59,203 nt of DNA, from contig VGIW01000009.1 of assembly GCA_016867715.1 (NCBI GenBank), positions 1-59,203 of the forward strand, in the 5' to 3' direction. Below, piece after piece: positions 1 to 59,203 of this stretch (positions are counted from its first letter, which is position 1; every line of letters begins with the position of its first letter). Both the position numbers and the translations under genes were made by a program. Origin of the DNA: Candidatus Eisenbacteria bacterium. Its GTDB lineage: Bacteria > Orphanbacterota > Orphanbacteria > Orphanbacterales > Orphanbacteraceae. The notes beneath the pieces were generated by a model. It did no database searches. It was not told the origin of the DNA and saw nothing but the letters and a program-made list of their open reading frames with translations.

Positions 1-10
1 GTTCCGGGGA

Positions 11-72
11 GTTCCGGTGACAGGCTACGCAACTCCGGATGGAACGTTGGTTCGGTAGCCTGACACCGGAAC
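11..72. repeat. REP-like palindrome at window edge
   Basis: An 18-base arm at 11-28 (GTTCCGGTGACAGGCTAC) is repeated in inverted orientation at 55-72 with one mismatch, around a 26-base loop. It is intergenic, downstream of the minus-strand ferredoxins. The shape (GC-rich imperfect palindrome between genes) resembles REP/RAYT-type repeats. I see no transposase in the window, so the assignment to a mobile family is inference. Confidence 0.6.
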
Positions 73-233
73 CCTCACCGCCCCCTCCTCCCGCAGAAAC
101 GTGGATGCAAGCGCAAAGGACGACGTCAGATCTGAATCGAAATACGTATTTCATCTATGAACATATGAACGCGCGGCCCGGTCTTGGCGGAACCGGCCGC
201 GCGCTCCGATCGTATACATCGAAAGGATTTCGA

Positions 234-539
234 CTAGAGCCCGAGCTTCTTCTTCTTTTCCTCCGCGTCCGGAAGCGGATCCTGCTTCTCGTTCACAACC
301 GGAAGGCCCGCCGCCTTCTCCGCGTTGATCGCGATCCACTTCTGCTGATCCTCGGGCACGTCCTCCTCGGCGAAGATCGCCTCGACCGGGCACTCGGGGA
401 CGCACGCGCCGCAGTCGATGCACTCCTCGGGATCGATGTAGAGCATCTCCTCGTCGCCGTGGAAGCAGTCGACCGGACAAACGGTCACGCAATCCGTGAA
501 GCGGCACATGTGGCAGTTTTCGGTTACGACGTACGTCAT
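234..539 (-). CDS. fdxA: 7Fe ferredoxin (FdxA family), copy 1
   Basis: A 101-residue soluble electron carrier of the Azotobacter FdI type. Cysteines C9, C17 and C50 fit the [3Fe-4S] ligand set and C21, C40, C43 and C46 the [4Fe-4S] set. C12 and C25 match the two non-ligand cysteines of FdI. The acidic, Pro-rich C-terminal tail (EKQDPLPDAE) is also typical of the family, and the length is normal for it. It lies about 50 bases downstream of a close paralogue (589-894), probably in the same transcript. The redox partner is not identifiable from context; the next genes upstream encode transport proteins. Confidence 0.93.
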   Translation of the reverse strand: MTYVVTENCHMCRFTDCVTVCPVDCFHGDEEMLYIDPEECIDCGACVPECPVEAIFAEEDVPEDQQKWIAINAEKAAGLPVVNEKQDPLPDAEEKKKKLGL

Positions 540-588
540 CGCTCTCTCCTCATCTCATCCGCCCCGCGGCGCAGGGAGAAGCGACCGC

Positions 589-894
589 TCAAGAGCCGAG
601 CTGCTTCTTCCTCTCCTCCGCGCCGGGTAGCGGATCCTGTTTTTCGTTCACCACCGGGAGACCGGGCGCCTTCTCCGCGTTGATCGCGATCCACTTCTGC
701 TGATCTTCCGAGAGATCCTCCTCGGCGAAGATCGCCTTCACGGGACACTCGTCCACGCAGGCCGCGCAGTCCATGCACTCTTCCGGATCGATGTAGAGCA
801 TCTCGCCGTCGCCGTGGAAGGCGTCCGACGGACACACCGTCACGCAGTCGGTGAAGCGGCACATGTGGCAATTCTCGGTTACGACGTGCGTCAT
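589..894 (-). CDS. 7Fe ferredoxin, copy 2
   Basis: A 101-residue paralogue of the ferredoxin at 234-539, differing at roughly 14 positions by eye. The seven presumed cluster ligands (C9, C17, C21, C40, C43, C46, C50) are kept. The cysteine equivalent to FdI Cys24, present in copy 1, is Ala here, and several surface charges have changed (E to K, P to D near the second cluster). This suggests different redox potential or partner rather than simple redundancy. An SD-like GAGGGAGAGAG run precedes the ATG. It is transcribed ahead of copy 1 as a likely two-gene unit. Confidence 0.92.
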   Translation of the reverse strand: MTHVVTENCHMCRFTDCVTVCPSDAFHGDGEMLYIDPEECMDCAACVDECPVKAIFAEEDLSEDQQKWIAINAEKAPGLPVVNEKQDPLPGAEERKKQLGS

Positions 895-1015
895 CTCTCT
901 CCCTCGAATGTTGTCGCCTTACGGGCCGCCCGATCGGACCCGGGCCGACTCCCGTCGAAAGAACCGCGGCCTCGCCCGAACGAGGATAGCCGAAAGCCGA
1001 GGCTTCATCCAAGAA

Positions 1016-1492
1016 CTACGTGCTCGGAGCACCCCGGCGCTTCGCGCGCCGCGCCGCGGAGGCCTCGCCGGCGAGCGCCCATCGCATCGCGAGGATCGCC
1101 CCACCGAAGAGAAACCCTCCCGCGAAGAGAAAGATGAGGATCCCCCCGGGCGGCGGGTGCCGAAAGCGGACCGCGACGTTCCGAGTGGCCCGCTCGGTGG
1201 CGCCCCCATCGGCCGGATCGTGCGCGAGAAGACGCGTGATCCCCGCGTGCGACGGACGCCAAACGATCTCTCCGCCCGGCCCGAACGGCCCGATCTCCTC
1301 CCGCTTCTCCGTCCGGCTCCCGGGGCGATAGATGGCCGCGAGATGGAGCGCAGCTTCCGAATCGGCCGGATCGAGAAGAACCTTTACGTCCGATCCTTCG
1401 GTCGGGGTCGGCACCTCCAGCACGAGATCGAACGCCGCGACGGGCCGTGCGAAAAGGAGAACCGCGAAGATCGTCGAGAAAACACGCGTCAT
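1016..1492 (-). CDS. small membrane-anchored protein coupled to the symporter
   Basis: A 158-residue protein of unknown family. Residues 1-20 look like a signal peptide (MTRVFSTIFAVLLFARPVAA). A beta-rich extracytoplasmic domain of about 90 residues follows, then one hydrophobic span at about 116-138 and a short basic tail, which predicts an N-out/C-in anchor. The ATG overlaps the symporter stop by four bases (ATGA at 1489-1492), so the two are almost certainly co-translated. The coupling suggests an accessory subunit or an extracytoplasmic partner of the transporter. It is unlike the short MetS-type small subunits known for bacterial members of this family. No function is claimed. Confidence 0.8.
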   Translation of the reverse strand: MTRVFSTIFAVLLFARPVAAFDLVLEVPTPTEGSDVKVLLDPADSEAALHLAAIYRPGSRTEKREEIGPFGPGGEIVWRPSHAGITRLLAHDPADGGATERATRNVAVRFRHPPPGGILIFLFAGGFLFGGAILAMRWALAGEASAARRAKRRGAPST

Positions 1493-3051
1493 CGCTTCTC
1501 CTCGTCGAGGAGGATCGCCGCGCGTCTTCTCCTTCTCCTGTGATACACCCCGGCGCCCGTCAGGACGAACGCGCCGCCGATCGTGAATGCGAGATAGAGG
1601 GCGAGAACGAGAACGTGAAGGTTGGCGAGACGTCCCGTCTCGAGGGCGGATCCGTACAGCCCGTTCCGGAACTCCTGGCGGAGCGAGTTCACGAGAACGA
1701 GAAGAATCACGAGCGGGATCACGATCTTGATCATCCAATCCCAGATCGGGCCGATCCGGAGGCGCGAATGCTCGTTCAGCGACGCGCGGAGCTTGTGCGC
1801 CCCGAGCACCCAACCGATGAAGATGCACTCGAGGAACCCGCACGTCAGAAGTCCGTACGAGAACGCCCAGTGATCGAAGAGGTCGAGAAGCGAAAGGCCG
1901 AGCGTGCCGTTCGAGCGAAGCGCGGGGTCGATGACCGTCGGGATCGCGAAGCAGCACGAACCGGCCGCCCCGATGACCGAGACGACGAGAAGCGTCTTCC
2001 TTCGGGAAAACCCGAACTTGTCGATGATCCCCGCCCCGACCGCCTCGATGAGCGACACGGAGGATGTGATCCCCGCCATCAAGAGCAGCGTGAAGAAGAG
2101 TACGCCGAAGAGCGCCGTGCCGACCGGAAACGCCCCGATCCCCTCGGGGATCACGAAGAACGTCATGCTGAGCGTGGACGCGCGCGGAACGATCGCGAAG
2201 CAGAAGAGGAGCGAGAAGATCGCGATCCCGGCGGCGTATTCGAACGCGCAGTTCAAGAAGCTGATCGTGAGCGCGTTCGTCGGCTGATCCGATTTCCTCG
2301 GGAGGTACGACGCGTAGGTCGCCATGATGCCGAACCCGAGCGAAAGGGTGAAGAAGATCTGCGAGAACGCCCCTTGCCAGACCTCCGGATCCTTCATGAC
2401 TTCAAAGTTCGGAGCGAAAAGAAGAAGGAGTCCCTGCGTCCCATTCGGGAGCGTGATCCCGCGAAGGATCAGAATGAACATGAATAGCCACATGAGCGGG
2501 ACGCACACCTTGACCAACCCTTCGATCGACTTGGTCCCCCACCAGACGGCCGAGACATTGAGGATCCACACGATGAGGACGTACACCATCGTGTCCCCGC
2601 GCGAGACCATGTCGAAGAAGTGAGCCATCGAGTTGGAGAGAACGCCCTTCTCGATGCCGAACGCGCTGACCGCCGTCGGCTGCCAGAGCGAGCCGAACGC
2701 GCCGATCAGCATCCCGAGCACCCATCCGAGGATCGTGATGTAGTACATCGTGATGACCGACGCGTTGAGAAGGCCGAACCAGCCGACCCACTCCCCTTTC
2801 ACGCCGGCGCTCTGGTACATCGCCTCGGGGAAGCCTCGCTGCGCCCGGTGTCCGAGCCCGAGCTCCATCATCATCACCGGGATGCCGAGCAGAACGAGCG
2901 CGATGAGGTAGGGGATATAGAACGCGCCCGCACCGAAGCGGTAGGCGTTCGCGCTGAAGAAGACGATGTTGCCGAGCCCGATCGCCGACCCGGACGCGGC
3001 CAGAATGAACCCGATCTTGGATTTCCACTGGTCGCGTGCGGCTTCCGCCAT
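1489..3051 (-). CDS. sodium:neurotransmitter symporter family (SNF/NSS) transporter
   Basis: A 520-residue polytopic inner-membrane Na+-coupled solute transporter, most likely for an amino acid, with the LeuT fold. The unwound TM1 signature is visible at residues 19-31 (ASGSAIGLGN), followed by the family pattern YRFGAGAF and IPVMMMELGLGH. About 12 hydrophobic segments follow, the usual number. I start at 3051 because a GGAGGGG ribosome site lies 4-10 bases upstream and the protein begins MAEAARDQWKSK, as homologues do; the frame is open further 5' but looks non-coding. Downstream it overlaps the 158-residue anchored protein. A TTGACA promoter lies at 3141-3169. Confidence 0.93.
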   Translation of the reverse strand: MAEAARDQWKSKIGFILAASGSAIGLGNIVFFSANAYRFGAGAFYIPYLIALVLLGIPVMMMELGLGHRAQRGFPEAMYQSAGVKGEWVGWFGLLNASVITMYYITILGWVLGMLIGAFGSLWQPTAVSAFGIEKGVLSNSMAHFFDMVSRGDTMVYVLIVWILNVSAVWWGTKSIEGLVKVCVPLMWLFMFILILRGITLPNGTQGLLLLFAPNFEVMKDPEVWQGAFSQIFFTLSLGFGIMATYASYLPRKSDQPTNALTISFLNCAFEYAAGIAIFSLLFCFAIVPRASTLSMTFFVIPEGIGAFPVGTALFGVLFFTLLLMAGITSSVSLIEAVGAGIIDKFGFSRRKTLLVVSVIGAAGSCCFAIPTVIDPALRSNGTLGLSLLDLFDHWAFSYGLLTCGFLECIFIGWVLGAHKLRASLNEHSRLRIGPIWDWMIKIVIPLVILLVLVNSLRQEFRNGLYGSALETGRLANLHVLVLALYLAFTIGGAFVLTGAGVYHRRRRRRAAILLDEEKR

Positions 3052-3140
3052 GCGCCCCTCCGGAGACGATGCCTCTCTCGGCGGACCGAACGAAAACCTC
3101 GGCAAGGAACGGGGAGCTCCGCCTCGGCACGGTCTCGACA

Positions 3141-3169
3141 AGGTTAAGGAATGCCCCGGCGGGTGTCAA
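3141..3169 (-). promoter_or_regulatory. sigma70-like promoter of the symporter operon
   Basis: On the minus strand: TTGACA (3164-3169), a 17-base gap, then TAACCT (3141-3146), about 90 bases upstream of the chosen symporter start at 3051. The perfect -35 and ideal spacing support it; the -10 matches only three of six. Apart from this promoter, the 3052-3356 intergenic stretch shows nothing I can name. Confidence 0.55.
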
Positions 3170-3356
3170 CGGCGGCGCCGGCGGGGGGGCGCCGAGGCGG
3201 TCTTCGCAACGGGTGCGCTGGATGGAGCGGCCGTTTGTCGAGAACGACGGACGCCCGGTCGATTCGCGTTTTGAGCGACGGCGATACCCTCGCAAACGGT
3301 CGTTCTTCGAAATCACGAATCGCGTCTTGGGAGTCTTCCAGGCAGCGAGCAAGCTC

Positions 3357-4097
3357 TCACCGGAAGAGCGTCTTCACCGCGCTCCACGAGGACTCCGCAG
3401 TGCCGATCACCGGGCGACACTCGAAGCTCGCTTCCATCAGGATCTGGACCGGACCGTGGGCATCCTCGAAGGGCAGCGGCGGACAGTAGGGCGCGCCCAT
3501 CCCGCCGCAGGAAAAGGAATGCGCCGGCGAAGGCGAGTAGCCGGGGCACAAGAGCGGAGCCGCGAGGTTCTTGGCGTTGTTGTCGGTCGCGAGGTAGGGG
3601 AGCGTTCCCTTGTCCCACATCGCGGTGATCGCGACGCGGCCGGTCAGATTGACGACTTCGGGAAAGACGAGCGGCCCCGGATAGTGAGTTCCGGAAGGAT
3701 CGTATCTCGGGATCGTGGCGAGAGACGCGCCGACCTTGCATCCCTCTTCGTCGACCCGGTACAGATTGAACGTGATCGTGTATCCCCAGCCGGGCGTCGT
3801 GTACCGCCAGTACCACCAGAACTCGGTGTTCGTGCACACCTCGTTCGGAAGCGCGCCGCAATCGGCCGGGAGATCGAACACGACGCCGACCTCGTCCCCC
3901 GGCTCCCAACCCGACCAAACCCACAGCCACCGCGAGCAGAGATTGTAGTAAACGATCGAGCAGGTGCCGGACGCCGCCCCGCGATCGTGGAGCGAGATGC
4001 CTTCCAGCACGGGAACGCGCGTCCGGTTCGGGATGTCCGCAGAGGCGGAGAGCGCGAGGACAAAGAGAAGAACCTGGACGGACAATACTCTCCTCAT
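3357..4097 (-). CDS. secreted hypothetical protein
   Basis: A 246-residue protein that I do not recognise. Residues 1-20 form a signal peptide (MRRVLSVQVLLFVLALSASA). The mature part is rich in Trp, Tyr, Gly and Cys (at least six Cys in pairs), as in disulphide-stabilised extracellular beta domains. Motifs such as FWWYWRYTTPGWGYTI suggest a beta sandwich. The ATG at 4097 is preceded by GGAGGTTCCG, a good ribosome site, and is preferred over the earlier in-frame ATG at 4175. It stands alone between the symporter unit and the glycosyltransferase cluster. There is no FlgD-like sorting domain at its C-terminus. Confidence 0.75.
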   Translation of the reverse strand: MRRVLSVQVLLFVLALSASADIPNRTRVPVLEGISLHDRGAASGTCSIVYYNLCSRWLWVWSGWEPGDEVGVVFDLPADCGALPNEVCTNTEFWWYWRYTTPGWGYTITFNLYRVDEEGCKVGASLATIPRYDPSGTHYPGPLVFPEVVNLTGRVAITAMWDKGTLPYLATDNNAKNLAAPLLCPGYSPSPAHSFSCGGMGAPYCPPLPFEDAHGPVQILMEASFECRPVIGTAESSWSAVKTLFR

Positions 4098-4264
4098 GAG
4101 CGGAACCTCCTCATGGGCCGAGGCTTCGGCTGCTTCACGGTGTTCTCCTCGACTTTCCGGAACCGTGTCGGGCATATGCGGCGGGTGGAGTAGTGCAAGC
4201 CTTATTTTATCACATCCGGAGCATTATGGCTAGAGGGGCCTCGCGCAGGGCGCCTGTCACGCGA

Positions 4265-4825
4265 TCAGGGCTTCTCCACCCGTCGTCCCCTCCAGGCGCG
4301 GGCGACGGCGCGGGGATCGCCGCCGTTCTCGATCGCGCCGAGGAACTCACGGACGACAAGGTGGATGAGGGGCGGAGCCGTGACGAGCGGCTCGGGGCAG
4401 AGCGCGCGCGCCTCCTCGATGGCCTCGGGGAGACGCGAGAGGTCGCCGCACCAGACAAGACGCCCCAGTGAGGCCATGTGCCCGATCATGTCCTTCTGAT
4501 GCTGGTCGGGACGGTCCGGGTTGTCGGCGGCGACAAGACGGATCCCGCGCCGAAGGACCTCGAGAATCGTCCCCGCGCCCCCGTGCGAGACGACGACCTC
4601 CGCGCGCGCGTAGTACGGCTCCAAGCTCGGCGCCATGCGGAACCACCGCGCGTTCTTCGGCTCGTAGCGCCCGATGCCGATCTGGATCTCCATCGGGAGG
4701 TCGATGCGCGGCGCGGCCTCGTCGGCGGCGCGCACGAGCGGATCGAAGTCGGTCGAGCCGACCGTGACCAGGAGGATGCGCCCCGCGGCGCGCGCCTCAG
4801 AGGAGGAGTCCGGCGTAGACGGCAT
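4265..4825 (-). CDS. Alg13/PssE-like glycosyltransferase catalytic subunit
   Basis: A 186-residue protein resembling the C-terminal, UDP-sugar-binding half of MurG/GT28 enzymes. An N-terminal strand VTVGSTDFDPL (about 20-30) is followed by the nucleotide-sugar loop SHGGAGT (80-86) and the DNPDRPDQHQ segment (101-110). In the Alg13/Alg14 pair of eukaryotes and the PssE/PssD pair of exopolysaccharide synthesis, this subunit works only with the membrane-binding Alg14-type partner. That partner is encoded directly upstream and overlaps by 29 bases. The predicted role is transfer of a sugar to a lipid-linked acceptor on the cytoplasmic face. The acceptor and sugar cannot be read from sequence. Confidence 0.85.
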   Translation of the reverse strand: MPSTPDSSSEARAAGRILLVTVGSTDFDPLVRAADEAAPRIDLPMEIQIGIGRYEPKNARWFRMAPSLEPYYARAEVVVSHGGAGTILEVLRRGIRLVAADNPDRPDQHQKDMIGHMASLGRLVWCGDLSRLPEAIEEARALCPEPLVTAPPLIHLVVREFLGAIENGGDPRAVARAWRGRRVEKP

Positions 4826-5357
4826 CGGGGAACTTCTCTTTCTGGAGCTCCGGCCACTGCACGATGAAGAGGTCGGCTCTTCCGTACATGAACTGCCCGG
4901 TCTTCGACGCGGTATGGATGCGAGAACCGGTTTCGATGAAAATGATCGGGATACGAAGGAATCGACAGAGGATCGACACGGGGATCGTCATCGCGGGTCC
5001 TGCGTGAACGAGCGCGTGCGGGCGCGCGCGAAGGAGGATCGCGAGCGATTGAAGGGTGAGGCGCGCGTAGCCGAAGAGCGCCTTCCACTGATGCTTCTCC
5101 TTGAGATGCGGGCGCCGGCAGCGATGGATCGTTCCCGGGATCGGAAGCTTCTTCTCGCTCCACGCATCCTCGCGGACAATCATGTAATGGTATTCGTATC
5201 GGTCGCCGAGGAGCGCGACGAGGCGGAGCATCTCGACCGAATGTCCCCCTTCGCCGAGCGGGAGGAGCACGCGAAGGCGCTTTCTCGCCGCTGGCGCGCT
5301 CTCTTCCTCCGCGCCGGGCCCGGATGGCGCGTTCCCCTCGATCGAGCAGGTCTTCAC
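4797..5357 (-). CDS. Alg14/PssD-like glycosyltransferase partner subunit
   Basis: A 186-residue protein homologous to the N-terminal half of GT28 enzymes (Alg14, PssD). The glycine-rich GEGGHS loop (35-40) matches the acceptor-site loop of MurG. IETGSR (141-146) is the family's second signature. A hydrophobic patch around 100-140 probably docks it to the membrane. The start is GTG at 5357, which overlaps the stop of the upstream GT4 gene by four bases (GTGA), implying translational coupling. A longer open frame to 5591 lies inside the GT4 gene in another frame and is not needed. The C-terminus overlaps the start of the Alg13-like gene. Confidence 0.85.
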   Translation of the reverse strand: MKTCSIEGNAPSGPGAEEESAPAARKRLRVLLPLGEGGHSVEMLRLVALLGDRYEYHYMIVREDAWSEKKLPIPGTIHRCRRPHLKEKHQWKALFGYARLTLQSLAILLRARPHALVHAGPAMTIPVSILCRFLRIPIIFIETGSRIHTASKTGQFMYGRADLFIVQWPELQKEKFPDAVYAGLLL

Positions 5358-6349
5358 TTCTTCTTCCTTTCGAGCACTCGTTCGTAGACCGCGCGCACCT
5401 TCTTCGCGCTTTCTTCGAGCGAAAGGTGCATCACGCGCGACCGCCCGTCCGTGCGGCGCCCGAAACGAAGGGACTTCTCGATCGCCTCCGTCGCCCCCTC
5501 GACGCTCTTGTCGCAGAGGAAACACCCGTGAGTATCTCCGATCACCTCTCGGATGTCCCCCACGTCGGTCGCGACAATCGGAAGATTGCACCCCATCGCC
5601 TCCTTGACCACCATCGGCGAGCCTTCCCCCGTCGACACAAGAACCAGGACGTCCGCGGCATTCATGTAAGGAGGGATCTCCTCATGCTTCTTGTCGGTAG
5701 CGAGGACAAGATCGACCGGGATTCCTTTCTCCCCGAGGCGCCGGACCGCTTCCCTGGCTACATCCACGCGCTTCTCCGGCCGCATGAGACCGACGAACAA
5801 GACGAGCTTCCGGTCGAGCGGGAGTCCGAGCGTGCGCCGCGCCTCTCGCGGATCGGTGGGGCGGAAGAGATCGTAGTCGACCCCCGGCGGGATGATCGCA
5901 TCTGCCTTGCGGCCCAGATGGCTTTCGACCCAGCGGCTCGTGGCGATCCGTCCGTCGACGAGACGCGCCATGAGGCGGGAGAGCGGCGCCGTGTACGACT
6001 CGGCCACCTCGGTTCCGTGGAATGTGAGAACGAGGGGAAGCCGGCGCTCGAGGCGAGCGACAGGCCCGGTCAGCGTGTGGTGCGCGTGCAAGAGCTGGTA
6101 GGGCCGCGCGCGCACCTGGCGGAGGTAGGCAGGCACCGCGCGCAGATAGTTCGCGCGGCTCGCGCGCCCGTTCACATAGAAGACATCGACACCTACGCCG
6201 AGCCGTCGGAGCGCCCCCACCTCGTCTCGCACGAACGTCCCGTAGTTCTCGGCGCCCTCATGCGGATAGAGATTCGCAACGACGAGAACGCGGAGCGACT
6301 GATCGGGCAACTTCGGGTCTTCAAAGAAGAGAAAAGATCCTCTACCCAT
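5354..6349 (-). CDS. GT4 family glycosyltransferase
   Basis: A 331-residue GT-B retaining glycosyltransferase. The N-terminal acceptor domain opens with LRVLVVANLYP (19-29) and contains HAHHTLTG. The C-terminal donor domain starts FVGLMRPEKR (185-194) and carries the E-x7-E motif EGSPMVVKE (242-250) followed by AMGCNLPIVATDVGDIREVI. These are standard Glycos_transf_1 landmarks. The length is slightly short for the family but both domains are present. GAGAGGG precedes the ATG. It follows the carbamoyltransferase across a 58-base gap that carries half of an inverted repeat. It overlaps the Alg14-like gene, so the trio forms a surface glycan module. Confidence 0.92.
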   Translation of the reverse strand: MGRGSFLFFEDPKLPDQSLRVLVVANLYPHEGAENYGTFVRDEVGALRRLGVGVDVFYVNGRASRANYLRAVPAYLRQVRARPYQLLHAHHTLTGPVARLERRLPLVLTFHGTEVAESYTAPLSRLMARLVDGRIATSRWVESHLGRKADAIIPPGVDYDLFRPTDPREARRTLGLPLDRKLVLFVGLMRPEKRVDVAREAVRRLGEKGIPVDLVLATDKKHEEIPPYMNAADVLVLVSTGEGSPMVVKEAMGCNLPIVATDVGDIREVIGDTHGCFLCDKSVEGATEAIEKSLRFGRRTDGRSRVMHLSLEESAKKVRAVYERVLERKKK

Positions 6350-6371
6350 ACACCCTCTCGATCCGGTTTCG

Positions 6372-6457
6372 ATCCGGTACCTGATACCCTATTTCCTCGT
6401 CAGGAACTCACTGCGCTTCCGAAGACCTACCGGGAAATAGAGTATCAGGTACCGGAT
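6372..6457. repeat. 25-base inverted repeat, REP-like, at the end of the carbamoyltransferase gene
   Basis: The left arm at 6372-6396 (ATCCGGTACCTGATACCC plus ATTTCC) and the right arm at 6433-6457 are reverse complements with one mismatch. The loop is 36 bases. Each arm is flanked by extra CCGGATTTCC/CGATCCGG units. The right arm and loop fall inside the last codons of the carbamoyltransferase gene, so its C-terminal residues are repeat-encoded. Confidence 0.75.
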
Positions 6458-8177
6458 TTCCACCGGATTTCCGAATCAGGTAGTCCCCCACCGCGAGGTT
6501 CTCGAGCCCCGAGCGGAGGAGGACGTCGATCGCGTCCGACGCCGTGCAGACGATCGGGTACCCGTGCAGGTTGAACGACGTGTTGAGGACGACCGCCCGC
6601 CCGGTCTTCTCCGCGAAACACGAGATGATCTTGTGGAAGGCCGGGTTCTGGTTCCGGTGAACGAACTGCGGCCGCGCGGTCCGATCGTACGGTTGCACCC
6701 CAGCGGGAAACTCCCCGACCTTCTCCGTTGTGTCGAAGGTCATGATCATGTAGGGCGCGTCCATTCTCTTCGGGTTCACGACGTACTCGTCGCTCCGCTC
6801 GGCGAGCATCGCCGGCGCGAACGGCATCCAGAAGTCGCGGTTCTTGATCATGTCGTTGATGATGCGGACGACGTCCTGCCTCGTCGGGTCGGCGAGGATC
6901 GAGCGGTTCCCGAGCGCGCGCGCCCCGAACTCCATCCGGCCGGCGGCGCGGGCGACGACCTCTCCCGCCGCGAGCATGTCGGCGACGGTCGTCTCGATGT
7001 CGGCCGGCTTCTCGATCGTGAGCCCCTTCTCCCGAAGCGCGGGCGCCATCTTCTCGATTTCGGCGCTCTCCGGCTCCGGGCCCCAGTAGATGTCCCCGAG
7101 GGGCGGGATCTCGAACGGACGCCCCTTGCGCATCCTCTCGTTCGCGTACGCGAGATACGCGGCGCCGATCGCGTTCATCTCGTCTCCGCACGAGGGGAAG
7201 ACGAAGAGCCCGTCCACCTCCGGAAGCTCGTAGATCCTCTGGTTCGCCTTCACGTTCATGAAGACGCCGCCGCCGAGCGCGACCTTCCGGACGCCGGTCG
7301 CCCGGATCGCGTTTTCCGCCCATCGTGTGAGATGTTCTTCCGTGAACTGTTGAAGTCCGGCACAAATCCAGTCGAAGCGCATCCTCTCGACGAGATCGCG
7401 CAGGAACCGGTAGCTGTAGTACGTGTGCGGGACGCCGTTCTTCCGTTTCCAGGTGAGACCGGCCCCGTTGTCGAAGACGAGAAGCTCCTTGAAGCGGTCG
7501 TAGGCGATCTTCGCCCCCTTCTCTGGAGCGTAGGGAGCCATCCCCATCAGCTTGTACTCGTGTTCGTTCGGGACCATCCCCATCACGAACGTGATCTGCG
7601 CGTAGATGAGGCCGAGGCTGTGCGACCAGTCGACCGTCGAGATCGGCGGCTCCAGCCGGCCGCCCGAGCCGACGCGGACCGACGCGCAGAGATCGTCGCC
7701 GGCGCCGTCGTTCGTGAGGATGAGCACTTTTTCGCCGCGCCACGGGGACCCGTAGTACGCCGCGGCTGCGTGGCACGTGTGGTGGTCGAGAAAGACCGCG
7801 CGGCCCTCGGGAAGCCCCGCCTTTCGGATCTCCTCGATCCGCGACGAGCGGCGCCCCGCGCGGAAGAGCGCGTTCGCCGGCGTCTTCTTGAGGACCTGTT
7901 TCACTTGAGATTTCAACGTCTGCGACTCGGCGAACTCCTTCAGGATCTCCTGCTGCGTCATGCCGTAGGGCATGTGGACCGAGTGCATCGCGACGCAATC
8001 GATCTCCCCCGGATCGGTGCCGGTCGACTCGAGAAGCCATCGGACCGATCGATGGGGGAAGCAGTTCTCGTTCTTGACGCGCGTGAGGCGCTCTTCCTGA
8101 AGGGCGGCGCGGACGATCCCCTCCTCGAGGAGACAGGCCGACGCGTTGTGTCCGTCGTGGATGCCGATGATCTTCAT
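6408..8177 (-). CDS. NodU/CmcH-family O-carbamoyltransferase
   Basis: A 589-residue enzyme that moves a carbamoyl group from carbamoyl phosphate, via a carbamoyl-adenylate, to a hydroxyl of a sugar or similar acceptor. The N-terminal Kae1-like domain begins MKIIGIHDGHNASACLL and has the metal and phosphate motifs DHHTCHAAAAYYGS (131-144) and TNDGAGDD (155-162). LGGGVFMN lies at 301-308. The C-terminal domain has RMEFGARALGNRSILADP (414-431). I start at 8177, where family homology begins; upstream in-frame sequence is low-complexity. The last 18 or so residues, after LAVGDYLIRK, come from the palindrome and are atypical. Together with the following glycosyltransferases this suggests a carbamoylated glycan. 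Confidence 0.92.
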   Translation of the reverse strand: MKIIGIHDGHNASACLLEEGIVRAALQEERLTRVKNENCFPHRSVRWLLESTGTDPGEIDCVAMHSVHMPYGMTQQEILKEFAESQTLKSQVKQVLKKTPANALFRAGRRSSRIEEIRKAGLPEGRAVFLDHHTCHAAAAYYGSPWRGEKVLILTNDGAGDDLCASVRVGSGGRLEPPISTVDWSHSLGLIYAQITFVMGMVPNEHEYKLMGMAPYAPEKGAKIAYDRFKELLVFDNGAGLTWKRKNGVPHTYYSYRFLRDLVERMRFDWICAGLQQFTEEHLTRWAENAIRATGVRKVALGGGVFMNVKANQRIYELPEVDGLFVFPSCGDEMNAIGAAYLAYANERMRKGRPFEIPPLGDIYWGPEPESAEIEKMAPALREKGLTIEKPADIETTVADMLAAGEVVARAAGRMEFGARALGNRSILADPTRQDVVRIINDMIKNRDFWMPFAPAMLAERSDEYVVNPKRMDAPYMIMTFDTTEKVGEFPAGVQPYDRTARPQFVHRNQNPAFHKIISCFAEKTGRAVVLNTSFNLHGYPIVCTASDAIDVLLRSGLENLAVGDYLIRKSGGNPVPDTLFPGRSSEAQ

Positions 8178-8353
8178 TTTCTTCGAGTTGCCCCTTCTCC
8201 GTCTCTTCCTTCCGGGAGCATAACAAGAACGCGCCCTCGGGTCCACGCGCCGAGCGCGTCCGTTCACGGAAAGGATCGGCCGGAATCTCGCCCCGCTGAA
8301 GGGGTTATGCCGCGCGAGCCCGGGTGAGGGACGAAAGCTGCGAAGGCTGTAGC

Positions 8354-8430
8354 GGGGACAACCCGGCGGTCTGGTCCAGGTACAGCGTACCTGGTACGGT
8401 GGTGAAGGGCGTACCTGGTACAATCCCCGG
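8354..8430. repeat. palindromic REP-like element with GTACCTGGTAC units
   Basis: CCAGGTAC (8376-8383) and GTACCTGG (8387-8394) make a perfect 8-base stem with a 3-base loop. A second copy of GTACCTGGTAC follows at 8411-8421 (first copy 8387-8397). GGGGACAA and CAATCCCC flank the unit. It lies in the 320-base divergent gap between the carbamoyltransferase and the membrane glycosyltransferase. Nothing else recognisable is in that gap except a hydrophobic open frame (8442-8540) running into the next gene. Confidence 0.6.
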
Positions 8431-8540
8431 GGAGGGATGGCGATGCGCTCGACCTCAAGATCGCGAGCTTCCTCTTCCCGCTCGCCTTCACGCTCGCCGT
8501 GACCCTCGCGAACGCGCGGGCGAACGGCCGAGGAGGTCTC

Positions 8541-10031
8541 GTGAGACGCGCGACGCAGCCCGCGCCGATTCGGGAGGCGCCTCCGAACGATTCGTATCGG
8601 TCGCTCGCGCGAAGCGGTCCGATTCTCGCTCTCTTTCTTCTCGCCCTTCTTCTACGCGTCGCCGCGCTCGACCGGTCGCTCTGGGTCGACGAGACGCGGA
8701 CGTTCGAGTCGACCGATTCGTGGGAGAGCGTGGTCGATCGCCATGTTCATGTCGGCCAGGGGGATGTTCATCCTCCGCTCTACTTCGCGCTCGTTCGGCT
8801 TGCGCGCTTCCTTTCCGACGATCCCTCGTTTCTCCGCGCGCTCTTCCTTCCGTTCGGGCTCGTTTCGCTCCTCTTGATTCATCGAATCGGGTGCCTTCGC
8901 GGCGGGCACGCGGTGGGGCTCGCCGCGCTCTTTCTCGCGGCCGCGTCGCCGGCTCACATCCGCTATTCGGTCGAGCTCCGGCCGTACTCGCTTCTACTCT
9001 TGTTCTCGTCGGTCTCGACCTACGCGTTTTTTCGCATCCTCTCGGGAGGCGGGACAAAGGACCGCGTGCTCTTCGCGGCGGCGACTGCTCTGAACCTCTA
9101 CACGCACCTCTTCGCCGCGGTCCTCTACGCCTCGCACGCGCTCTTCCTCGCGATTCCGTGGGCGGGGGAGCGCCGCTCGGTTCGCCGCGACCTCGCGGCC
9201 GCCCTCCTCCCTCTTCTTCTCTATTTACCGTGGCTCCGGGCGGCGCTCCTCCTCGCGGGAGGGAGGACCCTTCGAGGCGCGGACGGAGGAGGACTCTTCG
9301 GAACGATCCTCTTCGCGCGCGCGTTTCTCGAAACGCTGGTCGGCTTCGCGGGAGGAAAGCTCCTCGCCTTCTCCGCGACGACGGCGCTTCTCCTTGCCGG
9401 GTTCGCGCGGCTCCGGAGAAGCCCGCGCTTCGCACCCGTGATCGACGCCGCGACGCTTGTTCTCCCGGCCGCCCTCTTCACCGCCTCGAGGCCGGATCAT
9501 CACCCGAACATGCGGTACTTCCTCTTTCTCTATCCTTACTGGGCGGTGCTGCTCGGGGCGGGAGCGGTCGGGATCGGCGAGCGGCTCGCGCGCACGCGCC
9601 TCCGGCTCCGTCCTCTCCTCATCGGCGCGGTCACGCTCGCGCCGGTTCTGGTTCTCTTCCTCCCCGGGGAGAGACCGGAGATCTGGATCCGCTCCGACCG
9701 TTGGGAAGATGTGCGCGACGCAATCGAGGAGAGGCTCACCTCGACGGACGCGGTCGTGTCGGCGCCGGAGTCGTTCACCGTCGCGAGGCTCCTCCTCCCG
9801 ATCGCCGGCCCCTCTCTCGCGGAGAAGCTCGGCGAAAATCGGTCGATCGCGCCCCCTTACGGCGATCCCTTTCGAAAGGCCGACGATGCCTGCGAGCGGA
9901 TCTGGGCGATCGTGGTCGGAGAGGGGAGGCGTTCGGAGGAGATTCGAGAGACCCTCGCCCCCGTGGCGGCCGAGCGCCGCGACTTCCGCATGGTCGAGTG
10001 CCGCGCGACCCTCTTTCGAATCGAAAGATGA
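8541..10031 (+). CDS. polytopic GT39/ArnT-like glycosyltransferase
   Basis: A membrane protein of about 496 residues with roughly 10-12 transmembrane segments, predicted to move a sugar from a polyprenyl carrier to an extracytoplasmic acceptor. Family marks are the SLWVDET loop after TM1 (catalytic Asp position), the HPPLYF motif in the first periplasmic loop, and RYSVELRPYSLLLLF further on. The C-terminal roughly 130 residues form a soluble domain. I favour GTG 8541 because AGGAGG sits just upstream. A GTG at 8499 is in frame and would add 14 residues, and the frame stays open and hydrophobic back to 8442, so the true 5' end is uncertain. It is divergent from the carbamoyltransferase, probably in the same glycan pathway. 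Confidence 0.87.
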   Translation: MRRATQPAPIREAPPNDSYRSLARSGPILALFLLALLLRVAALDRSLWVDETRTFESTDSWESVVDRHVHVGQGDVHPPLYFALVRLARFLSDDPSFLRALFLPFGLVSLLLIHRIGCLRGGHAVGLAALFLAAASPAHIRYSVELRPYSLLLLFSSVSTYAFFRILSGGGTKDRVLFAAATALNLYTHLFAAVLYASHALFLAIPWAGERRSVRRDLAAALLPLLLYLPWLRAALLLAGGRTLRGADGGGLFGTILFARAFLETLVGFAGGKLLAFSATTALLLAGFARLRRSPRFAPVIDAATLVLPAALFTASRPDHHPNMRYFLFLYPYWAVLLGAGAVGIGERLARTRLRLRPLLIGAVTLAPVLVLFLPGERPEIWIRSDRWEDVRDAIEERLTSTDAVVSAPESFTVARLLLPIAGPSLAEKLGENRSIAPPYGDPFRKADDACERIWAIVVGEGRRSEEIRETLAPVAAERRDFRMVECRATLFRIER

Positions 10032-10048
10032 GGCGGCAGTGGGGACAC

Positions 10049-10089
10049 GTACCGATCCGGCCCGAGCTCTGCCCGGGCCGAATCGGAAC
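10049..10089. repeat. 16-base imperfect inverted repeat (REP-like)
   Basis: GTACCGATCCGGCCCG (10049-10064) pairs with 10074-10089 at 14 of 16 positions across a 9-base loop. GGGGACAC lies directly 5', a flank often seen in RAYT-associated REP units. It lies between two convergent genes and adjoins the terminator of the minus-strand gene. It could also act as an additional transcription barrier for the plus-strand glycosyltransferase. Confidence 0.55.
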
Positions 10090-10097
10090 ATGTGACT

Positions 10098-10128
10098 AAA
10101 ACCCCCCGCCCGGGGTCGTGCGGGGGGC
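10098..10128 (-). terminator. intrinsic terminator of the small OMP gene
   Basis: On the minus strand a CCCCCCGC/GCGGGGGG hairpin (10102-10127) is followed by TTTT, 25 bases beyond the stop of the 10152-10643 gene. Confidence 0.8.
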
Positions 10129-10151
10129 GAAGAAATCAGCGAGAGCTTCTC

Positions 10152-10643
10152 TTAGAACCAGTAGTACCAGCCGACCTCGAAAGCGTTGGCGCCGACCGAG
10201 TAGAAGTTGGTCGGGCTATCGCCCTCGCCGCCGTCGAGGATCTCGACATCCAGACCGTGGGCGGCCGTGACGCCGAAGTTGTCGGTCGCCGCGTAGTAGA
10301 CGGCGAGCCAGAGGTGGACCCAGAAGTCCATCGTCGAGTCTTTGTCCTCTTCATCGAACGAGGTGTTGCGGAGCGTGAAGCCCGGACGGAACGCGAGCGA
10401 TGCCCGGTCGCCGGCCAACAGCTCGATCGGGAGCCCGATGTGGGCGTAGATCCGCGTGAAGTCGCTGTCGAAGCTCTGGAAGCCGACACCCACGTCCGCC
10501 GCGATCTTCTCGGCCAATACGTAGCGAATGCCGATCGGAGCCTCGTTCTTCACCCAACCGAGGGCGATCGATCCGGGCTCCATTGCGTTCGCCGCCGTGC
10601 TCACCATCGCGACAACCGCCGCCATCAGAATGAGCTTTCGCAT
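10152..10643 (-). CDS. small outer-membrane beta-barrel-like protein
   Basis: A 163-residue exported protein with signal peptide 1-20 (MRKLILMAAVVAMVSTAANA). The mature chain alternates polar and aromatic residues in strands of about 8-10 residues. It ends ...EVGWYYWF, with the terminal Phe typical of proteins inserted by the BAM complex. The family is not recognised; the size fits an eight-stranded barrel. Two tandem TTGACA promoters lie upstream and a strong terminator lies downstream, so it is a single-gene, probably well-expressed unit. AAGGGGGGATATCTCTT precedes the ATG and supplies the ribosome site. Confidence 0.78.
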   Translation of the reverse strand: MRKLILMAAVVAMVSTAANAMEPGSIALGWVKNEAPIGIRYVLAEKIAADVGVGFQSFDSDFTRIYAHIGLPIELLAGDRASLAFRPGFTLRNTSFDEEDKDSTMDFWVHLWLAVYYAATDNFGVTAAHGLDVEILDGGEGDSPTNFYSVGANAFEVGWYYWF

Positions 10644-10707
10644 AAGAGATATCCCCCCTTCCGGCTACGGAAGACTCCTCTTCACCTGCCAGATTCTGCC
10701 GGGCGCC

Positions 10708-10736
10708 AATATGGCGATCCCGGACGCCCCTGTCAA
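10708..10736 (-). promoter_or_regulatory. proximal promoter of the small OMP gene
   Basis: On the minus strand: TTGACA (10731-10736), a 17-base gap, then CATATT (10708-10713). It lies about 65 bases upstream of the ATG at 10643. Confidence 0.6.
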
Positions 10737-10765
10737 CAAAAAACGCCCGCGAAAAATCTCCGGGA

Positions 10766-10794
10766 TTTATGCCAGGGGCAAAGACCGCTGTCAA
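10766..10794 (-). promoter_or_regulatory. distal promoter of the small OMP gene
   Basis: On the minus strand: TTGACA (10789-10794), a 17-base gap, then CATAAA (10766-10771). It is 58 bases upstream of a second promoter with the same architecture. Both -35 boxes are perfect and both -10 boxes match four of six. Confidence 0.6.
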
Positions 10795-10986
10795 CCTCTT
10801 TCTGGCCGCGTCGAGGGGCGCGCGATCCCCGCGCCTGCCTCTCCCTCGGCCGCCCCCATGCCTTCCCGATTCGCATCGACCACGGAATATACGCTCCCGC
10901 CCACGCTCTCGCCACCGGATGATCCCTCAGATCGCTCCGTGCGCGCGATCGGGCTGCCCGGTGCAGCGCGGTGCATTTCTATCGCA

Positions 10987-11007
10987 TTGTAACACAACAA
11001 GTTACAA
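10987..11007. promoter_or_regulatory. perfect 7-base dyad, possible operator
   Basis: TTGTAAC (10987-10993), a 7-base spacer, then GTTACAA (11001-11007). It is the only AT-rich island in the 482-base divergent gap 10644-11126. It lies 120 bases before the secreted protein at 11127. The form suits a dimeric repressor or activator; no regulator gene is adjacent. Confidence 0.4.
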
Positions 11008-11126
11008 ACCAGCTTTCGGCGCGTCCCGGCCGCGGCCCGTTTAGCCTCCGCGGCACGAATCGTGCGGGAAGCCGTGTGTGAAGCGCCGATCCGGTCCCGG
11101 GGACCGGTCGGGCGGGGAGGACGGGG

Positions 11127-13406
11127 ATGGGAGGGGAGACGCTTCTTCATCGAGATCGAACGGCCGCGCGCGCGCGGCTCCGGATGACGATGGTGCTTCT
11201 TGCGTGCGGCGCATGGGCGATCGCGATTCCCCGCGCAACGCTCGCGTGGGAGGACACGGACGGGAACGGCATCGACGATCGGGCCGAGGTGCTTCTCGCG
11301 GAGAAGTTCCGCCCCGTTCTCATCTTGCCGCGGGAGGAAGCGATCACGAAGCCGTGCCCGGTCGGCGTTCTAGGGGACGGAGGAGATCTGACCGCGGACA
11401 AGCTCTGGGCGCGCGTGTACAACGCGGCGGGGCAGCTCGTGACGGTCGCCCGCACGACGGACGCGGGGTGGAACCCGGCTCCTTCGTTCTCCCATTCATC
11501 TTTCAACTATTCAGGATTCGGATGGGATGGCGGGGCGATCCCGTACGTCGGGCGCCCACCGGGCGCTGCGTACTCCATCTATTACGTGCGGCTCTACCCC
11601 GACTACGGGGGGCCGTCCATTGACTGCCCCCACGAATGGAACGATCTGTTCGCGCATGGGGACGGTTTCCATCTCCCCGGCCGCGATCTCCCCGCGACCG
11701 CCTATGCGCATCTCTATCTGGACGGCGGGACGCCGGTTCTCCAGTACTGGTTCTTCTTTCCCTGCAACGACTGGGTGAACAACCACGAAGGGGACTGGGA
11801 GCACGTCCACCTCCGTCTCTCCTCCGCCAATCCGGACGGAGCGGAGATCACGAGGGCCTGCTTCTATTTCCACGACTTCTTCTTCGAGCGCTCCCCGCCG
11901 GAGATCGTCCTCGCGGACGAGACCCACCCGGTCGTCTGGGTCGGCGGGTATGGGGAGTGGACATGCGCGGGATGCGATCCCGGCGACTGCCCAGGGGACC
12001 CGAACGTCGGCTACGGCTCCCATGCGTGCTATCCGGCCCCGGGCGTTTGGCTCGACGTCGGGGGCGAGGTGCCCGGATGCGGGCAGGCGGACGAGATCGT
12101 CGCGCGCTGCGGCCGCCCGATTCACTGGAGTCGGCTCACCATCGAGATCCTCCCCGAGCCGAACGCGATCGACTACGCGCAGAGCCCGGGGCTCTCCTGG
12201 CACAAGGCCGCGATCCCGTTCGGAACCCCGTTCGTTCCGAGCTACTGCGACGACTCGTGCGCGTTCTTCGGCGACTTCCCCCTCACGAGCTGGCTCGTCG
12301 GGACGTGCGGGAACGCCGCGCCTCGCGGTCCGTCCCTTCATCCGTCGTGGCGAGTTTTCGCGGGGGGAGCGCCCAACGGGCCGTGGGGCGGAGCAGCGCC
12401 CGTGCTCGGCCCCCCGCGGACGATTCGCGTCCCCTCGGAGATCGCCTCGATCCGCGAGGCGGCGGACTGCGCGCGTGCGGGGGACACGATCCTCGTGGGG
12501 CCGGGGACGTACTCGGGAGGCGCGCGCCTCCCGGGCGGGATCACGATCGTGAGCGAGGCGGGGCCCGCGTGGACGGTCTGGAAGGCGAGCGGGGGAAGCT
12601 TCGCGGCCCTCGTCGAGGAGGGCGCCGTCGGCGCGAGGATCGGCGGCGAAGGACGCGGGTTCACCTTCGCCGGCGACTGTCAGCTTCCCGCGCTCTTCCC
12701 GATCCAATTTCTCCGCCTCGCCTCGCGGGGGGAGAGTGTTCTCCAAGGAAACCGGTTTAGCGGCTTCCCGCCGATTCGGTGCATCGTCGAGGTTCCGCCG
12801 GGCGGAAGCGTCACCCGGATCGAATCGAACCGCTTCTCGGTTCCCTTTTCCACCGCGATCCGAGCGGAAATCACGGCCGGCCAGACGCTCGTCGTCGGCG
12901 GATCGCTCGAAGCCGCCAACGACTTCGCGCGGCATCCGGGAAAGGCGGCGATCGAGATCGCGTGCGACCACTGCCCGGGGCTTTCAGCCGAGTACAACTA
13001 CTGGAGCACGCTCGACCCGGACACGATCCGAACGATGTTCGCCTGGGCGGTGAGCGTCGTGGACTTCGATCCGTGGACCGACTCCGCGCATGCCGGCGTC
13101 TACGGGCTCTCCTCGGGAACCGGCGGCTCGCCGGAGATCGAGGACGTGTTCCGTTTTGACGAGGCGGAGCCGAACCCCGTTTCGGGCCGAGTGACCGTGC
13201 GCTTTCAAATTCCGGAGGCGGGCGAGGTGCGCCTCGGGGTGTACGACTCACGGGGCCGCGAGGTCCTTCGCCCCTGGGACGGGAGGCTCGGCGCCGGTCT
13301 GCGGGAGATCACGTTCGACGTCCGCTCGCTCCCGAGCGGCGTCTATTTCCTCCGGATCGAGAACGAAGGACGTTCCGCCGTCCGTAAGATCGTGCTCGTG
13401 CGATAG
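11127..13406 (+). CDS. secreted Vps62/DUF946-like protein with beta-helix segment and FlgD-like sorting domain
   Basis: A 759-residue multidomain exoprotein. A signal-like hydrophobic stretch (MTMVLLACGAWAIAIPRATLA) lies at about residues 20-40. A calcium-loop-like DTDGNGIDD follows. Next comes a region with YWFFFPCNDWVNNHEGDWEH and several Cys pairs, resembling the DUF946/Vps62 domain. From about 430 to 620 it reads like a short right-handed beta-helix (IREAADCARAGDTILVGPGTY). The last 85 residues are the FlgD-like C-terminal domain ending GVYFLRIEN...KIVLVR. GGGGAGG six bases upstream supports the ATG at 11127; ATG 11184 is an alternative that begins right at the signal peptide. The function outside the cell is unknown. 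Confidence 0.82.
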   Translation: MGGETLLHRDRTAARARLRMTMVLLACGAWAIAIPRATLAWEDTDGNGIDDRAEVLLAEKFRPVLILPREEAITKPCPVGVLGDGGDLTADKLWARVYNAAGQLVTVARTTDAGWNPAPSFSHSSFNYSGFGWDGGAIPYVGRPPGAAYSIYYVRLYPDYGGPSIDCPHEWNDLFAHGDGFHLPGRDLPATAYAHLYLDGGTPVLQYWFFFPCNDWVNNHEGDWEHVHLRLSSANPDGAEITRACFYFHDFFFERSPPEIVLADETHPVVWVGGYGEWTCAGCDPGDCPGDPNVGYGSHACYPAPGVWLDVGGEVPGCGQADEIVARCGRPIHWSRLTIEILPEPNAIDYAQSPGLSWHKAAIPFGTPFVPSYCDDSCAFFGDFPLTSWLVGTCGNAAPRGPSLHPSWRVFAGGAPNGPWGGAAPVLGPPRTIRVPSEIASIREAADCARAGDTILVGPGTYSGGARLPGGITIVSEAGPAWTVWKASGGSFAALVEEGAVGARIGGEGRGFTFAGDCQLPALFPIQFLRLASRGESVLQGNRFSGFPPIRCIVEVPPGGSVTRIESNRFSVPFSTAIRAEITAGQTLVVGGSLEAANDFARHPGKAAIEIACDHCPGLSAEYNYWSTLDPDTIRTMFAWAVSVVDFDPWTDSAHAGVYGLSSGTGGSPEIEDVFRFDEAEPNPVSGRVTVRFQIPEAGEVRLGVYDSRGREVLRPWDGRLGAGLREITFDVRSLPSGVYFLRIENEGRSAVRKIVLVR

Positions 13407-13456
13407 GATGTCCGGTCGCCGGGCGCCGCTCTCGCCGTCGCTCGGGAGGAAACAGG

Positions 13457-14074
13457 GTGAAGACATACGATTCATGTATAAAGGAACGGTCGATCCATCC
13501 CAGACCCGGATGGCTTCTCGCTCTCTGCTCGATCCTCATTTCTCTCTTCTCGATCACTCCCTTGAGGGCGGCCGGGGAGCCGGCGGCGTACCGGAGCCGC
13601 TTTCGAGTCGGCGTCGGTTTCGTGCGCGAGTTGGAAGGGGACGGCGCGGAGACTCGCTTCGCCGTCGGTCTCTCAGGAATCTGGAACGTGCGGCCGCGTA
13701 TCGGGATCGGGGTGGACGGCGCTCTTCACGATCTCCGCGACGATCCGAATTCCGGCTCCTTCGGCCTCGCGCGTCTCACGGCGTCGGTCGAGATTCGCCG
13801 CGCGCCATTCGGCTCCCTTCTCCCTTTCGCGGCCGCGGGAGCGGGGATCTACTCGTGGCGATGGTGCGAGAAAGGAAGCGGAACCGAGATCGACTTCTGC
13901 TCCCTCGCGAACCCGGACCGAAACAAGAACTCGATCGGAGCATGGGTCGGCGCGGGATTTCACGCGGGAATGGCGAGAAGGCGGTCCTTCTCATTCGCCC
14001 TTCAGATCCACCCCTACTCAACCTTCGAGGGTGGCCGGCGGTTCGCGCAAGTTCTTCTCGCCCTCGGATTCTGA
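13457..14074 (+). CDS. outer-membrane beta-barrel-like protein
   Basis: A 205-residue exported protein whose N-terminus has an unusually long polar leader (about 18 residues) before the hydrophobic core LLALCSILISLFSITPL and the cleavage region RAAG. The mature part has repeated glycine/aromatic strands (RVGVGFVREL, FAVGLSGIWNV, GVGAGFHAG-like) and ends ...VLLALGF, again with terminal Phe. It resembles OmpA/OmpW-type small barrels without a clear family. The start is GTG 13457, set by GGAGG seven bases upstream. It lies 50 bases after the Vps62-like gene and may be co-transcribed with it. Confidence 0.72.
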   Translation: MKTYDSCIKERSIHPRPGWLLALCSILISLFSITPLRAAGEPAAYRSRFRVGVGFVRELEGDGAETRFAVGLSGIWNVRPRIGIGVDGALHDLRDDPNSGSFGLARLTASVEIRRAPFGSLLPFAAAGAGIYSWRWCEKGSGTEIDFCSLANPDRNKNSIGAWVGAGFHAGMARRRSFSFALQIHPYSTFEGGRRFAQVLLALGF

Positions 14075-14106
14075 GGAGCACGGAGTATTGAGTTTTCCGA
14101 GAAGAA

Positions 14107-14138
14107 AAGGCTCGGCCTGCATTAGCAGGCCGAGCCGA
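14107..14138 (-). terminator. terminator between convergent genes
   Basis: A perfect 12-base stem GGCTCGGCCTGC with an ATTA loop (14111-14138) is followed on the minus strand by TTTT (14107-14110). It ends the lipoprotein transcript and may also stop read-through of the plus-strand barrel gene. Confidence 0.85.
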
Positions 14139-14167
14139 ATGCTCGCTTCGTGAACAAGAGGCGGAGG

Positions 14168-15229
14168 CTAGAAGACGGTCCGCCGGACGTGTGCGAGAAT
14201 CCACTCGGGGCTCGGCAGAGGTTCGGCCTTCCCCCTCTTCGAAGCCACGTCGACTGAAAGATCGAACGTGCCGTTCTGGAAGGAGTAAGTCGCCGGGGCT
14301 CCTCCGCCCAATGTGCCCTCCACGGTTCCGCTGAATGAGAACGTCCCCGAGATCGCCTCGGAATCGTACGCGGTCACGACGAAGGAACCCTGTAGGACAT
14401 CTCGAAGCACGGCCATGCTCCCCGTGCCGGTCTTCGTGAAGACCACCTGAACTTTGCCTGCGACTTCCGAGGTAGAGAGATCGAAATCAGGGCCGTCCGC
14501 CGCGGGAACGCCGAAGTTCAGCGAGTAGGCCATGTCCCCGACGGACATCGTCGAGTTGATCAAGTAGTAGTCCGTGGCGTCGTCGTAAGCGACCCAGCAC
14601 ATCGCGTCGGGTGCCTGATAGGCGACCGGCGACCCCGCTCCGGTGATGTCCACGGAGATCCCCTCGCGACCCGAGCCCCCGCCGTTTCCTCCCCAGCCGT
14701 CCCCGAATGGGTTGCACGGATCGGGAGCATCGCCGATGCGCTGGCCGGAGATCTCGAATTCCATGCAGCCGTCCTCTTCGATCGAGCATTCGCCGGTGAA
14801 CGAGGTCTCGACCGTCCCCTGCAACGCGTAGCTTGTTCCGCTCACCGTCCCCGTGTAGGAGATCTCGGTCTCCATGTAGCACGGACCCGGAATCGTGTCG
14901 TAGAAGGTGCAGTGGACCGTCCTCTGGTTCCCGCTCCACGAGTAGTCGCACTCCACACCGACCGAGTCCTCGATCCCCTCGTAGTCTTCTTCATTCGGAC
15001 AGATCGCCGACGTGTCCGTAACAGTAAAGAGGACCGTCTGGGTTTCACAATCCTTCATCGTGCCCGATTGGCTCCAAAGCCCGACCCACGCAGCCGGGAC
15101 TCCTCCGCCGTTCGGACCTCCGGGGTTGTCGTCGTCGCCGCCGCCGCAACCGAATCCCAGCATCAGAAGGGGAACGAGAACCACGATCGGCGCAAGAACA
15201 AGACTGAACCCCCACGCAGTACGTTTCAT
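14168..15229 (-). CDS. lipoprotein of unknown function
   Basis: A 353-residue probable lipoprotein. A basic start and hydrophobic core (about 1-25) end at GFGC followed by GGGDDDNPGG, a flexible acidic/glycine linker typical behind a lipidated Cys. The lipobox is imperfect (Phe at -2). The body is beta-rich with repeated GT-x-SY/F-x-GT patterns, several Cys and a second glycine-rich linker near the middle, suggesting two beta-sandwich or lipocalin-like domains. The ATG at 15229 has AGGGAGG upstream; an in-frame ATG at 15469 lies in non-coding-like sequence. No family is recognised. The protein probably sits on the inner or outer membrane facing the periplasm. Confidence 0.78.
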   Translation of the reverse strand: MKRTAWGFSLVLAPIVVLVPLLMLGFGCGGGDDDNPGGPNGGGVPAAWVGLWSQSGTMKDCETQTVLFTVTDTSAICPNEEDYEGIEDSVGVECDYSWSGNQRTVHCTFYDTIPGPCYMETEISYTGTVSGTSYALQGTVETSFTGECSIEEDGCMEFEISGQRIGDAPDPCNPFGDGWGGNGGGSGREGISVDITGAGSPVAYQAPDAMCWVAYDDATDYYLINSTMSVGDMAYSLNFGVPAADGPDFDLSTSEVAGKVQVVFTKTGTGSMAVLRDVLQGSFVVTAYDSEAISGTFSFSGTVEGTLGGGAPATYSFQNGTFDLSVDVASKRGKAEPLPSPEWILAHVRRTVF

Positions 15230-15448
15230 TGGCCTGGACCTCCCTTTCTTCCGTCCCCGTCGTCGGGGACGACCGCACCCGAGTTTCGGGCGAATTGTAC
15301 GTCTCTCCCGCTTATCGTCAATCAGAAAGGAAGCTTGCGGACCCCGGTTCTCGGTCCTCGCGCCCGCGCGCCCGCGATCCTCGCGTCTTACCGCTTCCCG
15401 TTCGGTCGGTCCAGGGGCCCGCCGGCCGCACGCGATCGAGAACACGCA

Positions 15449-15479
15449 TTGACATCTCCCCTCCCGCATTTGGTACCAT
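15449..15479 (+). promoter_or_regulatory. promoter of the S1-domain gene
   Basis: TTGACA (15449-15454), a 19-base gap, then TACCAT (15474-15479), about 20 bases before the AAAGGAG ribosome site. The gap is two bases over the optimum; the -35 is perfect. Confidence 0.5.
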
Positions 15480-15500
15480 TATGTCTCGGAAAGGAGCTTC

Positions 15501-16760
15501 ATGGAGACACCCGAGAACCGGCCGGATCCGGCTCCGGATTCGACCGACGACTTCGCGAAGAAGCTCGAGGAACAGTCGACCCCGCCACCGACCGATGATC
15601 TTCGCGTCGGCGATCGCGTCACGGGAACGCTCGTGGCGATCGGCGAGAAGGAGAGCTTTCTCGACTTCGGCGGCCGAAGCGAGGGCGTGATCGCCACGCG
15701 CGAGCTTCGCGACGAAAAGGGCGAGCTCCGGCATCAGGTCGGCGACACGCTTCAGGCGACCGTGGAGTCGGCCGAGGAGCAGATCGTCCTCACGCTCGGC
15801 CGGAAGCGCGGACCGCTGAGCAAGGAGATCCTTAGGCAGCGTTTCGAGTCGAAGGTCCCCGTAGAGGGGATCGTCAAAGCGACGAACAAGGGCGGTTTCG
15901 AGATCAACGTCGGAGGCCGCCGCGCGTTCTGTCCGTACTCGCAGATCGACATCGCCTACTGCGACAAGCCCGAGGAGTACATCGGCAGCCGTCTCTCATT
16001 CTTCATCGTGCGGCTGGACGGGGGCGGGCGCAACATCGTCCTCTCGCGGCGCGCCCTTCTCGAGGAAGAACGAAAGAAGAAGGTGGAGGAAACGGAAGCG
16101 CGTCTTCGCGAGGGCGAGGTCTTCCAAGGCGTGGTCTCTCGGGTCCTCCCCTTCGGGGCCTTTGTCGACATCGGCGGGGTCGAGGGGCTTCTGCACGTCT
16201 CCGAGTTCTCGCATGCTCATGTTCAGGATCCGTCCCAAGTCCTCTCCCCAAACCAAGAGGTGCGGGTAAAGGTTATCGGCATCGAAAAGGGAGAGAAGGG
16301 GCGCCGGATCTCCCTCTCGATGAAGGCGCTGGAGCCGGATCCGTGGGTCGCCGCCGCCGAATCGCTCTCCGTCGGAAAGATCGTGACCGGAAGGGTGGCG
16401 CGGCTCGCCGACTTCGGGGCCTTCGTCGAGCTGGCGCCGGGAATCGACGGATTGCTCCACGTGAGCGAGATCTCCCTCGAGCACATCGCCCATCCGAACG
16501 AAGCGCTCTCTCCGGGACAAACCATTGAAGTGAGAATTATCGAGGTCGATTTCGAGAAGCGCCGCATCGCCCTTTCGCGGAAGATTCTCGAGGCGGAGCG
16601 CCGGCGGAGGGAAGAGAAGGCGCGTCTCGCGGAAGCGCGAAAACAGAAGAAAAAGGAGGAGCCGGCGAAACCCGCGCCCGATCAGCCCGTTCCTACCGAA
16701 TCGCTCGACACGCTCCTCGCGCGACTCAAGGAAAAATACGAAGACGACACGCTCGGCTAG
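15501..16760 (+). CDS. rpsA: ribosomal protein S1-like RNA-binding protein (four S1 domains)
   Basis: A 419-residue cytoplasmic RNA-binding protein with four OB-fold S1 domains at about residues 35-97, 115-188, 203-275 and 288-360. Domains 3 and 4 are canonical (GAFVDIGGVEGLLHVSE; GAFVELAPGIDGLLHVSE). Domains 1 and 2 are divergent, as in the ribosome-binding N-terminal domains of S1. A highly charged helix (REEKARLAEARKQKKKEEP) forms the tail. It is shorter than the six-domain E. coli S1 but similar to S1 proteins of several other phyla. AAAGGAG precedes the ATG and a TTGACA promoter lies just upstream. It is predicted to aid mRNA recruitment to the 30S subunit. Confidence 0.9.
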   Translation: METPENRPDPAPDSTDDFAKKLEEQSTPPPTDDLRVGDRVTGTLVAIGEKESFLDFGGRSEGVIATRELRDEKGELRHQVGDTLQATVESAEEQIVLTLGRKRGPLSKEILRQRFESKVPVEGIVKATNKGGFEINVGGRRAFCPYSQIDIAYCDKPEEYIGSRLSFFIVRLDGGGRNIVLSRRALLEEERKKKVEETEARLREGEVFQGVVSRVLPFGAFVDIGGVEGLLHVSEFSHAHVQDPSQVLSPNQEVRVKVIGIEKGEKGRRISLSMKALEPDPWVAAAESLSVGKIVTGRVARLADFGAFVELAPGIDGLLHVSEISLEHIAHPNEALSPGQTIEVRIIEVDFEKRRIALSRKILEAERRRREEKARLAEARKQKKKEEPAKPAPDQPVPTESLDTLLARLKEKYEDDTLG

Positions 16761-16985
16761 TAGACCGCGACAAACACCATCCTCCCAAGCCGTGTCTGTC
16801 GCCATTTCCCGGCCCGGGCACTCCCGCTCGCGCGGTCGTTGTGCTATTCTCCCCGACCGACCGGACCGGAGTTCGAACGACGGGACAGAAGGCTTCGCTC
16901 AACCGAGGGCCGCCCGAGCGCTCCTTGCGGGAGTCGGCCGAGGGCGGGGAGTCGACGGGGGTCCCGCTCGCACGAGGCGACAAGC

Positions 16986-17807
16986 ATGGCGAAACCGACC
17001 GCTCGAACCGCGGACAAGCATCGTCTCTACGAGATGTCCGTTCAGGATCCCGCGGAGGAGATCCGCTTCATACGGCGGGTCTATCGCGACATCTTCCGTT
17101 CGGAGCCGACGGTTCTTCGAGAAGACTTCTGCGGAACCGCAGCCGTCTGCTGCCGCTGGGTAAGGATCTCCCCGGAACACCGGGCGATCGGCATCGATCT
17201 CGACGCCGAGGTCCTCGAATGGGCCCGGACGCGGAATCTCCCGTCGGCCGGCAAGGCCGCGCCGCGCGTTCGGCTTTATCAGGGCAACGTTCTATCGCCG
17301 CCGCGCGCGCGCCCGCACGTCGTGACCGCGATGAACTTTTCCTACTTCACGTTCAAGGAGCGGCCGATCCTCCTCTCCTATTTCCGCAAGGTCCGCCGCA
17401 CGCTGCACGCGAAAGGGCTCTTCTTCCTCGACATCTACGGCGGACCTGAGGCGCAGATTCCACAGATCGAGGAGCTCGTCCATCCGGGGTTTTCCTATCT
17501 CTGGGACCAGGACGCCTATAATCCCATCACCGGCGCTTATCGATGCTTCATTCATTTTCGATTCAAGGACGGGAGTCGAATCCGCAAGGCGTTCCGCTAC
17601 GATTGGAGGCTCTGGTCCCTCCCCGAGGCGCGCGACCTTCTCCGGGAAGCGGGCTTCGAGGAGATCCGGGTCTACTGGGAAGGAACTTCCGCGGACGGAG
17701 AGGGGAACGGCGCTTTCCGCCCCGCGCTCCGACCGGTCAACGACCCCGCTTGGGTTGCCTACCTCGTCGCGGGGCCGCGCGTTCGATCGTCGGCGATAGG
17801 CGCGTGA
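16986..17807 (+). CDS. class I SAM-dependent methyltransferase
   Basis: A 273-residue protein with a Rossmann methyltransferase core. Motif I is degenerate (LREDFCGTAAVCCRW), motif II is AIGIDLDAEVLEWA, and a post-motif region MNFSYFTFKERPILLSYF replaces the usual DxxxxPP. The pattern matches small uncharacterised SAM methyltransferases rather than a named enzyme. The start at 16986 is where homology-like sequence begins (MAKPTARTADKHRLYEMSVQ), with GAGG eight bases upstream; an open frame extends back to 16839. An extended -10 (TGCTATTCT, about 16842-16850) suggests its own promoter. The substrate is unknown. Confidence 0.85.
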   Translation: MAKPTARTADKHRLYEMSVQDPAEEIRFIRRVYRDIFRSEPTVLREDFCGTAAVCCRWVRISPEHRAIGIDLDAEVLEWARTRNLPSAGKAAPRVRLYQGNVLSPPRARPHVVTAMNFSYFTFKERPILLSYFRKVRRTLHAKGLFFLDIYGGPEAQIPQIEELVHPGFSYLWDQDAYNPITGAYRCFIHFRFKDGSRIRKAFRYDWRLWSLPEARDLLREAGFEEIRVYWEGTSADGEGNGAFRPALRPVNDPAWVAYLVAGPRVRSSAIGA

Positions 17808-17835
17808 CGCTCATCCGGAACGCGCGCGAGACGGA

Positions 17836-18573
17836 TCACGAGGCAAGGCTCTCGATGGGAATCGCCCGCCGCGCGAGATCCTGCTTCAATCTCTCGAGCC
17901 GCTCGACCGTCCCCGCCTCCGCCCAGTACCAATCGTCCATCGGGAAGACGCGCACTTCCTCCCGGCGAGAGGCCCATTCGAGACACGAGTCGATGATCGA
18001 GAAGGCGCCCTCGCCCGGAAGGGACGCTGCGGCCCCGCGAGCGAGGAACTGGATCCCGTTGTAGGCGAAGCGCCGGAGCTCTCCGCGGGGACTCCGCACC
18101 GGCGGTTCTCCCCATCGCCCGCAGAGATACCCCTCCTCGTCTGCCGCGAGGGAGCGGCCGCTGCGACGCGTCCCGACGGCAAGAGTCGCGAGGGCGGATG
18201 CGGCTTCGTGCGCGCCGGCGATTCTTCGGAACGGGAGGTTGCTGAGAACATCCACGTTGTGCACGAGCACGGGCTCCTCGCCGCCGAGAAGCCGGGCGGC
18301 GTTGCGCACGCCTCCGCCGGTCCCGAGCAATCGCTCCTCGATCAGAACGCGGACCCATCCGTCGGGAAAGGCCTCCTCCTTCACGAACCTCTCGATCTGG
18401 TCTGCCCGGTGGTATGCGTTCACAACGACGCCCGTGATTTCTTGGGACCGCAGTTTCGTGAGAAGCAACGCGAGAAGCGGTCTATTGGCGATCTCCACCA
18501 GCGCCTTCGGTTTGTCTTTCGTGAGGGGGCCGAGCCGCGTGCCCATTCCGGCGGCCAGGATCATCGCTTTCAT
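17836..18573 (-). CDS. murU: MurU-like nucleotidyltransferase
   Basis: A 245-residue NTP_transferase: signature LAAGMGTRLGPLTKDKPKAL at residues 6-25, then an NRPLL segment and VHNVDVLSN (metal-binding Asp). In the Pseudomonas recycling route MurU makes UDP-MurNAc from MurNAc-1-phosphate and UTP. The related mannose-1-phosphate guanylyltransferases share the fold, so substrate is inferred mainly from context. It is the third gene of a unit whose first gene is an AmgK-like sugar kinase, the enzyme that makes MurNAc-1-phosphate. Its ATG overlaps the RapZ-domain stop (ATGA, 18570-18573) and GGAGGG lies upstream within that gene. Confidence 0.85.
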   Translation of the reverse strand: MKAMILAAGMGTRLGPLTKDKPKALVEIANRPLLALLLTKLRSQEITGVVVNAYHRADQIERFVKEEAFPDGWVRVLIEERLLGTGGGVRNAARLLGGEEPVLVHNVDVLSNLPFRRIAGAHEAASALATLAVGTRRSGRSLAADEEGYLCGRWGEPPVRSPRGELRRFAYNGIQFLARGAAASLPGEGAFSIIDSCLEWASRREEVRVFPMDDWYWAEAGTVERLERLKQDLARRAIPIESLAS

Positions 18574-18977
18574 CCCAATCCCTCCGGCAGGTCGCGATGG
18601 ACGACCGTGCAGGCGTATCCTTTCTCTTCGAGAGAGCGTCGGAGCCTCTCGGCGAAGTAGACCGAACGATGTTGCCCGCCCGTACACCCGAAAGCGACGC
18701 TTAGATGTTCGAATCCGCGCCCCCGGAAAACCTCCGCGGCGTCGAGTACGAGCCCGAGAACTCTCTCCCAGTAGGTGCGCACCTCGGCCTTCTCTTCGAG
18801 AGTGCGTGAGACCGCCTCGTTCATTCCCGTGAGGTTCTTGTACGCCTCCTCGCGGCCCGGGTTCGGAAGCGCGCGGCAGTCGAAGACGAAGCCCCCCCCG
18901 TGCCCTGTCGGGTCCGGCGGGATGCCTCCACGCACGTACGAGAAACTATAGATATGAATCGTAAGCGTCTCGCTCAT
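18570..18977 (-). CDS. stand-alone RapZ C-terminal domain protein
   Basis: A 135-residue protein equal to the C-terminal half of RNase adapter RapZ, without the N-terminal P-loop domain. Visible RapZ marks are FDCRALPNPG, a KNLTGMNEAV segment and GCTGGQHRSVYFAE. In E. coli this domain binds glucosamine-6-phosphate and RNase E or the sRNA GlmZ. A single-domain form encoded between an amino-sugar kinase and a nucleotidyltransferase suggests a sensor of amino-sugar phosphate in the recycling route, perhaps acting on a protein rather than an sRNA. It overlaps both neighbours by four bases, so all three proteins are likely made in step. Confidence 0.9.
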   Translation of the reverse strand: MSETLTIHIYSFSYVRGGIPPDPTGHGGGFVFDCRALPNPGREEAYKNLTGMNEAVSRTLEEKAEVRTYWERVLGLVLDAAEVFRGRGFEHLSVAFGCTGGQHRSVYFAERLRRSLEEKGYACTVVHRDLPEGLG

Positions 18978-20014
18978 GAAGGTATGACTCTCAGAGATCC
19001 GGGGTTTTCCGCCAACGAATGGGCGAGACGCCGGAGCTCGGGGAGGTCGACAGGGAAGTCCGGCGTGGCGAGGAGGGATCGCAAGTTGGCGAGCGCGGCC
19101 GGGATGCTACGGAGAAAACGAATCTTCCCTTGGCGGACGCCGAGATTCCCGTACGCGCCCAGAGCTTGAAGGATGCGAATGCCGGCGAAGGCGGGGAAGA
19201 AGCGACGGAAGCGCGCTTCGTCCAGTCGAACGAGCTTTCTCGCTTCGGTCAAGTAGACATCGAGGAGTCCCCCGCGGACCGAATCGCCGAGCTCTGCCCT
19301 CGCTTCGAAGAGAATCGAGGCCAGATCGTATTCGGGGGCCCCCATGCGCCCGGACTGGTAATCGATGAAGAAGGGTGCGCCGTCGACGAGCATCACGTTG
19401 CGGGACTGGAAATCGCGGTAGAGAAAGAACGCGCGTTCCTCGGCGTCGAGGAAGCGGGCGAGCTTCGCGAAGTCCTCCTCGAGCGCGTCAGAGGCGGCGG
19501 CGGGAACCAGGAGATCGAGAAAGCACTCGCGAAAGTAGGCGAGATCCCGATGCATCGCCTCCGCGTCGAACTCGCGGCCCTGATAGCAGAGCGATCGGTC
19601 GAGACCCCCTGCGCCGAACACCTGGAAGCGTGGAAGCAAGCGGACGACTTCCTCGTAGAGAGAAAGAGCGGATTCTAAGCCGCTCCCAGTTTCCCGCGCG
19701 CGTTGGTGCCGCGCCGCGAGGCTCTCGTCCCCGAGATCGGTTTCCAGGTAGAGGCCGCGGTCCGGATCCTCCGCGAAGATCTCGGGGACGGGAAGGCCGA
19801 GCGCGCGAAAGTGGCGGGAGAAGCCGACGAACGCGGCGTTCTCTTCTCGATTCTCGTGCCGGACACCGATGACCGATCGGCGATCGCCGGCGAGTCGGAA
19901 AAGAAGCCGGGCCGATCCGTCCGCGCGCAAAGACACGCACGATCGGACTCTTTCGCCGAACGTAGCCTCGAAGAGAGCTCGCAGATCGTCCCCTGCAGAG
20001 TCCGCGGTGACCAT
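18974..20014 (-). CDS. amgK: AmgK-like anomeric amino-sugar kinase
   Basis: A 346-residue aminoglycoside-phosphotransferase-fold kinase. The catalytic loop is FLYRDFQSRNVMLVDG (HRD equivalent with catalytic Asp) and the metal Asp lies in FFIDYQSGRMG, with DLGDES as the hinge. The YRDFQSRN(V/I)M pattern is characteristic of AmgK, which phosphorylates MurNAc or GlcNAc at C1 for direct return to UDP-sugars. I prefer ATG 20014 (GAGGGG five bases upstream) to GTG 20035, which lacks a ribosome site. Its stop overlaps the RapZ-domain start (ATGA, 18974-18977). First gene of the three-gene unit; no promoter is obvious upstream. Confidence 0.87.
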   Translation of the reverse strand: MVTADSAGDDLRALFEATFGERVRSCVSLRADGSARLLFRLAGDRRSVIGVRHENREENAAFVGFSRHFRALGLPVPEIFAEDPDRGLYLETDLGDESLAARHQRARETGSGLESALSLYEEVVRLLPRFQVFGAGGLDRSLCYQGREFDAEAMHRDLAYFRECFLDLLVPAAASDALEEDFAKLARFLDAEERAFFLYRDFQSRNVMLVDGAPFFIDYQSGRMGAPEYDLASILFEARAELGDSVRGGLLDVYLTEARKLVRLDEARFRRFFPAFAGIRILQALGAYGNLGVRQGKIRFLRSIPAALANLRSLLATPDFPVDLPELRRLAHSLAENPGSLRVIPS

Positions 20015-20260
20015 GCTACCCCTCGCGATTTCCACGGAAGGCTACGCCCCGCGCGGCGGCGGGTCAAGAGAGCCGGTTGCTCGGGGCGTTTGCCTTCAGG
20101 GCCGTACGGATCGAGCACCCGGCGCCACAATCCGAATCGTCTCGCCGGGGCGGACCGGCGCGGGGCGAACGACGCGAGCCCCGTTTCCCTCAGCTGTAGC
20201 CAAGTATGCCCGGAACTGCGAGAGCGGGCGGCCGGTCATTGCGTACCGGGAACACAAAGA
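20015..20260. other. intergenic stretch without recognisable genes
   Basis: Between the AmgK operon start and the terminator at 20261. It is GC-rich, with short imperfect inverted stretches (GGCGCC, CGGGGCGGACCGGCGCGGGGCG) but no open frame with coding character, no promoter match and no RNA gene that I can support. Confidence 0.4.
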
Positions 20261-20293
20261 GAAGCGGGCGCCCCGGAGTGGAGCACCCGCTTC
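20257..20293 (-). terminator. terminator of the Ig-like lipoprotein gene
   Basis: An 8-base stem GAAGCGGG/CCCGCTTC (20261-20268 with 20286-20293), extended by imperfect GC pairs, is followed on the minus strand by the T-rich tract TCTTTG. It starts about 30 bases past the stop at 20323. Confidence 0.6.
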
Positions 20294-20322
20294 ATGAGAA
20301 CGTGCGGAAGGCGCGCGGCTGA

Positions 20323-21048
20323 TCAGATTTGGAAAACGAAGATGTTCCCGATGTTTGTCGTTTGCCCCTGAAGAACCGTGATCGGCGTGAAGTTGATTGT
20401 GTTCGGCCAGGCGCCCTGTCCGTAGAACCCGAACAGATCGCCTGCGTCGATCACGCCGTCGTTGTCCATGTCTTTCCAGAGATCCAGGTAGTAGGTCCCC
20501 GGGGCCATGTTGATGAAGGTGAAGGATACCGAAAACTCGCTTCCAGTCGCCGGCACCGTCATCACGTAGCGATCGGCGACCCAGTCGGCGACGCTCGTGT
20601 AGACCGCGACGCGTGAGTTGCGAAGATCGACCTGAACGCCTGCAGTTACCTGCGCGGTCCCCGAGATTCCGGTCGCGGCTGCGATGACGATCAGGCTCCC
20701 CGTCGAGGTCGCCGTGCCGCCCTTGCCGTCGCTCACCGTCACATTGACCGAATACGGGCCCGCGGTCGTCGGGGCGTTCCACGTTACGCTCGCCCCCGAA
20801 CCGGTGATCGAACCGCCGTTCGGAACATAGCTGTACGTGAGCGCATCCCCATCCTGATCCGTCGCGGTCACGGTGATGATGACCGATCCCCCCGCGGTCA
20901 CCGAGCCCGGGGAAACCGTCACGGAGACGATGACCGGATCACGGTTCGTCGGCTCGTTCGTCCCGTTGTCGTCGCCGCCGCAACCGGCGAAGAGAAACGG
21001 CACGGTCAAGAACACCACCGCCAACCTAGGGAATCCCCACGTCTTCAT
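20323..21048 (-). CDS. lipoprotein with Ig-like (PKD/cadherin-type) domain
   Basis: A 241-residue lipoprotein: hydrophobic leader ending LFAGC, a clear lipobox, then GGDDNGTNEPTNRDP as linker. Residues about 38-125 form an Ig-like domain (VTVSPGSVTAGGSVIITVTA...TVSDGKGGTATS). The C-terminal 110 residues resemble a prealbumin/carboxypeptidase-regulatory-like beta domain, with a calcium-loop-like KDMDNDGVIDAGD. It probably displays a binding module at the cell surface or in the periplasm. A TTGACA hexamer occurs upstream at 21183 on this strand, but no good -10 follows, so the promoter is unsettled. It is a single-gene unit with its own terminator. Confidence 0.8.
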   Translation of the reverse strand: MKTWGFPRLAVVFLTVPFLFAGCGGDDNGTNEPTNRDPVIVSVTVSPGSVTAGGSVIITVTATDQDGDALTYSYVPNGGSITGSGASVTWNAPTTAGPYSVNVTVSDGKGGTATSTGSLIVIAAATGISGTAQVTAGVQVDLRNSRVAVYTSVADWVADRYVMTVPATGSEFSVSFTFINMAPGTYYLDLWKDMDNDGVIDAGDLFGFYGQGAWPNTINFTPITVLQGQTTNIGNIFVFQI

Positions 21049-21301
21049 GCTCGTTCACCCTCCTTCTGGGTCGCGGTCCCAACAGCCCGCCGTCTACTCG
21101 GCGCTGCCACCCGCGCGGTTTTCGCCCGCCGGCGCAGCCAAACCAACGAATGTGAAGCGGACTCAGGTTCGCCCGAAATCCCTGTCAAGCGAAAACAAGG
21201 ACTGAAGCGGTTCGTCGGCCCGCCCCGAGGAAACCGTTGCGAGCGGACCCGCGAACGGAGAGAATCGGAAGCGCGCGAATCGGCGCGGGGATCCCGACAC
21301 G

Positions 21302-22768
21302 ATGCGGTTCTTCAAGAAGACCATCCTCGCCTTTCTCGAATGCCCCCGCCTCGGGTACTTCGAATCGAACGCCGAGCCGGCCCGCGCCCGCGAGGAAGGC
21401 GAGGATGCCGCGCGCCGGCTGCACGCGGTGCAGGGGCGCCTCCTCGGAGAACGCGCGAGAAGAGAGTTCCCCAGAGGGATTCTGATCGAGGGGAAGGACT
21501 TCGGCGCCGCTCTCCGCGCGACTCGTAGGGCGATCGCTTCCGGATCGCGCGTCCTCTACGAAGCCGCCTTCGTCAGCGATTCCGTCGGTGCGAGGCCCGA
21601 TCTGCTCGTCCGGGAAGGACGCGATCGGTGGCGTCTCTGGGAAGTCAAGTCGGGAACCGAGACGCGTGAGGAGCATCTCCGCGACCTCGCCGTTCAACTT
21701 CACGTCATGGACGGCCTCGGCATGCGGGGGAGGGGAGGACTGATGCTCGTCGACCGCGAGACGACGAACGAATCGCCGACGATCTTCCGCAGGGTCGATT
21801 GTGACGCGGAGGCCCGCGAGCGAATTCCGGCGGTTCGAGAAGCCGCGAGGGAGCTCGCTCGATTCTCGCGGCTCGCGGAAAAACCTCCCGCCGCGCTCGG
21901 GAGAGCGTGCAGAGACTGTGAATTCCGGAACACGTGCTGGCCCGATCTTCCCTCCCCGAGCGTCCTCGACTTCCACCAAGGAGAGAGCGGCTGGCGAAAC
22001 GTCGAGAAGCTCCTCGGCGCGGGAATCGCGGATCTCTCCGCCGTTCCGCCGACCGCTTCGCTCACCCGTGTTCAGAAGCGGCAGGTCGTCGCGACGCGCT
22101 CGCGGCGCCTCGTTGCCGAGCGAGGCGCGCGCTCCGCCCTGACGCGCGCGGTTCGCCGTCCGCTCCACTTCCTCGATTTCGAGGCCGCTCGTTTCCCTGT
22201 CCCTCTCTTCACCGGACAACACCCGTACGACCTGATCCCTTTCCAATGGTCTTGCCACATTGACCGGGCCCCGGACACCTTCCCCGAACACCGCGACTTC
22301 CTCTGGACCGACGGCGGAGACCCGAGCCGCGCGTTCGCGGAGTCCCTCTTGCGGGAAACGGAGAGCAAAGGAAGCGTGATCGTCTACTCGAGCTTCGAGC
22401 AGGAGACGATCCAGACACTCGCCGAGCGATTCCCCGATCTACGCGCGCCTCTCGAAAGCCTTCATGCGCGGATCTTCGATCTCCTGCCCGTTCTTCGGCG
22501 GCATTTCTATCATCCCGACTTCGGCGGCTCCTTTTCGATCAAGTCAGTCCTGCCCGTTCTCGTCCCCGGGCGGAGCTACGATTCCCTGGCGATCGGAGAC
22601 GGGCTGGAGGCGGTGTGGGCCTACTACCGTCTCACGCGCGAGACGATCCCCGAGGAGGAGCGAACCCGTCTCACGACGAGCCTTCGGGTCTACTGCGAAC
22701 AGGATTCCCTGGCTCTTCGCGACGTCTACCATGCCCTCCTGCGACAAACAGAGGAGAGCGCGACATGA
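21302..22768 (+). CDS. RecB/Cas4-like nuclease fused to DUF2779
   Basis: A 488-residue protein. The N-terminal third is a PD-(D/E)XK nuclease: ARPDLLVR...WRLWEVKSG supplies the D...ExK active site (about residues 98-121). FLECPRLGYF near the start and the later C..CEFRNTC cluster resemble the Cys set of Cas4/AddB-type Fe-S nucleases. The C-terminal part is DUF2779, with an RNase H/DEDD-like opening HFLDFEAARFPVPLF and later IVYSSFEQETIQTLAERFP. Similar TM0106-type proteins are widespread and uncharacterised. The ribosome site before ATG 21302 is weak. There is no CRISPR or known defence gene next to it, so a DNA repair or nucleic-acid turnover role is only a guess. Confidence 0.85.
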   Translation: MRFFKKTILAFLECPRLGYFESNAEPARAREEGEDAARRLHAVQGRLLGERARREFPRGILIEGKDFGAALRATRRAIASGSRVLYEAAFVSDSVGARPDLLVREGRDRWRLWEVKSGTETREEHLRDLAVQLHVMDGLGMRGRGGLMLVDRETTNESPTIFRRVDCDAEARERIPAVREAARELARFSRLAEKPPAALGRACRDCEFRNTCWPDLPSPSVLDFHQGESGWRNVEKLLGAGIADLSAVPPTASLTRVQKRQVVATRSRRLVAERGARSALTRAVRRPLHFLDFEAARFPVPLFTGQHPYDLIPFQWSCHIDRAPDTFPEHRDFLWTDGGDPSRAFAESLLRETESKGSVIVYSSFEQETIQTLAERFPDLRAPLESLHARIFDLLPVLRRHFYHPDFGGSFSIKSVLPVLVPGRSYDSLAIGDGLEAVWAYYRLTRETIPEEERTRLTTSLRVYCEQDSLALRDVYHALLRQTEESAT

Positions 22769-22829
22769 ATCGCGCCCGGGGCTTCCCGCGGGAACGAGCT
22801 CGAAGCGCACACGGGCGGGGAGGGATTCG

Positions 22830-23456
22830 ATGCGCGTGATCGACATCACCAGGCCGCTCTCCCCCGCGACCGCTCCGTGGCCGGGAGACACTCCCTTTAC
22901 GCTTGAATGGAAGGAACTCCTGGCGCGCGGGGGAATCGTCGATCTCAGCGTCCTCAGTCTGAGCCCGCATTGCGGAACGCACATCGACGCGCCCCGGCAC
23001 GTCGTGGAGGGAGGGAGCGGAATCGGCGATCTTCCGCTCGAACCCTTCATCGGTCCCGCGCGCGTGCTTCGCGCTCGACCGAGCGTAGGCGGCGCGATCT
23101 CTCCCGAGACGTTCGCCGGCATCGATCTCGCCGACCCCCCGCGGCTTCTCGTCCGAACCGACACGAATCCGGATCCCTCCCGATGGAATCCGCGCTTCGC
23201 CGCCTTCGCGCCGGAGACCGCGGACCTCCTCGCCGCGAACGGCCTCCTCCTCGTCGGCATCGACACGCCGGGCGTCGATCTTCCCGGCGCGGGCGGTCTC
23301 CCGGTTCACCGCCGCTTCGCCGAGGCGGGGATTCGTTGGATCGAGAATCTGGATCTCGCCCGGGCGGAAGAGGGCATCTACGACCTCGTCGCGCTCCCGC
23401 TCCGGATCCTCGGAGGGGACGCAAGCCCGGTGCGCGCGGTGTTGATTCAGAAATAA
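22830..23456 (+). CDS. cyclase/kynurenine formamidase family hydrolase
   Basis: A 208-residue metal-dependent hydrolase. The hallmark metal motif HCGTHIDAPRH (about residues 49-59) and the opening VIDITRPLSPATAPWPGDTP are diagnostic of the cyclase/KynB family. GVDLPGAGGLPVHRRF supplies the later His. Kynurenine formamidases open N-formylkynurenine; other members act on isatin or polyketides. No tryptophan-degradation genes are nearby, so the substrate is open. The start is ATG 22830 with GGGGAGGG upstream. It lies 61 bases after the nuclease gene on the same strand, possibly co-transcribed. Confidence 0.88.
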   Translation: MRVIDITRPLSPATAPWPGDTPFTLEWKELLARGGIVDLSVLSLSPHCGTHIDAPRHVVEGGSGIGDLPLEPFIGPARVLRARPSVGGAISPETFAGIDLADPPRLLVRTDTNPDPSRWNPRFAAFAPETADLLAANGLLLVGIDTPGVDLPGAGGLPVHRRFAEAGIRWIENLDLARAEEGIYDLVALPLRILGGDASPVRAVLIQK

Positions 23457-23508
23457 CCGATTGTAAAAAAACAACTTCCGAGCCAAGCCCTTCAGGGGGC
23501 GATTTCGC

Positions 23509-23537
23509 TTGCCACCGAGCTATCAATATGATATCTT
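23509..23537 (+). promoter_or_regulatory. promoter of the SPFH-RHH operon
   Basis: TTGCCA (23509-23514), a 17-base gap, then TATCTT (23532-23537). The predicted start of transcription falls inside the first of two direct repeats described separately. A TATGAT overlaps at 23527-23532 as an alternative -10. Confidence 0.45.
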
Positions 23538-23569
23538 CTCGATAGCAACCGAGGACGCTCTCGATAGCA
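23519..23569. promoter_or_regulatory. operator-like direct repeats before the SPFH gene
   Basis: TCTCGATAGCA occurs exactly at 23537-23547 and again at 23559-23569, a 22-base period (about two helical turns). GCTATC at 23519-23524 is the inverted core of the same motif. The repeats overlap and follow the predicted -10, which suits repression. A ribbon-helix-helix protein, which binds such short direct or inverted repeats, is encoded by the second gene of the operon. Confidence 0.55.
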
Positions 23570-23586
23570 CGAAAGGAGAAGAGAGC

Positions 23587-24462
23587 ATGGCTGAGAAGAC
23601 TGTTCGCGCCCGCTCGGGCTACTGGATGCTTGTCGTGACCTTCCTGCTCTACGTCCTCGCGACGTGGGTGCTCGTCCAGGGGATCCCCGCGGAGAGCACG
23701 CCCGTCATCATCGCGGCGTTCGTCTTGTTCGTCGCGGCGGTTCTCGCGAGCATCGGCTTCTTCGTCGTGAACCCGAACGACTCGAGGGTTCTCGTCCTCT
23801 TCGGAACGTATGCGGGGACGGTGAAGAAGAACGGCTTCTGGTGGGCAAACCCGTTCTACTCGAAAAGGAAGATCACGCTGCGCGCGCGGAACTTGAACGG
23901 CAACAAGCTCAAGGTGAACGACAAGGCCGGCAACCCGATCGAGATCGCGGCCGTCGTCGTTTGGCAGGTCGAGGACACGTACCGGGCGTCGTTCGACGTG
24001 GATCACTACGAGGAGTACGTCATCGTGCAGAGCGAGGCGGCGGTCCGCCATCTCGCGGGATCGTATCCCTACGACACGTTCGACGACGAGGCGGAGGAGA
24101 CGCTCACGCTCCGCGCCGGAACCGAGCAAGTGAACGGGGTTCTCGAGAGCGAGCTGACCGAGCGCTTTGCGCGCGCGGGGGTCCGGGTGATCGAGGCGCG
24201 CCTCAGCCACCTCGCGTACGCGCCCGAGATCGCCGAGGCGATGCTCCGGCGCCAGCAGGCCTCCGCGGTCGTCGCCGCGCGCACACAGATCGTGAACGGC
24301 GCGGTCGGGATGGTCGAGCTCGCCCTCGACCGGCTGAGCGCGAAGAAGGTCGTGGAGCTTGACGAGGAGAGGAAGGCGTCGATGGTGAGCAACCTCCTGG
24401 TCGTCCTCTGCAGCGAGACGGCCGCCGCGCCGGTCGTGAACGCCGGAACGCTTTACCACTAA
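23587..24462 (+). CDS. SPFH/band 7 domain membrane protein
   Basis: A 291-residue protein with two N-terminal membrane segments (about 13-33 and 38-58), then the SPFH domain ([56 protein letters not shown]) and a helical C-terminal region ([34 protein letters not shown]). Such proteins form large ring-like membrane scaffolds. The start at 23587 has an AGGAG site. An upstream in-frame ATG at 23509 lies inside the promoter. Eight bases downstream is an Arc-type RHH gene, a pairing that appears designed for autoregulation. The client protein is unknown. Confidence 0.9.
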
Positions 24463-24469
24463 GGGAATC

Positions 24470-24655
24470 ATGGCCTCTCGCAAGGCATTTCTCATCCGCA
24501 TCGACCCGGACCTCTTGGAGGAGCTGAACCGGTGGGCAGCCCAGGAATTCCGGAGCGTGAACGGCCAGATCGAGTTTCTATTGCAGCGCGCGGTCGACGA
24601 GAGAAGAATTGGATGGAGGGGCGGTACGGAACGCGAGAAACCGAGCGGCGAGTAG
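24470..24655 (+). CDS. Arc-family ribbon-helix-helix protein
   Basis: A 61-residue DNA-binding protein. Residues 4-11 (RKAFLIRI) form the beta strand that inserts into the major groove. DPDLLEELNRWAAQEFRSVNGQIEFLLQRAV supplies the two helices with the RSVNGQIE turn, as in Arc and MetJ-like RHH repressors. The tail is basic. It lies eight bases after the SPFH gene and is surely co-transcribed. The repeated TCTCGATAGCA in the operon promoter is the natural candidate operator (inference). The alternative is an antitoxin, but no toxin gene follows. Confidence 0.87.
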   Translation: MASRKAFLIRIDPDLLEELNRWAAQEFRSVNGQIEFLLQRAVDERRIGWRGGTEREKPSGE

Positions 24656-24690
24656 CCGCGAGCAGCCCCGAAAAGAAGGAGGAACCCGTG

Positions 24691-24927
24691 ATGGAACCGA
24701 AGATCGCGGACAAGACACCCGTCTCGATCGACCTCGACCCGGGCACCTACTGGTGGTGCGCCTGCGGGCACTCGAGGAAGCAGCCCTTCTGCGACGGATC
24801 CCACAAGGGAACCGGCTTAGCGCCCAAGAAGATCGAGATCGCGGAGAAGAAGAAGATGGCTCTCTGCCGGTGCAAGCACACGGGGAAAGCACCGGCCTGC
24901 GACGGGACGCACCGGACGCTTGGCTAG
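24691..24927 (+). CDS. twin CDGSH iron-sulfur protein
   Basis: A 78-residue protein with two CDGSH-type [2Fe-2S] motifs. The first is WCACGHSRKQPFCDGSHKG (C-x-C, then CDGSH). The second is CRCKHTGKAPACDGTH, where Ser is replaced by Thr. Each uses a three-Cys, one-His ligand set. Paired domains in one chain are the usual bacterial type. It is predicted to be a soluble redox or iron-sulfur transfer protein. AAGGAGG lies nine bases upstream of ATG 24691. It follows the RHH gene by 35 bases and may share the SPFH transcript. Confidence 0.92.
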   Translation: MEPKIADKTPVSIDLDPGTYWWCACGHSRKQPFCDGSHKGTGLAPKKIEIAEKKKMALCRCKHTGKAPACDGTHRTLG

Positions 24928-24987
24928 AAGCCTCCTTCCGTCGGAAGGATGTTCCTCTCGCGGCCGCCCGGGTGCGGGGGATCGTCT

Positions 24988-25554
24988 TCAGAGACCGAGA
25001 TCGCCCGCGATCTCCCGCATGGAGGCGAGGACGACATCGATATGTTCGTCGAGCGGAACGCCGAGATCCTCGGCACCGCGCACGATCGCTTGCCGGTCCA
25101 CGCCGGCGGCGAAGGCTTTCTCTTTCCACTTCTTCCGAACCGCCGCCCGATCGACATCCGCGAGCTTGCGGCTGGGACGAACGAGGGCGACCGCCACCAC
25201 GAGGCCGGTCAGCTCGTCCACGGCGTAGAGAGCTTTCGCCATCAAGCTTCTTCTCGGAACGCCGGTGTAGTCCGCGTGCGAAAGGACCGCCTCGACGATA
25301 TCGTCCGAGCAACCCGCTTCCAGGAGAATCCTCGCCCCCGTCGTCGGGTGCTGATCGTTCGGAAGGCGATCGGGATTCGGGTTCTCCTCGTAATCAAAAT
25401 CGTGGAGGAGCCCGACGACGCCCCACTTCTCTTCGTCCTCTCCATAGCTGCGGGCGTACGCGCGCATCCCCGCCTCGACGGCCAGCATGTGCTTGACCAG
25501 GTTTCGGTTCTTCGTGTGCTCGAGCACGAGCTCCATCGCTTCTTCGCGAGTCAT
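24988..25554 (-). CDS. HD-domain hydrolase
   Basis: A 188-residue predicted phosphohydrolase. The metal set H...HD...D is visible as HMLAVEAGM, GLLHDFDYEE and the later SHADYTG and YAVDELTGLV. Small stand-alone HD proteins of this type are often nucleotide or phosphate-ester hydrolases; no substrate is indicated. I start at 25554 because a TATAAT box sits at 25589-25594 on this strand, which would place an upstream ATG (25590) inside the promoter. A GGGGAGGGGGAAG tract serves as ribosome site. It is divergent from the peroxiredoxin-like gene. Confidence 0.87.
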   Translation of the reverse strand: MTREEAMELVLEHTKNRNLVKHMLAVEAGMRAYARSYGEDEEKWGVVGLLHDFDYEENPNPDRLPNDQHPTTGARILLEAGCSDDIVEAVLSHADYTGVPRRSLMAKALYAVDELTGLVVAVALVRPSRKLADVDRAAVRKKWKEKAFAAGVDRQAIVRGAEDLGVPLDEHIDVVLASMREIAGDLGL

Positions 25555-25588
25555 CGGTTCTTCCCCCTCCCCGGGACAGGTCTCATTC

Positions 25589-25594
25589 ATTATA
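25589..25594 (-). promoter_or_regulatory. -10 box of the HD hydrolase gene
   Basis: A perfect TATAAT on the minus strand, 35 bases before the chosen start. No convincing -35 hexamer at 16-18 bases; recognition may rely on the strong -10. It also overlaps the promoter region of the divergent gene at 25641. Confidence 0.45.
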
Positions 25595-25640
25595 TTCGAG
25601 ATTCGGACAAAGCCCTCGCGGACAAGGAGGAATCGGACTC

Positions 25641-26219
25641 ATGGCTCGAACCCCATCCACCATGCTCCCCCTCGGAACCGTCGCTCCCGCATTCCGTCTT
25701 CCCGATACGAACGGGAACCTCGTTTCGCTCGACGACGCGAAAAAGGCCCCGGGCTTTCTCGTGATCTTCCTCTGCAACCACTGCCCGTTCGTAATCCATG
25801 TTCGGCATGAGATCGCGAGGCTCGCCGCCGAATACCGCGCGAAAGGGATCGCGGTCTTCGGCATCAACTCCAACGACGCCGAGAAGTACGCGGACGACAG
25901 CCCGGAGCGCATGCGGGAAGAAGCCGCTCGTGTCGCCTACACGTTCCCCTATCTCTTCGACGAGACGCAGGAGGTCGCGAAGGCCTACCGCGCCGCCTGC
26001 ACTCCCGACTTCTTCCTCTTCGACCGCGACCGCCGCCTCGTCTATCGCGGACAGATGGATGGAGCGCGTCCCGGGAACGACGTCGCCGTGACGGGCAAGG
26101 ATCTTCGAGCCGCGCTCGACGCCGTGCTTCGCGGCGATCCGGTCTCCGAGGAGCAGCTCCCCAGCCTCGGATGCAACATCAAATGGAAGCCGGGGAACGA
26201 ACCGGATTATTTTAGATAG
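25641..26219 (+). CDS. thioredoxin-fold peroxiredoxin-like protein
   Basis: A 192-residue AhpC/TSA-type thioredoxin-fold protein. The redox site is CNHCPFV (about residues 45-51), a CxxC arrangement in which the second Cys corresponds to the catalytic position, as in the widespread NHCPFV subfamily. Other marks are APAFRLPDTNGNLVSL at the start and the cis-Pro segment RAACTPDFFLFD. There is no signal peptide, so it is cytoplasmic. AAGGAGG lies ten bases upstream of the ATG. It is convergent with the MATE-like gene, whose stop overlaps it by eight bases. Confidence 0.9.
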   Translation: MARTPSTMLPLGTVAPAFRLPDTNGNLVSLDDAKKAPGFLVIFLCNHCPFVIHVRHEIARLAAEYRAKGIAVFGINSNDAEKYADDSPERMREEAARVAYTFPYLFDETQEVAKAYRAACTPDFFLFDRDRRLVYRGQMDGARPGNDVAVTGKDLRAALDAVLRGDPVSEEQLPSLGCNIKWKPGNEPDYFR

Positions 26220-27594
26220 AAACGGTTCTCCGTATCGTCCGAAAGAGGCTCGAGCCGATCCCCGCCGAGCTCTTCCCTATGTGCCGGCACCTTACCCAGA
26301 GCCAGAAGGCATGCGCGGCGTTGCCGATGAGCACGGCCGCTAGGCCGAATTGAAGACCCGTCACCGTTCCGTTTCGCACGCCGACCCAGAGAACAAGCGA
26401 GGTCAACGCCAGATAGAGAGCCATCGCCTCGGTGATCGCCCGCGTGCGATGCGCGTGCACCAGGCGTCCTTGGAAGAAACTGTGAAGAACGCTGAACGCG
26501 GGCATGAGAAGGGCGATCCAAAGCGCGCTCTCTGCCAGCCCGACGAGGCTCGCATCGAGGGCCGAGACGCTCGCGAACCAGAATCGTCCAAGAGGCGTCG
26601 CCGTCACGAGAAAGAGCCCGAGAGTGACCGCCCCCGCGAGAAGAAACGTGAAATCGAGGAGCGCCTTTCGCGCGCCCGGCCGGTCAAGCGCGACCACCAC
26701 GACCTCGTTGAAGGCGAAGCCGACCGATCGGAGTGTGAAGACGAGACCGTTCAGCACGGGCCACACGGCGAGCGAGTCGATCGCGCGCGGCATGCGGCTC
26801 ATCGCGGCGCTCACGATGGGGAGGGCGAGCATCGTGAAGAGGGGCGTGATCGCGAGCGGAATGTAGAAGCGGACGAACCGACGGAGCGTGAGCGGATCCG
26901 CCGCCGGAACGGCCTCCGCGAGAGGACCGCGCACAACGCCGCGAGAGACGATGCCGGCGTAGATCGCTTCGGTCGTCACCCCCGCGACCACCGCCAGTGT
27001 TCCCACGGCGATCCCTGGGAGGCTTCTGGCCCAGTAACCGGCCGCGAGCACCACGACGTTCGTGAGGAGCCGGATTCCGGTCCCGATCCCGACGGCTCGC
27101 GAACGTCCGAAGCGGATGAGAAGCCCCTGCTGGAAGCGCCGGTAGGCGATCATCGGCGTCCAGGGGGTCAAGATGAGCATGCCGATGCGCGCGGGGCGGC
27201 GAATCTCCTCGGGGACACCGAGAAGCCGATCGACGACGATCGAGTAGAGAGGCGTGGCGGAAACAAGAAGGTGCACGGCGCCGAGCGTGAGGGCGGCGCG
27301 GATCATGAACCGGCGAAGACGAAGGTAGGACTCCATGTCTCTGGAGAGAGCCGTCGATGCAGCGAGAAGCATGATGATCGGAGCTTCGATGACGAGCGAA
27401 ATAGGGAAGACGACGCCGCCGTAAGCGGCGAGATGGACGTTCGGCTCCGGGAGGCGCGCCATGACGGCGCTCACCGCGGGAAGCTCGAGCCCCATCATGA
27501 GCCAGCTCGCAGCAAGCGGCCACCAAATCGCCGCGAGATCTCTCTGCGTGACCGGTCGTTCCTCGGCCGCGGGCTTTGAGTTCGTTTCGGTCAT
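26212..27594 (-). CDS. MOP-superfamily membrane carrier (MATE/ANKH-like)
   Basis: A 460-residue integral membrane protein with about 12 hydrophobic segments arranged as two similar halves. It begins with a cytosolic segment and WWPLAASWLMMGLELPAVSAV; AAYGGVVFPISLVIEAPIIML follows. The second half opens FVRFYIPLAITPLFTMLALP. This resembles MATE exporters and the ANKH (progressive ankylosis) branch of the MOP flippase superfamily. It lacks the signature sequence of Wzx or MurJ that I could rely on. The substrate is unknown. Start 27594 (GGAG ten bases upstream) is preferred over 27624. It is divergent from the uracil-DNA glycosylase, 50 bases apart. Confidence 0.75.
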   Translation of the reverse strand: MTETNSKPAAEERPVTQRDLAAIWWPLAASWLMMGLELPAVSAVMARLPEPNVHLAAYGGVVFPISLVIEAPIIMLLAASTALSRDMESYLRLRRFMIRAALTLGAVHLLVSATPLYSIVVDRLLGVPEEIRRPARIGMLILTPWTPMIAYRRFQQGLLIRFGRSRAVGIGTGIRLLTNVVVLAAGYWARSLPGIAVGTLAVVAGVTTEAIYAGIVSRGVVRGPLAEAVPAADPLTLRRFVRFYIPLAITPLFTMLALPIVSAAMSRMPRAIDSLAVWPVLNGLVFTLRSVGFAFNEVVVVALDRPGARKALLDFTFLLAGAVTLGLFLVTATPLGRFWFASVSALDASLVGLAESALWIALLMPAFSVLHSFFQGRLVHAHRTRAITEAMALYLALTSLVLWVGVRNGTVTGLQFGLAAVLIGNAAHAFWLWVRCRHIGKSSAGIGSSLFRTIRRTVSI

Positions 27595-27644
27595 GCGCGC
27601 CGATTCTCCGATCCATGCGGACAAACTGCGGGTAATCTTATCGC

Positions 27645-28355
27645 ATGGACGACCGGTCGGCGTGGGATTCCTTGCAACGGGAGATCGTGAGCTGCGAGAA
27701 GTGTCCGCGTCTTCGCGCGCACTGCGTGGAGATCGGCCGCGTCCGCCGCAGCGCGTACCGTGATTTCGATTACTGGAGCAAGCCGGTCCCGGATTTCGGG
27801 GACCCGCGGGCGAGGCTGCTCCTCGTCGGGCTCGCTCCCGGAGCGCACGGAGCCAACCGCACCGGGCGCATGTTCACGGGCGATCGCTCCGGAGATTTCC
27901 TCTTTCGAGCGCTACACGAAGCCCGCCTCGCGGACGGGCCCGTCTCGATTCGCCGGGGCGACGGACTCGCGCTCCTCGATTGCGCGATCACCGCGGCCGT
28001 CCACTGCGCTCCCCCCGACAACCATCCCACCGGGGAAGAGCGGAAGCGCTGCTTTCCGTACCTTGTGCGGACGATCGAGTCGATGCCCCGTCTGCGGGCG
28101 CTTGTCGCCCTCGGCGCGATCGCATTCGAATCATGCATCAGACTCTATCGCACGAAGGACCGGCTCGAGGGCATCCCTTCCCCTCGCTTTGCGCACGGGG
28201 CCTTCTTCCGGTTTCCCGGAGCTCCCGCGCTCTTCGCCTCCTACCATCCGAGCCAGCAGAACACGTTCACGGGACGTCTGACGATGCAGATGCTGGTCGA
28301 GGTCCTCGCGGCTGCCGCTGCGCACGCGCGAGGCGCCGCCGAGGAGATCCGCTGA
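27645..28355 (+). CDS. family 5 uracil-DNA glycosylase (UdgB type)
   Basis: A 236-residue DNA repair enzyme that removes uracil and other deaminated bases. Motif A reads LLLVGLAPGAHGANRTGRMF, with the Ala/Gly arrangement of family 5 (no polar catalytic Asp/Asn as in families 1 and 4). The C-terminal motif is HPSQQNTFTGRLT. Cysteines at the N-terminus (SCEKCPRLRAHC) and in CAITAAVHC fit the [4Fe-4S] cluster set of thermophile-type UDGs. Length is normal. Its stop overlaps the next ATG (TGATG). It is the only clear DNA-repair gene in the window. Confidence 0.93.
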   Translation: MDDRSAWDSLQREIVSCEKCPRLRAHCVEIGRVRRSAYRDFDYWSKPVPDFGDPRARLLLVGLAPGAHGANRTGRMFTGDRSGDFLFRALHEARLADGPVSIRRGDGLALLDCAITAAVHCAPPDNHPTGEERKRCFPYLVRTIESMPRLRALVALGAIAFESCIRLYRTKDRLEGIPSPRFAHGAFFRFPGAPALFASYHPSQQNTFTGRLTMQMLVEVLAAAAAHARGAAEEIR

Positions 28356-29035
28356 TGCCGAGCCGAGCCGGCTCCCCGATCCTCCTCGTCGGGTCGCTTC
28401 TTTCGACGGCGGTTCTTCTCATCTGCTTTGCGCCCCGCGCAAGCGCGGAACCGGTGGTTTGGACCGTGCGCCTCTCCGCCGGCGGCGCCCTCAACCTTCC
28501 GACCCACCTCGCCGTCGAACAAGAAGGCGAGCCGGAGATCCGCCTGACCGCGCGCTATGACACGCGCGCCTTCGAACCGCCGATCTACTACTCGCTCCGT
28601 TTGGCTCGCGAGGACGCGCGCGGCGCGTGGGAGATCGAGCTCGTCCACCAGAAGCTTCGCCTTCGTCGTCCCCCGCCCGAGATCGAGCGCTTCGAGATCA
28701 GTCACGGCTACAACTTCCTCCTCCTCGGGAGATCGTGGTCCGGGCATCCGGCGGTCCTTCATCTCGGCGCCGGACCGGTGATTGCTCATCCCGAAACGAC
28801 CGTTCGCGGTCGAACCATCCCGCCGGGCGAGGGGATCCTCGGGGAGGGCTATTACCTTTCGGGTTTCGGCCTGCAGGTCGCGGCGGAGAGAAAGTCCCGA
28901 CTTGTCGCCGGATTCCGGCTCGCCGCGGAGGCGAAGCTCTCGATCGCGTGGGCGCGCGTGCCGATCGCTGACGGACGCGCGAGCGTCCCGAACGCCGCCT
29001 TCCACGCGCTCGCGGGGATCGAGCGCGCATTCTAG
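28355..29035 (+). CDS. exported hypothetical, probable outer-membrane barrel
   Basis: A 226-residue protein with signal peptide 1-30 (ending APRASA). Amphipathic beta strands follow (RLSAGGALNLPTHLAV, PIYYSLRLAREDARGAWEIEL), ending ...HALAGIERAF with C-terminal Phe. No family is recognised; an acyloxyacyl hydrolase-like or OmpW-like barrel is possible. The ATG overlaps the glycosylase stop (TGATG, 28353-28357) and GAGGAG lies eight bases upstream inside that gene, so the two are co-translated despite having no obvious functional link. Confidence 0.77.
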   Translation: MPSRAGSPILLVGSLLSTAVLLICFAPRASAEPVVWTVRLSAGGALNLPTHLAVEQEGEPEIRLTARYDTRAFEPPIYYSLRLAREDARGAWEIELVHQKLRLRRPPPEIERFEISHGYNFLLLGRSWSGHPAVLHLGAGPVIAHPETTVRGRTIPPGEGILGEGYYLSGFGLQVAAERKSRLVAGFRLAAEAKLSIAWARVPIADGRASVPNAAFHALAGIERAF

Positions 29036-29069
29036 TCCGAAACGCGCACTCCGCTCCCCGAGGCGGTTC

Positions 29070-29861
29070 TCATCTCCGAAGCGCCAGCGCGAGAAAAAAG
29101 CAAGCGGCCTGCGTGAGAATGATCATCGCGCCGCTCGGCACGTCGAGACGATACGAGACGGCGAGACCGACCGCGGTCGAGAGGACGCCGAAGGCGATGG
29201 AGAGAAGCGTCATGCCGAAGAAGGTGCGGGCGATGAGACGCGCCGACGCCGCAGGAATCACGAGGAACGCGGCGACGAGCATGATCCCCACGACCTTGAC
29301 GGCGACGACCACCGCCACCGCGATGAGGAAGGAGAGAACGTAGTCATCCCTGCGGACGTTCACGCCGTCCGCCTCGGCGAGATCCCGGTCGAACGTCGCG
29401 TACGCCCAGCGGCCCCAGAATGGAATCGCCGCGAGCGCGAGAAGCGCGACCCCCGCGCTCATCCAGAGATCGACCGCGTTCACGGCGAGGATCGAACCGA
29501 AGAGAAGCGCGAAGGCGTCTTCGGTGTAGCGCTGGTGGAGGGCGAGGAAGAGAACCCCGAGCGCGACGGAAACCGCGAAGAAGATGCCGGTCGCCGTGTC
29601 CCCGGCGAGATACGTCCGATCCCTGACCAGCGTGATGGCGAGCGCGACGAGAACGGTGAAGGGGAGCGCGACCCAGAGCGGCTGCACACCGAGGAGAATC
29701 CCGAGCGCCACCCCTCCGAACGCGGCGTGCGCGAGGCCGCTTCCGAGAAAGCTGAGACCCCTTTGCACGACGAAGACCCCGAAATAGCTCGAGAGGAATC
29801 CGACGAGCACTCCCGCGAGCAGCGCCCTCTGCATGAACGGAAAGCTCCACATCTCAAACAT
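29070..29861 (-). CDS. znuB: zinc/metal ABC transporter permease
   Basis: A 263-residue ABC-3 family inner-membrane permease with about eight hydrophobic segments. Family marks are FMQRALLAGVLVGFLSSYFGVFVVQRGLSFLGSGLAHAAFGGVALG at the N-terminus (in overlapping pieces) and VGIMLVAAFLVIPAASARL, the coupling region, nearer the C-terminus. The start at 29861 overlaps the ATPase stop by eight bases; GGAGG lies eight bases upstream inside the ATPase gene. Third gene of a ZnuA-ZnuC-ZnuB-type unit. Mn or Fe importers share this permease family; the His-rich loop of the binding protein argues for zinc. Confidence 0.9.
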   Translation of the reverse strand: MFEMWSFPFMQRALLAGVLVGFLSSYFGVFVVQRGLSFLGSGLAHAAFGGVALGILLGVQPLWVALPFTVLVALAITLVRDRTYLAGDTATGIFFAVSVALGVLFLALHQRYTEDAFALLFGSILAVNAVDLWMSAGVALLALAAIPFWGRWAYATFDRDLAEADGVNVRRDDYVLSFLIAVAVVVAVKVVGIMLVAAFLVIPAASARLIARTFFGMTLLSIAFGVLSTAVGLAVSYRLDVPSGAMIILTQAACFFLALALRR

Positions 29862-30615
29862 CCGCCGGCCCTCCCGAGCCGCGCAGCTTGTCGTGCAGGT
29901 GGCCGAGGTGGCCATACGCTCTGCTGAGCGTCTTCTCCGTCAGCGCTTCCGTGGGGGGACCGAACCCGATTAGTCTTCGGTTCAGAACGAGGACGTGGCT
30001 CGAATGGTACGAGGCGACTTGCCAATCGTGCGTGACGATGAGGAGCGTCGCCTGCGTCGCGGCCCGGTACTTCTCGAGGCAGGCATAGAAGTCCTGTTCG
30101 CCGACCGCGTCGATCCCCGTGACCGGCTCGTCGAGGAGGATGAGCCTCGGCTCTCCGACGAGACACCGCGCGAGGTAGACCCGCTGCATCTCCCCCCCCG
30201 AGAGAGAAGCGATCCGCTTCCGGGCCAAATGCTCGGCGGCCACGAGCCGGAGCGCGGCGAGCGATTTCTCCCGTTCCTCTCGGCCCGCCGGCCCGGGCCA
30301 GCGTCCCTTGAGTCCGGAAAGAACGAGCTCGATCGCGATCGACGGAAAGCGGCGGTCGAGAGTCTTGATCTGGGGGACGTAGGCGATCCGCCGCGCGGAG
30401 TTCTTGCCGGGAGGCGCCCCAAAGACACGGACGGCTCCTCGATGAAGCGAGGCGAGCCCGAGGAAGACCCGAAGGAGCGTTGTCTTCCCCGCCCCGTTCG
30501 GCCCGACGATGCAGAGCAACGCCCCTTCCGGGACGGAGAAGGTGAGATCTTCAAGGATGAAGTGTTCTCCGGAACGGACGGCGGCTCCCTCCACCTCGAC
30601 GGCCGGAGGTTTCAT
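29854..30615 (-). CDS. znuC: zinc/metal ABC transporter ATPase
   Basis: A 253-residue ABC ATPase: Walker A GPNGAGKTT (38-46), Q-loop in YVPQIKTLDRRFP, signature LSGGEMQRVYLARCL, Walker B LILLDEPVTGID, and switch His in VTHDW. The order and YVPQ...D(R)FP spacing are typical of metal-cluster ATPases (ZnuC/MntB). It powers uptake through the permease encoded downstream. Its ATG overlaps the stop of the binding-protein gene by four bases (ATGA, 30612-30615), so stoichiometric translation is likely. Confidence 0.93.
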   Translation of the reverse strand: MKPPAVEVEGAAVRSGEHFILEDLTFSVPEGALLCIVGPNGAGKTTLLRVFLGLASLHRGAVRVFGAPPGKNSARRIAYVPQIKTLDRRFPSIAIELVLSGLKGRWPGPAGREEREKSLAALRLVAAEHLARKRIASLSGGEMQRVYLARCLVGEPRLILLDEPVTGIDAVGEQDFYACLEKYRAATQATLLIVTHDWQVASYHSSHVLVLNRRLIGFGPPTEALTEKTLSRAYGHLGHLHDKLRGSGGPADV

Positions 30616-31550
30616 CGTCCCTCTCCCGCGATCCCGTCCGCGATCGCGAAGAGCAGTTCCTCATAGGTTTCCTTCCCGGGGACTCCGCCGAGCGGGTCGA
30701 TCACGCGAACGGAGAGACCGGTCGACTCCGCGACAAGGTCCGCGGCCCTTCGGGAAAGCTGTGGAAGCGCTACGATCATCGAGGCGTTCCTCCGGGGCGC
30801 CTCGCGGATCGCGCGCGCGAGGTCCTTCGCCGTCGGCTCTTTTCCTTCGACGATCTCGATCACGCCCGCGAGGGGAATCCCATAACGGTGGAGGAAGTAG
30901 CAGAGAAACGGGTGCGAGAGGACAACCCTGCGGCCGCGGACCGGGGCGATCCTCCTCTCGATCTCGACGTGGAGCGAGTCGAGACGCGCTTCGAGCGCTC
31001 TCGCGTTCGCGAGGTAGACCTCTTCGCCTTCCGGGTCCGCCTCGATCATCTTCTCGGCCAGCCTCGGAACGACGGCGCGGACGGCGATCGGATCGGTCCA
31101 GAAGTGCGGATCCGTTCCGAAGCTATGGTCGTGCGTTCCAGGCGTCGGCTCGTGGGAATGATCCTCTCTCTCTCCGGCGTCTTCCTCTCCCTCCGCCGGG
31201 AAGTCAAGAAGGAGTGAATCGGGAACGAGCGAGAGGATATGGACCTTTCTCTTCGCGGGGATCGAGGCTGCCCATCCGTCCAGGAGCCGGTCCACATAGA
31301 AGAACACGAGAGCCTTCTCGACGCCGCGGATGTCGGACGGCCTCGGCTCGTGCGTGTGGGGAGACGCGCCGGCCGGCAAGAGCCACGACGCGCTCGCCCG
31401 CTCTCCCGCGATGCTCGAGAGGATGTCGGCGATCGGCGGGATGGTCGCAACGAAGCCGGAACCCGGCGGGATGTCCGCTTGACGGGTCTCCGCGAGGGAA
31501 GCTCCGGAAAGAGCAAGAAGAACGAAAGCGATTCCGAGAAGCGATTTCAT
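30612..31550 (-). CDS. znuA: zinc ABC transporter substrate-binding protein
   Basis: A 312-residue periplasmic cluster A-I metal-binding protein with signal peptide 1-20 (MKSLLGIAFVLLALSGASLA). Ligand regions are GASPHTHEPRPSD (first His), the TDPHFWTDP motif (second), VLSHPFLCYFLHRYG (third) and a late Asp. A His/acid-rich loop EDHSHEPTPGTHDHSFG sits between the first two, as in zinc-specific ZnuA proteins. The start at 31550 is set by the signal peptide. First gene of the import operon. I looked for a Zur-type palindrome in the 115 bases upstream and saw none. Confidence 0.92.
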   Translation of the reverse strand: MKSLLGIAFVLLALSGASLAETRQADIPPGSGFVATIPPIADILSSIAGERASASWLLPAGASPHTHEPRPSDIRGVEKALVFFYVDRLLDGWAASIPAKRKVHILSLVPDSLLLDFPAEGEEDAGEREDHSHEPTPGTHDHSFGTDPHFWTDPIAVRAVVPRLAEKMIEADPEGEEVYLANARALEARLDSLHVEIERRIAPVRGRRVVLSHPFLCYFLHRYGIPLAGVIEIVEGKEPTAKDLARAIREAPRRNASMIVALPQLSRRAADLVAESTGLSVRVIDPLGGVPGKETYEELLFAIADGIAGEGR

Positions 31551-31665
31551 TAGTGTCTCCCGCAAGATCTCGGGCCGAGCTCGCGGACCGCGTGGCGGGG
31601 TTTCGCGATTCGTTGTCCCGTCCGTGCTTTGCGCGATCCGAGGACCCCGGGCCGTTTCCCGCCGA

Positions 31666-32652
31666 TCAGCTGATTCGAAGAACGGCGGCGCCCTCCAGGC
31701 GTCCTTCGCGGAGATCGCGGAGAGCGTCGTTCGCATCCTCAAGCGTATACGCTCGCACGCGCGCCCGCACGGGGATTTGCGCGGCGAGAGGAAGAAACTC
31801 GAAAGCGTCGCTTCTCGTGAGGTTGGCGACCGACACGATCTCCCGCTCCTCCCAGAGAATCTCGTAAGGAAAGGACGGGATGTCGCTCATGTGGATTCCG
31901 GCGCAGACCACGCGTCCGCCGCGGGCGACCGCGCGGAGCGCGGCGGGGACGAGCGCGCCGACCGGAGCGAAGAGGATCGCCGCATCGAGAGGGACCGGAG
32001 GCTTCTCGTCCGCGCCGCCCGCCCAGACCGCCCCGAGAGAGAGCGCGAACGCTTGCGCCTTCTCGTCGCCCGGCCTCGTGAACGCGTACACTTCGCGCCC
32101 TTGGTGCCGCGCGACCTGCGCGACGATGTGGGCCGCCGCGCCGAACCCGTAGAGCCCGAGCGCGCGAGCATCCCCCGCCTTCACCAGAGACCGATACCCG
32201 ATGAGCCCCGCGCAAAGGAGCGGAGCTGCCTCCACGGAATCGTATCCTTCGGGAATGGGGAAGCAGTACCGATTGTCGGCAAGAGCGAGCTCCGCGAAAC
32301 CGCCGTCGATCTGGTAGCCGGTGAAGCGCGCCTCGCCGCAGAGGTTCTCCCGCCCGCTCCGGCAATACGGGCAGACGCCGCAGGTACGCCCCAGCCAGGG
32401 AACTCCGACCCGATTCCCTTCCCGAAGGCCGTCGACTCGCGCCCCGCGCGCCGCGACGACGCCGACGATCTGGTGACCGGGAACGAGGGGAAGCTTCGGA
32501 TCGGCGAGATCGCCGTCGACGATGTGGAGATCGGTCCGGCACACTCCGCAGGCGAGAACGCGGACGAGAACTTCCTCGGAGCCCGGGGACGGTTCGGGAA
32601 GATCGACGAGCCGGAGCGGCGCCCCGATCTTCTCGAGGACCATACCCTTCAT
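31666..32652 (-). CDS. zinc-dependent alcohol dehydrogenase
   Basis: A 328-residue medium-chain dehydrogenase. The catalytic zinc region has CGVCRTDLH (35-43) and GHQ (59-61). The structural zinc lobe has C91, C94, C97 and C105 (CGVCPYCRSGRENLC). The NAD(P) fold reads LYGFGAAAHIVAQVARHQG, with Gly-Phe-Gly-Ala-Ala replacing the common GxGGxG, as in the AdhA/zinc-binding alcohol dehydrogenase subgroup. Length is normal. AGAAAGG precedes the ATG. It is the same orientation as, but separate from, the zinc importer. Sharing zinc demand is a possible link, not evidence. Confidence 0.92.
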   Translation of the reverse strand: MKGMVLEKIGAPLRLVDLPEPSPGSEEVLVRVLACGVCRTDLHIVDGDLADPKLPLVPGHQIVGVVAARGARVDGLREGNRVGVPWLGRTCGVCPYCRSGRENLCGEARFTGYQIDGGFAELALADNRYCFPIPEGYDSVEAAPLLCAGLIGYRSLVKAGDARALGLYGFGAAAHIVAQVARHQGREVYAFTRPGDEKAQAFALSLGAVWAGGADEKPPVPLDAAILFAPVGALVPAALRAVARGGRVVCAGIHMSDIPSFPYEILWEEREIVSVANLTRSDAFEFLPLAAQIPVRARVRAYTLEDANDALRDLREGRLEGAAVLRIS

Positions 32653-32689
32653 CGATCAACCTTTCTCCCCTCGAGCGGGAAGGTTCCGC

Positions 32690-33469
32690 CTACTCGGGCT
32701 TCAGCTCCGACCCGAGAAGGCTGTGCGGAACGAGGAAGATTGCGAACATGACCAGCGCCGCCGCGAGGACAAATCGCCGCGCGTGTCTACCCTTCCGCAG
32801 AGACCGAAGCGCAAGAATCCACGCGATGAACGCGATCAGAGTCTTGTTGTCGGTGAGATCGTATCCGACCGGAAAACCGGTCCAGAAGCTTCCGAACGCG
32901 TACTTCTGGACGATCGGCCCGAAGAGAAGACCGCCGAGGAAGAGCAGAACGGCCGTCCACCACGAGAGTGCCGCGAGGCGAGTCTCCTTTCGAAGCGCCG
33001 CGATCCCGGCCGCGTTGGAGAAGAGCATCGCCGCGAACATGAAGAGAACGTGCGGCGCCAGCGCCCAAGCGGGAACGGCCCCCTTGAAACGCGTCACGGC
33101 GGTCCCCCTCTCCGGAACGCGGACCGTGCGGCTTCCATCGGTCAGCTCCACTCGGTACTCGATCTTCCCCGCCGGCGGTTGATGCGGGAGCGCGCCTTCG
33201 AGGCGCTCGCCGTTTCGCGCGAGCTCGATCGACCGGAACTCCTCGCGCGTCGGATAGCGCCTCCAAAGAATCCGGCCGGTCACCTCGGGTCCGGCGTTCT
33301 CGATCACGACCGGCTGGTCTCCTTCGCCCCCGTGCGAGCGGTGGAGGACGACTCGAAGCAGGCCGCGCCCCACGGCGGCATCCTCCGCCAGCGGAACCGT
33401 CGGGCCGGTCTTGCGCTGGAAATACGCCGCCCCGAACGTGATGAGAAGCGCGAGCAACCAGTGAAGCAT
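32690..33469 (-). CDS. membrane protein of unknown function
   Basis: A 259-residue protein that I do not recognise. One N-terminal membrane segment (MLHWLLALLITFGAAYF) is followed by an extracytoplasmic domain of about 110 residues with beta character (RVVLHRSHGGEGDQPVVIEN, IEYRVELTDGSRTVRVP). About four transmembrane helices follow (APHVLFMFAAMLFSNAAGIA to FVLAAALVMFAIFLVPHSLL). A soluble beta domain between TM1 and a four-helix bundle suggests a sensor or a transport accessory. It lies between the dehydrogenase and the AsmA gene on the same strand with gaps of 37 and 97 bases, so co-transcription with AsmA is possible. Confidence 0.75.
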   Translation of the reverse strand: MLHWLLALLITFGAAYFQRKTGPTVPLAEDAAVGRGLLRVVLHRSHGGEGDQPVVIENAGPEVTGRILWRRYPTREEFRSIELARNGERLEGALPHQPPAGKIEYRVELTDGSRTVRVPERGTAVTRFKGAVPAWALAPHVLFMFAAMLFSNAAGIAALRKETRLAALSWWTAVLLFLGGLLFGPIVQKYAFGSFWTGFPVGYDLTDNKTLIAFIAWILALRSLRKGRHARRFVLAAALVMFAIFLVPHSLLGSELKPE

Positions 33470-33566
33470 GCGGAGACACCTCCTGCCGCGTCCGGGCGAT
33501 GACGGGGGGTGGCACGAGCCTCACGAAAGATAGACGAAGAGCCGCGCGAGGACAAGCCGATCCGCG

Positions 33567-36206
33567 CTACTTGGCGGCGGCCGTGTCCGGCGGCGCTTCC
33601 CTCTTCTTCTCGCGGCCGAGGAGATCCTTGAGAGGACTCTTCTCCCCGGTGAGGAGGTTGTCGATCGCTCCCTTGACCTTGTCGTCCGAGTTGAGCTTCT
33701 GGAGAAGATCGCCCAGATTCCGGACCCCCGCGTGCGAGGCGGTCTTCGCGGCATCGTAGGTGAGAACGGGTTCTTTCGCCGTCCCGGTCAACCGAAAGTC
33801 GAGGAGGATCCGTCCCGATTCGTCCGCGAAGAGACCGGCAAGAGTCGTCTTCTCCCGATACCGCCTCGAGACCGCTTCCGAAAGAAGAACCGAGATCCCG
33901 TAGTCGAGGGTTCCGTCGAAGCCGACCGCGCCCGAGATGTTCCAGTCGGCGTCGGGCGAGGCGATGACGAGATCGTCGAGGCGGAGCTTCCCGTCCGCGA
34001 CCGAGAAAGCGGACCACATCTCGCGGAACCGGACGTCCTTCATCTCGCCCAAACCGAGAAAGCTCGACAGACGGCCGAGAGCCGGGAGGTTCCGGATCGA
34101 CCCGTCCTTCGCGCGCACGTTTCCGGAAGCCGACAGATGACGGAGGAGTTCCTCTTCGGTGAGGCCGCTCCCCTCCCATTCCGACTCCATCTCGAAGCGG
34201 CCGAAGAGAACGTCGCGCGCCGGCGTGAGGCTCGAAAGGAAGTCATTCGCCTCGAGATCCTCGGCTCGCGCGCGGAAGCGATAGATCGCCTCGCCCGGGC
34301 CGCCGATCTCGACGCGCGCGTTTCCGGAGACCGAGCCGCGATAGACCTTCGCCGCGAGATCGGTGAGGTCGATCTCTCCCGGAGGGACGACGGAGATCTT
34401 TCCTTTGAGCGAGGAGAGGGGAATCCGGTAGGCGATCGCGCTGTCCGCGGCAAGCGTTCCGGAGAGAACGCCGTCCTCGACTCGAAGATCGGACGCGGCC
34501 TTCCGCACGCGCACCCCGCCGAAGACACCGTGCGCGAGATCGAGTCGAATCGTGCCGCTTCCTTTCTCGATATCGAGCCGCGCGTCCGCGCCGGCGAGAA
34601 CGTTCACGCCGGTGAGAAGGGTGTCGATTCGAATCCGTCCTGCCGCGTCGATGGGCGGAAGGGGCGGGAGAACGAGCGGGACCTCCCCCGGCTTCGGAGC
34701 GGGCGCGCCCTCCTCGGGCGCAGGGAGAAACGCGTTGAGATCGATCTTCTGCGTGCGAAGATCGAACTCCGCCGAGAGCGCTCCGAGAGGGTTTCGGATG
34801 GATCCGGAAAGGATTGTGGGCGAACCATTGAAATCAAAATGAAATGCGCTCGTCTCCGCGGTCTCCCCCCGGAGCGCGATCCTTCCGTGTCCGTTCTCGA
34901 CCTGAATCGGCGGCTCCTCGGACGCGGCGGAAAGGTTCTCCGCATCGATCGCGCCGTTTAGCGAGAGGCCCTCCGGAGTCTTCGCCGGTCCGTTCGCTCG
35001 GATGTCGAGCTTCAACCTTCCGCCGGCGCGGAGCTTCTCGGGTAGGAGACCCGCCGCGGCGAGCGCATCGAGATCAACCTCCCCGTTCACGGAGAGATCG
35101 AGAATCGGGTCCTCATAGTGGGCGACGGTCCCGCTCACCGCGAAGGGCTTTCCCGCGACCTCGGCGGTGAGGTTCTCGATGACGGCTTTCTCCTCCGTCG
35201 CCTCGATCCGACCCGCGAGGCGTTCGATCCTTCCCGGATAGAGCTTGTTCCGAACTTCCAGGCCCCCGAGAGAGAGAGCGATCCGATACGAGACCGGCTC
35301 CCCGGCGGCGAACCGCACCTCCCCCTCCACCGCAAGCGGACCCGATCCCTCGAAACCGCCGGCGCGTTCCGCGGGGAGAAGCGAGAGGATCTCCTCGAGG
35401 CGGATCTCCGGAGTCGCGAGAGTGAACGCGCCTCGCGGGGCCTCGGGGATTCCCGACACCTCGCCTTCGAGAGAGAGGGAGAGCTTCCTCGCCGAGACGG
35501 CAAGATCGCGAACACGAGCGGTCCCCGCGGCCGGGCTGTATTCGACCTCGTATTCGGCGCTCACCGGACCGAACCCGCCCGCGTATCCGATCGCGCCGAG
35601 CCCGGGCGCGTAGAACCGGCCTGCATGAACCGTCCCTTCCGCGACGAGCGGTCCCCCGCGCGCCCCGAGACGAAGCGCGGTCCGCGCGGAGACGCTGTCG
35701 AGAAGGAAGTCCGCTCCGGCCGCGCGGTCGATCACCCGAACCATTCCCTCCTCGATCTCGGCGGACGAAAGAAGGAGGGTGAACGAGGCGGCGAGGTCTG
35801 TTTCCGGCCGGGCGGGAGGAGGCGCGGCGGGCGCTCCCTCCTTCGCCGGCGGTTTCTCTTCGACCACGAGAGCCACATCGATTCCTCTCGCCGCGACCCG
35901 GGCGATCTCGATCCTCCGGGAAAGAAGGGGAAGAAGGCGCATGGAAACCTTCGCCTCTCGAAGGTCAATGAGCGGAGGATCTTCAGCCGCCCGATTCGCG
36001 ACGCGAAGCCCGCGGACCTCGATCCCGAGCGGGAAGAGCGAGATCCGGGCGTCGTCGAGGGAGACCTCGGAGCCGAGCGCCTCGCTCGCTTTCTCGACCG
36101 CCAGACGGCGCACTTTTTCCGGGGGAAAGAAGACGCGGACGGAGAGAACGGCGCCGACCGCGAGAACGAGAACCACGACCGCGACAATGCCGACCGCCTT
36201 GCGCAT
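33567..36206 (-). CDS. large AsmA-family protein
   Basis: An 879-residue protein with one N-terminal membrane anchor (about 5-25, VGIVAVVVLVLAVGAVLSV). The AsmA start follows: RRLAVEKASEALGSEVSLDDARISLFPLGIEVRGL. A long beta-rich periplasmic region is followed by the AsmA C-terminal motif near the end (LDDLVIASPDADWNISGAVG, GTAKEPVLTYD). AsmA-like proteins form groove-shaped bridges implicated in phospholipid transport to the outer membrane, which supports a diderm envelope. A proline-rich linker (KPPAKEGAPAAPPPARPETD) interrupts the N-terminal domain. GGAGG seven bases upstream fixes ATG 36206; an open frame extends back to 36326 without support. Confidence 0.87.
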   Translation of the reverse strand: MRKAVGIVAVVVLVLAVGAVLSVRVFFPPEKVRRLAVEKASEALGSEVSLDDARISLFPLGIEVRGLRVANRAAEDPPLIDLREAKVSMRLLPLLSRRIEIARVAARGIDVALVVEEKPPAKEGAPAAPPPARPETDLAASFTLLLSSAEIEEGMVRVIDRAAGADFLLDSVSARTALRLGARGGPLVAEGTVHAGRFYAPGLGAIGYAGGFGPVSAEYEVEYSPAAGTARVRDLAVSARKLSLSLEGEVSGIPEAPRGAFTLATPEIRLEEILSLLPAERAGGFEGSGPLAVEGEVRFAAGEPVSYRIALSLGGLEVRNKLYPGRIERLAGRIEATEEKAVIENLTAEVAGKPFAVSGTVAHYEDPILDLSVNGEVDLDALAAAGLLPEKLRAGGRLKLDIRANGPAKTPEGLSLNGAIDAENLSAASEEPPIQVENGHGRIALRGETAETSAFHFDFNGSPTILSGSIRNPLGALSAEFDLRTQKIDLNAFLPAPEEGAPAPKPGEVPLVLPPLPPIDAAGRIRIDTLLTGVNVLAGADARLDIEKGSGTIRLDLAHGVFGGVRVRKAASDLRVEDGVLSGTLAADSAIAYRIPLSSLKGKISVVPPGEIDLTDLAAKVYRGSVSGNARVEIGGPGEAIYRFRARAEDLEANDFLSSLTPARDVLFGRFEMESEWEGSGLTEEELLRHLSASGNVRAKDGSIRNLPALGRLSSFLGLGEMKDVRFREMWSAFSVADGKLRLDDLVIASPDADWNISGAVGFDGTLDYGISVLLSEAVSRRYREKTTLAGLFADESGRILLDFRLTGTAKEPVLTYDAAKTASHAGVRNLGDLLQKLNSDDKVKGAIDNLLTGEKSPLKDLLGREKKREAPPDTAAAK

Positions 36207-36421
36207 GATCACGCCTCCGCGAGAAGGTTTCCGCTTCGAGCAGGAGAAAACCCGCCGCGGGTTCCCGGCGTCTTCCGGAAACCCGCTTCCCCGCACAATG
36301 GAAACACCGCCCGGCGCGAAAGGCACCCGTTTTTTCGCTCCGGGTTTCTTTGCTGGGAAGCGCCGGATGGGGGATAATCCGGTGAAAAGGACCGAGCGGC
36401 TCGTGAACGAGGAGGTGGAAG

Positions 36422-36724
36422 ATGCCGACGTTCGTCCTCATGACCCGTCTCGCCCCCGACGCGCTCAAGGACGCGGAGGGACGGAGAAGCAGGGGAAAGG
36501 CCTGGATGCAGAAGGTGAAGAGCGCGTGCCCGAACGTGAAGTGGATCGCGCACTACGCGCTCCTCGGCCCGTACGATTTCATGGACATCTACGAGGCGCC
36601 GGACGTGGAGACGGCCCATCGAGTCTCGCTGATCTCGCGCGCGGAGGGAGCGCTCACCGCCGAGAGCTGGGAGGCGATGCCGTACGAGAGCTTCCTCAAG
36701 CTGATGGAGGGCCTTAGCGTCTAG
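36422..36724 (+). CDS. GYD-domain protein
   Basis: A 100-residue single-domain protein of the GYD family, named for the motif seen here as LLGPYDFMDIYEAPD (about residues 47-61), where Gly-Tyr-Asp has become Gly-Pro-Tyr-Asp. The fold is a ferredoxin-like alpha/beta domain, often dimeric. Biochemical function is unknown. AGGAGG lies six bases before the ATG. It is divergent from AsmA with a 215-base gap and convergent with the cupin gene. Confidence 0.87.
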   Translation: MPTFVLMTRLAPDALKDAEGRRSRGKAWMQKVKSACPNVKWIAHYALLGPYDFMDIYEAPDVETAHRVSLISRAEGALTAESWEAMPYESFLKLMEGLSV

Positions 36725-36772
36725 CCTGGACTATGCACGCGTTTCCTGCTGCGGCCGCGGATCGCGATTCCG

Positions 36773-37111
36773 TCAGCGCTTGGGCTTGTAGCGGTCCTTT
36801 TCGGCGAAGAAGTCGATCGCCCGAAAGAGCGCGGGGAACCTCGCCGAGTGGACGGCGCCTGCCGCGACGTGATAGGCGTCCCCGGCTCGATAGCGCTTCG
36901 TCTCTCCGCCGACGGTGAGCTCCATCTCCCCATCGAGGACGACGCCCCACTGCTCGCCGTGGCTGTGCGGGGAGACCTCGCCGATCGGCTCGATCTCGAG
37001 AAAGACGATCTGATGGTCATTCCCCTGCGAGATCCAGCCGCGGACGCCGGGGAACGGGATGTCCGCCTCGGGAAGGCTCTTGATCATCGGCGGGAACGCG
37101 CGCCCGTCCAT
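36773..37111 (-). CDS. cupin-domain protein
   Basis: A 112-residue single-domain cupin. The metal motif 1 region is SPHSHGEQWGVVLDGEMELTV (two His, one Glu/Gln) and motif 2 is YRAGDAYHVAAGAVHSARFP. Length and motif spacing fit small cupins of unknown ligand. I start at 37111 because GAGAGGAG lies directly upstream; the frame is open to 37150. It is divergent from YjbQ. Confidence 0.9.
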   Translation of the reverse strand: MDGRAFPPMIKSLPEADIPFPGVRGWISQGNDHQIVFLEIEPIGEVSPHSHGEQWGVVLDGEMELTVGGETKRYRAGDAYHVAAGAVHSARFPALFRAIDFFAEKDRYKPKR

Positions 37112-37218
37112 CTTCTCTCCTCTCGTGAGGGTGCCGATCGAGTCTACCATAAGGAGAGCGGCCGGATCTCTGGCAAACCAACGGCTCCCTTAGGGGGGGC
37201 TTCGCGGAGGCAACGAAG

Positions 37219-37641
37219 ATGAAATCGACTACCGAACGATTGACGTTCAATGTTCCCGAGCGGATGGCCTTCTTGAACATCACGCCTCAGGTCGAGGCGA
37301 TCGTCGCGAAGAGCGGCGTGCAGGAAGGGCTTTGCCTCGTGAACGCGATGCACATCACCGCATCCGTCTTCATCAACGACGACGAGCCGGGACTGCACGA
37401 GGATTACCGGAGGTGGCTCGAAGAGCTGGCTCCGTTCGATCCTTCGCCGGAGCGCTACAAGCACAACCGGACGGGCGAGGAGAACGGCGACGCGCATCAC
37501 AAGCGCCAGATCATGGGACGCGAGGTCGTCGTCGCGGTCACGAAGGGGCGCCTCGACTTCGGGCCCTGGGAGCAGATCTTCTACGGCGAGTTCGACGGCC
37601 GCCGCCCGAAGCGCGTGCTGGTGAAGGTGATCGGGGAGTAG
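37219..37641 (+). CDS. yjbQ: YjbQ/UPF0047 family protein
   Basis: A 140-residue protein of the UPF0047 family, members of which complement thiamin-phosphate synthase loss through a side activity. The conserved metal-site residues appear in [21 protein letters not shown] and [13 protein letters not shown], and the closing segment [16 protein letters not shown] is diagnostic. Length is standard. CGGAGGCAACGAAG precedes the ATG. The physiological role is unknown; no thiamin genes are near. Confidence 0.92.
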
Positions 37642-37722
37642 GCGGAGGAGAAGCGGCTCTTCTTGCGGTTCTTGCTTCGGCCCGAAGGAACGATGCGCGC
37701 GTTTCTGCGGTTCGCCCCTCCC

Positions 37723-37751
37723 TTGACCCCCCTCCCTCCTTCCGGTACCCT
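37723..37751 (+). promoter_or_regulatory. promoter of the ammonia-lyase gene
   Basis: TTGACC (37723-37728), a 17-base gap, then TACCCT (37746-37751), about 80 bases before the ATG at 37835. Confidence 0.5.
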
Positions 37752-37834
37752 CGTGGCTCGCGGGGGAGAACGCCGAAACTTATTGTTGCGGCGCGCGTTG
37801 GCGAGCGCGGGCGAGCGATCTCTGGGGGTGCAGC

Positions 37835-39358
37835 ATGAGCCTTGTCGTCCGAGGAAGCGGTATGACCGTGGAGGACGTGGTCCGCGTTGCGCGCGGGCGC
37901 GAACCGATCGCCATCGATCCGGAGGCGGTCCGCCGCATCGAGAAGTGCCGCGCGATGCTTGATGCCAAAATTAAAGCGCGCGAGATCATGTACGGGGTCA
38001 ACACGGGAATCGGCGAGTTCTCCGAGGTCGTCCTCTCCGATGAACAAACCGAGCTTTTCCAGCGCTACCTCATCTACAGCCACACGGCCGGATGGGGAGA
38101 GCCGTTCCCCGAGGAGATCGTGCGCGCGGCGATGCTCACGCGGATCAACGTGCATTGCCACGGCAACTCCGGGCAACGTCCGATCGTCACCCGAACGCTC
38201 GCCGAGATGCTGAACAAAGGGGTCACTCCGGTCGTCTTCCAGAAGGGGTCCGTCGGCGCGTGCGGCGACCTTTCCCCGATGGGGCAGATGGCCCTCGTGC
38301 TCCTCGGCGAGGGCGAAGCCTATTACAAGGGGAAGCGGATGCCGGGCAGACAGGCGATGGACGCCGCCGGGATCCCGACGATCGTCTATGAGGCGCGCGA
38401 CGGCCTCGCCGTCATCAACGGTTCAAACGTCACGCTCGGCATGGGCTGCCTTCTCATCGACGAGATCGACAAGCTCCTACGCACGGCGGAAATTACCGCG
38501 GCGGTCACGCTCGAGGCGTTGAACGCGAACATGAAGCCGTACGACGAGCGGCTCCACGTTCTCCGCGGCTTTCCCGGGGCGGCGGCGAGCGCGCGGAACA
38601 TCATGAAGGTCGTCCGCGGGAGCGCGTTCCTCGCGAGCAAAACGAAGAAGGTTCAGGACGCGTACTCGATGCGATCAACCCCCCAGGTCCTCGGCGCCGT
38701 GCGGGACGCGCTCAAGTACGCGCGCGAGCAGTTTCTCATCGAGCTGAACGGCGTCGGCGACAACCCGATCTTCATTCCCGAGGACAACCTCGTCCTCACC
38801 GGCGCGAACTTCCAGGGGACGCCGATCTCGATGCCGCTCGACCTTCTCGCGATCGGCGTGACGACCGCCTCGGTACTGTCCGAGCGCCGCATGAACCGGC
38901 TTGTGAACCCGGCGCTCAGCGTCGGTCTTCCCCCCTTCCTCACGAAGAATCCCGGCATGATGTCCGGGCTCATGCTCTCGCAGTACACGGCGGGCGCGCT
39001 GATCTGCGAGCAGAGGATCCTCTCGCACCCGGCGGCGACCGGATCGATCCCCGCCGCGGCCGACCAGGAGGACTTCGTCAGCATGGGGATGACCTCGGCG
39101 CACAAGCTCCGCACGATTCTCGACAACGCGTACGGCGTCCTCGCGATCGAGCTGATCGCGGGCGCGCAGGCGCTCGACTTCCGCGGCCAAGAATCGGGGC
39201 CCGGGGTGCGCGCCGCGCATGAGACGATCCGCAAGCATGTTCCGCGCCTCGAAGAGGACCGACCGCTCCACGAGGACAACAACCGGATGACCGAGGCGGT
39301 TCGTGCTTGGGAGATCTTGGACGCCGTCGAGAAGGTGGCCGGTCGATTGGAGTCGTGA
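37835..39358 (+). CDS. aromatic amino-acid ammonia-lyase/aminomutase with Ala-Cys-Gly cofactor triad
   Basis: A 507-residue MIO-family enzyme (histidine, phenylalanine or tyrosine lyase or mutase). Family marks: YGVNTGIGEF (53-62), GNSGQRP-type segment (110-115), cofactor loop GSVGACGDLSPMGQ (138-151), AYSMRSTPQVLGA and AADQEDFVSMG. The triad that cyclises to MIO is normally Ala-Ser-Gly; here it is Ala142-Cys143-Gly144. His83 (YSHTAGWG) sits at the substrate-selectivity position used by histidine and tyrosine lyases. No hut genes are adjacent, so substrate is open. An SD-like CTGGGGGTG lies near the ATG; CTC-rich sequence precedes it. A sigma70-like promoter lies upstream. Confidence 0.9.
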   Translation: MSLVVRGSGMTVEDVVRVARGREPIAIDPEAVRRIEKCRAMLDAKIKAREIMYGVNTGIGEFSEVVLSDEQTELFQRYLIYSHTAGWGEPFPEEIVRAAMLTRINVHCHGNSGQRPIVTRTLAEMLNKGVTPVVFQKGSVGACGDLSPMGQMALVLLGEGEAYYKGKRMPGRQAMDAAGIPTIVYEARDGLAVINGSNVTLGMGCLLIDEIDKLLRTAEITAAVTLEALNANMKPYDERLHVLRGFPGAAASARNIMKVVRGSAFLASKTKKVQDAYSMRSTPQVLGAVRDALKYAREQFLIELNGVGDNPIFIPEDNLVLTGANFQGTPISMPLDLLAIGVTTASVLSERRMNRLVNPALSVGLPPFLTKNPGMMSGLMLSQYTAGALICEQRILSHPAATGSIPAAADQEDFVSMGMTSAHKLRTILDNAYGVLAIELIAGAQALDFRGQESGPGVRAAHETIRKHVPRLEEDRPLHEDNNRMTEAVRAWEILDAVEKVAGRLES

Positions 39359-39430
39359 TCCGGGCGGCGGCGCCGGACGGACAGCCCTGAAAAGAGCCGG
39401 ATCGGACCGGCCGAAGATCGCGGGAAATCC

Positions 39431-39669
39431 TTGCTTTTCCTCGCGGCGGTTCCGTGATATGATTGCCGGTGAAGAGAGGTGCGGCGCCTTTTCGGCCGGG
39501 TGCCCTACGTTAGAAGTTCCATGGGTCCTTCCTGTAGCGCTTCCCCCGATTTCCGTCAGGTGTCTGATCGTCCTCTCGTGTCCTGTCGTCTCGGCATCGG
39601 CGCCGCGGCGGCGAGCTACTCCCAAGACGTTCCATCGCGCGCGAGGACGTCGACTCAACAGGAGAGAAC
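39431..39669 (+). promoter_or_regulatory. promoter and long leader of the RRM gene
   Basis: GATATGAT (39456-39463) resembles a -10, with TTGCTT at 39431-39436 as a poorly spaced -35. About 200 untranslated bases follow before CAGGAGAGAAC and the ATG. The whole 39359-39669 gap carries no other open frame of merit. Long leaders are usual for cold-shock-type RNA-binding genes and could fold to control translation. Confidence 0.4.
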
Positions 39670-39972
39670 ATGACGAAGATCTATGTCGGCAACCTTCCCT
39701 TCACGGCCACGGAAGACGAAGTGCGCTCGCTCTTCGAGAAGCATGGTGCCGTCCACTCGGTCAACCTTGTCACGGACCGCTACACGGGGCAGCCGCGAGG
39801 CTTCTGCTTCGTGGAGATGGACGACAACACGGCCCAGGCCGCGATCAGCGCGATCAACGGCTACGACATGGGCGGGAGGTCCCTGAAGGTCGACGAGGCG
39901 AAGCCGCGCCAGGGCGGCGGGGGCGGCGGCGGCAGAGGCGGCGGCCGAGGGGACAGAGGGAACCGCTGGTAG
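39670..39972 (+). CDS. glycine-rich RRM RNA-binding protein
   Basis: A 100-residue single RNA-recognition-motif protein. RNP2 is KIYVGNLPF (3-11) and RNP1 is RGFCFVEM (48-55), with Phe/Tyr positions intact for stacking on RNA bases. The last 25 residues are a Gly/Arg tail (RQGGGGGGGRGGGRGDRG), as in cyanobacterial Rbp and plant GRP proteins. It probably binds mRNA, often under cold stress. It stands alone with its own leader and terminator. Confidence 0.95.
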   Translation: MTKIYVGNLPFTATEDEVRSLFEKHGAVHSVNLVTDRYTGQPRGFCFVEMDDNTAQAAISAINGYDMGGRSLKVDEAKPRQGGGGGGGRGGGRGDRGNRW

Positions 39973-39992
39973 GTTCGAACTTCCGAGCGAAG

Positions 39993-40029
39993 AGAGCGGG
40001 GGCGCGGGATGCGTTCCCGCTCTTTCTTT
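39993..40029 (+). terminator. terminator of the RRM gene
   Basis: The stem AGAGCGGG/CCCGCTCT (39993-40000 with 40016-40023) is followed by TTCTTTCGTT, 20 bases after the RRM stop. Confidence 0.75.
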
Positions 40030-40147
40030 CGTTGCGATCCCGATGCGCGAGTAGAAGGCGGGCGGCCGAGCCGCCGGAGCGTGTGATAGGATGAGCGTCG
40101 GGCTCGGACATCGACCGCGTCTCGATCGGACAGGGAAGAGGTCGCGA

Positions 40148-40669
40148 ATGAAGCAATGCGGACGCTTTCTTCTTGCCGGTCTTGCCGCCGCGCTGGTTCT
40201 CTCGTGCGGAGGGAAGCCAGAGGTCGTCGAGACCCGCTATCCCGACGGCCGCCTGCGCGTGCGCCGCGCCGTTCGCCTCGACGAGGACGGAAGGCAGGTC
40301 AATCACGGGCCGTACATCGCCTGGCATCCGAACGGTCAACAAGAAACCAAGTGCGAGTACCGCGCGGGGAAACGCTACGGCCGCTTCACGTATTGGCATG
40401 CGAACGGCGTCAAGGCGCGCGAGGGCGCGTACCGCGACGGCAAAGAAGAGGGGCTTTGGGTGCGCCGGCATGAGAACGGCGCCAAGAAGTCCGAGACCTT
40501 CTTTCGGAACGGACGAGAAGAGGGAACATACACCGCGTGGCACCCCGACGGAACCAAGGCCGAAGAGGGCGAGTTTCGAGAGGGGATGCGGGAGGGTCTC
40601 TGGACGACCTACGACGCGAGCGGATCGAAAACATCCGAGCGGTTCTTCCGCGGAGGCGTTTCCGAGTAG
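40148..40669 (+). CDS. lipoprotein with MORN-like (YwqK-type) repeats
   Basis: A 173-residue lipoprotein: hydrophobic leader ending ALVLSC, a good lipobox, followed by GGKPEVVETRYPDG. The rest is about five tandem MORN-like units of roughly 22 residues (HGPYIAWHPNGQQETKCEYRAG, RYGRFTYWHANGVKAREGAY and so on, each with G-x-(Y/F/L)-x-x-(W/Y)-x-x-(N/D)-G). Such proteins are often labelled YwqK-family antitoxins, but the lipid anchor and lone position argue for a periplasmic or surface role. GAAGAGG before ATG 40148 sets the start. Confidence 0.85.
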   Translation: MKQCGRFLLAGLAAALVLSCGGKPEVVETRYPDGRLRVRRAVRLDEDGRQVNHGPYIAWHPNGQQETKCEYRAGKRYGRFTYWHANGVKAREGAYRDGKEEGLWVRRHENGAKKSETFFRNGREEGTYTAWHPDGTKAEEGEFREGMREGLWTTYDASGSKTSERFFRGGVSE

Positions 40670-40853
40670 ACGCGCGCGCTGCAGAAAAGGGGACGGCGGC
40701 GGATCGCGCGACACATCAATCGGTTGCGAGCGGCGGTTCGGAAAGCAACCGAGACGATGCAACACTTCTGCCCCTCCGCGCGTCTCTTGCGGTGGAACCG
40801 GTCGTGCGCCCCGGAGCGGCATCCGAGATGAACCCCAGGACGTGGACCTCCCG

Positions 40854-41726
40854 ATGAGCGAAGAACATCGCGACTGGATTTGGCGCGTCATCATCATCGG
40901 TGTGTTTGCGCTCGTGCTTGCGTACTCCGGCGTCTTCCTTGCGCGCGAGTACACAAAGGTCGCCCGCTTCGTCCGAATGGGGGACATCTGGAGCTTCGTC
41001 GCCCTCGCGGCGCCGGGCCCGGCGGTCTTCACCGAGGTTTCCAACCAGGACTTCGTCGGCGCGCCGTATCCATCGCCCGGCGATACGCTCCTCGAGTTGA
41101 ACGGCCTGCCGGCGACGGCGCGGAACTACTTCAGCACCTTCAACACGGAGACGCCCCCGGGAAAGGTGATCCCGATCCGCTTCCGCAGTCGGGGAGTGGA
41201 TCATGAAAACCAGGTCATCACGCGGTCGATTCCCGGCCTTCTCCGTTTTCAGGTGGTGAGCCTCTTCATCCTCAGGACTCTCCTCACGCTCGCTCTCGTG
41301 TTCGTCGGTTTCTGGGCGTTCGCGCGGAGGCCGATCTCGCCCCCCGTGCGGACACTCGCTCTTTTCAGCTTCGCGACGGCGGTCGGCATGCTCCAGCAGC
41401 GCGTCGTGATCGCTGAGGAGTATGCCTCCTTCGAGATCCCGTACGCGAACCTCCTTAGGCTCGCCTTCGCCGCGCTCGCGTTCTTCGCGCCTGTTTTCTA
41501 TCTCAAGCTTCTCCTCGTCTTTCCGAGGACGAACTCGTTCTACGCCGCCCACAGGAAAGCGGTGAACGCCCTCCTTTTCCTTCCGGGATGCGCGCTCTTC
41601 GCGCTCGCCCTCGCCGATCGGATCGGGCTCGCGGGTCTCGTGGCGGTGCACGGAACTCTCTTTCTCCTCCTCGGCTCCTTTCTCCTTGTCCGGAGCTTCG
41701 CACGGGCGGAGAGCTTCGTCGCGTGA
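40854..41726 (+). pseudogene. membrane/PDZ-like N-terminal part of an interrupted PP2C (SpoIIE) phosphatase
   Basis: A 290-codon open frame: TM1 at about 9-29, an extracytoplasmic PDZ-like stretch (PSPGDTLLELNGLPATARNYF...GKVIPIRFRSRGV), then about five membrane helices. It stops at TGA 41724-41726, right after SFARAESFVA. The same frame stays open beyond the TGA for 549 more codons, continuing with RQTRLVLFGSIPG and two further helices, then GAF-like and phosphatase domains. In related sensors the arginine/glutamine-rich turn after 'ARAESPVA' is continuous, so the TGA looks like a CGA-to-TGA change within one gene of 839 residues. Whether it is a real mutation, a sequencing error or a recoded stop cannot be decided here. 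Confidence 0.75.
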
Positions 41727-43373
41727 CGTCAAACGCGCCTCGTTCTCTTCGGATCGATCCCCGGACTCGTTCTCTACGGTCTTCTTCCGTGGGTCGTCTT
41801 CCTGGCACCGAACTGGCTCGCGAGCCGGTCGGCGATCGCGCAACTCTGGTTCTTCAACGCGACGTTTCTTCTCCTCCTCCTCATTCCCCTCTCCTTCGCA
41901 TACGCGTTCGGCAGATACCGTCTTCTCGAGGTCGAGGCGAAGGTCCGGCGCGGCACGCGCCTCGTCGCGATCAACGCGATCTTTCTCGCCGCGGTTTTCG
42001 CGATCCTCTATCTCTTCGGCGAGCTGATCCTGAAGCAGTTCTCGGTCGAAAGCCGGACTCCGACCCTAGTGGTCGGGTTGATCCTCGCGATGGGCTTCAT
42101 CCCCGCGCAGCGAAAGGTCCGGCACATTCTCGAGGATCGCTTCTATCCCGAGCGCGCTCGGCTTCGGGCGCTCCTTCGCGATTTCCTGCAGACCGCGGAG
42201 AGGCGAACGGCCGACGCGGCGGCTTTCTGGAACGAGCTCTCTCGCAGGCTCGCCGCCGGGCTCTCCGCGGATGACGTGCGCCCCATCCTCCGCCGAGAGA
42301 GCCGCGAGTCGACCCCGAACGGAAACGGAACGAGCGCGTTCGAGATGCTCGACGATCTGGTGGGACGACTCGGGACCGGGGACAGTCCGCTTCTCGTGGA
42401 CGAGCTTGTCGCGAGCGGCCGGGTCTCCATGAGCGAGGGAGAGAGGCGATGTCTCTCGGAGGAACGAGCGGCCGTCCTTCTTCCCCTCTTCGCTCGTTCG
42501 GAACGAATCGGTTTCCTCCTCCTCGGCCGAAAGACGAACGGAGAGGACTACTCGCCGGAGGAGCTCGACCTCCTCCGATCCCTCGCGGCGCAGATCGCTC
42601 TCGCCGCGGAAAACTTCGAGCTGTTCGAGGAGAAGCTGGAGAAGCAGAAGCTCGAGGAACAGATCGGAGTCGCCCGCCGCATCCAAGAAGGGCTCCTTCC
42701 GCGCGTCTTCCCGGAGACGCCCGGGCTCCGGCTCGCGGCGCGGATCCGGTTCTGTTTGGATGTGGCGGGGGACTATTACGACGTCCTCTCCCTTCACGAC
42801 GGGCGCACCTTGCTCGCGATCGGCGACGTGGCCGGGAAGGGGATCGGCGCCGCGCTCCTCATGTCGAACCTTCAAGCATCTCTTCGAACCATCAAGGATC
42901 TCGAGATCTCGCTCGCGGACGCCGTCCGCCGAATCAACGGGCTCATCCGCGAGAACACGCCGCCCGATCTCTTCATCACCTTCTTCGTCGCGATCATCGA
43001 TCCGAGGAGCGGCGCCGTCTCCTACGTCAACGCGGGGCACAATTTACCGGTGCTCGTTCGGTCGGACGGACGCGTGGAGAGGCTTGGGCTCGGCGGGATT
43101 CCTCTCGGCATCCTGCCGGATGCGCCCTATGAGGAGGGGAGAACCGCGCTGAAGCGTGGGGAAACGCTCCTTCTCTTCACCGACGGGGTGAGCGAGGCGA
43201 TGCGGCCGACGGACGAGGAGTTCGGCGAGGAGAGGATCGCGAGCCTCGCAGCCGCACACGCGAGCCGCGGGCCGGACGAGATCGTCGAGCGGATCGAGCG
43301 CGAGGTGGAAACCTCTACCGGGCTCGCCTCGTTCGGCGACGACTTCACGCTCCTCGCCGCGGTTCCGGTCTGA
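41727..43373 (+). CDS. SpoIIE/RsbU-type PP2C phosphatase, C-terminal part of the interrupted gene
   Basis: The open frame after TGA 41726, with a first possible start GTG 42069 that lacks a ribosome site. It encodes two or three more membrane helices (LVLYGLLPWVVFLAP, NATFLLLLLIPLSFAYAF, AIFLAAVFAILYLFGELIL), a GAF-like domain (about 42170-42620), a coiled helix (ENFELFEEKLEKQKLEEQI) and a PP2C-type phosphatase. Metal and active-site motifs are present: RFCLDVAGDYYDVL, AIGDVAGKGIGAALLMSN, VNAGHNLP and LLFTDGVSEA. RsbU-like enzymes dephosphorylate anti-sigma antagonists in response to the sensor region. Without the N-terminal half, membrane insertion and signal input would be lost. Confidence 0.85.
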   Translation, partial: RQTRLVLFGSIPGLVLYGLLPWVVFLAPNWLASRSAIAQLWFFNATFLLLLLIPLSFAYAFGRYRLLEVEAKVRRGTRLVAINAIFLAAVFAILYLFGELILKQFSVESRTPTLVVGLILAMGFIPAQRKVRHILEDRFYPERARLRALLRDFLQTAERRTADAAAFWNELSRRLAAGLSADDVRPILRRESRESTPNGNGTSAFEMLDDLVGRLGTGDSPLLVDELVASGRVSMSEGERRCLSEERAAVLLPLFARSERIGFLLLGRKTNGEDYSPEELDLLRSLAAQIALAAENFELFEEKLEKQKLEEQIGVARRIQEGLLPRVFPETPGLRLAARIRFCLDVAGDYYDVLSLHDGRTLLAIGDVAGKGIGAALLMSNLQASLRTIKDLEISLADAVRRINGLIRENTPPDLFITFFVAIIDPRSGAVSYVNAGHNLPVLVRSDGRVERLGLGGIPLGILPDAPYEEGRTALKRGETLLLFTDGVSEAMRPTDEEFGEERIASLAAAHASRGPDEIVERIEREVETSTGLASFGDDFTLLAAVPV

Positions 43374-43681
43374 GCATTGGTGACTGGTTACGAAACTCGC
43401 CAGGATCTGATCTGCCGGCGCGGGTTTCTTCTCTCGGTCTGGACGAACGCTGCGCGATCCACAGGGATGTGCGACAAAGGACTTCCGAACGGCGTCCCCG
43501 GAAGATCGCCGGGAATATCCCGAACTTCCCCGAACGAACAAGACCGCCGCGCGCCGACGGCGGTCTCCGAGCGGGAACGATCAAGAGGGAAACGGCTTTT
43601 GTTCTAGCCCAAGTTGGGCACGCATCTTCGTCGCGAGGCCGCGATCCGCAGCCGGAGCAGGAGACGCGCGCACAATCTCGG
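43374..43681. other. intergenic stretch between convergent genes
   Basis: A hairpin AGACCGCC/GGCGGTCT (43541-43548 with 43559-43566) without a T-run and a small GCCCAA-G-TTGGGC palindrome (43607-43619) are the only structures. They may end one or both of the interrupted genes' transcripts. No open frame of coding quality. Confidence 0.4.
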
Positions 43682-44497
43682 CTAACTGATCTTCCCCTTC
43701 TTGTAGAGGTAATGGTCGCCCCTGTTCTCGACCGCGATCATCCGCGTCTTGGGGAACCGATCTTCGCACTGCGAGATGAAGTCCCGGTAGCGCCCCGAGT
43801 TCGTTCCCCCGTGCATCGGGAAGAAGACGGCGGGCTCGAGCGTCTCGAGAGCGTACTCGACGCCGAGCCGCACCGCTTCCTGATCGCCGAACCCGCATCC
43901 CGCGATCGGCAAGAAGGCGATGTCCGGACGAACGCCGAGACCGGCGAGCCAATCGATCTCGGCCTTGTAGGGCCCCGAGAAGTCGCGCCTCCGGTTGGCG
44001 TGGTCGCCCGGGTGGAGGATCGTCACGCCGTCCACCTCGACGAGAAAACCGGCGCCACTGTCGTTCGACTCGATCGCGGAGACCTTCATTCCGTCGATCT
44101 TCCTCGTGTCGCGCGGCCCGACGAACTCGTAGCCGGACGCCGAATCCGGGCGGAAGCCGAAGACATACGTGATCTTCTTCACCTGGTCGCGCCAATCGAA
44201 CACGGCGGGACTGTAATGATCGCCGTGCGCGTGGCTCGCGAAGACATCGACGCGCGCTCCGGCGATCTCCTCATGATTGATGTGACCGTTCGCGAGGCTC
44301 GGCTCGTCGCAAGGCGGTACGAATGGGGCGTAGTCGAAGACGAGAAGATGGTTCTTCGTGCGGACCGCCCATCCGGAATGGCCGAGATACCATACCGACG
44401 CCTCCCGCTCTTGCAGCACGGGAGCGTCGGCGAGACGTCCGTTTCCGTCAAGAGCCCCGCCCGGATCCGCGCCGGAGGCGACGAGTCGATCCGCCAC
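43682..44497 (-). CDS. MBL-fold metallo-hydrolase (C-terminal half of a frameshifted ankyrin-MBL gene)
   Basis: A 271-residue frame with an UlaG-like metallo-beta-lactamase domain. HSGWAVRT, the metal motif SHAHGDHYS, LHPGDHANRR and the late MHGGTNSG give the His/Asp ligands. The first 20 residues (GHRAVADRLVASGADPGG when read upstream) are clearly the end of an ankyrin repeat, not a natural N-terminus. The upstream ankyrin gene is in the frame one base away. The GTG at 44497 is only the first start-like codon in the frame. The domain itself is intact, so the product would be a soluble hydrolase if expressed. The substrate is unknown. Confidence 0.83.
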   Translation of the reverse strand: MADRLVASGADPGGALDGNGRLADAPVLQEREASVWYLGHSGWAVRTKNHLLVFDYAPFVPPCDEPSLANGHINHEEIAGARVDVFASHAHGDHYSPAVFDWRDQVKKITYVFGFRPDSASGYEFVGPRDTRKIDGMKVSAIESNDSGAGFLVEVDGVTILHPGDHANRRRDFSGPYKAEIDWLAGLGVRPDIAFLPIAGCGFGDQEAVRLGVEYALETLEPAVFFPMHGGTNSGRYRDFISQCEDRFPKTRMIAVENRGDHYLYKKGKIS

Positions 44498-44499
44498 TG

Positions 44500-45423
44500 C
44501 GCGGTGACCGTAGCGCGAGGCGTACGTCCCTCGGCATCCCGCGCGCGCGCCGAGGCCCCGCGCGCGAGCAGAAGATCGACGATCCCGCCGCGGCCGTGTA
44601 TCGCCGCGACGTAGAGAGGGGAACGATCAGATTTCTTCTCGGCGGCTCCGACATCCGCTCCCGCGTCGAGGAGAATTGTCGCGACCTCAACATGCCCCCG
44701 ATCGACCGCAGCGAGAAGCGGGGGCGATCCGGTTGTGTCCCGATGGCTCGGATCGGCGCCGACGTTGATCAGGAGCCGCGCGATCTCCGCGTTCCCTTGC
44801 CACGCGGCCGGAAAGAGAGGCGTCAAACCCCTCGGATCCGCCGAGGTGGGATCGGATCCTCTCCGGAGAAGAGTACGGACGGATTCGATCTTCCCCCCGA
44901 AAACCGCCGAGAGAAGAGGCGTCGCGCCGTGCTCGTCGGCAAGAGTCAGGTCGGCGCCCCGATCGATCAGGAGATCGATCATCTCGGGGCTCCGCCCCTG
45001 CGCCGCCCAATGAAGAGGCGTCGTCCCGTCCTCGGCCGCCGCGTTCACATCGGTCCCTCGCAACATCAGCCCGTCGAAGAGACCTCGGAGTCCTCTTGAC
45101 GCGGCGAAGTGAAGAAGCGTGTACCCTCCGCGATCCCTGAAGTTGAGGTCCGCTCCGGCATCGAGAAGAAGGCGGATCACCGTCGTGTCCCCTCCCGCCG
45201 CGGCGAAGCTGACTGAGTACGCGCCGTTCTTGTCCCTGCGGTTCACATCCGCCCCTCGCGAGAGGAGAAACTCCACCATCTGAGGACGGCGCTGAACGGC
45301 CGCCACGTGGAGCGGCGTGCTCTCGTCCGAATCGAAGCCGTCCACGGCCGCGCCGGCGTCGACGAGGACTCGGGCGATCTCGACTTGACCGAAGGCGGCG
45401 GCGACGGATGCTCGATTCGCCAT
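44500..45423 (-). pseudogene. ankyrin-repeat N-terminal half of a frameshifted ankyrin-MBL gene
   Basis: About 300 codons of ankyrin repeats, eight to nine units with the TPLHxAA...G..(E/Q)(I/M)V..LL..GADV pattern (for example STPLHVAAVQRRPQMVEFLL). After DAEGRTP the original frame runs on in non-ankyrin sequence to a stop at 44179. The neighbouring frame instead continues the repeat (YGHRAVADRLVASGADP) and leads into the MBL domain. Between the last good codon CCT and the first good codon TAC there are five bases where six are expected, at 44513-44520: a one-base deletion. I therefore read 43682-45423 as one gene of about 580 codons. Confidence 0.75.
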
Positions 45424-45587
45424 GGCGGGATTCCTCTTCGGTTCGGGTTGCGCAGGGAACGGGAACGAGCTCAGGCCGGCCTCTCGGCCGAAACGACTCC
45501 CGGCGAGCCGGACTCGCTCACACCCTAGAGACGATAGAGAGATGGGCTTCGCTCAAAGAGAAACAGGGCCGGCGGGTCTTAGAAAGC

Positions 45588-45614
45588 GAAAAGGCCCGGG
45601 GCTCGCCCGGGCCT
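45588..45614 (-). terminator. terminator of the M28 peptidase gene
   Basis: The stem AGGCCCGGG/CCCGGGCCT (45592-45600 with 45606-45614) is followed on the minus strand by TTTCGCTTTCT, 24 bases after the stop at 45638. Confidence 0.75.
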
Positions 45615-45637
45615 CCCGCGTCGCTCACGAGAAACTC

Positions 45638-48136
45638 CTATCGCAAGAGCACCATGCGCTTCGTCTCTTCCTGCCCGTTCCAGCGGAGCCGGTAGAAATA
45701 CACGCCGCTCGAAACGGACCGGCCTCTTTCGTCGAACCCATTCCAGGTCACGGCGCGCGCTCCGGGCCCTTCCGGACCGTCGACGAGCACGCGAACGAGG
45801 CGGCCCGAGAGATCATAGACACGTAAAGAGACCGGAAGCGCGCCGGCCCCTTCCGGAATCGTGTAGGCGATCCGCGTCGATGGATTGAACGGATTCGGGA
45901 CGTTTCTCGCGAGGACCGCGCGCGAGGCCGCGCGGGGAGCATCGGAAGCGATCTCGGTCTCGACCTCCTCGTACGTCACGAGCGAGAAGTCGTCGACGCC
46001 GGCTTCGATGACCGACATATACCCCTCGTCGCTCGCGATGAATCGAAAGCGGACCTCGGAGGTAAGAGGGATGAAGTCCGACAGGTTCCGCTCGACGAAC
46101 TGCCAGCGCTGATCGCTCTTCCCGTCCGTCTCGATCCGCACCCAAGAGACTCCACTATCCGAGGAAACGTCCACCACCCATTCGTCCGGATCGAGAAAGC
46201 CGGTGTTGTTCGAATACCAGCGATAGTACCGAACCCGCACGTTCGGATACGACGACAGGTCATAGACGGGACTGAAGAGCGTCGTCTTCCCCCCCTGGAC
46301 CTCGTTCGCGCGCTGCGTCGACCCCGGAGGCGCGTTCCCCGTGACGAAGCACATCGTTCCCGGATCGGGCGTGTGGTCCTCGTCCGGAGCGACCGGGCCG
46401 TTCGGCCACCAGGTCCCGTTCGGGGCTGCACGCTCCCAAATCCCCTTCGTCGCGTCGTCGTCCGCGTCCCCGACAATCCACCCGCTCTCCTCCTCGAGCC
46501 CGTCCACCACGATCGGCGTGATCGTACCGACGAAGAACGTGTGTACGCTTTCCGGCGCGCCTTTCGGAACGACGAGCCGGTCTCCGTCCATGTCCCCCGC
46601 GACGAGGTAGTAATCGACGAACGTTCCGGATGGTTGCGGAGGAATGAACGCCTCGTATTCGTTCGGTCCGGCCGCAGGTGTAAGGACGAGGTCGCTCCAT
46701 GCGCTGCTCGTCCGATACCGCACGAGGAGCGAATCCGGATTCAGCGAGCCGGAGGCGGTGATCGTCGCGAGAACTCGGTGCGGGTTCTCCGAGTCCTCCG
46801 TATGCGCGAGAGGAACGTGCTCGATCGCGATGTCGAAAGGCTCGGCCATCGTCGCCAGGAGCCCGACCGCCGCCCGTACCGAGCGTTCGGCGAGCGCCTC
46901 CGAGATATAGCTGATTCCGATCCTGTCGTTTGATGTATGAATATATGGCGAGTACTGGTTCGAATCTTCAAAGAAAAGGATCGCGTCGTAGCCGTGCCTC
47001 CAGAAGGACGCATGATCGCTGCTCGCGCCCCCCGGGATCGCTCCGTCCACGATCGAAAGCTCCGGCACGTAGACGCTCCCCACATCCATCACAAGATCCC
47101 GCATCCAAGTCGAGGCGACGTTCTTGACGATGTCAAGATCGATCGCGTCGCCCGGCGCCACGTAGCCGATCATGTCGGCGCAGACGACGCCGATAACGTC
47201 GTCGCCGTCGTGCGCGGCGCGCGCGGCGAATGCCTCGCTCCCGACGAGTCCGACCTCCTCCCCTCCGAAGGCGACGAACACGAGCGTGTGGTTGAACGTA
47301 TACCGGCTCAGAATGCGCGCACACTCGATCACGAGAGCGGTCCCCGACGCGTCATCGTCCGCGCCGGGGCAGTAGTTGTGGTTCCCAGTGATCGAATCGT
47401 AGTGGCCGCCGACGAGAACGATCTTGTCCGGGTCCTTCACGCCGGGGATCACGGCCACAACGTTGTGCTTGATGTCCGGATCGAACCAGTGGAAGTAAAC
47501 GCTGTCGATTCCGAACGATTCGAACTTCGCCTGGATCCAGCTCGCGGCGGCGGCGCAGCTGTCGTGGCGGCAGTACCGGGTACGGAAGTCCTGGAGACGC
47601 TGGACGACGGCGGAGACCTCCGCGATCGAAACGGAATCCACCATCTCCTGGACGAGCGGATCGGCGGTCAGCCTCTTGGCGGCGCGAGGAGCCTCTTCCG
47701 CGGACCGGACGCGCGCCGGATCCGTGAAGACGCGCGCGATCTCGAAACCGACCGCGGCGAGCGCCTCCGCCTCTTCAGGCTCGGCGCGCACGAGCGCGTC
47801 GATCCCATCGCTATAGAGAACCCGCACGGCCGTGGAGACGGCGGCGAGACCCTTCGCGTCCCGAACAGACACCGTGTAAAAGGTTTTTGTATCCATCGAA
47901 ACGTCCGCGATCTCGTGTTCGATCCCAAGCTCCTCAAGACGGGCGATCTCTCTCGGACCGGCCGCGACGATGAGAAACCGATCCATGTCGCGGAGGATCG
48001 TGACGCCCTCGTCTTGCAGACGGGCGGCGAGACCAGGGGGAGCCTCGACGACGACGACGAGAGCTTTGTTCGCGGATGAGGCCGCGGCGAGCGATGCAAG
48101 ACCAAGAAGAAGCGCGGCGACGAGGCCTTTCAGCAT
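45638..48136 (-). CDS. secreted M28-family zinc peptidase with FlgD-like sorting domain
   Basis: An 832-residue exoenzyme. A signal peptide (LVAALLLGLASLAAASS) is followed by a propeptide-like region of about 150 residues. The M28 catalytic domain has the full zinc set: GGHYDS, PGADDDASG, FGGEEVGLVG, CADMIGYV and YIHTSND. Two beta domains follow, the second with VSSDSGVSWVRIETDG (MAM/jelly-roll-like). The FlgD-like C-terminal domain carries NPFNPSTRIAYTIPEGAG and GVYFYRLRWNG...MVLLR. It is predicted to be a secreted aminopeptidase or carboxypeptidase. ATG 48136 has AGGAGGG nine bases upstream; an ATG at 48154 would overlap that ribosome site. A strong promoter and a terminator make it a single-gene unit. 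Confidence 0.9.
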   Translation of the reverse strand: MLKGLVAALLLGLASLAAASSANKALVVVVEAPPGLAARLQDEGVTILRDMDRFLIVAAGPREIARLEELGIEHEIADVSMDTKTFYTVSVRDAKGLAAVSTAVRVLYSDGIDALVRAEPEEAEALAAVGFEIARVFTDPARVRSAEEAPRAAKRLTADPLVQEMVDSVSIAEVSAVVQRLQDFRTRYCRHDSCAAAASWIQAKFESFGIDSVYFHWFDPDIKHNVVAVIPGVKDPDKIVLVGGHYDSITGNHNYCPGADDDASGTALVIECARILSRYTFNHTLVFVAFGGEEVGLVGSEAFAARAAHDGDDVIGVVCADMIGYVAPGDAIDLDIVKNVASTWMRDLVMDVGSVYVPELSIVDGAIPGGASSDHASFWRHGYDAILFFEDSNQYSPYIHTSNDRIGISYISEALAERSVRAAVGLLATMAEPFDIAIEHVPLAHTEDSENPHRVLATITASGSLNPDSLLVRYRTSSAWSDLVLTPAAGPNEYEAFIPPQPSGTFVDYYLVAGDMDGDRLVVPKGAPESVHTFFVGTITPIVVDGLEEESGWIVGDADDDATKGIWERAAPNGTWWPNGPVAPDEDHTPDPGTMCFVTGNAPPGSTQRANEVQGGKTTLFSPVYDLSSYPNVRVRYYRWYSNNTGFLDPDEWVVDVSSDSGVSWVRIETDGKSDQRWQFVERNLSDFIPLTSEVRFRFIASDEGYMSVIEAGVDDFSLVTYEEVETEIASDAPRAASRAVLARNVPNPFNPSTRIAYTIPEGAGALPVSLRVYDLSGRLVRVLVDGPEGPGARAVTWNGFDERGRSVSSGVYFYRLRWNGQEETKRMVLLR

Positions 48137-48195
48137 CGGAATGACCCTCCTCATATGCCCGGGATCCCGTTCCGGGACGTTCCAGTTAACGTCTT

Positions 48196-48225
48196 ATTAT
48201 AGCAAAAGTTACGGGCCGCGGCCAA
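48196..48225 (-). promoter_or_regulatory. promoter of the M28 peptidase gene
   Basis: On the minus strand: TTGGCC (48220-48225), an 18-base gap, then a perfect TATAAT (48196-48201) preceded by TGC, an extended -10. It lies 60 bases before the chosen start. Confidence 0.65.
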
Positions 48226-48300
48226 CCCCAAACCTTCCTCCGGGGAAGCGCGCGGCTCGGATCGCTCAACACTCTCTCGCGCGATAAGTTACGCGGCCTC

Positions 48301-49140
48301 CTACTTCGGCGGCTCGGCCAGGTTCACCCGAATCTCGAGCATCGAGTCGCCGAGAAACGCCTCGCCGTACTTCTCTCGATAGTCTCGAAAGAGCAGGCGG
48401 TCCGGGTCGGCGCGGAGCACCTCGAGATACGGATCGAGGTTTGTCACGAGGTTCGCGAAGGCGGCGCGCGCGGTCTCCGCGTCCGGATACGGAACTCGAA
48501 TGAGCACTCGCGAGGAGTCGCCCGCATCGACGACGTTCCCCGAGACGCCGAATACCTTCCCTGCGAGCATCAGGATGTCCCCTTCCCCAAGCGTGAAGAT
48601 CGCCTGAAGAGAGTAGGGCCCGCGCACGATTCGCTCCGACCCGGGAACGAGGCCGTCCTGCGGAAGAAGATCGAGGAGCCTCGCCGCCTCTCCGGGCTCG
48701 GCGTCGGCGAGAGCTCTCGATGCGAGTCCGGCCATCGCGGGAAGGAGAGCATCCCCGCCGTGGTTGTTCACCTGAACGTAGGTCGCCCCCTTCACGGCGA
48801 TCAGTTGATGGCGGTTCCCGCTGTTCCGCTCGCCGACCTCTCCGACCGGCCGCTCGTCGCCGCGCATCGCGAGATAGATCGCGAGAGCCGACTCCGGGCT
48901 CTCCATTCGGTATCTTTCGACGACAAGCTCCCGTCCGTCCTTTCGAAACCGCTCGACCCGAAGGTCCTTGAAGCCAAGCTCGAAGAAGAGCTCGGCCCCG
49001 CCGTCGATGTGGCCGTAGAGGTCCTTCCCTACGAAGCGGAGCGGGCGCTCCTCGCGCGCCCACCCCACCAACGGCTCTTCCGCTCGAGCGGAGAAGAACG
49101 CGGCGGCGAGAGCCGCGAGCCCGACGAGAACGGATCGCAA
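48301..49140 (-). CDS. DUF6599-like exported protein
   Basis: A 279-residue protein with a cleavable signal peptide (LVGLAALAAAFFSARA). Its body has the opening HIDGGAELFFELGFKDLRVERF, a middle segment GNRHQLIAVKGATYVQVNNHGG and a C-terminal LVTNLDPYLEVLRA. I recognise it as resembling DUF6599, a family of unknown function. The start is TTG 49140, with GGGGGGAG five bases upstream; no ATG fits the signal peptide. It is the last gene of a coupled four-gene unit with two DUF362 proteins and a polyferredoxin and follows the second DUF362 gene by 28 bases. It probably works in the periplasm with that redox chain. Confidence 0.75.
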   Translation of the reverse strand: MRSVLVGLAALAAAFFSARAEEPLVGWAREERPLRFVGKDLYGHIDGGAELFFELGFKDLRVERFRKDGRELVVERYRMESPESALAIYLAMRGDERPVGEVGERNSGNRHQLIAVKGATYVQVNNHGGDALLPAMAGLASRALADAEPGEAARLLDLLPQDGLVPGSERIVRGPYSLQAIFTLGEGDILMLAGKVFGVSGNVVDAGDSSRVLIRVPYPDAETARAAFANLVTNLDPYLEVLRADPDRLLFRDYREKYGEAFLGDSMLEIRVNLAEPPK

Positions 49141-49168
49141 GACACTCCCCCCTTTCGTTCGTCCCTGT

Positions 49169-50377
49169 CTATGAGTGAAGCACCTCGATCTTCTCCGGAT
49201 CCGCGACCCCGAGCCCAAGCCGCTCCGCGTAGCGAAGATACTCGGTGTACTTCGGATGCTCGTTGACGTCGATCCCCATGCTCTTCCGCTTCTCGACCAT
49301 GATCGCATGGCAGACCGCGTCCAGCGCGAAAGGATCGGTGGCGAAGAAGAGCGTGTTGTAGACGTACCTGGCCGCCGCGTTCGGCATCGGCCCTCCGTCG
49401 TACTGTCCCCAGAGACCGTCCGTCACCGAGAGGACCATCTTGTCGCGGACCGCGGGGAACGCCAGCACTTCCGTGCAGACGTCGAAGAAAAGCGGCTGGT
49501 GCAGGCGTCCGGTGTTGCAGATCGCTCCGTAGCCCATGTTCTTCGTCGCCATCGAAATGCCGTTCCCCGTGTTCTTGAAGACCGGAACATTGATGATCTT
49601 CGTAAGCCTCTTCGTGAGCAGCTTGCCGAAGTAGGAGTGCCGGCCGTTGAACACGTGCTGGTTGAGATACTGCTTGTCCGACGGGGCCTCGACGTCCGCC
49701 CAGTAGTATGCGTCGGGATCGAAGTTGCCGGCGCTCTTGTGGTTCCCGTCGGCGTCGAGCCAGCCGCTGTCGTCCTCGCTTTCGCCCGACGCGGCCGATT
49801 CGTCCATCGTCTGAAGTCCCTCGATCCCGACGCCCGGGTAACGCTCCGCCGTGAACCCGGCATCCCGGAGCATGTAATCGAATCGATCCCAAATAACGAT
49901 CCGCTCCTTCGGGATGCCGCTTGCCGCGAGCCAGAGAACGATCGCATCGACGAGTTCGAGACGCGTGCTGATGAGACCCGGGCCGACCGGGTTCACCTTG
50001 ATGCCGACGATGTCGTCCTTCGAGAAGAGAAGATCGAACGCCGCCTTCTCGTCGCCGCCCGCAAGCGCGCGGATGCCTCGGTTGAACATCGCCTCCACGA
50101 CCTCCGCGCGCGGCTCGTCTTCCCGTACCGCCTGGGGATCCATCACGTGGACCACCCTCCCGGGAAAAGGCCCGGGGAGCGAATGAGTCGTTCTCGGGAC
50201 CTCAAGCGCCTCGTCGATGTTCGTCTTCGCGCGCGCTTTCTCCGGCGACTTCTCCTCCGCCCACACGGACGGGTTTCCGAGAAGAAGCCCCGTGCCGACC
50301 GCTCCGCTCGCTTTCAAGAACGCGCGGCGGTCGACGAGAAACGCGCGCGGCATGCTCCGATACCTCCCGGTCTTCAT
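49169..50377 (-). CDS. Tat-exported DUF362 protein (second)
   Basis: A 402-residue protein with a twin-arginine-like leader (VDRRAFLKASGAVGTGLLLG, about residues 15-34). DUF362 marks are DDIVGIKVNPVGPGLISTR, KRLTKIINVPVFKNTGNGIS and the late VYNTLFFATDPFALDAVC. Tat export implies folding, possibly with a cofactor, before transport. DUF362 proteins are uncharacterised. The ATG overlaps the stop of the polyferredoxin gene by four bases (ATGA, 50374-50377). GGAGGCGGGGGAT lies upstream. It is longer than its paralogue at 52083, with an insertion rich in Asp/Ser (SGESEDDSGWLDADGNH). Confidence 0.87.
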   Translation of the reverse strand: MKTGRYRSMPRAFLVDRRAFLKASGAVGTGLLLGNPSVWAEEKSPEKARAKTNIDEALEVPRTTHSLPGPFPGRVVHVMDPQAVREDEPRAEVVEAMFNRGIRALAGGDEKAAFDLLFSKDDIVGIKVNPVGPGLISTRLELVDAIVLWLAASGIPKERIVIWDRFDYMLRDAGFTAERYPGVGIEGLQTMDESAASGESEDDSGWLDADGNHKSAGNFDPDAYYWADVEAPSDKQYLNQHVFNGRHSYFGKLLTKRLTKIINVPVFKNTGNGISMATKNMGYGAICNTGRLHQPLFFDVCTEVLAFPAVRDKMVLSVTDGLWGQYDGGPMPNAAARYVYNTLFFATDPFALDAVCHAIMVEKRKSMGIDVNEHPKYTEYLRYAERLGLGVADPEKIEVLHS

Positions 50378-52086
50378 AGTGATCCCCCGCCTCCGGCCCA
50401 CGAGCCGGCGGCCTCTCGACCTCGCGGTTCCTCCTCGCTCCCTTCCTTGTCTTCATAGCCGCCCGCGCCGGGGAAGACGGGAAGGAGCGGACGATTCCTC
50501 GGATGACGGCTCTCGTTGGCGCTCGTCACGCGGATCGCCGCCAGATCCTTGAAAGGACAAACATATTCGCAGATCCCGCATCCGGTGCAAAGATCCGGAT
50601 CCATGCGCGGCTGCTTCAACACGCGGACCGTTCCGTCCCTTAGGCGAACCGGCGTCTCGACGAAGTAGATCGCCTTGTCCGGGATCGGGCAATGCTCCTC
50701 GCAGACGATGCAATCCCGTTCATACGCGTACGGAAGGCAGCGGGTCGTGTCGATTAAGGCGAGCCCGATGCGGACCTCCTTCTTCTCCGGAAGAGGCAGA
50801 GGAAGGATGGCGGATGTCGGACAGACCGCCCCGCAAAGATTGCATTCGTACTCGCAGTATCCGAGGCGCGGAACGAGCACGGGGGTCCAGATCCCCTCGA
50901 GTCCGCCCTGGAGCGTCGCCGGATGAAGCGCGTTCGTTGGGCACACCTTCATGCACATTCCGCACTGCACGCACCGGTCGAGGAAACTCGCTTCCGGACG
51001 CGAGCCGGGCGGACGGATCAGCTCAGGGTTGTACGTGCGCGCCTGCGCGCGAGGAGAGAGACGCATCGCGAGCAGCGCGCCGGCGCCGCCGAAGGCGGAA
51101 GCGAGGACGGCGCGGCGTCGAAGATCGATCGAGCCGGCCGGCGTCTTTCTGAAGGGCGATTCCCAGCGAAAATCGATCGCGTCCTGCTTGCACGCGGCGA
51201 CGCAGTTCCAGCAACCGAAGCACTCGACCGGAAGCCACTTGCCCGGCAATTCCGGCTGCGCCGCCGCCGGGCAGGCGAGACGGCAGAGGTTGCATCCCCC
51301 GCACGCCTCGTTCTCGGATCGAAGCCGGAGAAGGGTTCGTCCGGCGAAGAGACCGAGGAGCGCGCCGAGAGGGCACACGTAACGGCACCAGAACCGGGTG
51401 CGAAAAAGGTTGAAAAGCGCCGCCGCGAGAAAGACGAGAAACACGAGCGTGCTCCCCGCGAACGCCGCTCGTTTCACGACGAAAACGTGGTCGCGCAACA
51501 ATCGGTAGACCGGCTCGCTGATCGACGCAAGAGAAAGAGGGCCGGCGCGCGGGTCCTGGTGGTAGATCGCCGTCGAGATCGCCTCCACCGAGTAGTGGAG
51601 CGAGGGAAGAACAGCCACGGCGACGCTCCGGTAGAAGAGAGCGATCGGATCGAAGACGCCGATCCAGTGCGCGCCGAGGATCGCCATCGCGGCGAGCCCG
51701 AAGAGAACGTAGTACTTCGCGCGCTGCCAGCGGGAGAACGCATCGCCGCCGGAGAGAAGACGCGTCTTCCTCGATCGGATCGTCGCGATCATGTTGTGGA
51801 GCGTGCCGAAGGGACAGATCCACCCGCAAAAGACGCGCCCGAGAAGGATCGTGAGGACGACGGTAGCGAGCGCCAGAAGGGAAAGCCCCTCGAGGGAACG
51901 GGCGGAAAGCCAGGTGGCCGCCAGAAGAAGAGGATCCAAGTCGAAGAAGAGGGAGAGAGCTCCGTCCGGTGGACCATCCGCCGGAGAGCGCGTCGCGAGA
52001 AGAAGACTGAGAAAGAGAACGAAAGCGATTCCCTGCACCGCGCGCCGCGTCCAGACGACGATCCGCGCGCGCCTTCGGGCGATCAC
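50374..52086 (-). CDS. NapH/NapG-like membrane polyferredoxin fusion
   Basis: A 570-residue electron-transfer protein. The first half is NapH-like: about four membrane segments, two CxxxCP loops (C87/C91 in FCGWICP, C234/C238 in WCRYVCP) and two [4Fe-4S] sets (262-272 and 289-299). The second half is NapG-like with four more cluster sets (372-382, 411-422, 450-466, 500-510). Between them lies LRRRAVLASAFGGAGALLAM (322-341), a twin-arginine-like hydrophobic segment as at the NapG N-terminus. This suggests a NapH-NapG fusion that kept the old export signal as an internal membrane span. It would draw electrons from quinol. The start is GTG 52086, overlapping the upstream stop (GTGA). Confidence 0.9.
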   Translation of the reverse strand: MIARRRARIVVWTRRAVQGIAFVLFLSLLLATRSPADGPPDGALSLFFDLDPLLLAATWLSARSLEGLSLLALATVVLTILLGRVFCGWICPFGTLHNMIATIRSRKTRLLSGGDAFSRWQRAKYYVLFGLAAMAILGAHWIGVFDPIALFYRSVAVAVLPSLHYSVEAISTAIYHQDPRAGPLSLASISEPVYRLLRDHVFVVKRAAFAGSTLVFLVFLAAALFNLFRTRFWCRYVCPLGALLGLFAGRTLLRLRSENEACGGCNLCRLACPAAAQPELPGKWLPVECFGCWNCVAACKQDAIDFRWESPFRKTPAGSIDLRRRAVLASAFGGAGALLAMRLSPRAQARTYNPELIRPPGSRPEASFLDRCVQCGMCMKVCPTNALHPATLQGGLEGIWTPVLVPRLGYCEYECNLCGAVCPTSAILPLPLPEKKEVRIGLALIDTTRCLPYAYERDCIVCEEHCPIPDKAIYFVETPVRLRDGTVRVLKQPRMDPDLCTGCGICEYVCPFKDLAAIRVTSANESRHPRNRPLLPVFPGAGGYEDKEGSEEEPRGREAAGSWAGGGGSL

Positions 52087-53027
52087 GAGACGGCGACCTC
52101 GCGCAGGCGGAGCTCCCGGTAGGCGATCCGCCCGAGACCGGCGGCCTGGGCCGCCTTCACCGTTCCGATCCGCGCGGGGTCGTGGCCGAGAAGCTCGGCC
52201 CCGAACGCGTCGAGCGCGACGATGTCGATGGACGCGGCGACCGTGTCCATTCTCTTGACGTCGGAAAGATTTCCTCCCTGCGGGCCGCGGTCCGTGAGAA
52301 CGCGCGCGCAGTCGAGGATCGAGAGCCTCGGCTTGATGAAGGCGGTGATATCGCAGAGGCAGCCCGCGAGATCTTGATGCCACGCCCCGCGATTCCCTCC
52401 GATGATCCCCATGTAGTTCTTCATCGCGAGGGTAGCGCGGGAGAGCCCGTGATGCTTCGCGACCGGAACGTTGATCAGGAGATCGGCCTCGAGGATCTCA
52501 GGATAGAGAGGCCACTTGTCGAGAACGCGGCCGCCGATCTTGACGTCGCGGAAGCGGTTCTCGTCGAGGAAGACGACCTCCGCGCCCGCTTCCCTCGCGG
52601 CCGCCTCGATGCCGCTCGAACGGTAGGACTGCCTCGCGTCGTGGCAGGTGTTGTCCCCGACCTTCACCTTGCGAGCGCCGGCATCGAGCGAGAGGCGCAC
52701 GAGCGCGGCGACGACCGCGGGGTTCGTCGTCGCGGCGAGCTCCGGAGCGCGGTTCCAGGCGATGTTCGGCTTGATCCAGACGACGTCCCCCCTGCTCACG
52801 AAGCGCCCCATGCCCCCGAGACTCTCGATCGAGCGCTCCGTGAGAGCGGCGGCCATCTTGTCGACAGCGTCCTCTCCGACCGGATCGCCCGCCCATCTTG
52901 CGATGCACATGTCGGGGGGCGAGGCGTCGGTTTCGCCGTCCGCCCAGACCGCGTAGGGCGCGAGCGCGGCCGCCCCCGCGGCGGCCGCCGCTTGCCTCAA
53001 GAACTCACGTCTCGTTGTGTTCGTCAT
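52083..53027 (-). CDS. Tat-exported DUF362 protein (first)
   Basis: A 314-residue protein with a classical Tat signal (TTRREFLRQAAAAAGAAALA, residues 4-23). DUF362 marks include GDVVWIKPNIAWNR, VAKHHGLSRATLAMKNYMG and CDITAFIKPRLSILD. GAGGAGG lies five bases before the ATG. An extended -10 promoter lies upstream at 53049-53054. It is the first gene of the four-gene unit, and its stop overlaps the polyferredoxin GTG. The second copy in the same operon suggests the two DUF362 proteins have different tasks on one electron chain. Confidence 0.9.
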   Translation of the reverse strand: MTNTTRREFLRQAAAAAGAAALAPYAVWADGETDASPPDMCIARWAGDPVGEDAVDKMAAALTERSIESLGGMGRFVSRGDVVWIKPNIAWNRAPELAATTNPAVVAALVRLSLDAGARKVKVGDNTCHDARQSYRSSGIEAAAREAGAEVVFLDENRFRDVKIGGRVLDKWPLYPEILEADLLINVPVAKHHGLSRATLAMKNYMGIIGGNRGAWHQDLAGCLCDITAFIKPRLSILDCARVLTDRGPQGGNLSDVKRMDTVAASIDIVALDAFGAELLGHDPARIGTVKAAQAAGLGRIAYRELRLREVAVS

Positions 53028-53048
53028 GGCGTCCTCCTCGGGGACTTC

Positions 53049-53057
53049 ATCATACCA
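53049..53057 (-). promoter_or_regulatory. extended -10 promoter of the DUF362/polyferredoxin operon
   Basis: On the minus strand TGGTATGAT (53049-53057), an extended -10, lies about 20 bases before the GAGGAGG ribosome site and ATG 53027. No clear -35. Confidence 0.5.
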
Positions 53058-53201
53058 AAGATGATGAGGAACGTCAGGCGGCCGCGTTCGGATTCGCCGT
53101 TCGATCGGATCCGCCTTCGCGGTCCGCGCGAACCATCGGCAAGCGCCTTGGGGGGATCAAACAGCGCGGGCCGTCCGAAAAACGCCCGCGCCCGAATCCG
53201 C

Positions 53202-54440
53202 TCAACGAATCAGGACGAGCTTCTCGACGACTGATCGCTCGCCCGCGACGAGCCGCGCGAAGTAGACACCCGAGGCGGCCTCGCGCCCCGCATCGTCCTT
53301 CCCGTCCCAGGAACGTTCGAACGCGCCGCTCGCGAAGCGCCCGGAGGCGAGCGTGCCGACCCGGCGTCCCGCCGCGTCGTAGAGAACGAGCACGAGATCG
53401 CCCGGCTGATCGATCGTGAAGCGGATCGTCGCCGTCGCGTTGAATGGATTCGGAGAGATCGCGAGAAGGGGCGCCGCGAGAACCGCTCCGGCGACGGAGG
53501 TCGAGGTCTCCGCGCGGAGCACCGCGAGAAGCGGGACGTGATCGCTGCTCTGATGGAGAGCCTCGGCCACTTCCGGCGGGACGGCCGCGTTGCCCCCCTG
53601 AATGATGGATTGGTTGAGGTGCGCCCCGTCGTTTCCGAAAGCGATGTACGTGTCCGCGTCGATCTCCAGGCCCACGCCGTCGAGCATCTCGACGCTCGCC
53701 AGGATCATGTCGAAGCGGTCGTCCATTCCGCCCGTCGCTCCTCCTCCGAAGGAGGTCGTCCGCGTGCTTTGCGTGTGAATCGAAGCGTACGCGGCGTTGT
53801 CGTGCCAATCGCCTTCCTGATCGATCGGGTCGTAGAGTCTCCCGGGCCCCTCCAAGACGAGATGCTGATAGGCGGATTCCGATGCCGTGTAGATATTGAA
53901 GTCCCCGGCGACCACGAACGGAAGATCCGCATCGAGCGTGTCGAGGGCGTTCCGGAGAATCGTGCACTCAGCGAGACGCTTCGCCTCGTTGTCGCTCCCC
54001 TGACTCGCCTTGAGATGAAGTGTGTAGATGCGGACCTCCTCGCCGCTCTCGGGGAGACGGACATGCCACCAGTCGATGTCGCGAAGAGCGGTGTCGAGCC
54101 ATCCGTAGCCCAGGACCTCGATCGCGCCGGTGCGGTAGAAGAGCGCACGGTCTGTATCGAAGCCGTCATGAAAAGGCCCCGCGGACCACACTCCCGGCTC
54201 GACGAACTCGAGGACATCCGCGAGAAACGCGTTCACGCCGGACTGCCCATTCATCTCCTGCACGACGAGAACGTCCGGTCCGAGGCTTCCGAGGACGGTC
54301 CGGAAGTAGGGCGCCCTCTCGGGCCCGGTGCTTCCCGGGTAGTTCAGCAGGTTCCAGGTGGCGAGAGCGATCTCCTCCGCGAAGATCGGCGGGATCGCGA
54401 GAACGCTCGCGAGGAGAACGGCGGCAATAAGTCTTCGCAT
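53202..54440 (-). CDS. secreted endonuclease/exonuclease/phosphatase-fold protein with FlgD-like sorting domain
   Basis: A 412-residue exoprotein with signal peptide 1-21 (ending PPIFA). The EEP (DNase I-like) domain has ATWNLLNYPG, VVQEMNGQ (metal Glu), YTLHLKAS, VVAGDFNIYT and the late SSDHVPLLAVL (catalytic Asp-His). Members hydrolyse phosphodiesters or sugar/lipid phosphates, so secreted DNase or phosphatase are both possible. The last 85 residues are the FlgD-like domain (ISPNPFNATATIRFTI ... GVYFARLVAGE). AGAGGTG precedes the ATG. Its own promoter has a perfect TATAAT. Confidence 0.9.
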   Translation of the reverse strand: MRRLIAAVLLASVLAIPPIFAEEIALATWNLLNYPGSTGPERAPYFRTVLGSLGPDVLVVQEMNGQSGVNAFLADVLEFVEPGVWSAGPFHDGFDTDRALFYRTGAIEVLGYGWLDTALRDIDWWHVRLPESGEEVRIYTLHLKASQGSDNEAKRLAECTILRNALDTLDADLPFVVAGDFNIYTASESAYQHLVLEGPGRLYDPIDQEGDWHDNAAYASIHTQSTRTTSFGGGATGGMDDRFDMILASVEMLDGVGLEIDADTYIAFGNDGAHLNQSIIQGGNAAVPPEVAEALHQSSDHVPLLAVLRAETSTSVAGAVLAAPLLAISPNPFNATATIRFTIDQPGDLVLVLYDAAGRRVGTLASGRFASGAFERSWDGKDDAGREAASGVYFARLVAGERSVVEKLVLIR

Positions 54441-54490
54441 GACGCGGCACCTCTGGGGAGCGGATTTACGGGACGGTCGAGTACGAGTTG

Positions 54491-54499
54491 ATTATACCA
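54491..54499 (-). promoter_or_regulatory. extended -10 promoter of the secreted EEP protein
   Basis: On the minus strand TGGTATAAT (54491-54499), a perfect extended -10, lies 50 bases before ATG 54440. Confidence 0.6.
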
Positions 54500-55006
54500 T
54501 GATCGCGGCCCAGCTTGCCGGAATCTTAACGCGCTTTGCAGTCCCTTGACGTGACCGCGCTCCTTCCTCCGCATATCCTCAAGTCGAACCTTCGCAATCG
54601 GGCTGTCTGAGAAATCCCGGACCGGTCGTCTCATTGACGGAGCGTACTGCGGCAGGGTTCCTGGGAAGACGCGATGGCCGTCCGGAGATGGCTCGGTTGC
54701 TCTCTTGCCGGGCGGGTTCGGTCCACCGCCGCCGTCGGGAAGCCGGGGCGGGCTCTTCGCCCGGGCCGTTTCCTGTGTGGCGAGCGCGACCCGGCCGCTT
54801 TCCGAGGGGAGGGCGCGAAAGTTCTTTCGCGAGGGGCTCTCCTTGTACTATGATTCGACGTGATTCGCCGGAACGGCGCCGGCTCCGCGCGGAGACGGAA
54901 TCGGCGAGCGATGTCCGGTCGGCCGCGGGGGACGGCGGCGCCTCCCTGGGGCCGCGATTTGATTGTGGAAGGCGGCCGGTCAGCCGCCGGGTCGAGGAGC
55001 GTGAAG
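54500..55006. other. 500-base intergenic stretch
   Basis: Between divergent genes. A TATGAT (54849-54854) could serve as the -10 of the CBM48-like gene, with a weak TTTCGC at 18 bases. The open frames here have the composition of non-coding DNA. I see no RNA gene and nothing else that I can name. Confidence 0.4.
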
Positions 55007-55300
55007 ATGAAGAAGACGTATTCGACAAAGGGCCAAACGTGCAAGGTGACGTTCGACCTGCCTCCGGACGTCCAGGCGAAGTCGGCGTCTGTCTGCGGCG
55101 ATTTCAATGGTTGGGATCCGGCGAAGCATCCGATGAAGCGGAAGAAAGGAGGCGGCTTCTCCGTCACCGTCTCCCTGAAGCCGGGGATGCAATACCGTTT
55201 CCGCTACTTGTTGGACGGCAAGAAGTGGGAGAACGATTGGGCTGCGGACCGCTACCTTCCGAACTCCTTCGGGAGCGAGGACTCGGTCATTAACGTCTAA
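55007..55300 (+). CDS. stand-alone CBM48-like (isoamylase N-terminal) domain protein
   Basis: A 97-residue protein consisting of one early-set beta-sandwich as found at the N-terminus of glycogen-branching enzymes and in the AMPK glycogen-binding domain. SVCGDFNGWDP with later MQYRFRYLLDGKKWENDW matches the CBM48/AMPK pattern (Trp and Lys positions for alpha-glucan binding). No catalytic domain is attached and there are no glycogen genes nearby. GAGGAG supports ATG 55007; a GTG two codons earlier is possible. It ends with a strong terminator. Confidence 0.87.
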   Translation: MKKTYSTKGQTCKVTFDLPPDVQAKSASVCGDFNGWDPAKHPMKRKKGGGFSVTVSLKPGMQYRFRYLLDGKKWENDWAADRYLPNSFGSEDSVINV

Positions 55301-55315
55301 ATCGTTTTTCGCGGC

Positions 55316-55350
55316 GAAGGCCCGGGTCGAATCCCGGGCCTTCGTCTTGC
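55316..55350. terminator. bidirectional terminator
   Basis: The 11-base stem GAAGGCCCGGG/CCCGGGCCTTC (55316-55326 with 55333-55343), loop TCGAAT, lies between the convergent CBM48-like and TauE/SafE genes. GTCTTG follows on the plus strand; on the minus strand the hairpin is followed by GCCGCGAAAAACG, so it is probably mainly plus-strand. Confidence 0.7.
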
Positions 55351-55385
55351 GCGCTCGAGGAACCGCGCGCCGCTCCCCCGAACGT

Positions 55386-56126
55386 TCAGCTCAGGAGCTT
55401 GGCGATCGCTGCGACCGCCGCAAGAACGACGAACACGCGAACCCATCTGGCTCCCTTCGCGATCACGAGGCGGGCTCCGACGATTCCGCCGAGAATCGTC
55501 CCCGCGGCGACGACGAGCCCCGGCGCCCATTGCACCTGCCCGGCGCCCGCGAAGAGAAGAAGCGCAGCGATCGTGAAGATGCCGGCGAGCGCAAACTTGA
55601 CGGCGTTCCCGCGCACCGCGTCGTAGCCGCCCGCGAGCACGAATGTCCCGAGAAGAAGCACGCCGATCCCCGCTTGGAGAAACCCGCCGTAGAAGCCGAG
55701 CGCAAAAAGGAGCGGATAGAGCCGCAAGGGAACACGTCCGCCTTCGCTCTTCCCCTCCCACCGCTTCGGGTCGACGAAGACGGTCATCGCCATCGCGCCG
55801 ATGAGAACCGCCACGACCTTGCGGAAGATCTCCTCGTCGAGGACCGTGGCGAGATACGCGCCCGGGACCGCTCCGAGGACGAGCGGCACAGCGAGCGAAG
55901 GGACATCCTTCCACGGGCGGACGTTGTGGCGGTGATACGTCCAAACCCCGGCGACGCACTGCAGGACGATCGCGATCCGGTTCGTGGCGTTCGCGACCTG
56001 AGGAGGCAACCCGACGAGAAGAAGGAGCGGAAGGGTCACGAACGATCCGCCGCCGGCGAGCGCGTTGAGAACCCCGCAGACAAAGCCTCCCGCGGCGAGG
56101 GCGACCGCCATCCAGAAGCTCGGCAA
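55386..56126 (-). CDS. TauE/SafE-family anion permease
   Basis: A 246-residue inner-membrane protein with about eight helices in two repeats. The repeat signatures are CGVLNALAGGGSFVTLPLLLL (in two pieces) and ALGFYGGFLQAGIGVLLLG. ANATNRIAIVLQ is also typical. Members export sulfite, sulfoacetate or related organosulfur anions; no sulfur genes are nearby. I accept TTG 56126 because GGAGAGGAG lies ten bases upstream. ATG 56111 has no ribosome site and would cut into TM1. It follows the peptidase gene by 19 bases and is probably co-transcribed with it. Confidence 0.88.
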   Translation of the reverse strand: MPSFWMAVALAAGGFVCGVLNALAGGGSFVTLPLLLLVGLPPQVANATNRIAIVLQCVAGVWTYHRHNVRPWKDVPSLAVPLVLGAVPGAYLATVLDEEIFRKVVAVLIGAMAMTVFVDPKRWEGKSEGGRVPLRLYPLLFALGFYGGFLQAGIGVLLLGTFVLAGGYDAVRGNAVKFALAGIFTIAALLLFAGAGQVQWAPGLVVAAGTILGGIVGARLVIAKGARWVRVFVVLAAVAAIAKLLS

Positions 56127-56145
56127 GTCGTTCCGCTCCTCTCCG

Positions 56146-57789
56146 TCAGTCGACGAGCTTCCAGTCCGCCGCGCCGGGCCCCTCCGGCTTCAACCGAAAG
56201 CGCTCGGGATCCTCGCGGATCATGCGGCGCAGCCATCCCTCCGGGTGTCCCTTCTCCTGCGCCTCGTTGTTCGAGTCCCGCACGTAACCGTCGTTGTACT
56301 TCGCGACGAGATGCTCGGAGAGCTCTCTCCAGCGGGCCGCGACACGCTCCCCGCACGACACCGAGTAGTCGGTCAGGTAGCGCCTCGCTCGCGCCGGGTC
56401 CCTTTCGAGAAGGCGGAGCGCGGTCTCCTCCACCGCCGGCTGAAGCGCGATCATCTCCCCTTCGAGCGCGCTCTGCACGGCGCGCACCTCCGGGCTCATG
56501 TCCGAGTAGCGGAGCTGTGCGTAATTGGAGACGAAGTTGAAGACCCACCAGGCGGATTCGGAGGAGAACTTCTCGAGGCTCCCCGCGGCGAACGACCGTG
56601 GAATCGCGTCGATGCAGCAGTAGAGCGGCGTGTAGCACGTGAACCATGTGTCGTCCACGCCGTACCAGAGGACGCCTCCGACCGCGTCGGGAAGGCGGGA
56701 GCGCGACTGGGACACGAACGAGAAGCCGGTCTGCCGTGTCGAGATCGGACGTTCCCACGCGTACTCGACCCCGTCGACTGTCCACGCGATCGGCCGCGAG
56801 CGATCAGGCGAGCCGAACGGCCCCGCGTCGGGTCCCACGGTCATGTCGAACTCGGTCCCCTCGTAGTGGTCGCGCATGAGATCGAAGACGTCGGCGAGCG
56901 CGAGCTTCCGGTCGGGGCGGATCCAGAGCGGGTAGGGCTCCGCTCCTTCCACCGCGCGATGGTAGTCGGGGGAAAGATCGAGCGAGGGGGCCGCGCGCCG
57001 GAAGAGGCTCCAGACGCGCGTCGCGGTGTAACGGAGGCTCTTCGGCGTCGCGGGACAGTACGCGTCGTCGAAACGGAAGGGCTTCCCCGAGGCCGCGTCG
57101 TAGTATCCGCGCTCGACCGCGAACGAAACGACATCGTCGGAGAAGAGACAGTTCTTCGGGTCGTCGAGAGGGAACGAGCCGATGCGCGCCCGGTTCGCGT
57201 GACAGGAGATCATCCCGTCCGGGATGCGAACCGCGACCCAAACCGCTCCCTTTCGCTCCGGGCCCCTTCCGATCATCTCGAGGATCCACGCTTCGTTCGG
57301 ATCGCCGATCGAGAAGGACTCCCCCGTCGATCGATAGCCGTACTCCTCGACGAGATCCGTGATCACGCCGATCGCCTCGCGGGCGGTGCGCGCGCGTTGA
57401 AGCGCGAGCTGCATCAGGTCCCAGTAGTGAAGGATCCCGTCCGGGTTCACAAGCTCTTGGCGCCCGTCGAAGGTCGTCTCGGCGATGACGAGTTGATGCT
57501 CGTTCATCCCGCGGACGTGCGCGTACGTGTGCGGAATCTCGGCGATCTTCCCGCGCGCCTTCCCTCCCCAATCGACGATCTCGAGCGAATCGCCCGGTGC
57601 ATGGCTCGCCGCCGGCTGAAGGCGGAGGCGCGGATGGAACTCCCCGTCGCAGGTGTAGGTGATCATCACCGACCCGTCCGCGGAGGCTCCTTTGGTGACG
57701 AGCAGGTTGGTGCACGCGCGCGGCGCGGTCGCCGGCGCGAGAAGAACGAGAGTGAGAAGCACGGCTGTCGACGTTCGCTCTTGGTTCAT
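56146..57789 (-). CDS. secreted C69-family dipeptidase
   Basis: A 547-residue exported N-terminal-nucleophile hydrolase. After a signal/propeptide of about 25 residues, ACTNLLVTKGASADGS exposes the nucleophilic Cys, as in PepD/C69 enzymes. GMNEHQLVIAETTFDGR, GESFSIGDPNEAWILEMIG and ARIGSFPLDDPKNCLFSDDV follow in family order. Self-cleavage before the Cys is expected. The tail EGWLRRMIREDPERFRLKPE has no sorting domain. It is predicted to be a periplasmic or cell-surface dipeptidase. GAGAGAGGG precedes ATG 57789. A TGTAGAAT element about 35 bases upstream may be its -10. Confidence 0.9.
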   Translation of the reverse strand: MNQERTSTAVLLTLVLLAPATAPRACTNLLVTKGASADGSVMITYTCDGEFHPRLRLQPAASHAPGDSLEIVDWGGKARGKIAEIPHTYAHVRGMNEHQLVIAETTFDGRQELVNPDGILHYWDLMQLALQRARTAREAIGVITDLVEEYGYRSTGESFSIGDPNEAWILEMIGRGPERKGAVWVAVRIPDGMISCHANRARIGSFPLDDPKNCLFSDDVVSFAVERGYYDAASGKPFRFDDAYCPATPKSLRYTATRVWSLFRRAAPSLDLSPDYHRAVEGAEPYPLWIRPDRKLALADVFDLMRDHYEGTEFDMTVGPDAGPFGSPDRSRPIAWTVDGVEYAWERPISTRQTGFSFVSQSRSRLPDAVGGVLWYGVDDTWFTCYTPLYCCIDAIPRSFAAGSLEKFSSESAWWVFNFVSNYAQLRYSDMSPEVRAVQSALEGEMIALQPAVEETALRLLERDPARARRYLTDYSVSCGERVAARWRELSEHLVAKYNDGYVRDSNNEAQEKGHPEGWLRRMIREDPERFRLKPEGPGAADWKLVD

Positions 57790-57934
57790 GAGATCCCTCT
57801 CTCCGAGTCTCCCTATCTCGCCGCATTCTACATCGGACCGCCCCCTAGGGGCATCTGCGAAAAGGCCGACCCCGGTCGTACCCGCCGCGTAGCTTCTTGT
57901 TTCCCAGCGAGTTGAACGGCCCACCCCTCCTTCA

Positions 57935-57963
57935 TTGTTTTCGGAAAGCGGGGATGATAGGAT
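57935..57963 (+). promoter_or_regulatory. promoter of asnA
   Basis: TTGTTT (57935-57940), a 17-base gap, then TAGGAT (57958-57963) preceded by TGA (extended -10 form). It gives a leader of about 45 bases to the ATG at 58013. Confidence 0.55.
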
Positions 57964-58012
57964 CCGGCTTCAGGCGAGGCTGTTCCCTGATCAACCAACG
58001 GAGAAAGAAAAC

Positions 58013-59140
58013 ATGTCGGACAAGAAGGCGGACCTGGCAGGGCCGGGCGTCAGCACGTACGAGGAAGTCGAGAAGATCCTTCCGAACGATTATCAACCGA
58101 TCCTCCGCCCGATGGAGCGGATGAAGGCTCTCTTCGGCATCAAGAACTACATCGAGGAGAACCTCTGCAAAGAGCTGAACCTGCAAATGGTTCAGGTGCC
58201 TCTCATCGTGGACCGCGACAGCGGCGTCAACGACTACCTCGATCGAGACGGCTCGCGCACCCCGATCGAGTTCCCCTGCGGGCTCGGCCTCGAGAAACGG
58301 ATCCAGGCGCAGGTCGTTCAGGCAGCGACGAAATGGAAACGGGTCGCCCTCAAGCAGTTCGAATGCAAGGTCGGCGAGGGGATCTGCACCGACATGCGCG
58401 CGGTCCGCAAGGACTATTTCCTCGACCACGACCACAGCTCCTACGTCGATCAGTGGGACTGGGAGAAGGTAATCACGGCGAAGGATCGGAATCTCGAATA
58501 CCTGAAGGATACCATTCGGAAGATCTGGAAGGTGATCTATGGCGCGAGCCGCTTCACCGAGGAGAACTTCCCGAAATTGAAACAGACGGAGTATCCGCCG
58601 ATCCCCGAGGAGCTCGTGTTCCTGCACGCCGAGGAGATCCTCGACATGTACCCCGATCTTCCGAGGAAGCAGCGTGAGACCAAGATCATCCAGAAGCACC
58701 CGGCCGTCTTCATCCTCGGCATCGGCTGGACGCTGAAGGACGGATACCCGCACGAGATGCGCGCCGCGGACTACGACGACTGGGTGACCGAGACGAAGAC
58801 CGAGGACGGGCGCACGATGCACGGGCTGAACGGCGACATTCTCGTCTGGAATCCGGTGACCAAGCGGCGCCACGAGCTGACCTCGATGGGGATCCGCGTG
58901 ACGAAGGAGACGCTCAAGATCCAGCTCAAGATGACGGGACAGGAAGACTTCCTGAAGCTGCCGTACCACCAAGCGATCCTGAACGACGAGATCCCGCTCT
59001 CAATCGGCGGCGGCATCGGGCAAGCGCGCACATTCATGTACCTGCTCCGTACGGCGCACCTCGGCGAGGTGACGGTCACCGTCTGGCCGAAGCAGCTCAA
59101 GGAGATCTGCGCGAAGCGGAACATCCACGTTCTCGAATAG
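58013..59140 (+). CDS. asnA: ammonia-dependent asparagine synthetase
   Basis: A 375-residue class II synthetase-fold enzyme making asparagine from aspartate, ammonia and ATP. AsnA is a relative of aspartyl-tRNA synthetase. Diagnostic segments are LNLQMVQVPLIVDRDSGVNDYL, FECKVGEGICTDMRAVRKD, DHSSYVDQWDWEKVI and the C-terminal SIGGGIGQARTFMYLLR (motif 3). It is somewhat longer than the E. coli enzyme, with an N-terminal 12-residue extension. GGAGAAAG precedes the ATG. It is flanked by its own promoter and terminator. No tRNA or amidotransferase (AsnB) gene is near. Confidence 0.96.
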   Translation: MSDKKADLAGPGVSTYEEVEKILPNDYQPILRPMERMKALFGIKNYIEENLCKELNLQMVQVPLIVDRDSGVNDYLDRDGSRTPIEFPCGLGLEKRIQAQVVQAATKWKRVALKQFECKVGEGICTDMRAVRKDYFLDHDHSSYVDQWDWEKVITAKDRNLEYLKDTIRKIWKVIYGASRFTEENFPKLKQTEYPPIPEELVFLHAEEILDMYPDLPRKQRETKIIQKHPAVFILGIGWTLKDGYPHEMRAADYDDWVTETKTEDGRTMHGLNGDILVWNPVTKRRHELTSMGIRVTKETLKIQLKMTGQEDFLKLPYHQAILNDEIPLSIGGGIGQARTFMYLLRTAHLGEVTVTVWPKQLKEICAKRNIHVLE

Positions 59141-59165
59141 CGAAAGACTCCCGTAGCGTACCAAA

Positions 59166-59203
59166 GAAACGCGCGCGCCTCCCGGCACGCGCGTTTCGCT
59201 TTT
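59166..59203 (+). terminator. terminator of asnA
   Basis: The stem GAAACGCGCG/CGCGCGTTTC (59166-59175 with 59188-59197) is followed by GCTTTT at the window end, 25 bases after the stop. Confidence 0.85.

Follow-up and report, generated by a model that had tools for sequence, protein, structure and literature searches.

An operon that appears to export a lactate racemase relative, probably with a nickel-pincer cofactor, wired to the membrane by iron-sulphur clusters

Four genes in the 59,203-nucleotide window (the whole stretch of DNA analysed here) raise the question of what exported DUF362 proteins might be doing beside a membrane polyferredoxin, and of whether the four form one system.

Gene order and conserved core

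Gene A (52083..53027) encodes a Tat-exported DUF362 protein of 314 amino acids with a predicted LarA (lactate racemase) fold; gene B (50374..52086, GTG start) a membrane polyferredoxin, a NapH-NapG fusion with six [4Fe-4S] cysteine sets; gene C (49169..50377) a divergent, Tat-exported DUF362 protein of 402 amino acids; and gene D (48301..49140, TTG start) a secreted DUF6599 protein of 279 amino acids with a Sec-type leader. All lie on the minus strand in the order A-B-C-D. A and B overlap by GTGA, B and C by ATGA, and D starts at its TTG (49140) 28 bases past C. An extended -10 promoter (CTGACG-17-TATGAT with TG; 53049..53077, minus strand) completes the operon, and its pattern was found at 2 sites against 0.3 expected. 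Gene and promoter coordinates thus confirm the layout given in the first-pass annotation. As the identical gene order is present in two other genomes of the window's phylum, the four-gene unit is not a chance arrangement.

The further proposal that the four genes make up one fixed system is rejected, because C-D splits from A-B and an aldo/keto reductase (AKR) takes the place of C in many genomes. A-B is the conserved core of the cassette and a very tight gene pair. A lies upstream on the same strand in 77 of the best 80 B homologues, which span about ten phylum-level groups; the two genes are at most 500 bp apart in 75 and overlap or lie within 20 bp in 53, and two of the three B homologues without an upstream A are at contig ends. 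Among these 80 loci, neither NapA nor any other known terminal reductase is a recurrent neighbour, and no conserved client gene lies near A-B. The neighbourhood search of NapH-NapG fusions that had been suggested bears out a linked DUF362 gene and the lack of a recurrent known terminal reductase, but not a fixed C-D.

D belongs to DUF6599 (PF20244; 1.5e-23, 83.8 bits against a cut-off of 27). Its structure model is confident, yet has no confident relative in the PDB, and a literature search for DUF6599 found nothing. D pairs with either a C-type DUF362 protein or the AKR, which is mostly Tat-exported and, in Pfam terms, an unremarkable aldo/keto reductase. D is confined almost wholly to genomes that carry B (11/11 DUF6599-positive Nitrospirota, p 1.3e-7; 25/29 DUF6599-positive Hydrogenedentota, p 6e-7), a near-dependence of D on B.

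The two halves of B match NapG (1.4e-30) and NapH (2.7e-26), both under the equivalog cut-offs, and part of the protein resembles NosR (6.7e-13). Four segments of B are strongly hydrophobic; the protein also carries two CX3CP motifs of the NapH type and six four-cysteine sets whose cysteines are invariant, in agreement with its earlier description. An internal twin arginine followed by a weak hydrophobic segment (51052..51120, end approximate, minus strand; RRR at residue 323, with the arginine pair invariant) is likely, by analogy, to be a Sec-to-Tat hand-over site; no strong hydrophobic peak follows the twin arginine. Sec/Tat dual targeting has an experimental precedent in the MLMS-1 homologue of B, and B is no new kind of protein but a member of the polyferredoxin family whose Sec/Tat dual targeting was reported in 2017 (PMC5449189).

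Fold and cofactor-site residues of the DUF362 proteins

A is a clear DUF362 protein (PF04015; Pfam E 1.1e-52, 179.5 bits against a cut-off of 24). The twin-arginine-like leaders noted earlier on two of the proteins are Tat leaders on A, which gives a TAT_signal_seq match, and on C, for which the TAT_signal match is weak. Pfam finds neither a Lar_N nor a LarA_C signature in A, which is why it is not filed as LarA, and Lar_N matches 0/48 aligned A-type proteins. Searching the PDB with A as a single sequence or a profile gave no match; the protein matches the Npun_F2552 family (NCBIfam NF052623) over most of its length (5.6e-26), far under the 500-bit cut-off. As an hhalign comparison of the A and LarA alignments was not significant (0.1%), we took a structural route. 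The model of A has a pLDDT of 94.5, and in Foldseek each of the 17 PDB entries that it matches at E<=2e-4 belongs to the LarA family (probability 1.00, most of the chain aligned), with TM-scores no better than 0.41-0.49; they include 9q3j and 9q3k, from a LarA subfamily in which only one histidine is catalytic.

The motif H193-x9-K203-x13-H217 of A (52377..52451, minus strand) aligns with His174, Lys184 and His200 of LarA, which are spaced H174-x9-K184-x15-H200 and serve as a catalytic residue, the tether of the nickel-pincer nucleotide (NPN) and a nickel ligand, respectively (PMC9283937). The three residues are invariant across the alignment of A homologues, and H-x9-K-x12/13-H is present in 77/77 scorable ones. 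The hhalign alignment, although not significant, supports this register. In other DUF362 proteins the LarA profile aligns in the exact H-x9-K...H register, and Pfam Lar_N matches two of them weakly (E 3e-5 to 5e-4). Together, fold, motif and these other DUF362 proteins suggest that the residues of A and LarA are equivalent. In the part of the A alignment that would correspond to the first catalytic histidine of LarA, His108, there is no invariant or near-invariant histidine, only Asp125. What is new here is that a confident model of A resembles LarA structures alone, with the LarA H-x9-K...H apparently kept. The first-pass annotation saw no oxidoreductase subunit in the unit; given A's fold and cofactor-site residues, the DUF362 proteins are likely to be oxidoreductases themselves.

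In C, Pfam recognizes DUF362 on the C-terminal half (4.9e-11, 43.5 bits, cut-off 24), and a PDB sequence search gave a chance match only. Its motif, N-x9-K-x13-H (49499..49573, minus strand), keeps the lysine and the following histidine but has asparagine where LarA has the catalytic His174, as do 7/7 scored C homologues.

Cofactor genes, a proposed mechanism and its rivals

Genes for NPN synthesis adjoin the cassette in 5 of about 78 loci, and so not as a rule; no LarA was found in these five. In L023 the order is A-B-AKR-D-larE-larB-larC, with a 26-base gap before larE and 4-base overlaps thereafter. L027 is arranged similarly, with larE-larB-larC after the cassette; the same three genes lie beside it in L098, and larE in L084 and L096. 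Across 148 Nitrospirota genomes, larC is present in 86/91 with DUF362 and 21/57 without (p 1.6e-14), and among those lacking LarA in 74/79 and 20/56, respectively (p 2.5e-13), p values that ignore phylogeny and genome completeness. The five DUF362-positive Nitrospirota without larC all have small genomes (1.4-2.0 Mb), and twenty larC-positive ones have neither LarA nor DUF362; by eye, no contig of Nitrospirota in the match tables showed larC and DUF362 close together. Among the controls, larC and DUF362 occur without LarA in Synechococcus elongatus and Haloferax volcanii, and DUF362 without larC in Bacteroides. The window's genome encodes LarB and LarC equivalogs and also LarA, which already accounts for its larC, so we set that larC aside as evidence; in 4/5 LarA-positive genomes of the phylum a DUF362 gene abuts larA. 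In a literature search, DUF362 was linked to NPN only as a phylogenetic outgroup.

On balance we favour the view that A, and perhaps C, transfers hydride with NPN as its cofactor, receives NPN in the cytoplasm, crosses the membrane through Tat in folded form and exchanges electrons with quinone through B. NPN would be tethered to A in the cytoplasm, probably on Lys203 with the nickel held by His217, and the folded holoprotein would leave through Tat; Tat export of a cofactor enzyme is consistent with cytoplasmic loading. In the periplasm, NPN would accept or donate a hydride with the help of His193, on a substrate probably of hydroxy or keto type. Unlike in a racemase, the hydride would not return to the same molecule, and two electrons would instead pass between A and the quinone pool, in one direction or the other, by way of the periplasmic clusters and then the membrane half of B, a path suggested by the NapH CX3CP motifs and the six cluster sets. 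C (elsewhere the AKR) and the secreted D may form an accessory module that acts with the conduit. The computational basis of this model is the A-B linkage, the LarA fold and motif of A, the nearby NPN genes, the co-occurrence of DUF362 with LarC and the restriction of D almost entirely to B-bearing genomes. We infer the rest, namely that A carries NPN and does net redox chemistry, which substrate it uses, which way the electrons run and what C and D contribute. Of the electron chain first proposed, the coupling of an exported DUF362 protein to a NapGH-type conduit is supported, but the evidence does not decide its quinol-fed direction.

A unit that works without NPN is the most serious rival, though we think it unlikely. 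B would then send quinol electrons to DUF362 proteins that have another cofactor or serve as Fe-S-linked carriers, the LarA likeness being an ancestral fold. The A-B linkage and the likeness to NapGH fit this, as do the ferredoxin domains built into other DUF362 proteins (C78 of the same genome, for example) and the genomes with DUF362 but no larC. Against such a reading stand the NPN-site lysine and both histidines in every scorable A homologue, the larE-larB-larC genes that adjoin the cassette and the strength of the DUF362-larC association without LarA. If NPN is present, A could still do no more than racemize, epimerize or isomerize its substrate in the periplasm, the electrons from B being used solely to activate the cofactor or repair it reductively. 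LarA-family proteins are racemases and epimerases in which the hydride normally goes back to the substrate (PMC12611868), but A appears to have no invariant histidine at the place of His108, and a six-cluster conduit in near-constant linkage would be a costly provision for occasional repair; we therefore judge this improbable.

The NPN genes might also serve the AKR or DUF6599, which stand between B and larE in L023 and L027, or A might merely carry NPN to the periplasm. We regard either as very improbable: the AKR is ordinary, A is the LarA-fold protein of those two operons, and larC is found in 38/39 B-positive Nitrospirota, although DUF6599 is found in only 11. Least plausible of all is that the unit assembles or repairs a different periplasmic metalloenzyme, much as NosR-type proteins serve their reductase. 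The resemblance of B to part of NosR and the lack of an obligately linked substrate enzyme would suit such a role, against which stand 80 A-B loci without a conserved client gene.

Known systems and wider meaning

In about 15% of the genomes surveyed, many cyanobacteria among them, larB, larC and larE occur without LarA; the protein that receives the cofactor there has been reported as still awaiting identification, and its fold is expected to be unlike that of LarA (PMC11796402). DUF362 is a concrete candidate recipient, as it has a predicted LarA fold and cofactor-site residues, in some genomes adjoins NPN genes and, where LarA is missing, tracks larC; this suggests a use for NPN in many bacteria that make it without any known enzyme for it. 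Tentatively, and with less confidence than in the mechanism itself, we propose that DUF362 at large supplies the missing non-LarA clients of NPN and that A-B is the first net-redox NPN enzyme, coupled to the quinone pool from the periplasm. If so, NPN, a 'hidden redox' cofactor, would become an open one, and nickel redox enzymes of a wholly new category would occur across many bacterial phyla.

The known NPN racemases and epimerases of the LarA (DUF2088) family, which shares Pfam clan CL0471 with the family of A (PMC11770544), resemble A in fold, in H-x9-K...H and in having NPN genes nearby in some genomes. A differs in its Tat export, its lack of Lar_N and LarA_C signatures, its apparent lack of an invariant first catalytic histidine, and its pairing with an electron conduit; the Npun_F2552 family also matches it over most of its length, though far under that family's cut-off. 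C shares asparagine at the place of His174 with the single-catalytic-histidine LarA subfamily (PMC12611868; PDB 9q3j, 9q3k) but is a Tat-exported DUF362 protein that sits with DUF6599. The NapGH quinol dehydrogenase of periplasmic nitrate reductase has, like B, NapH CX3CP motifs, cytoplasmic clusters and NapG-like Tat-dependent clusters; its separate subunits serve NapA, whereas B is one fused protein with a DUF362 partner and no NapA or NapB. Closest to B are the Sec/Tat polyferredoxins of Tooke et al. 2017 (PMC5449189), known from Nitrospirae, deltaproteobacteria and others, which are likewise NapH-NapG fusions with multiple [4Fe-4S] sites and a twin arginine directly ahead of the last, weak membrane segment. 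The protein described there was predicted to hold seven clusters and was given no partner gene or function; B, with its six sets, is almost constantly paired with DUF362, which gives that family both a partner and a testable role.

The operon and its conserved core

Four genes in the window form a single minus-strand operon encoding A, a Tat-exported DUF362 protein (53027-52083); B, a polyferredoxin (52086-50374); C, a Tat-exported, divergent DUF362 protein (50377-49169); and D, a secreted DUF6599 protein (49140-48301). GTGA and ATGA overlaps join A, B and C, a 28-base gap precedes D and an extended -10 promoter lies upstream, all of which bears out the layout given in the first-pass annotation. 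The genome containing the window measures 3.5 Mb. Outside the operon, the flanking genes encode an M28 peptidase (45638-48154) and an endonuclease/exonuclease/phosphatase-family protein (53202-54440), both of which end in FlgD-like C-terminal tails.

That annotation had proposed a four-gene system, and among the seven genomes representing this lineage at phylum level, A-B-C-D indeed recurs in identical order in a congener and one other genus; in a third genus the order is DUF6599-A-B, and a Tat-exported aldo/keto reductase (AKR) rather than C comes next. The wider conserved core, however, is A-B alone. We used B as a query against 84,980 species genomes and took the best 80 homologues, whose record titles name Hydrogenedentota, Planctomycetota, Nitrospirota, Desulfobacterota-type lineages, Acidobacteria, Aminicenantes, Krumholzibacteriota, Ignavibacteriales and others, the nearest named record being a MAG labelled Gemmatimonadetes. 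In 77 of these 80 loci, A is found upstream of B and on its strand; the distance is at most 500 bp in 75 of them, and in 53 the two genes overlap or are no more than 20 bp apart. Of the three loci lacking an upstream A, two are contig ends. As no other gene recurs near B to a comparable degree in the 80 loci, the core is A-B. The neighbourhood search that the annotation had proposed likewise found no known terminal reductase as a recurrent neighbour of B in the 80 loci. One Hydrogenedentota genome has a tandem pair of Tat-exported AKR genes after D-A-B (L155:8612-11001).

In NapGH, the membrane half is established to face the quinone pool and the C-terminal clusters the periplasm; by homology, we infer the same orientation for B, which joins NapH-like and NapG-like halves with six four-cysteine sets and two CX3CP motifs, and whose internal twin arginine precedes a weak hydrophobic stretch. 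B is a member of the polytopic polyferredoxins of Tooke et al., NapH-NapG fusions whose MLMS-1 member requires both Sec and Tat and to which that study assigns neither function nor gene partner (PMC5449189). Six Nitrospirota genomes (G168, G188, G204, G227, G229 and G238), which also have DUF6599, encode a variant of about 500 residues with a diverged membrane half, matching the profile only at about 205-540.

Resemblance of A to nickel-pincer nucleotide enzymes

The predicted structure of A (mean pLDDT 94.5, pTM 0.87) matched lactate racemase (LarA)-family nickel-pincer nucleotide (NPN) enzymes in all 17 PDB hits at E <=2e-4, further matches being weak and mixed. His193, Lys203 and His217 are among the residues invariant in the A alignment, and H-x9-K-x12/13-H is found in 77/77 scorable A homologues, H-x9-K-x12-H in 8/8 C3-type proteins and Asn-x9-K-x13-H in 7/7 C-type proteins. 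The L. plantarum LarA counterpart is His174-x9-Lys184-x15-His200, in which Lys184 bears NPN, His200 is a nickel ligand and His174 is catalytic (PMC9283937, PMC12611868). This register is supported by the best hhalign path, itself not significant; by a LarA profile aligned to DUF362 proteins of Nitrospirota, which places GFTGGVK against GFSGGRK; and by Pfam Lar_N, which matches such proteins at E 3e-5 to 5e-4. DUF362 and LarA belong to one Pfam clan (PMC11770544). No invariant counterpart of LarA's second catalytic histidine was seen in the A alignment. C could be a second NPN enzyme of A's kind. Elsewhere in the window's genome, another DUF362 protein (L015:12254-13327, C78) has two ferredoxin clusters built in and so carries within itself the cluster partner that B provides for A.

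Association with NPN-synthesis genes

Several cassettes adjoin the NPN-synthesis genes larB, larC and larE. L023 holds seven genes on one strand, A-B-AKR-D-larE-larB-larC; 26 bases separate D from larE, and from there on the genes overlap by 4 bases. L027 has the same order, in L098 larE-larB-larC faces A-B-AKR-D, and in L084 and L096 larE adjoins the cassette. LarE of L084 and L023 was confirmed with curated NCBIfam models, and LarB and LarC were identified through the window genome's own, themselves confirmed, proteins. LarA was not found in any of these five loci. A rough binomial that leaves contiguous order uncounted gives a probability of 2e-4 to 7e-4 for at least four NPN-gene neighbours among 78 loci. 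A cytoplasmic DUF362 gene also lies directly upstream of larA in four of the five LarA-bearing genomes of the window's phylum (L016:9709-10839, C33 of the window's genome; L168; L170; L171); in the window's genome, its stop and the larA start overlap as TGATG.

A set of 148 Nitrospirota includes 107 genomes with larC, 13 with LarA (judged with one Pfam model), 91 with DUF362 and 39 with B. With kinship and genome incompleteness uncorrected, larC is present in 86/91 genomes with DUF362 versus 21/57 without, and in 74/79 versus 20/56 once LarA-bearing genomes are left out; 38 of the 39 B-bearing genomes have it. Among the 14 control genomes, larC and DUF362 occur together without LarA in S. elongatus and H. 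volcanii; Bacteroides ihuae has DUF362 but lacks larC, and in C. glutamicum and M. jannaschii larC is present while both DUF362 and LarA are absent. NPN use is thus not necessary for every DUF362 protein. Nor can DUF362 fully answer the orphan-larC question, as 20 of the 94 larC-bearing Nitrospirota without LarA also lack DUF362; there may be additional NPN clients beyond both families.

A putative redox module and its accessory proteins

DUF6599 is almost restricted to B-bearing genomes, unlinked cases included: B is present in 11/11 DUF6599-bearing Nitrospirota (p 1.3e-7) and, among 68 Hydrogenedentota with B in 35, in 25/29 (p 6e-7). This pattern suggests that D and the oxidoreductase partnered with it need the A-B conduit. 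In 28 of 32 further stretches around DUF6599 genes, all from B-bearing genomes, an AKR or C-type DUF362 gene adjoins or lies near; most of these AKRs have a Tat leader and a C-terminal cysteine motif, no Tat leader being seen in those of L137, L139, L141 and L146. A second DUF6599 with a C3-type Tat-DUF362 (L013:9315-11143, C23 of the window's genome; L017:9544-11381) adjoins a gene resembling a peptide transporter and a gene group probably concerned with polyamines, read by eye as AdoMet decarboxylase-, deoxyhypusine synthase- and agmatinase-like genes.

NPN synthesis is cytoplasmic and Tat exports folded proteins, so an NPN enzyme working outside must leave folded, as Tat allows; A, a putative NPN enzyme, would be loaded in the cytoplasm and exported in this way. 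LarA enzymes move a hydride from a 2-hydroxy acid to NPN and then return it. A keeps LarA's tether lysine, nickel ligand and one catalytic histidine, shows no invariant second one and is nearly always coupled to an electron conduit. On the simplest reading, A would keep the hydride from returning to the substrate and pass its electrons to B, or would work in the opposite direction; we infer the net redox chemistry, substrate and electron direction. Should A's NPN cofactor prove true, part of the open NPN question would be resolved. The module is real and widespread, a redox module of which no description was found in the literature searched. Its parts belong to known families, yet the module falls outside the definitions of both NapGH and LarA.
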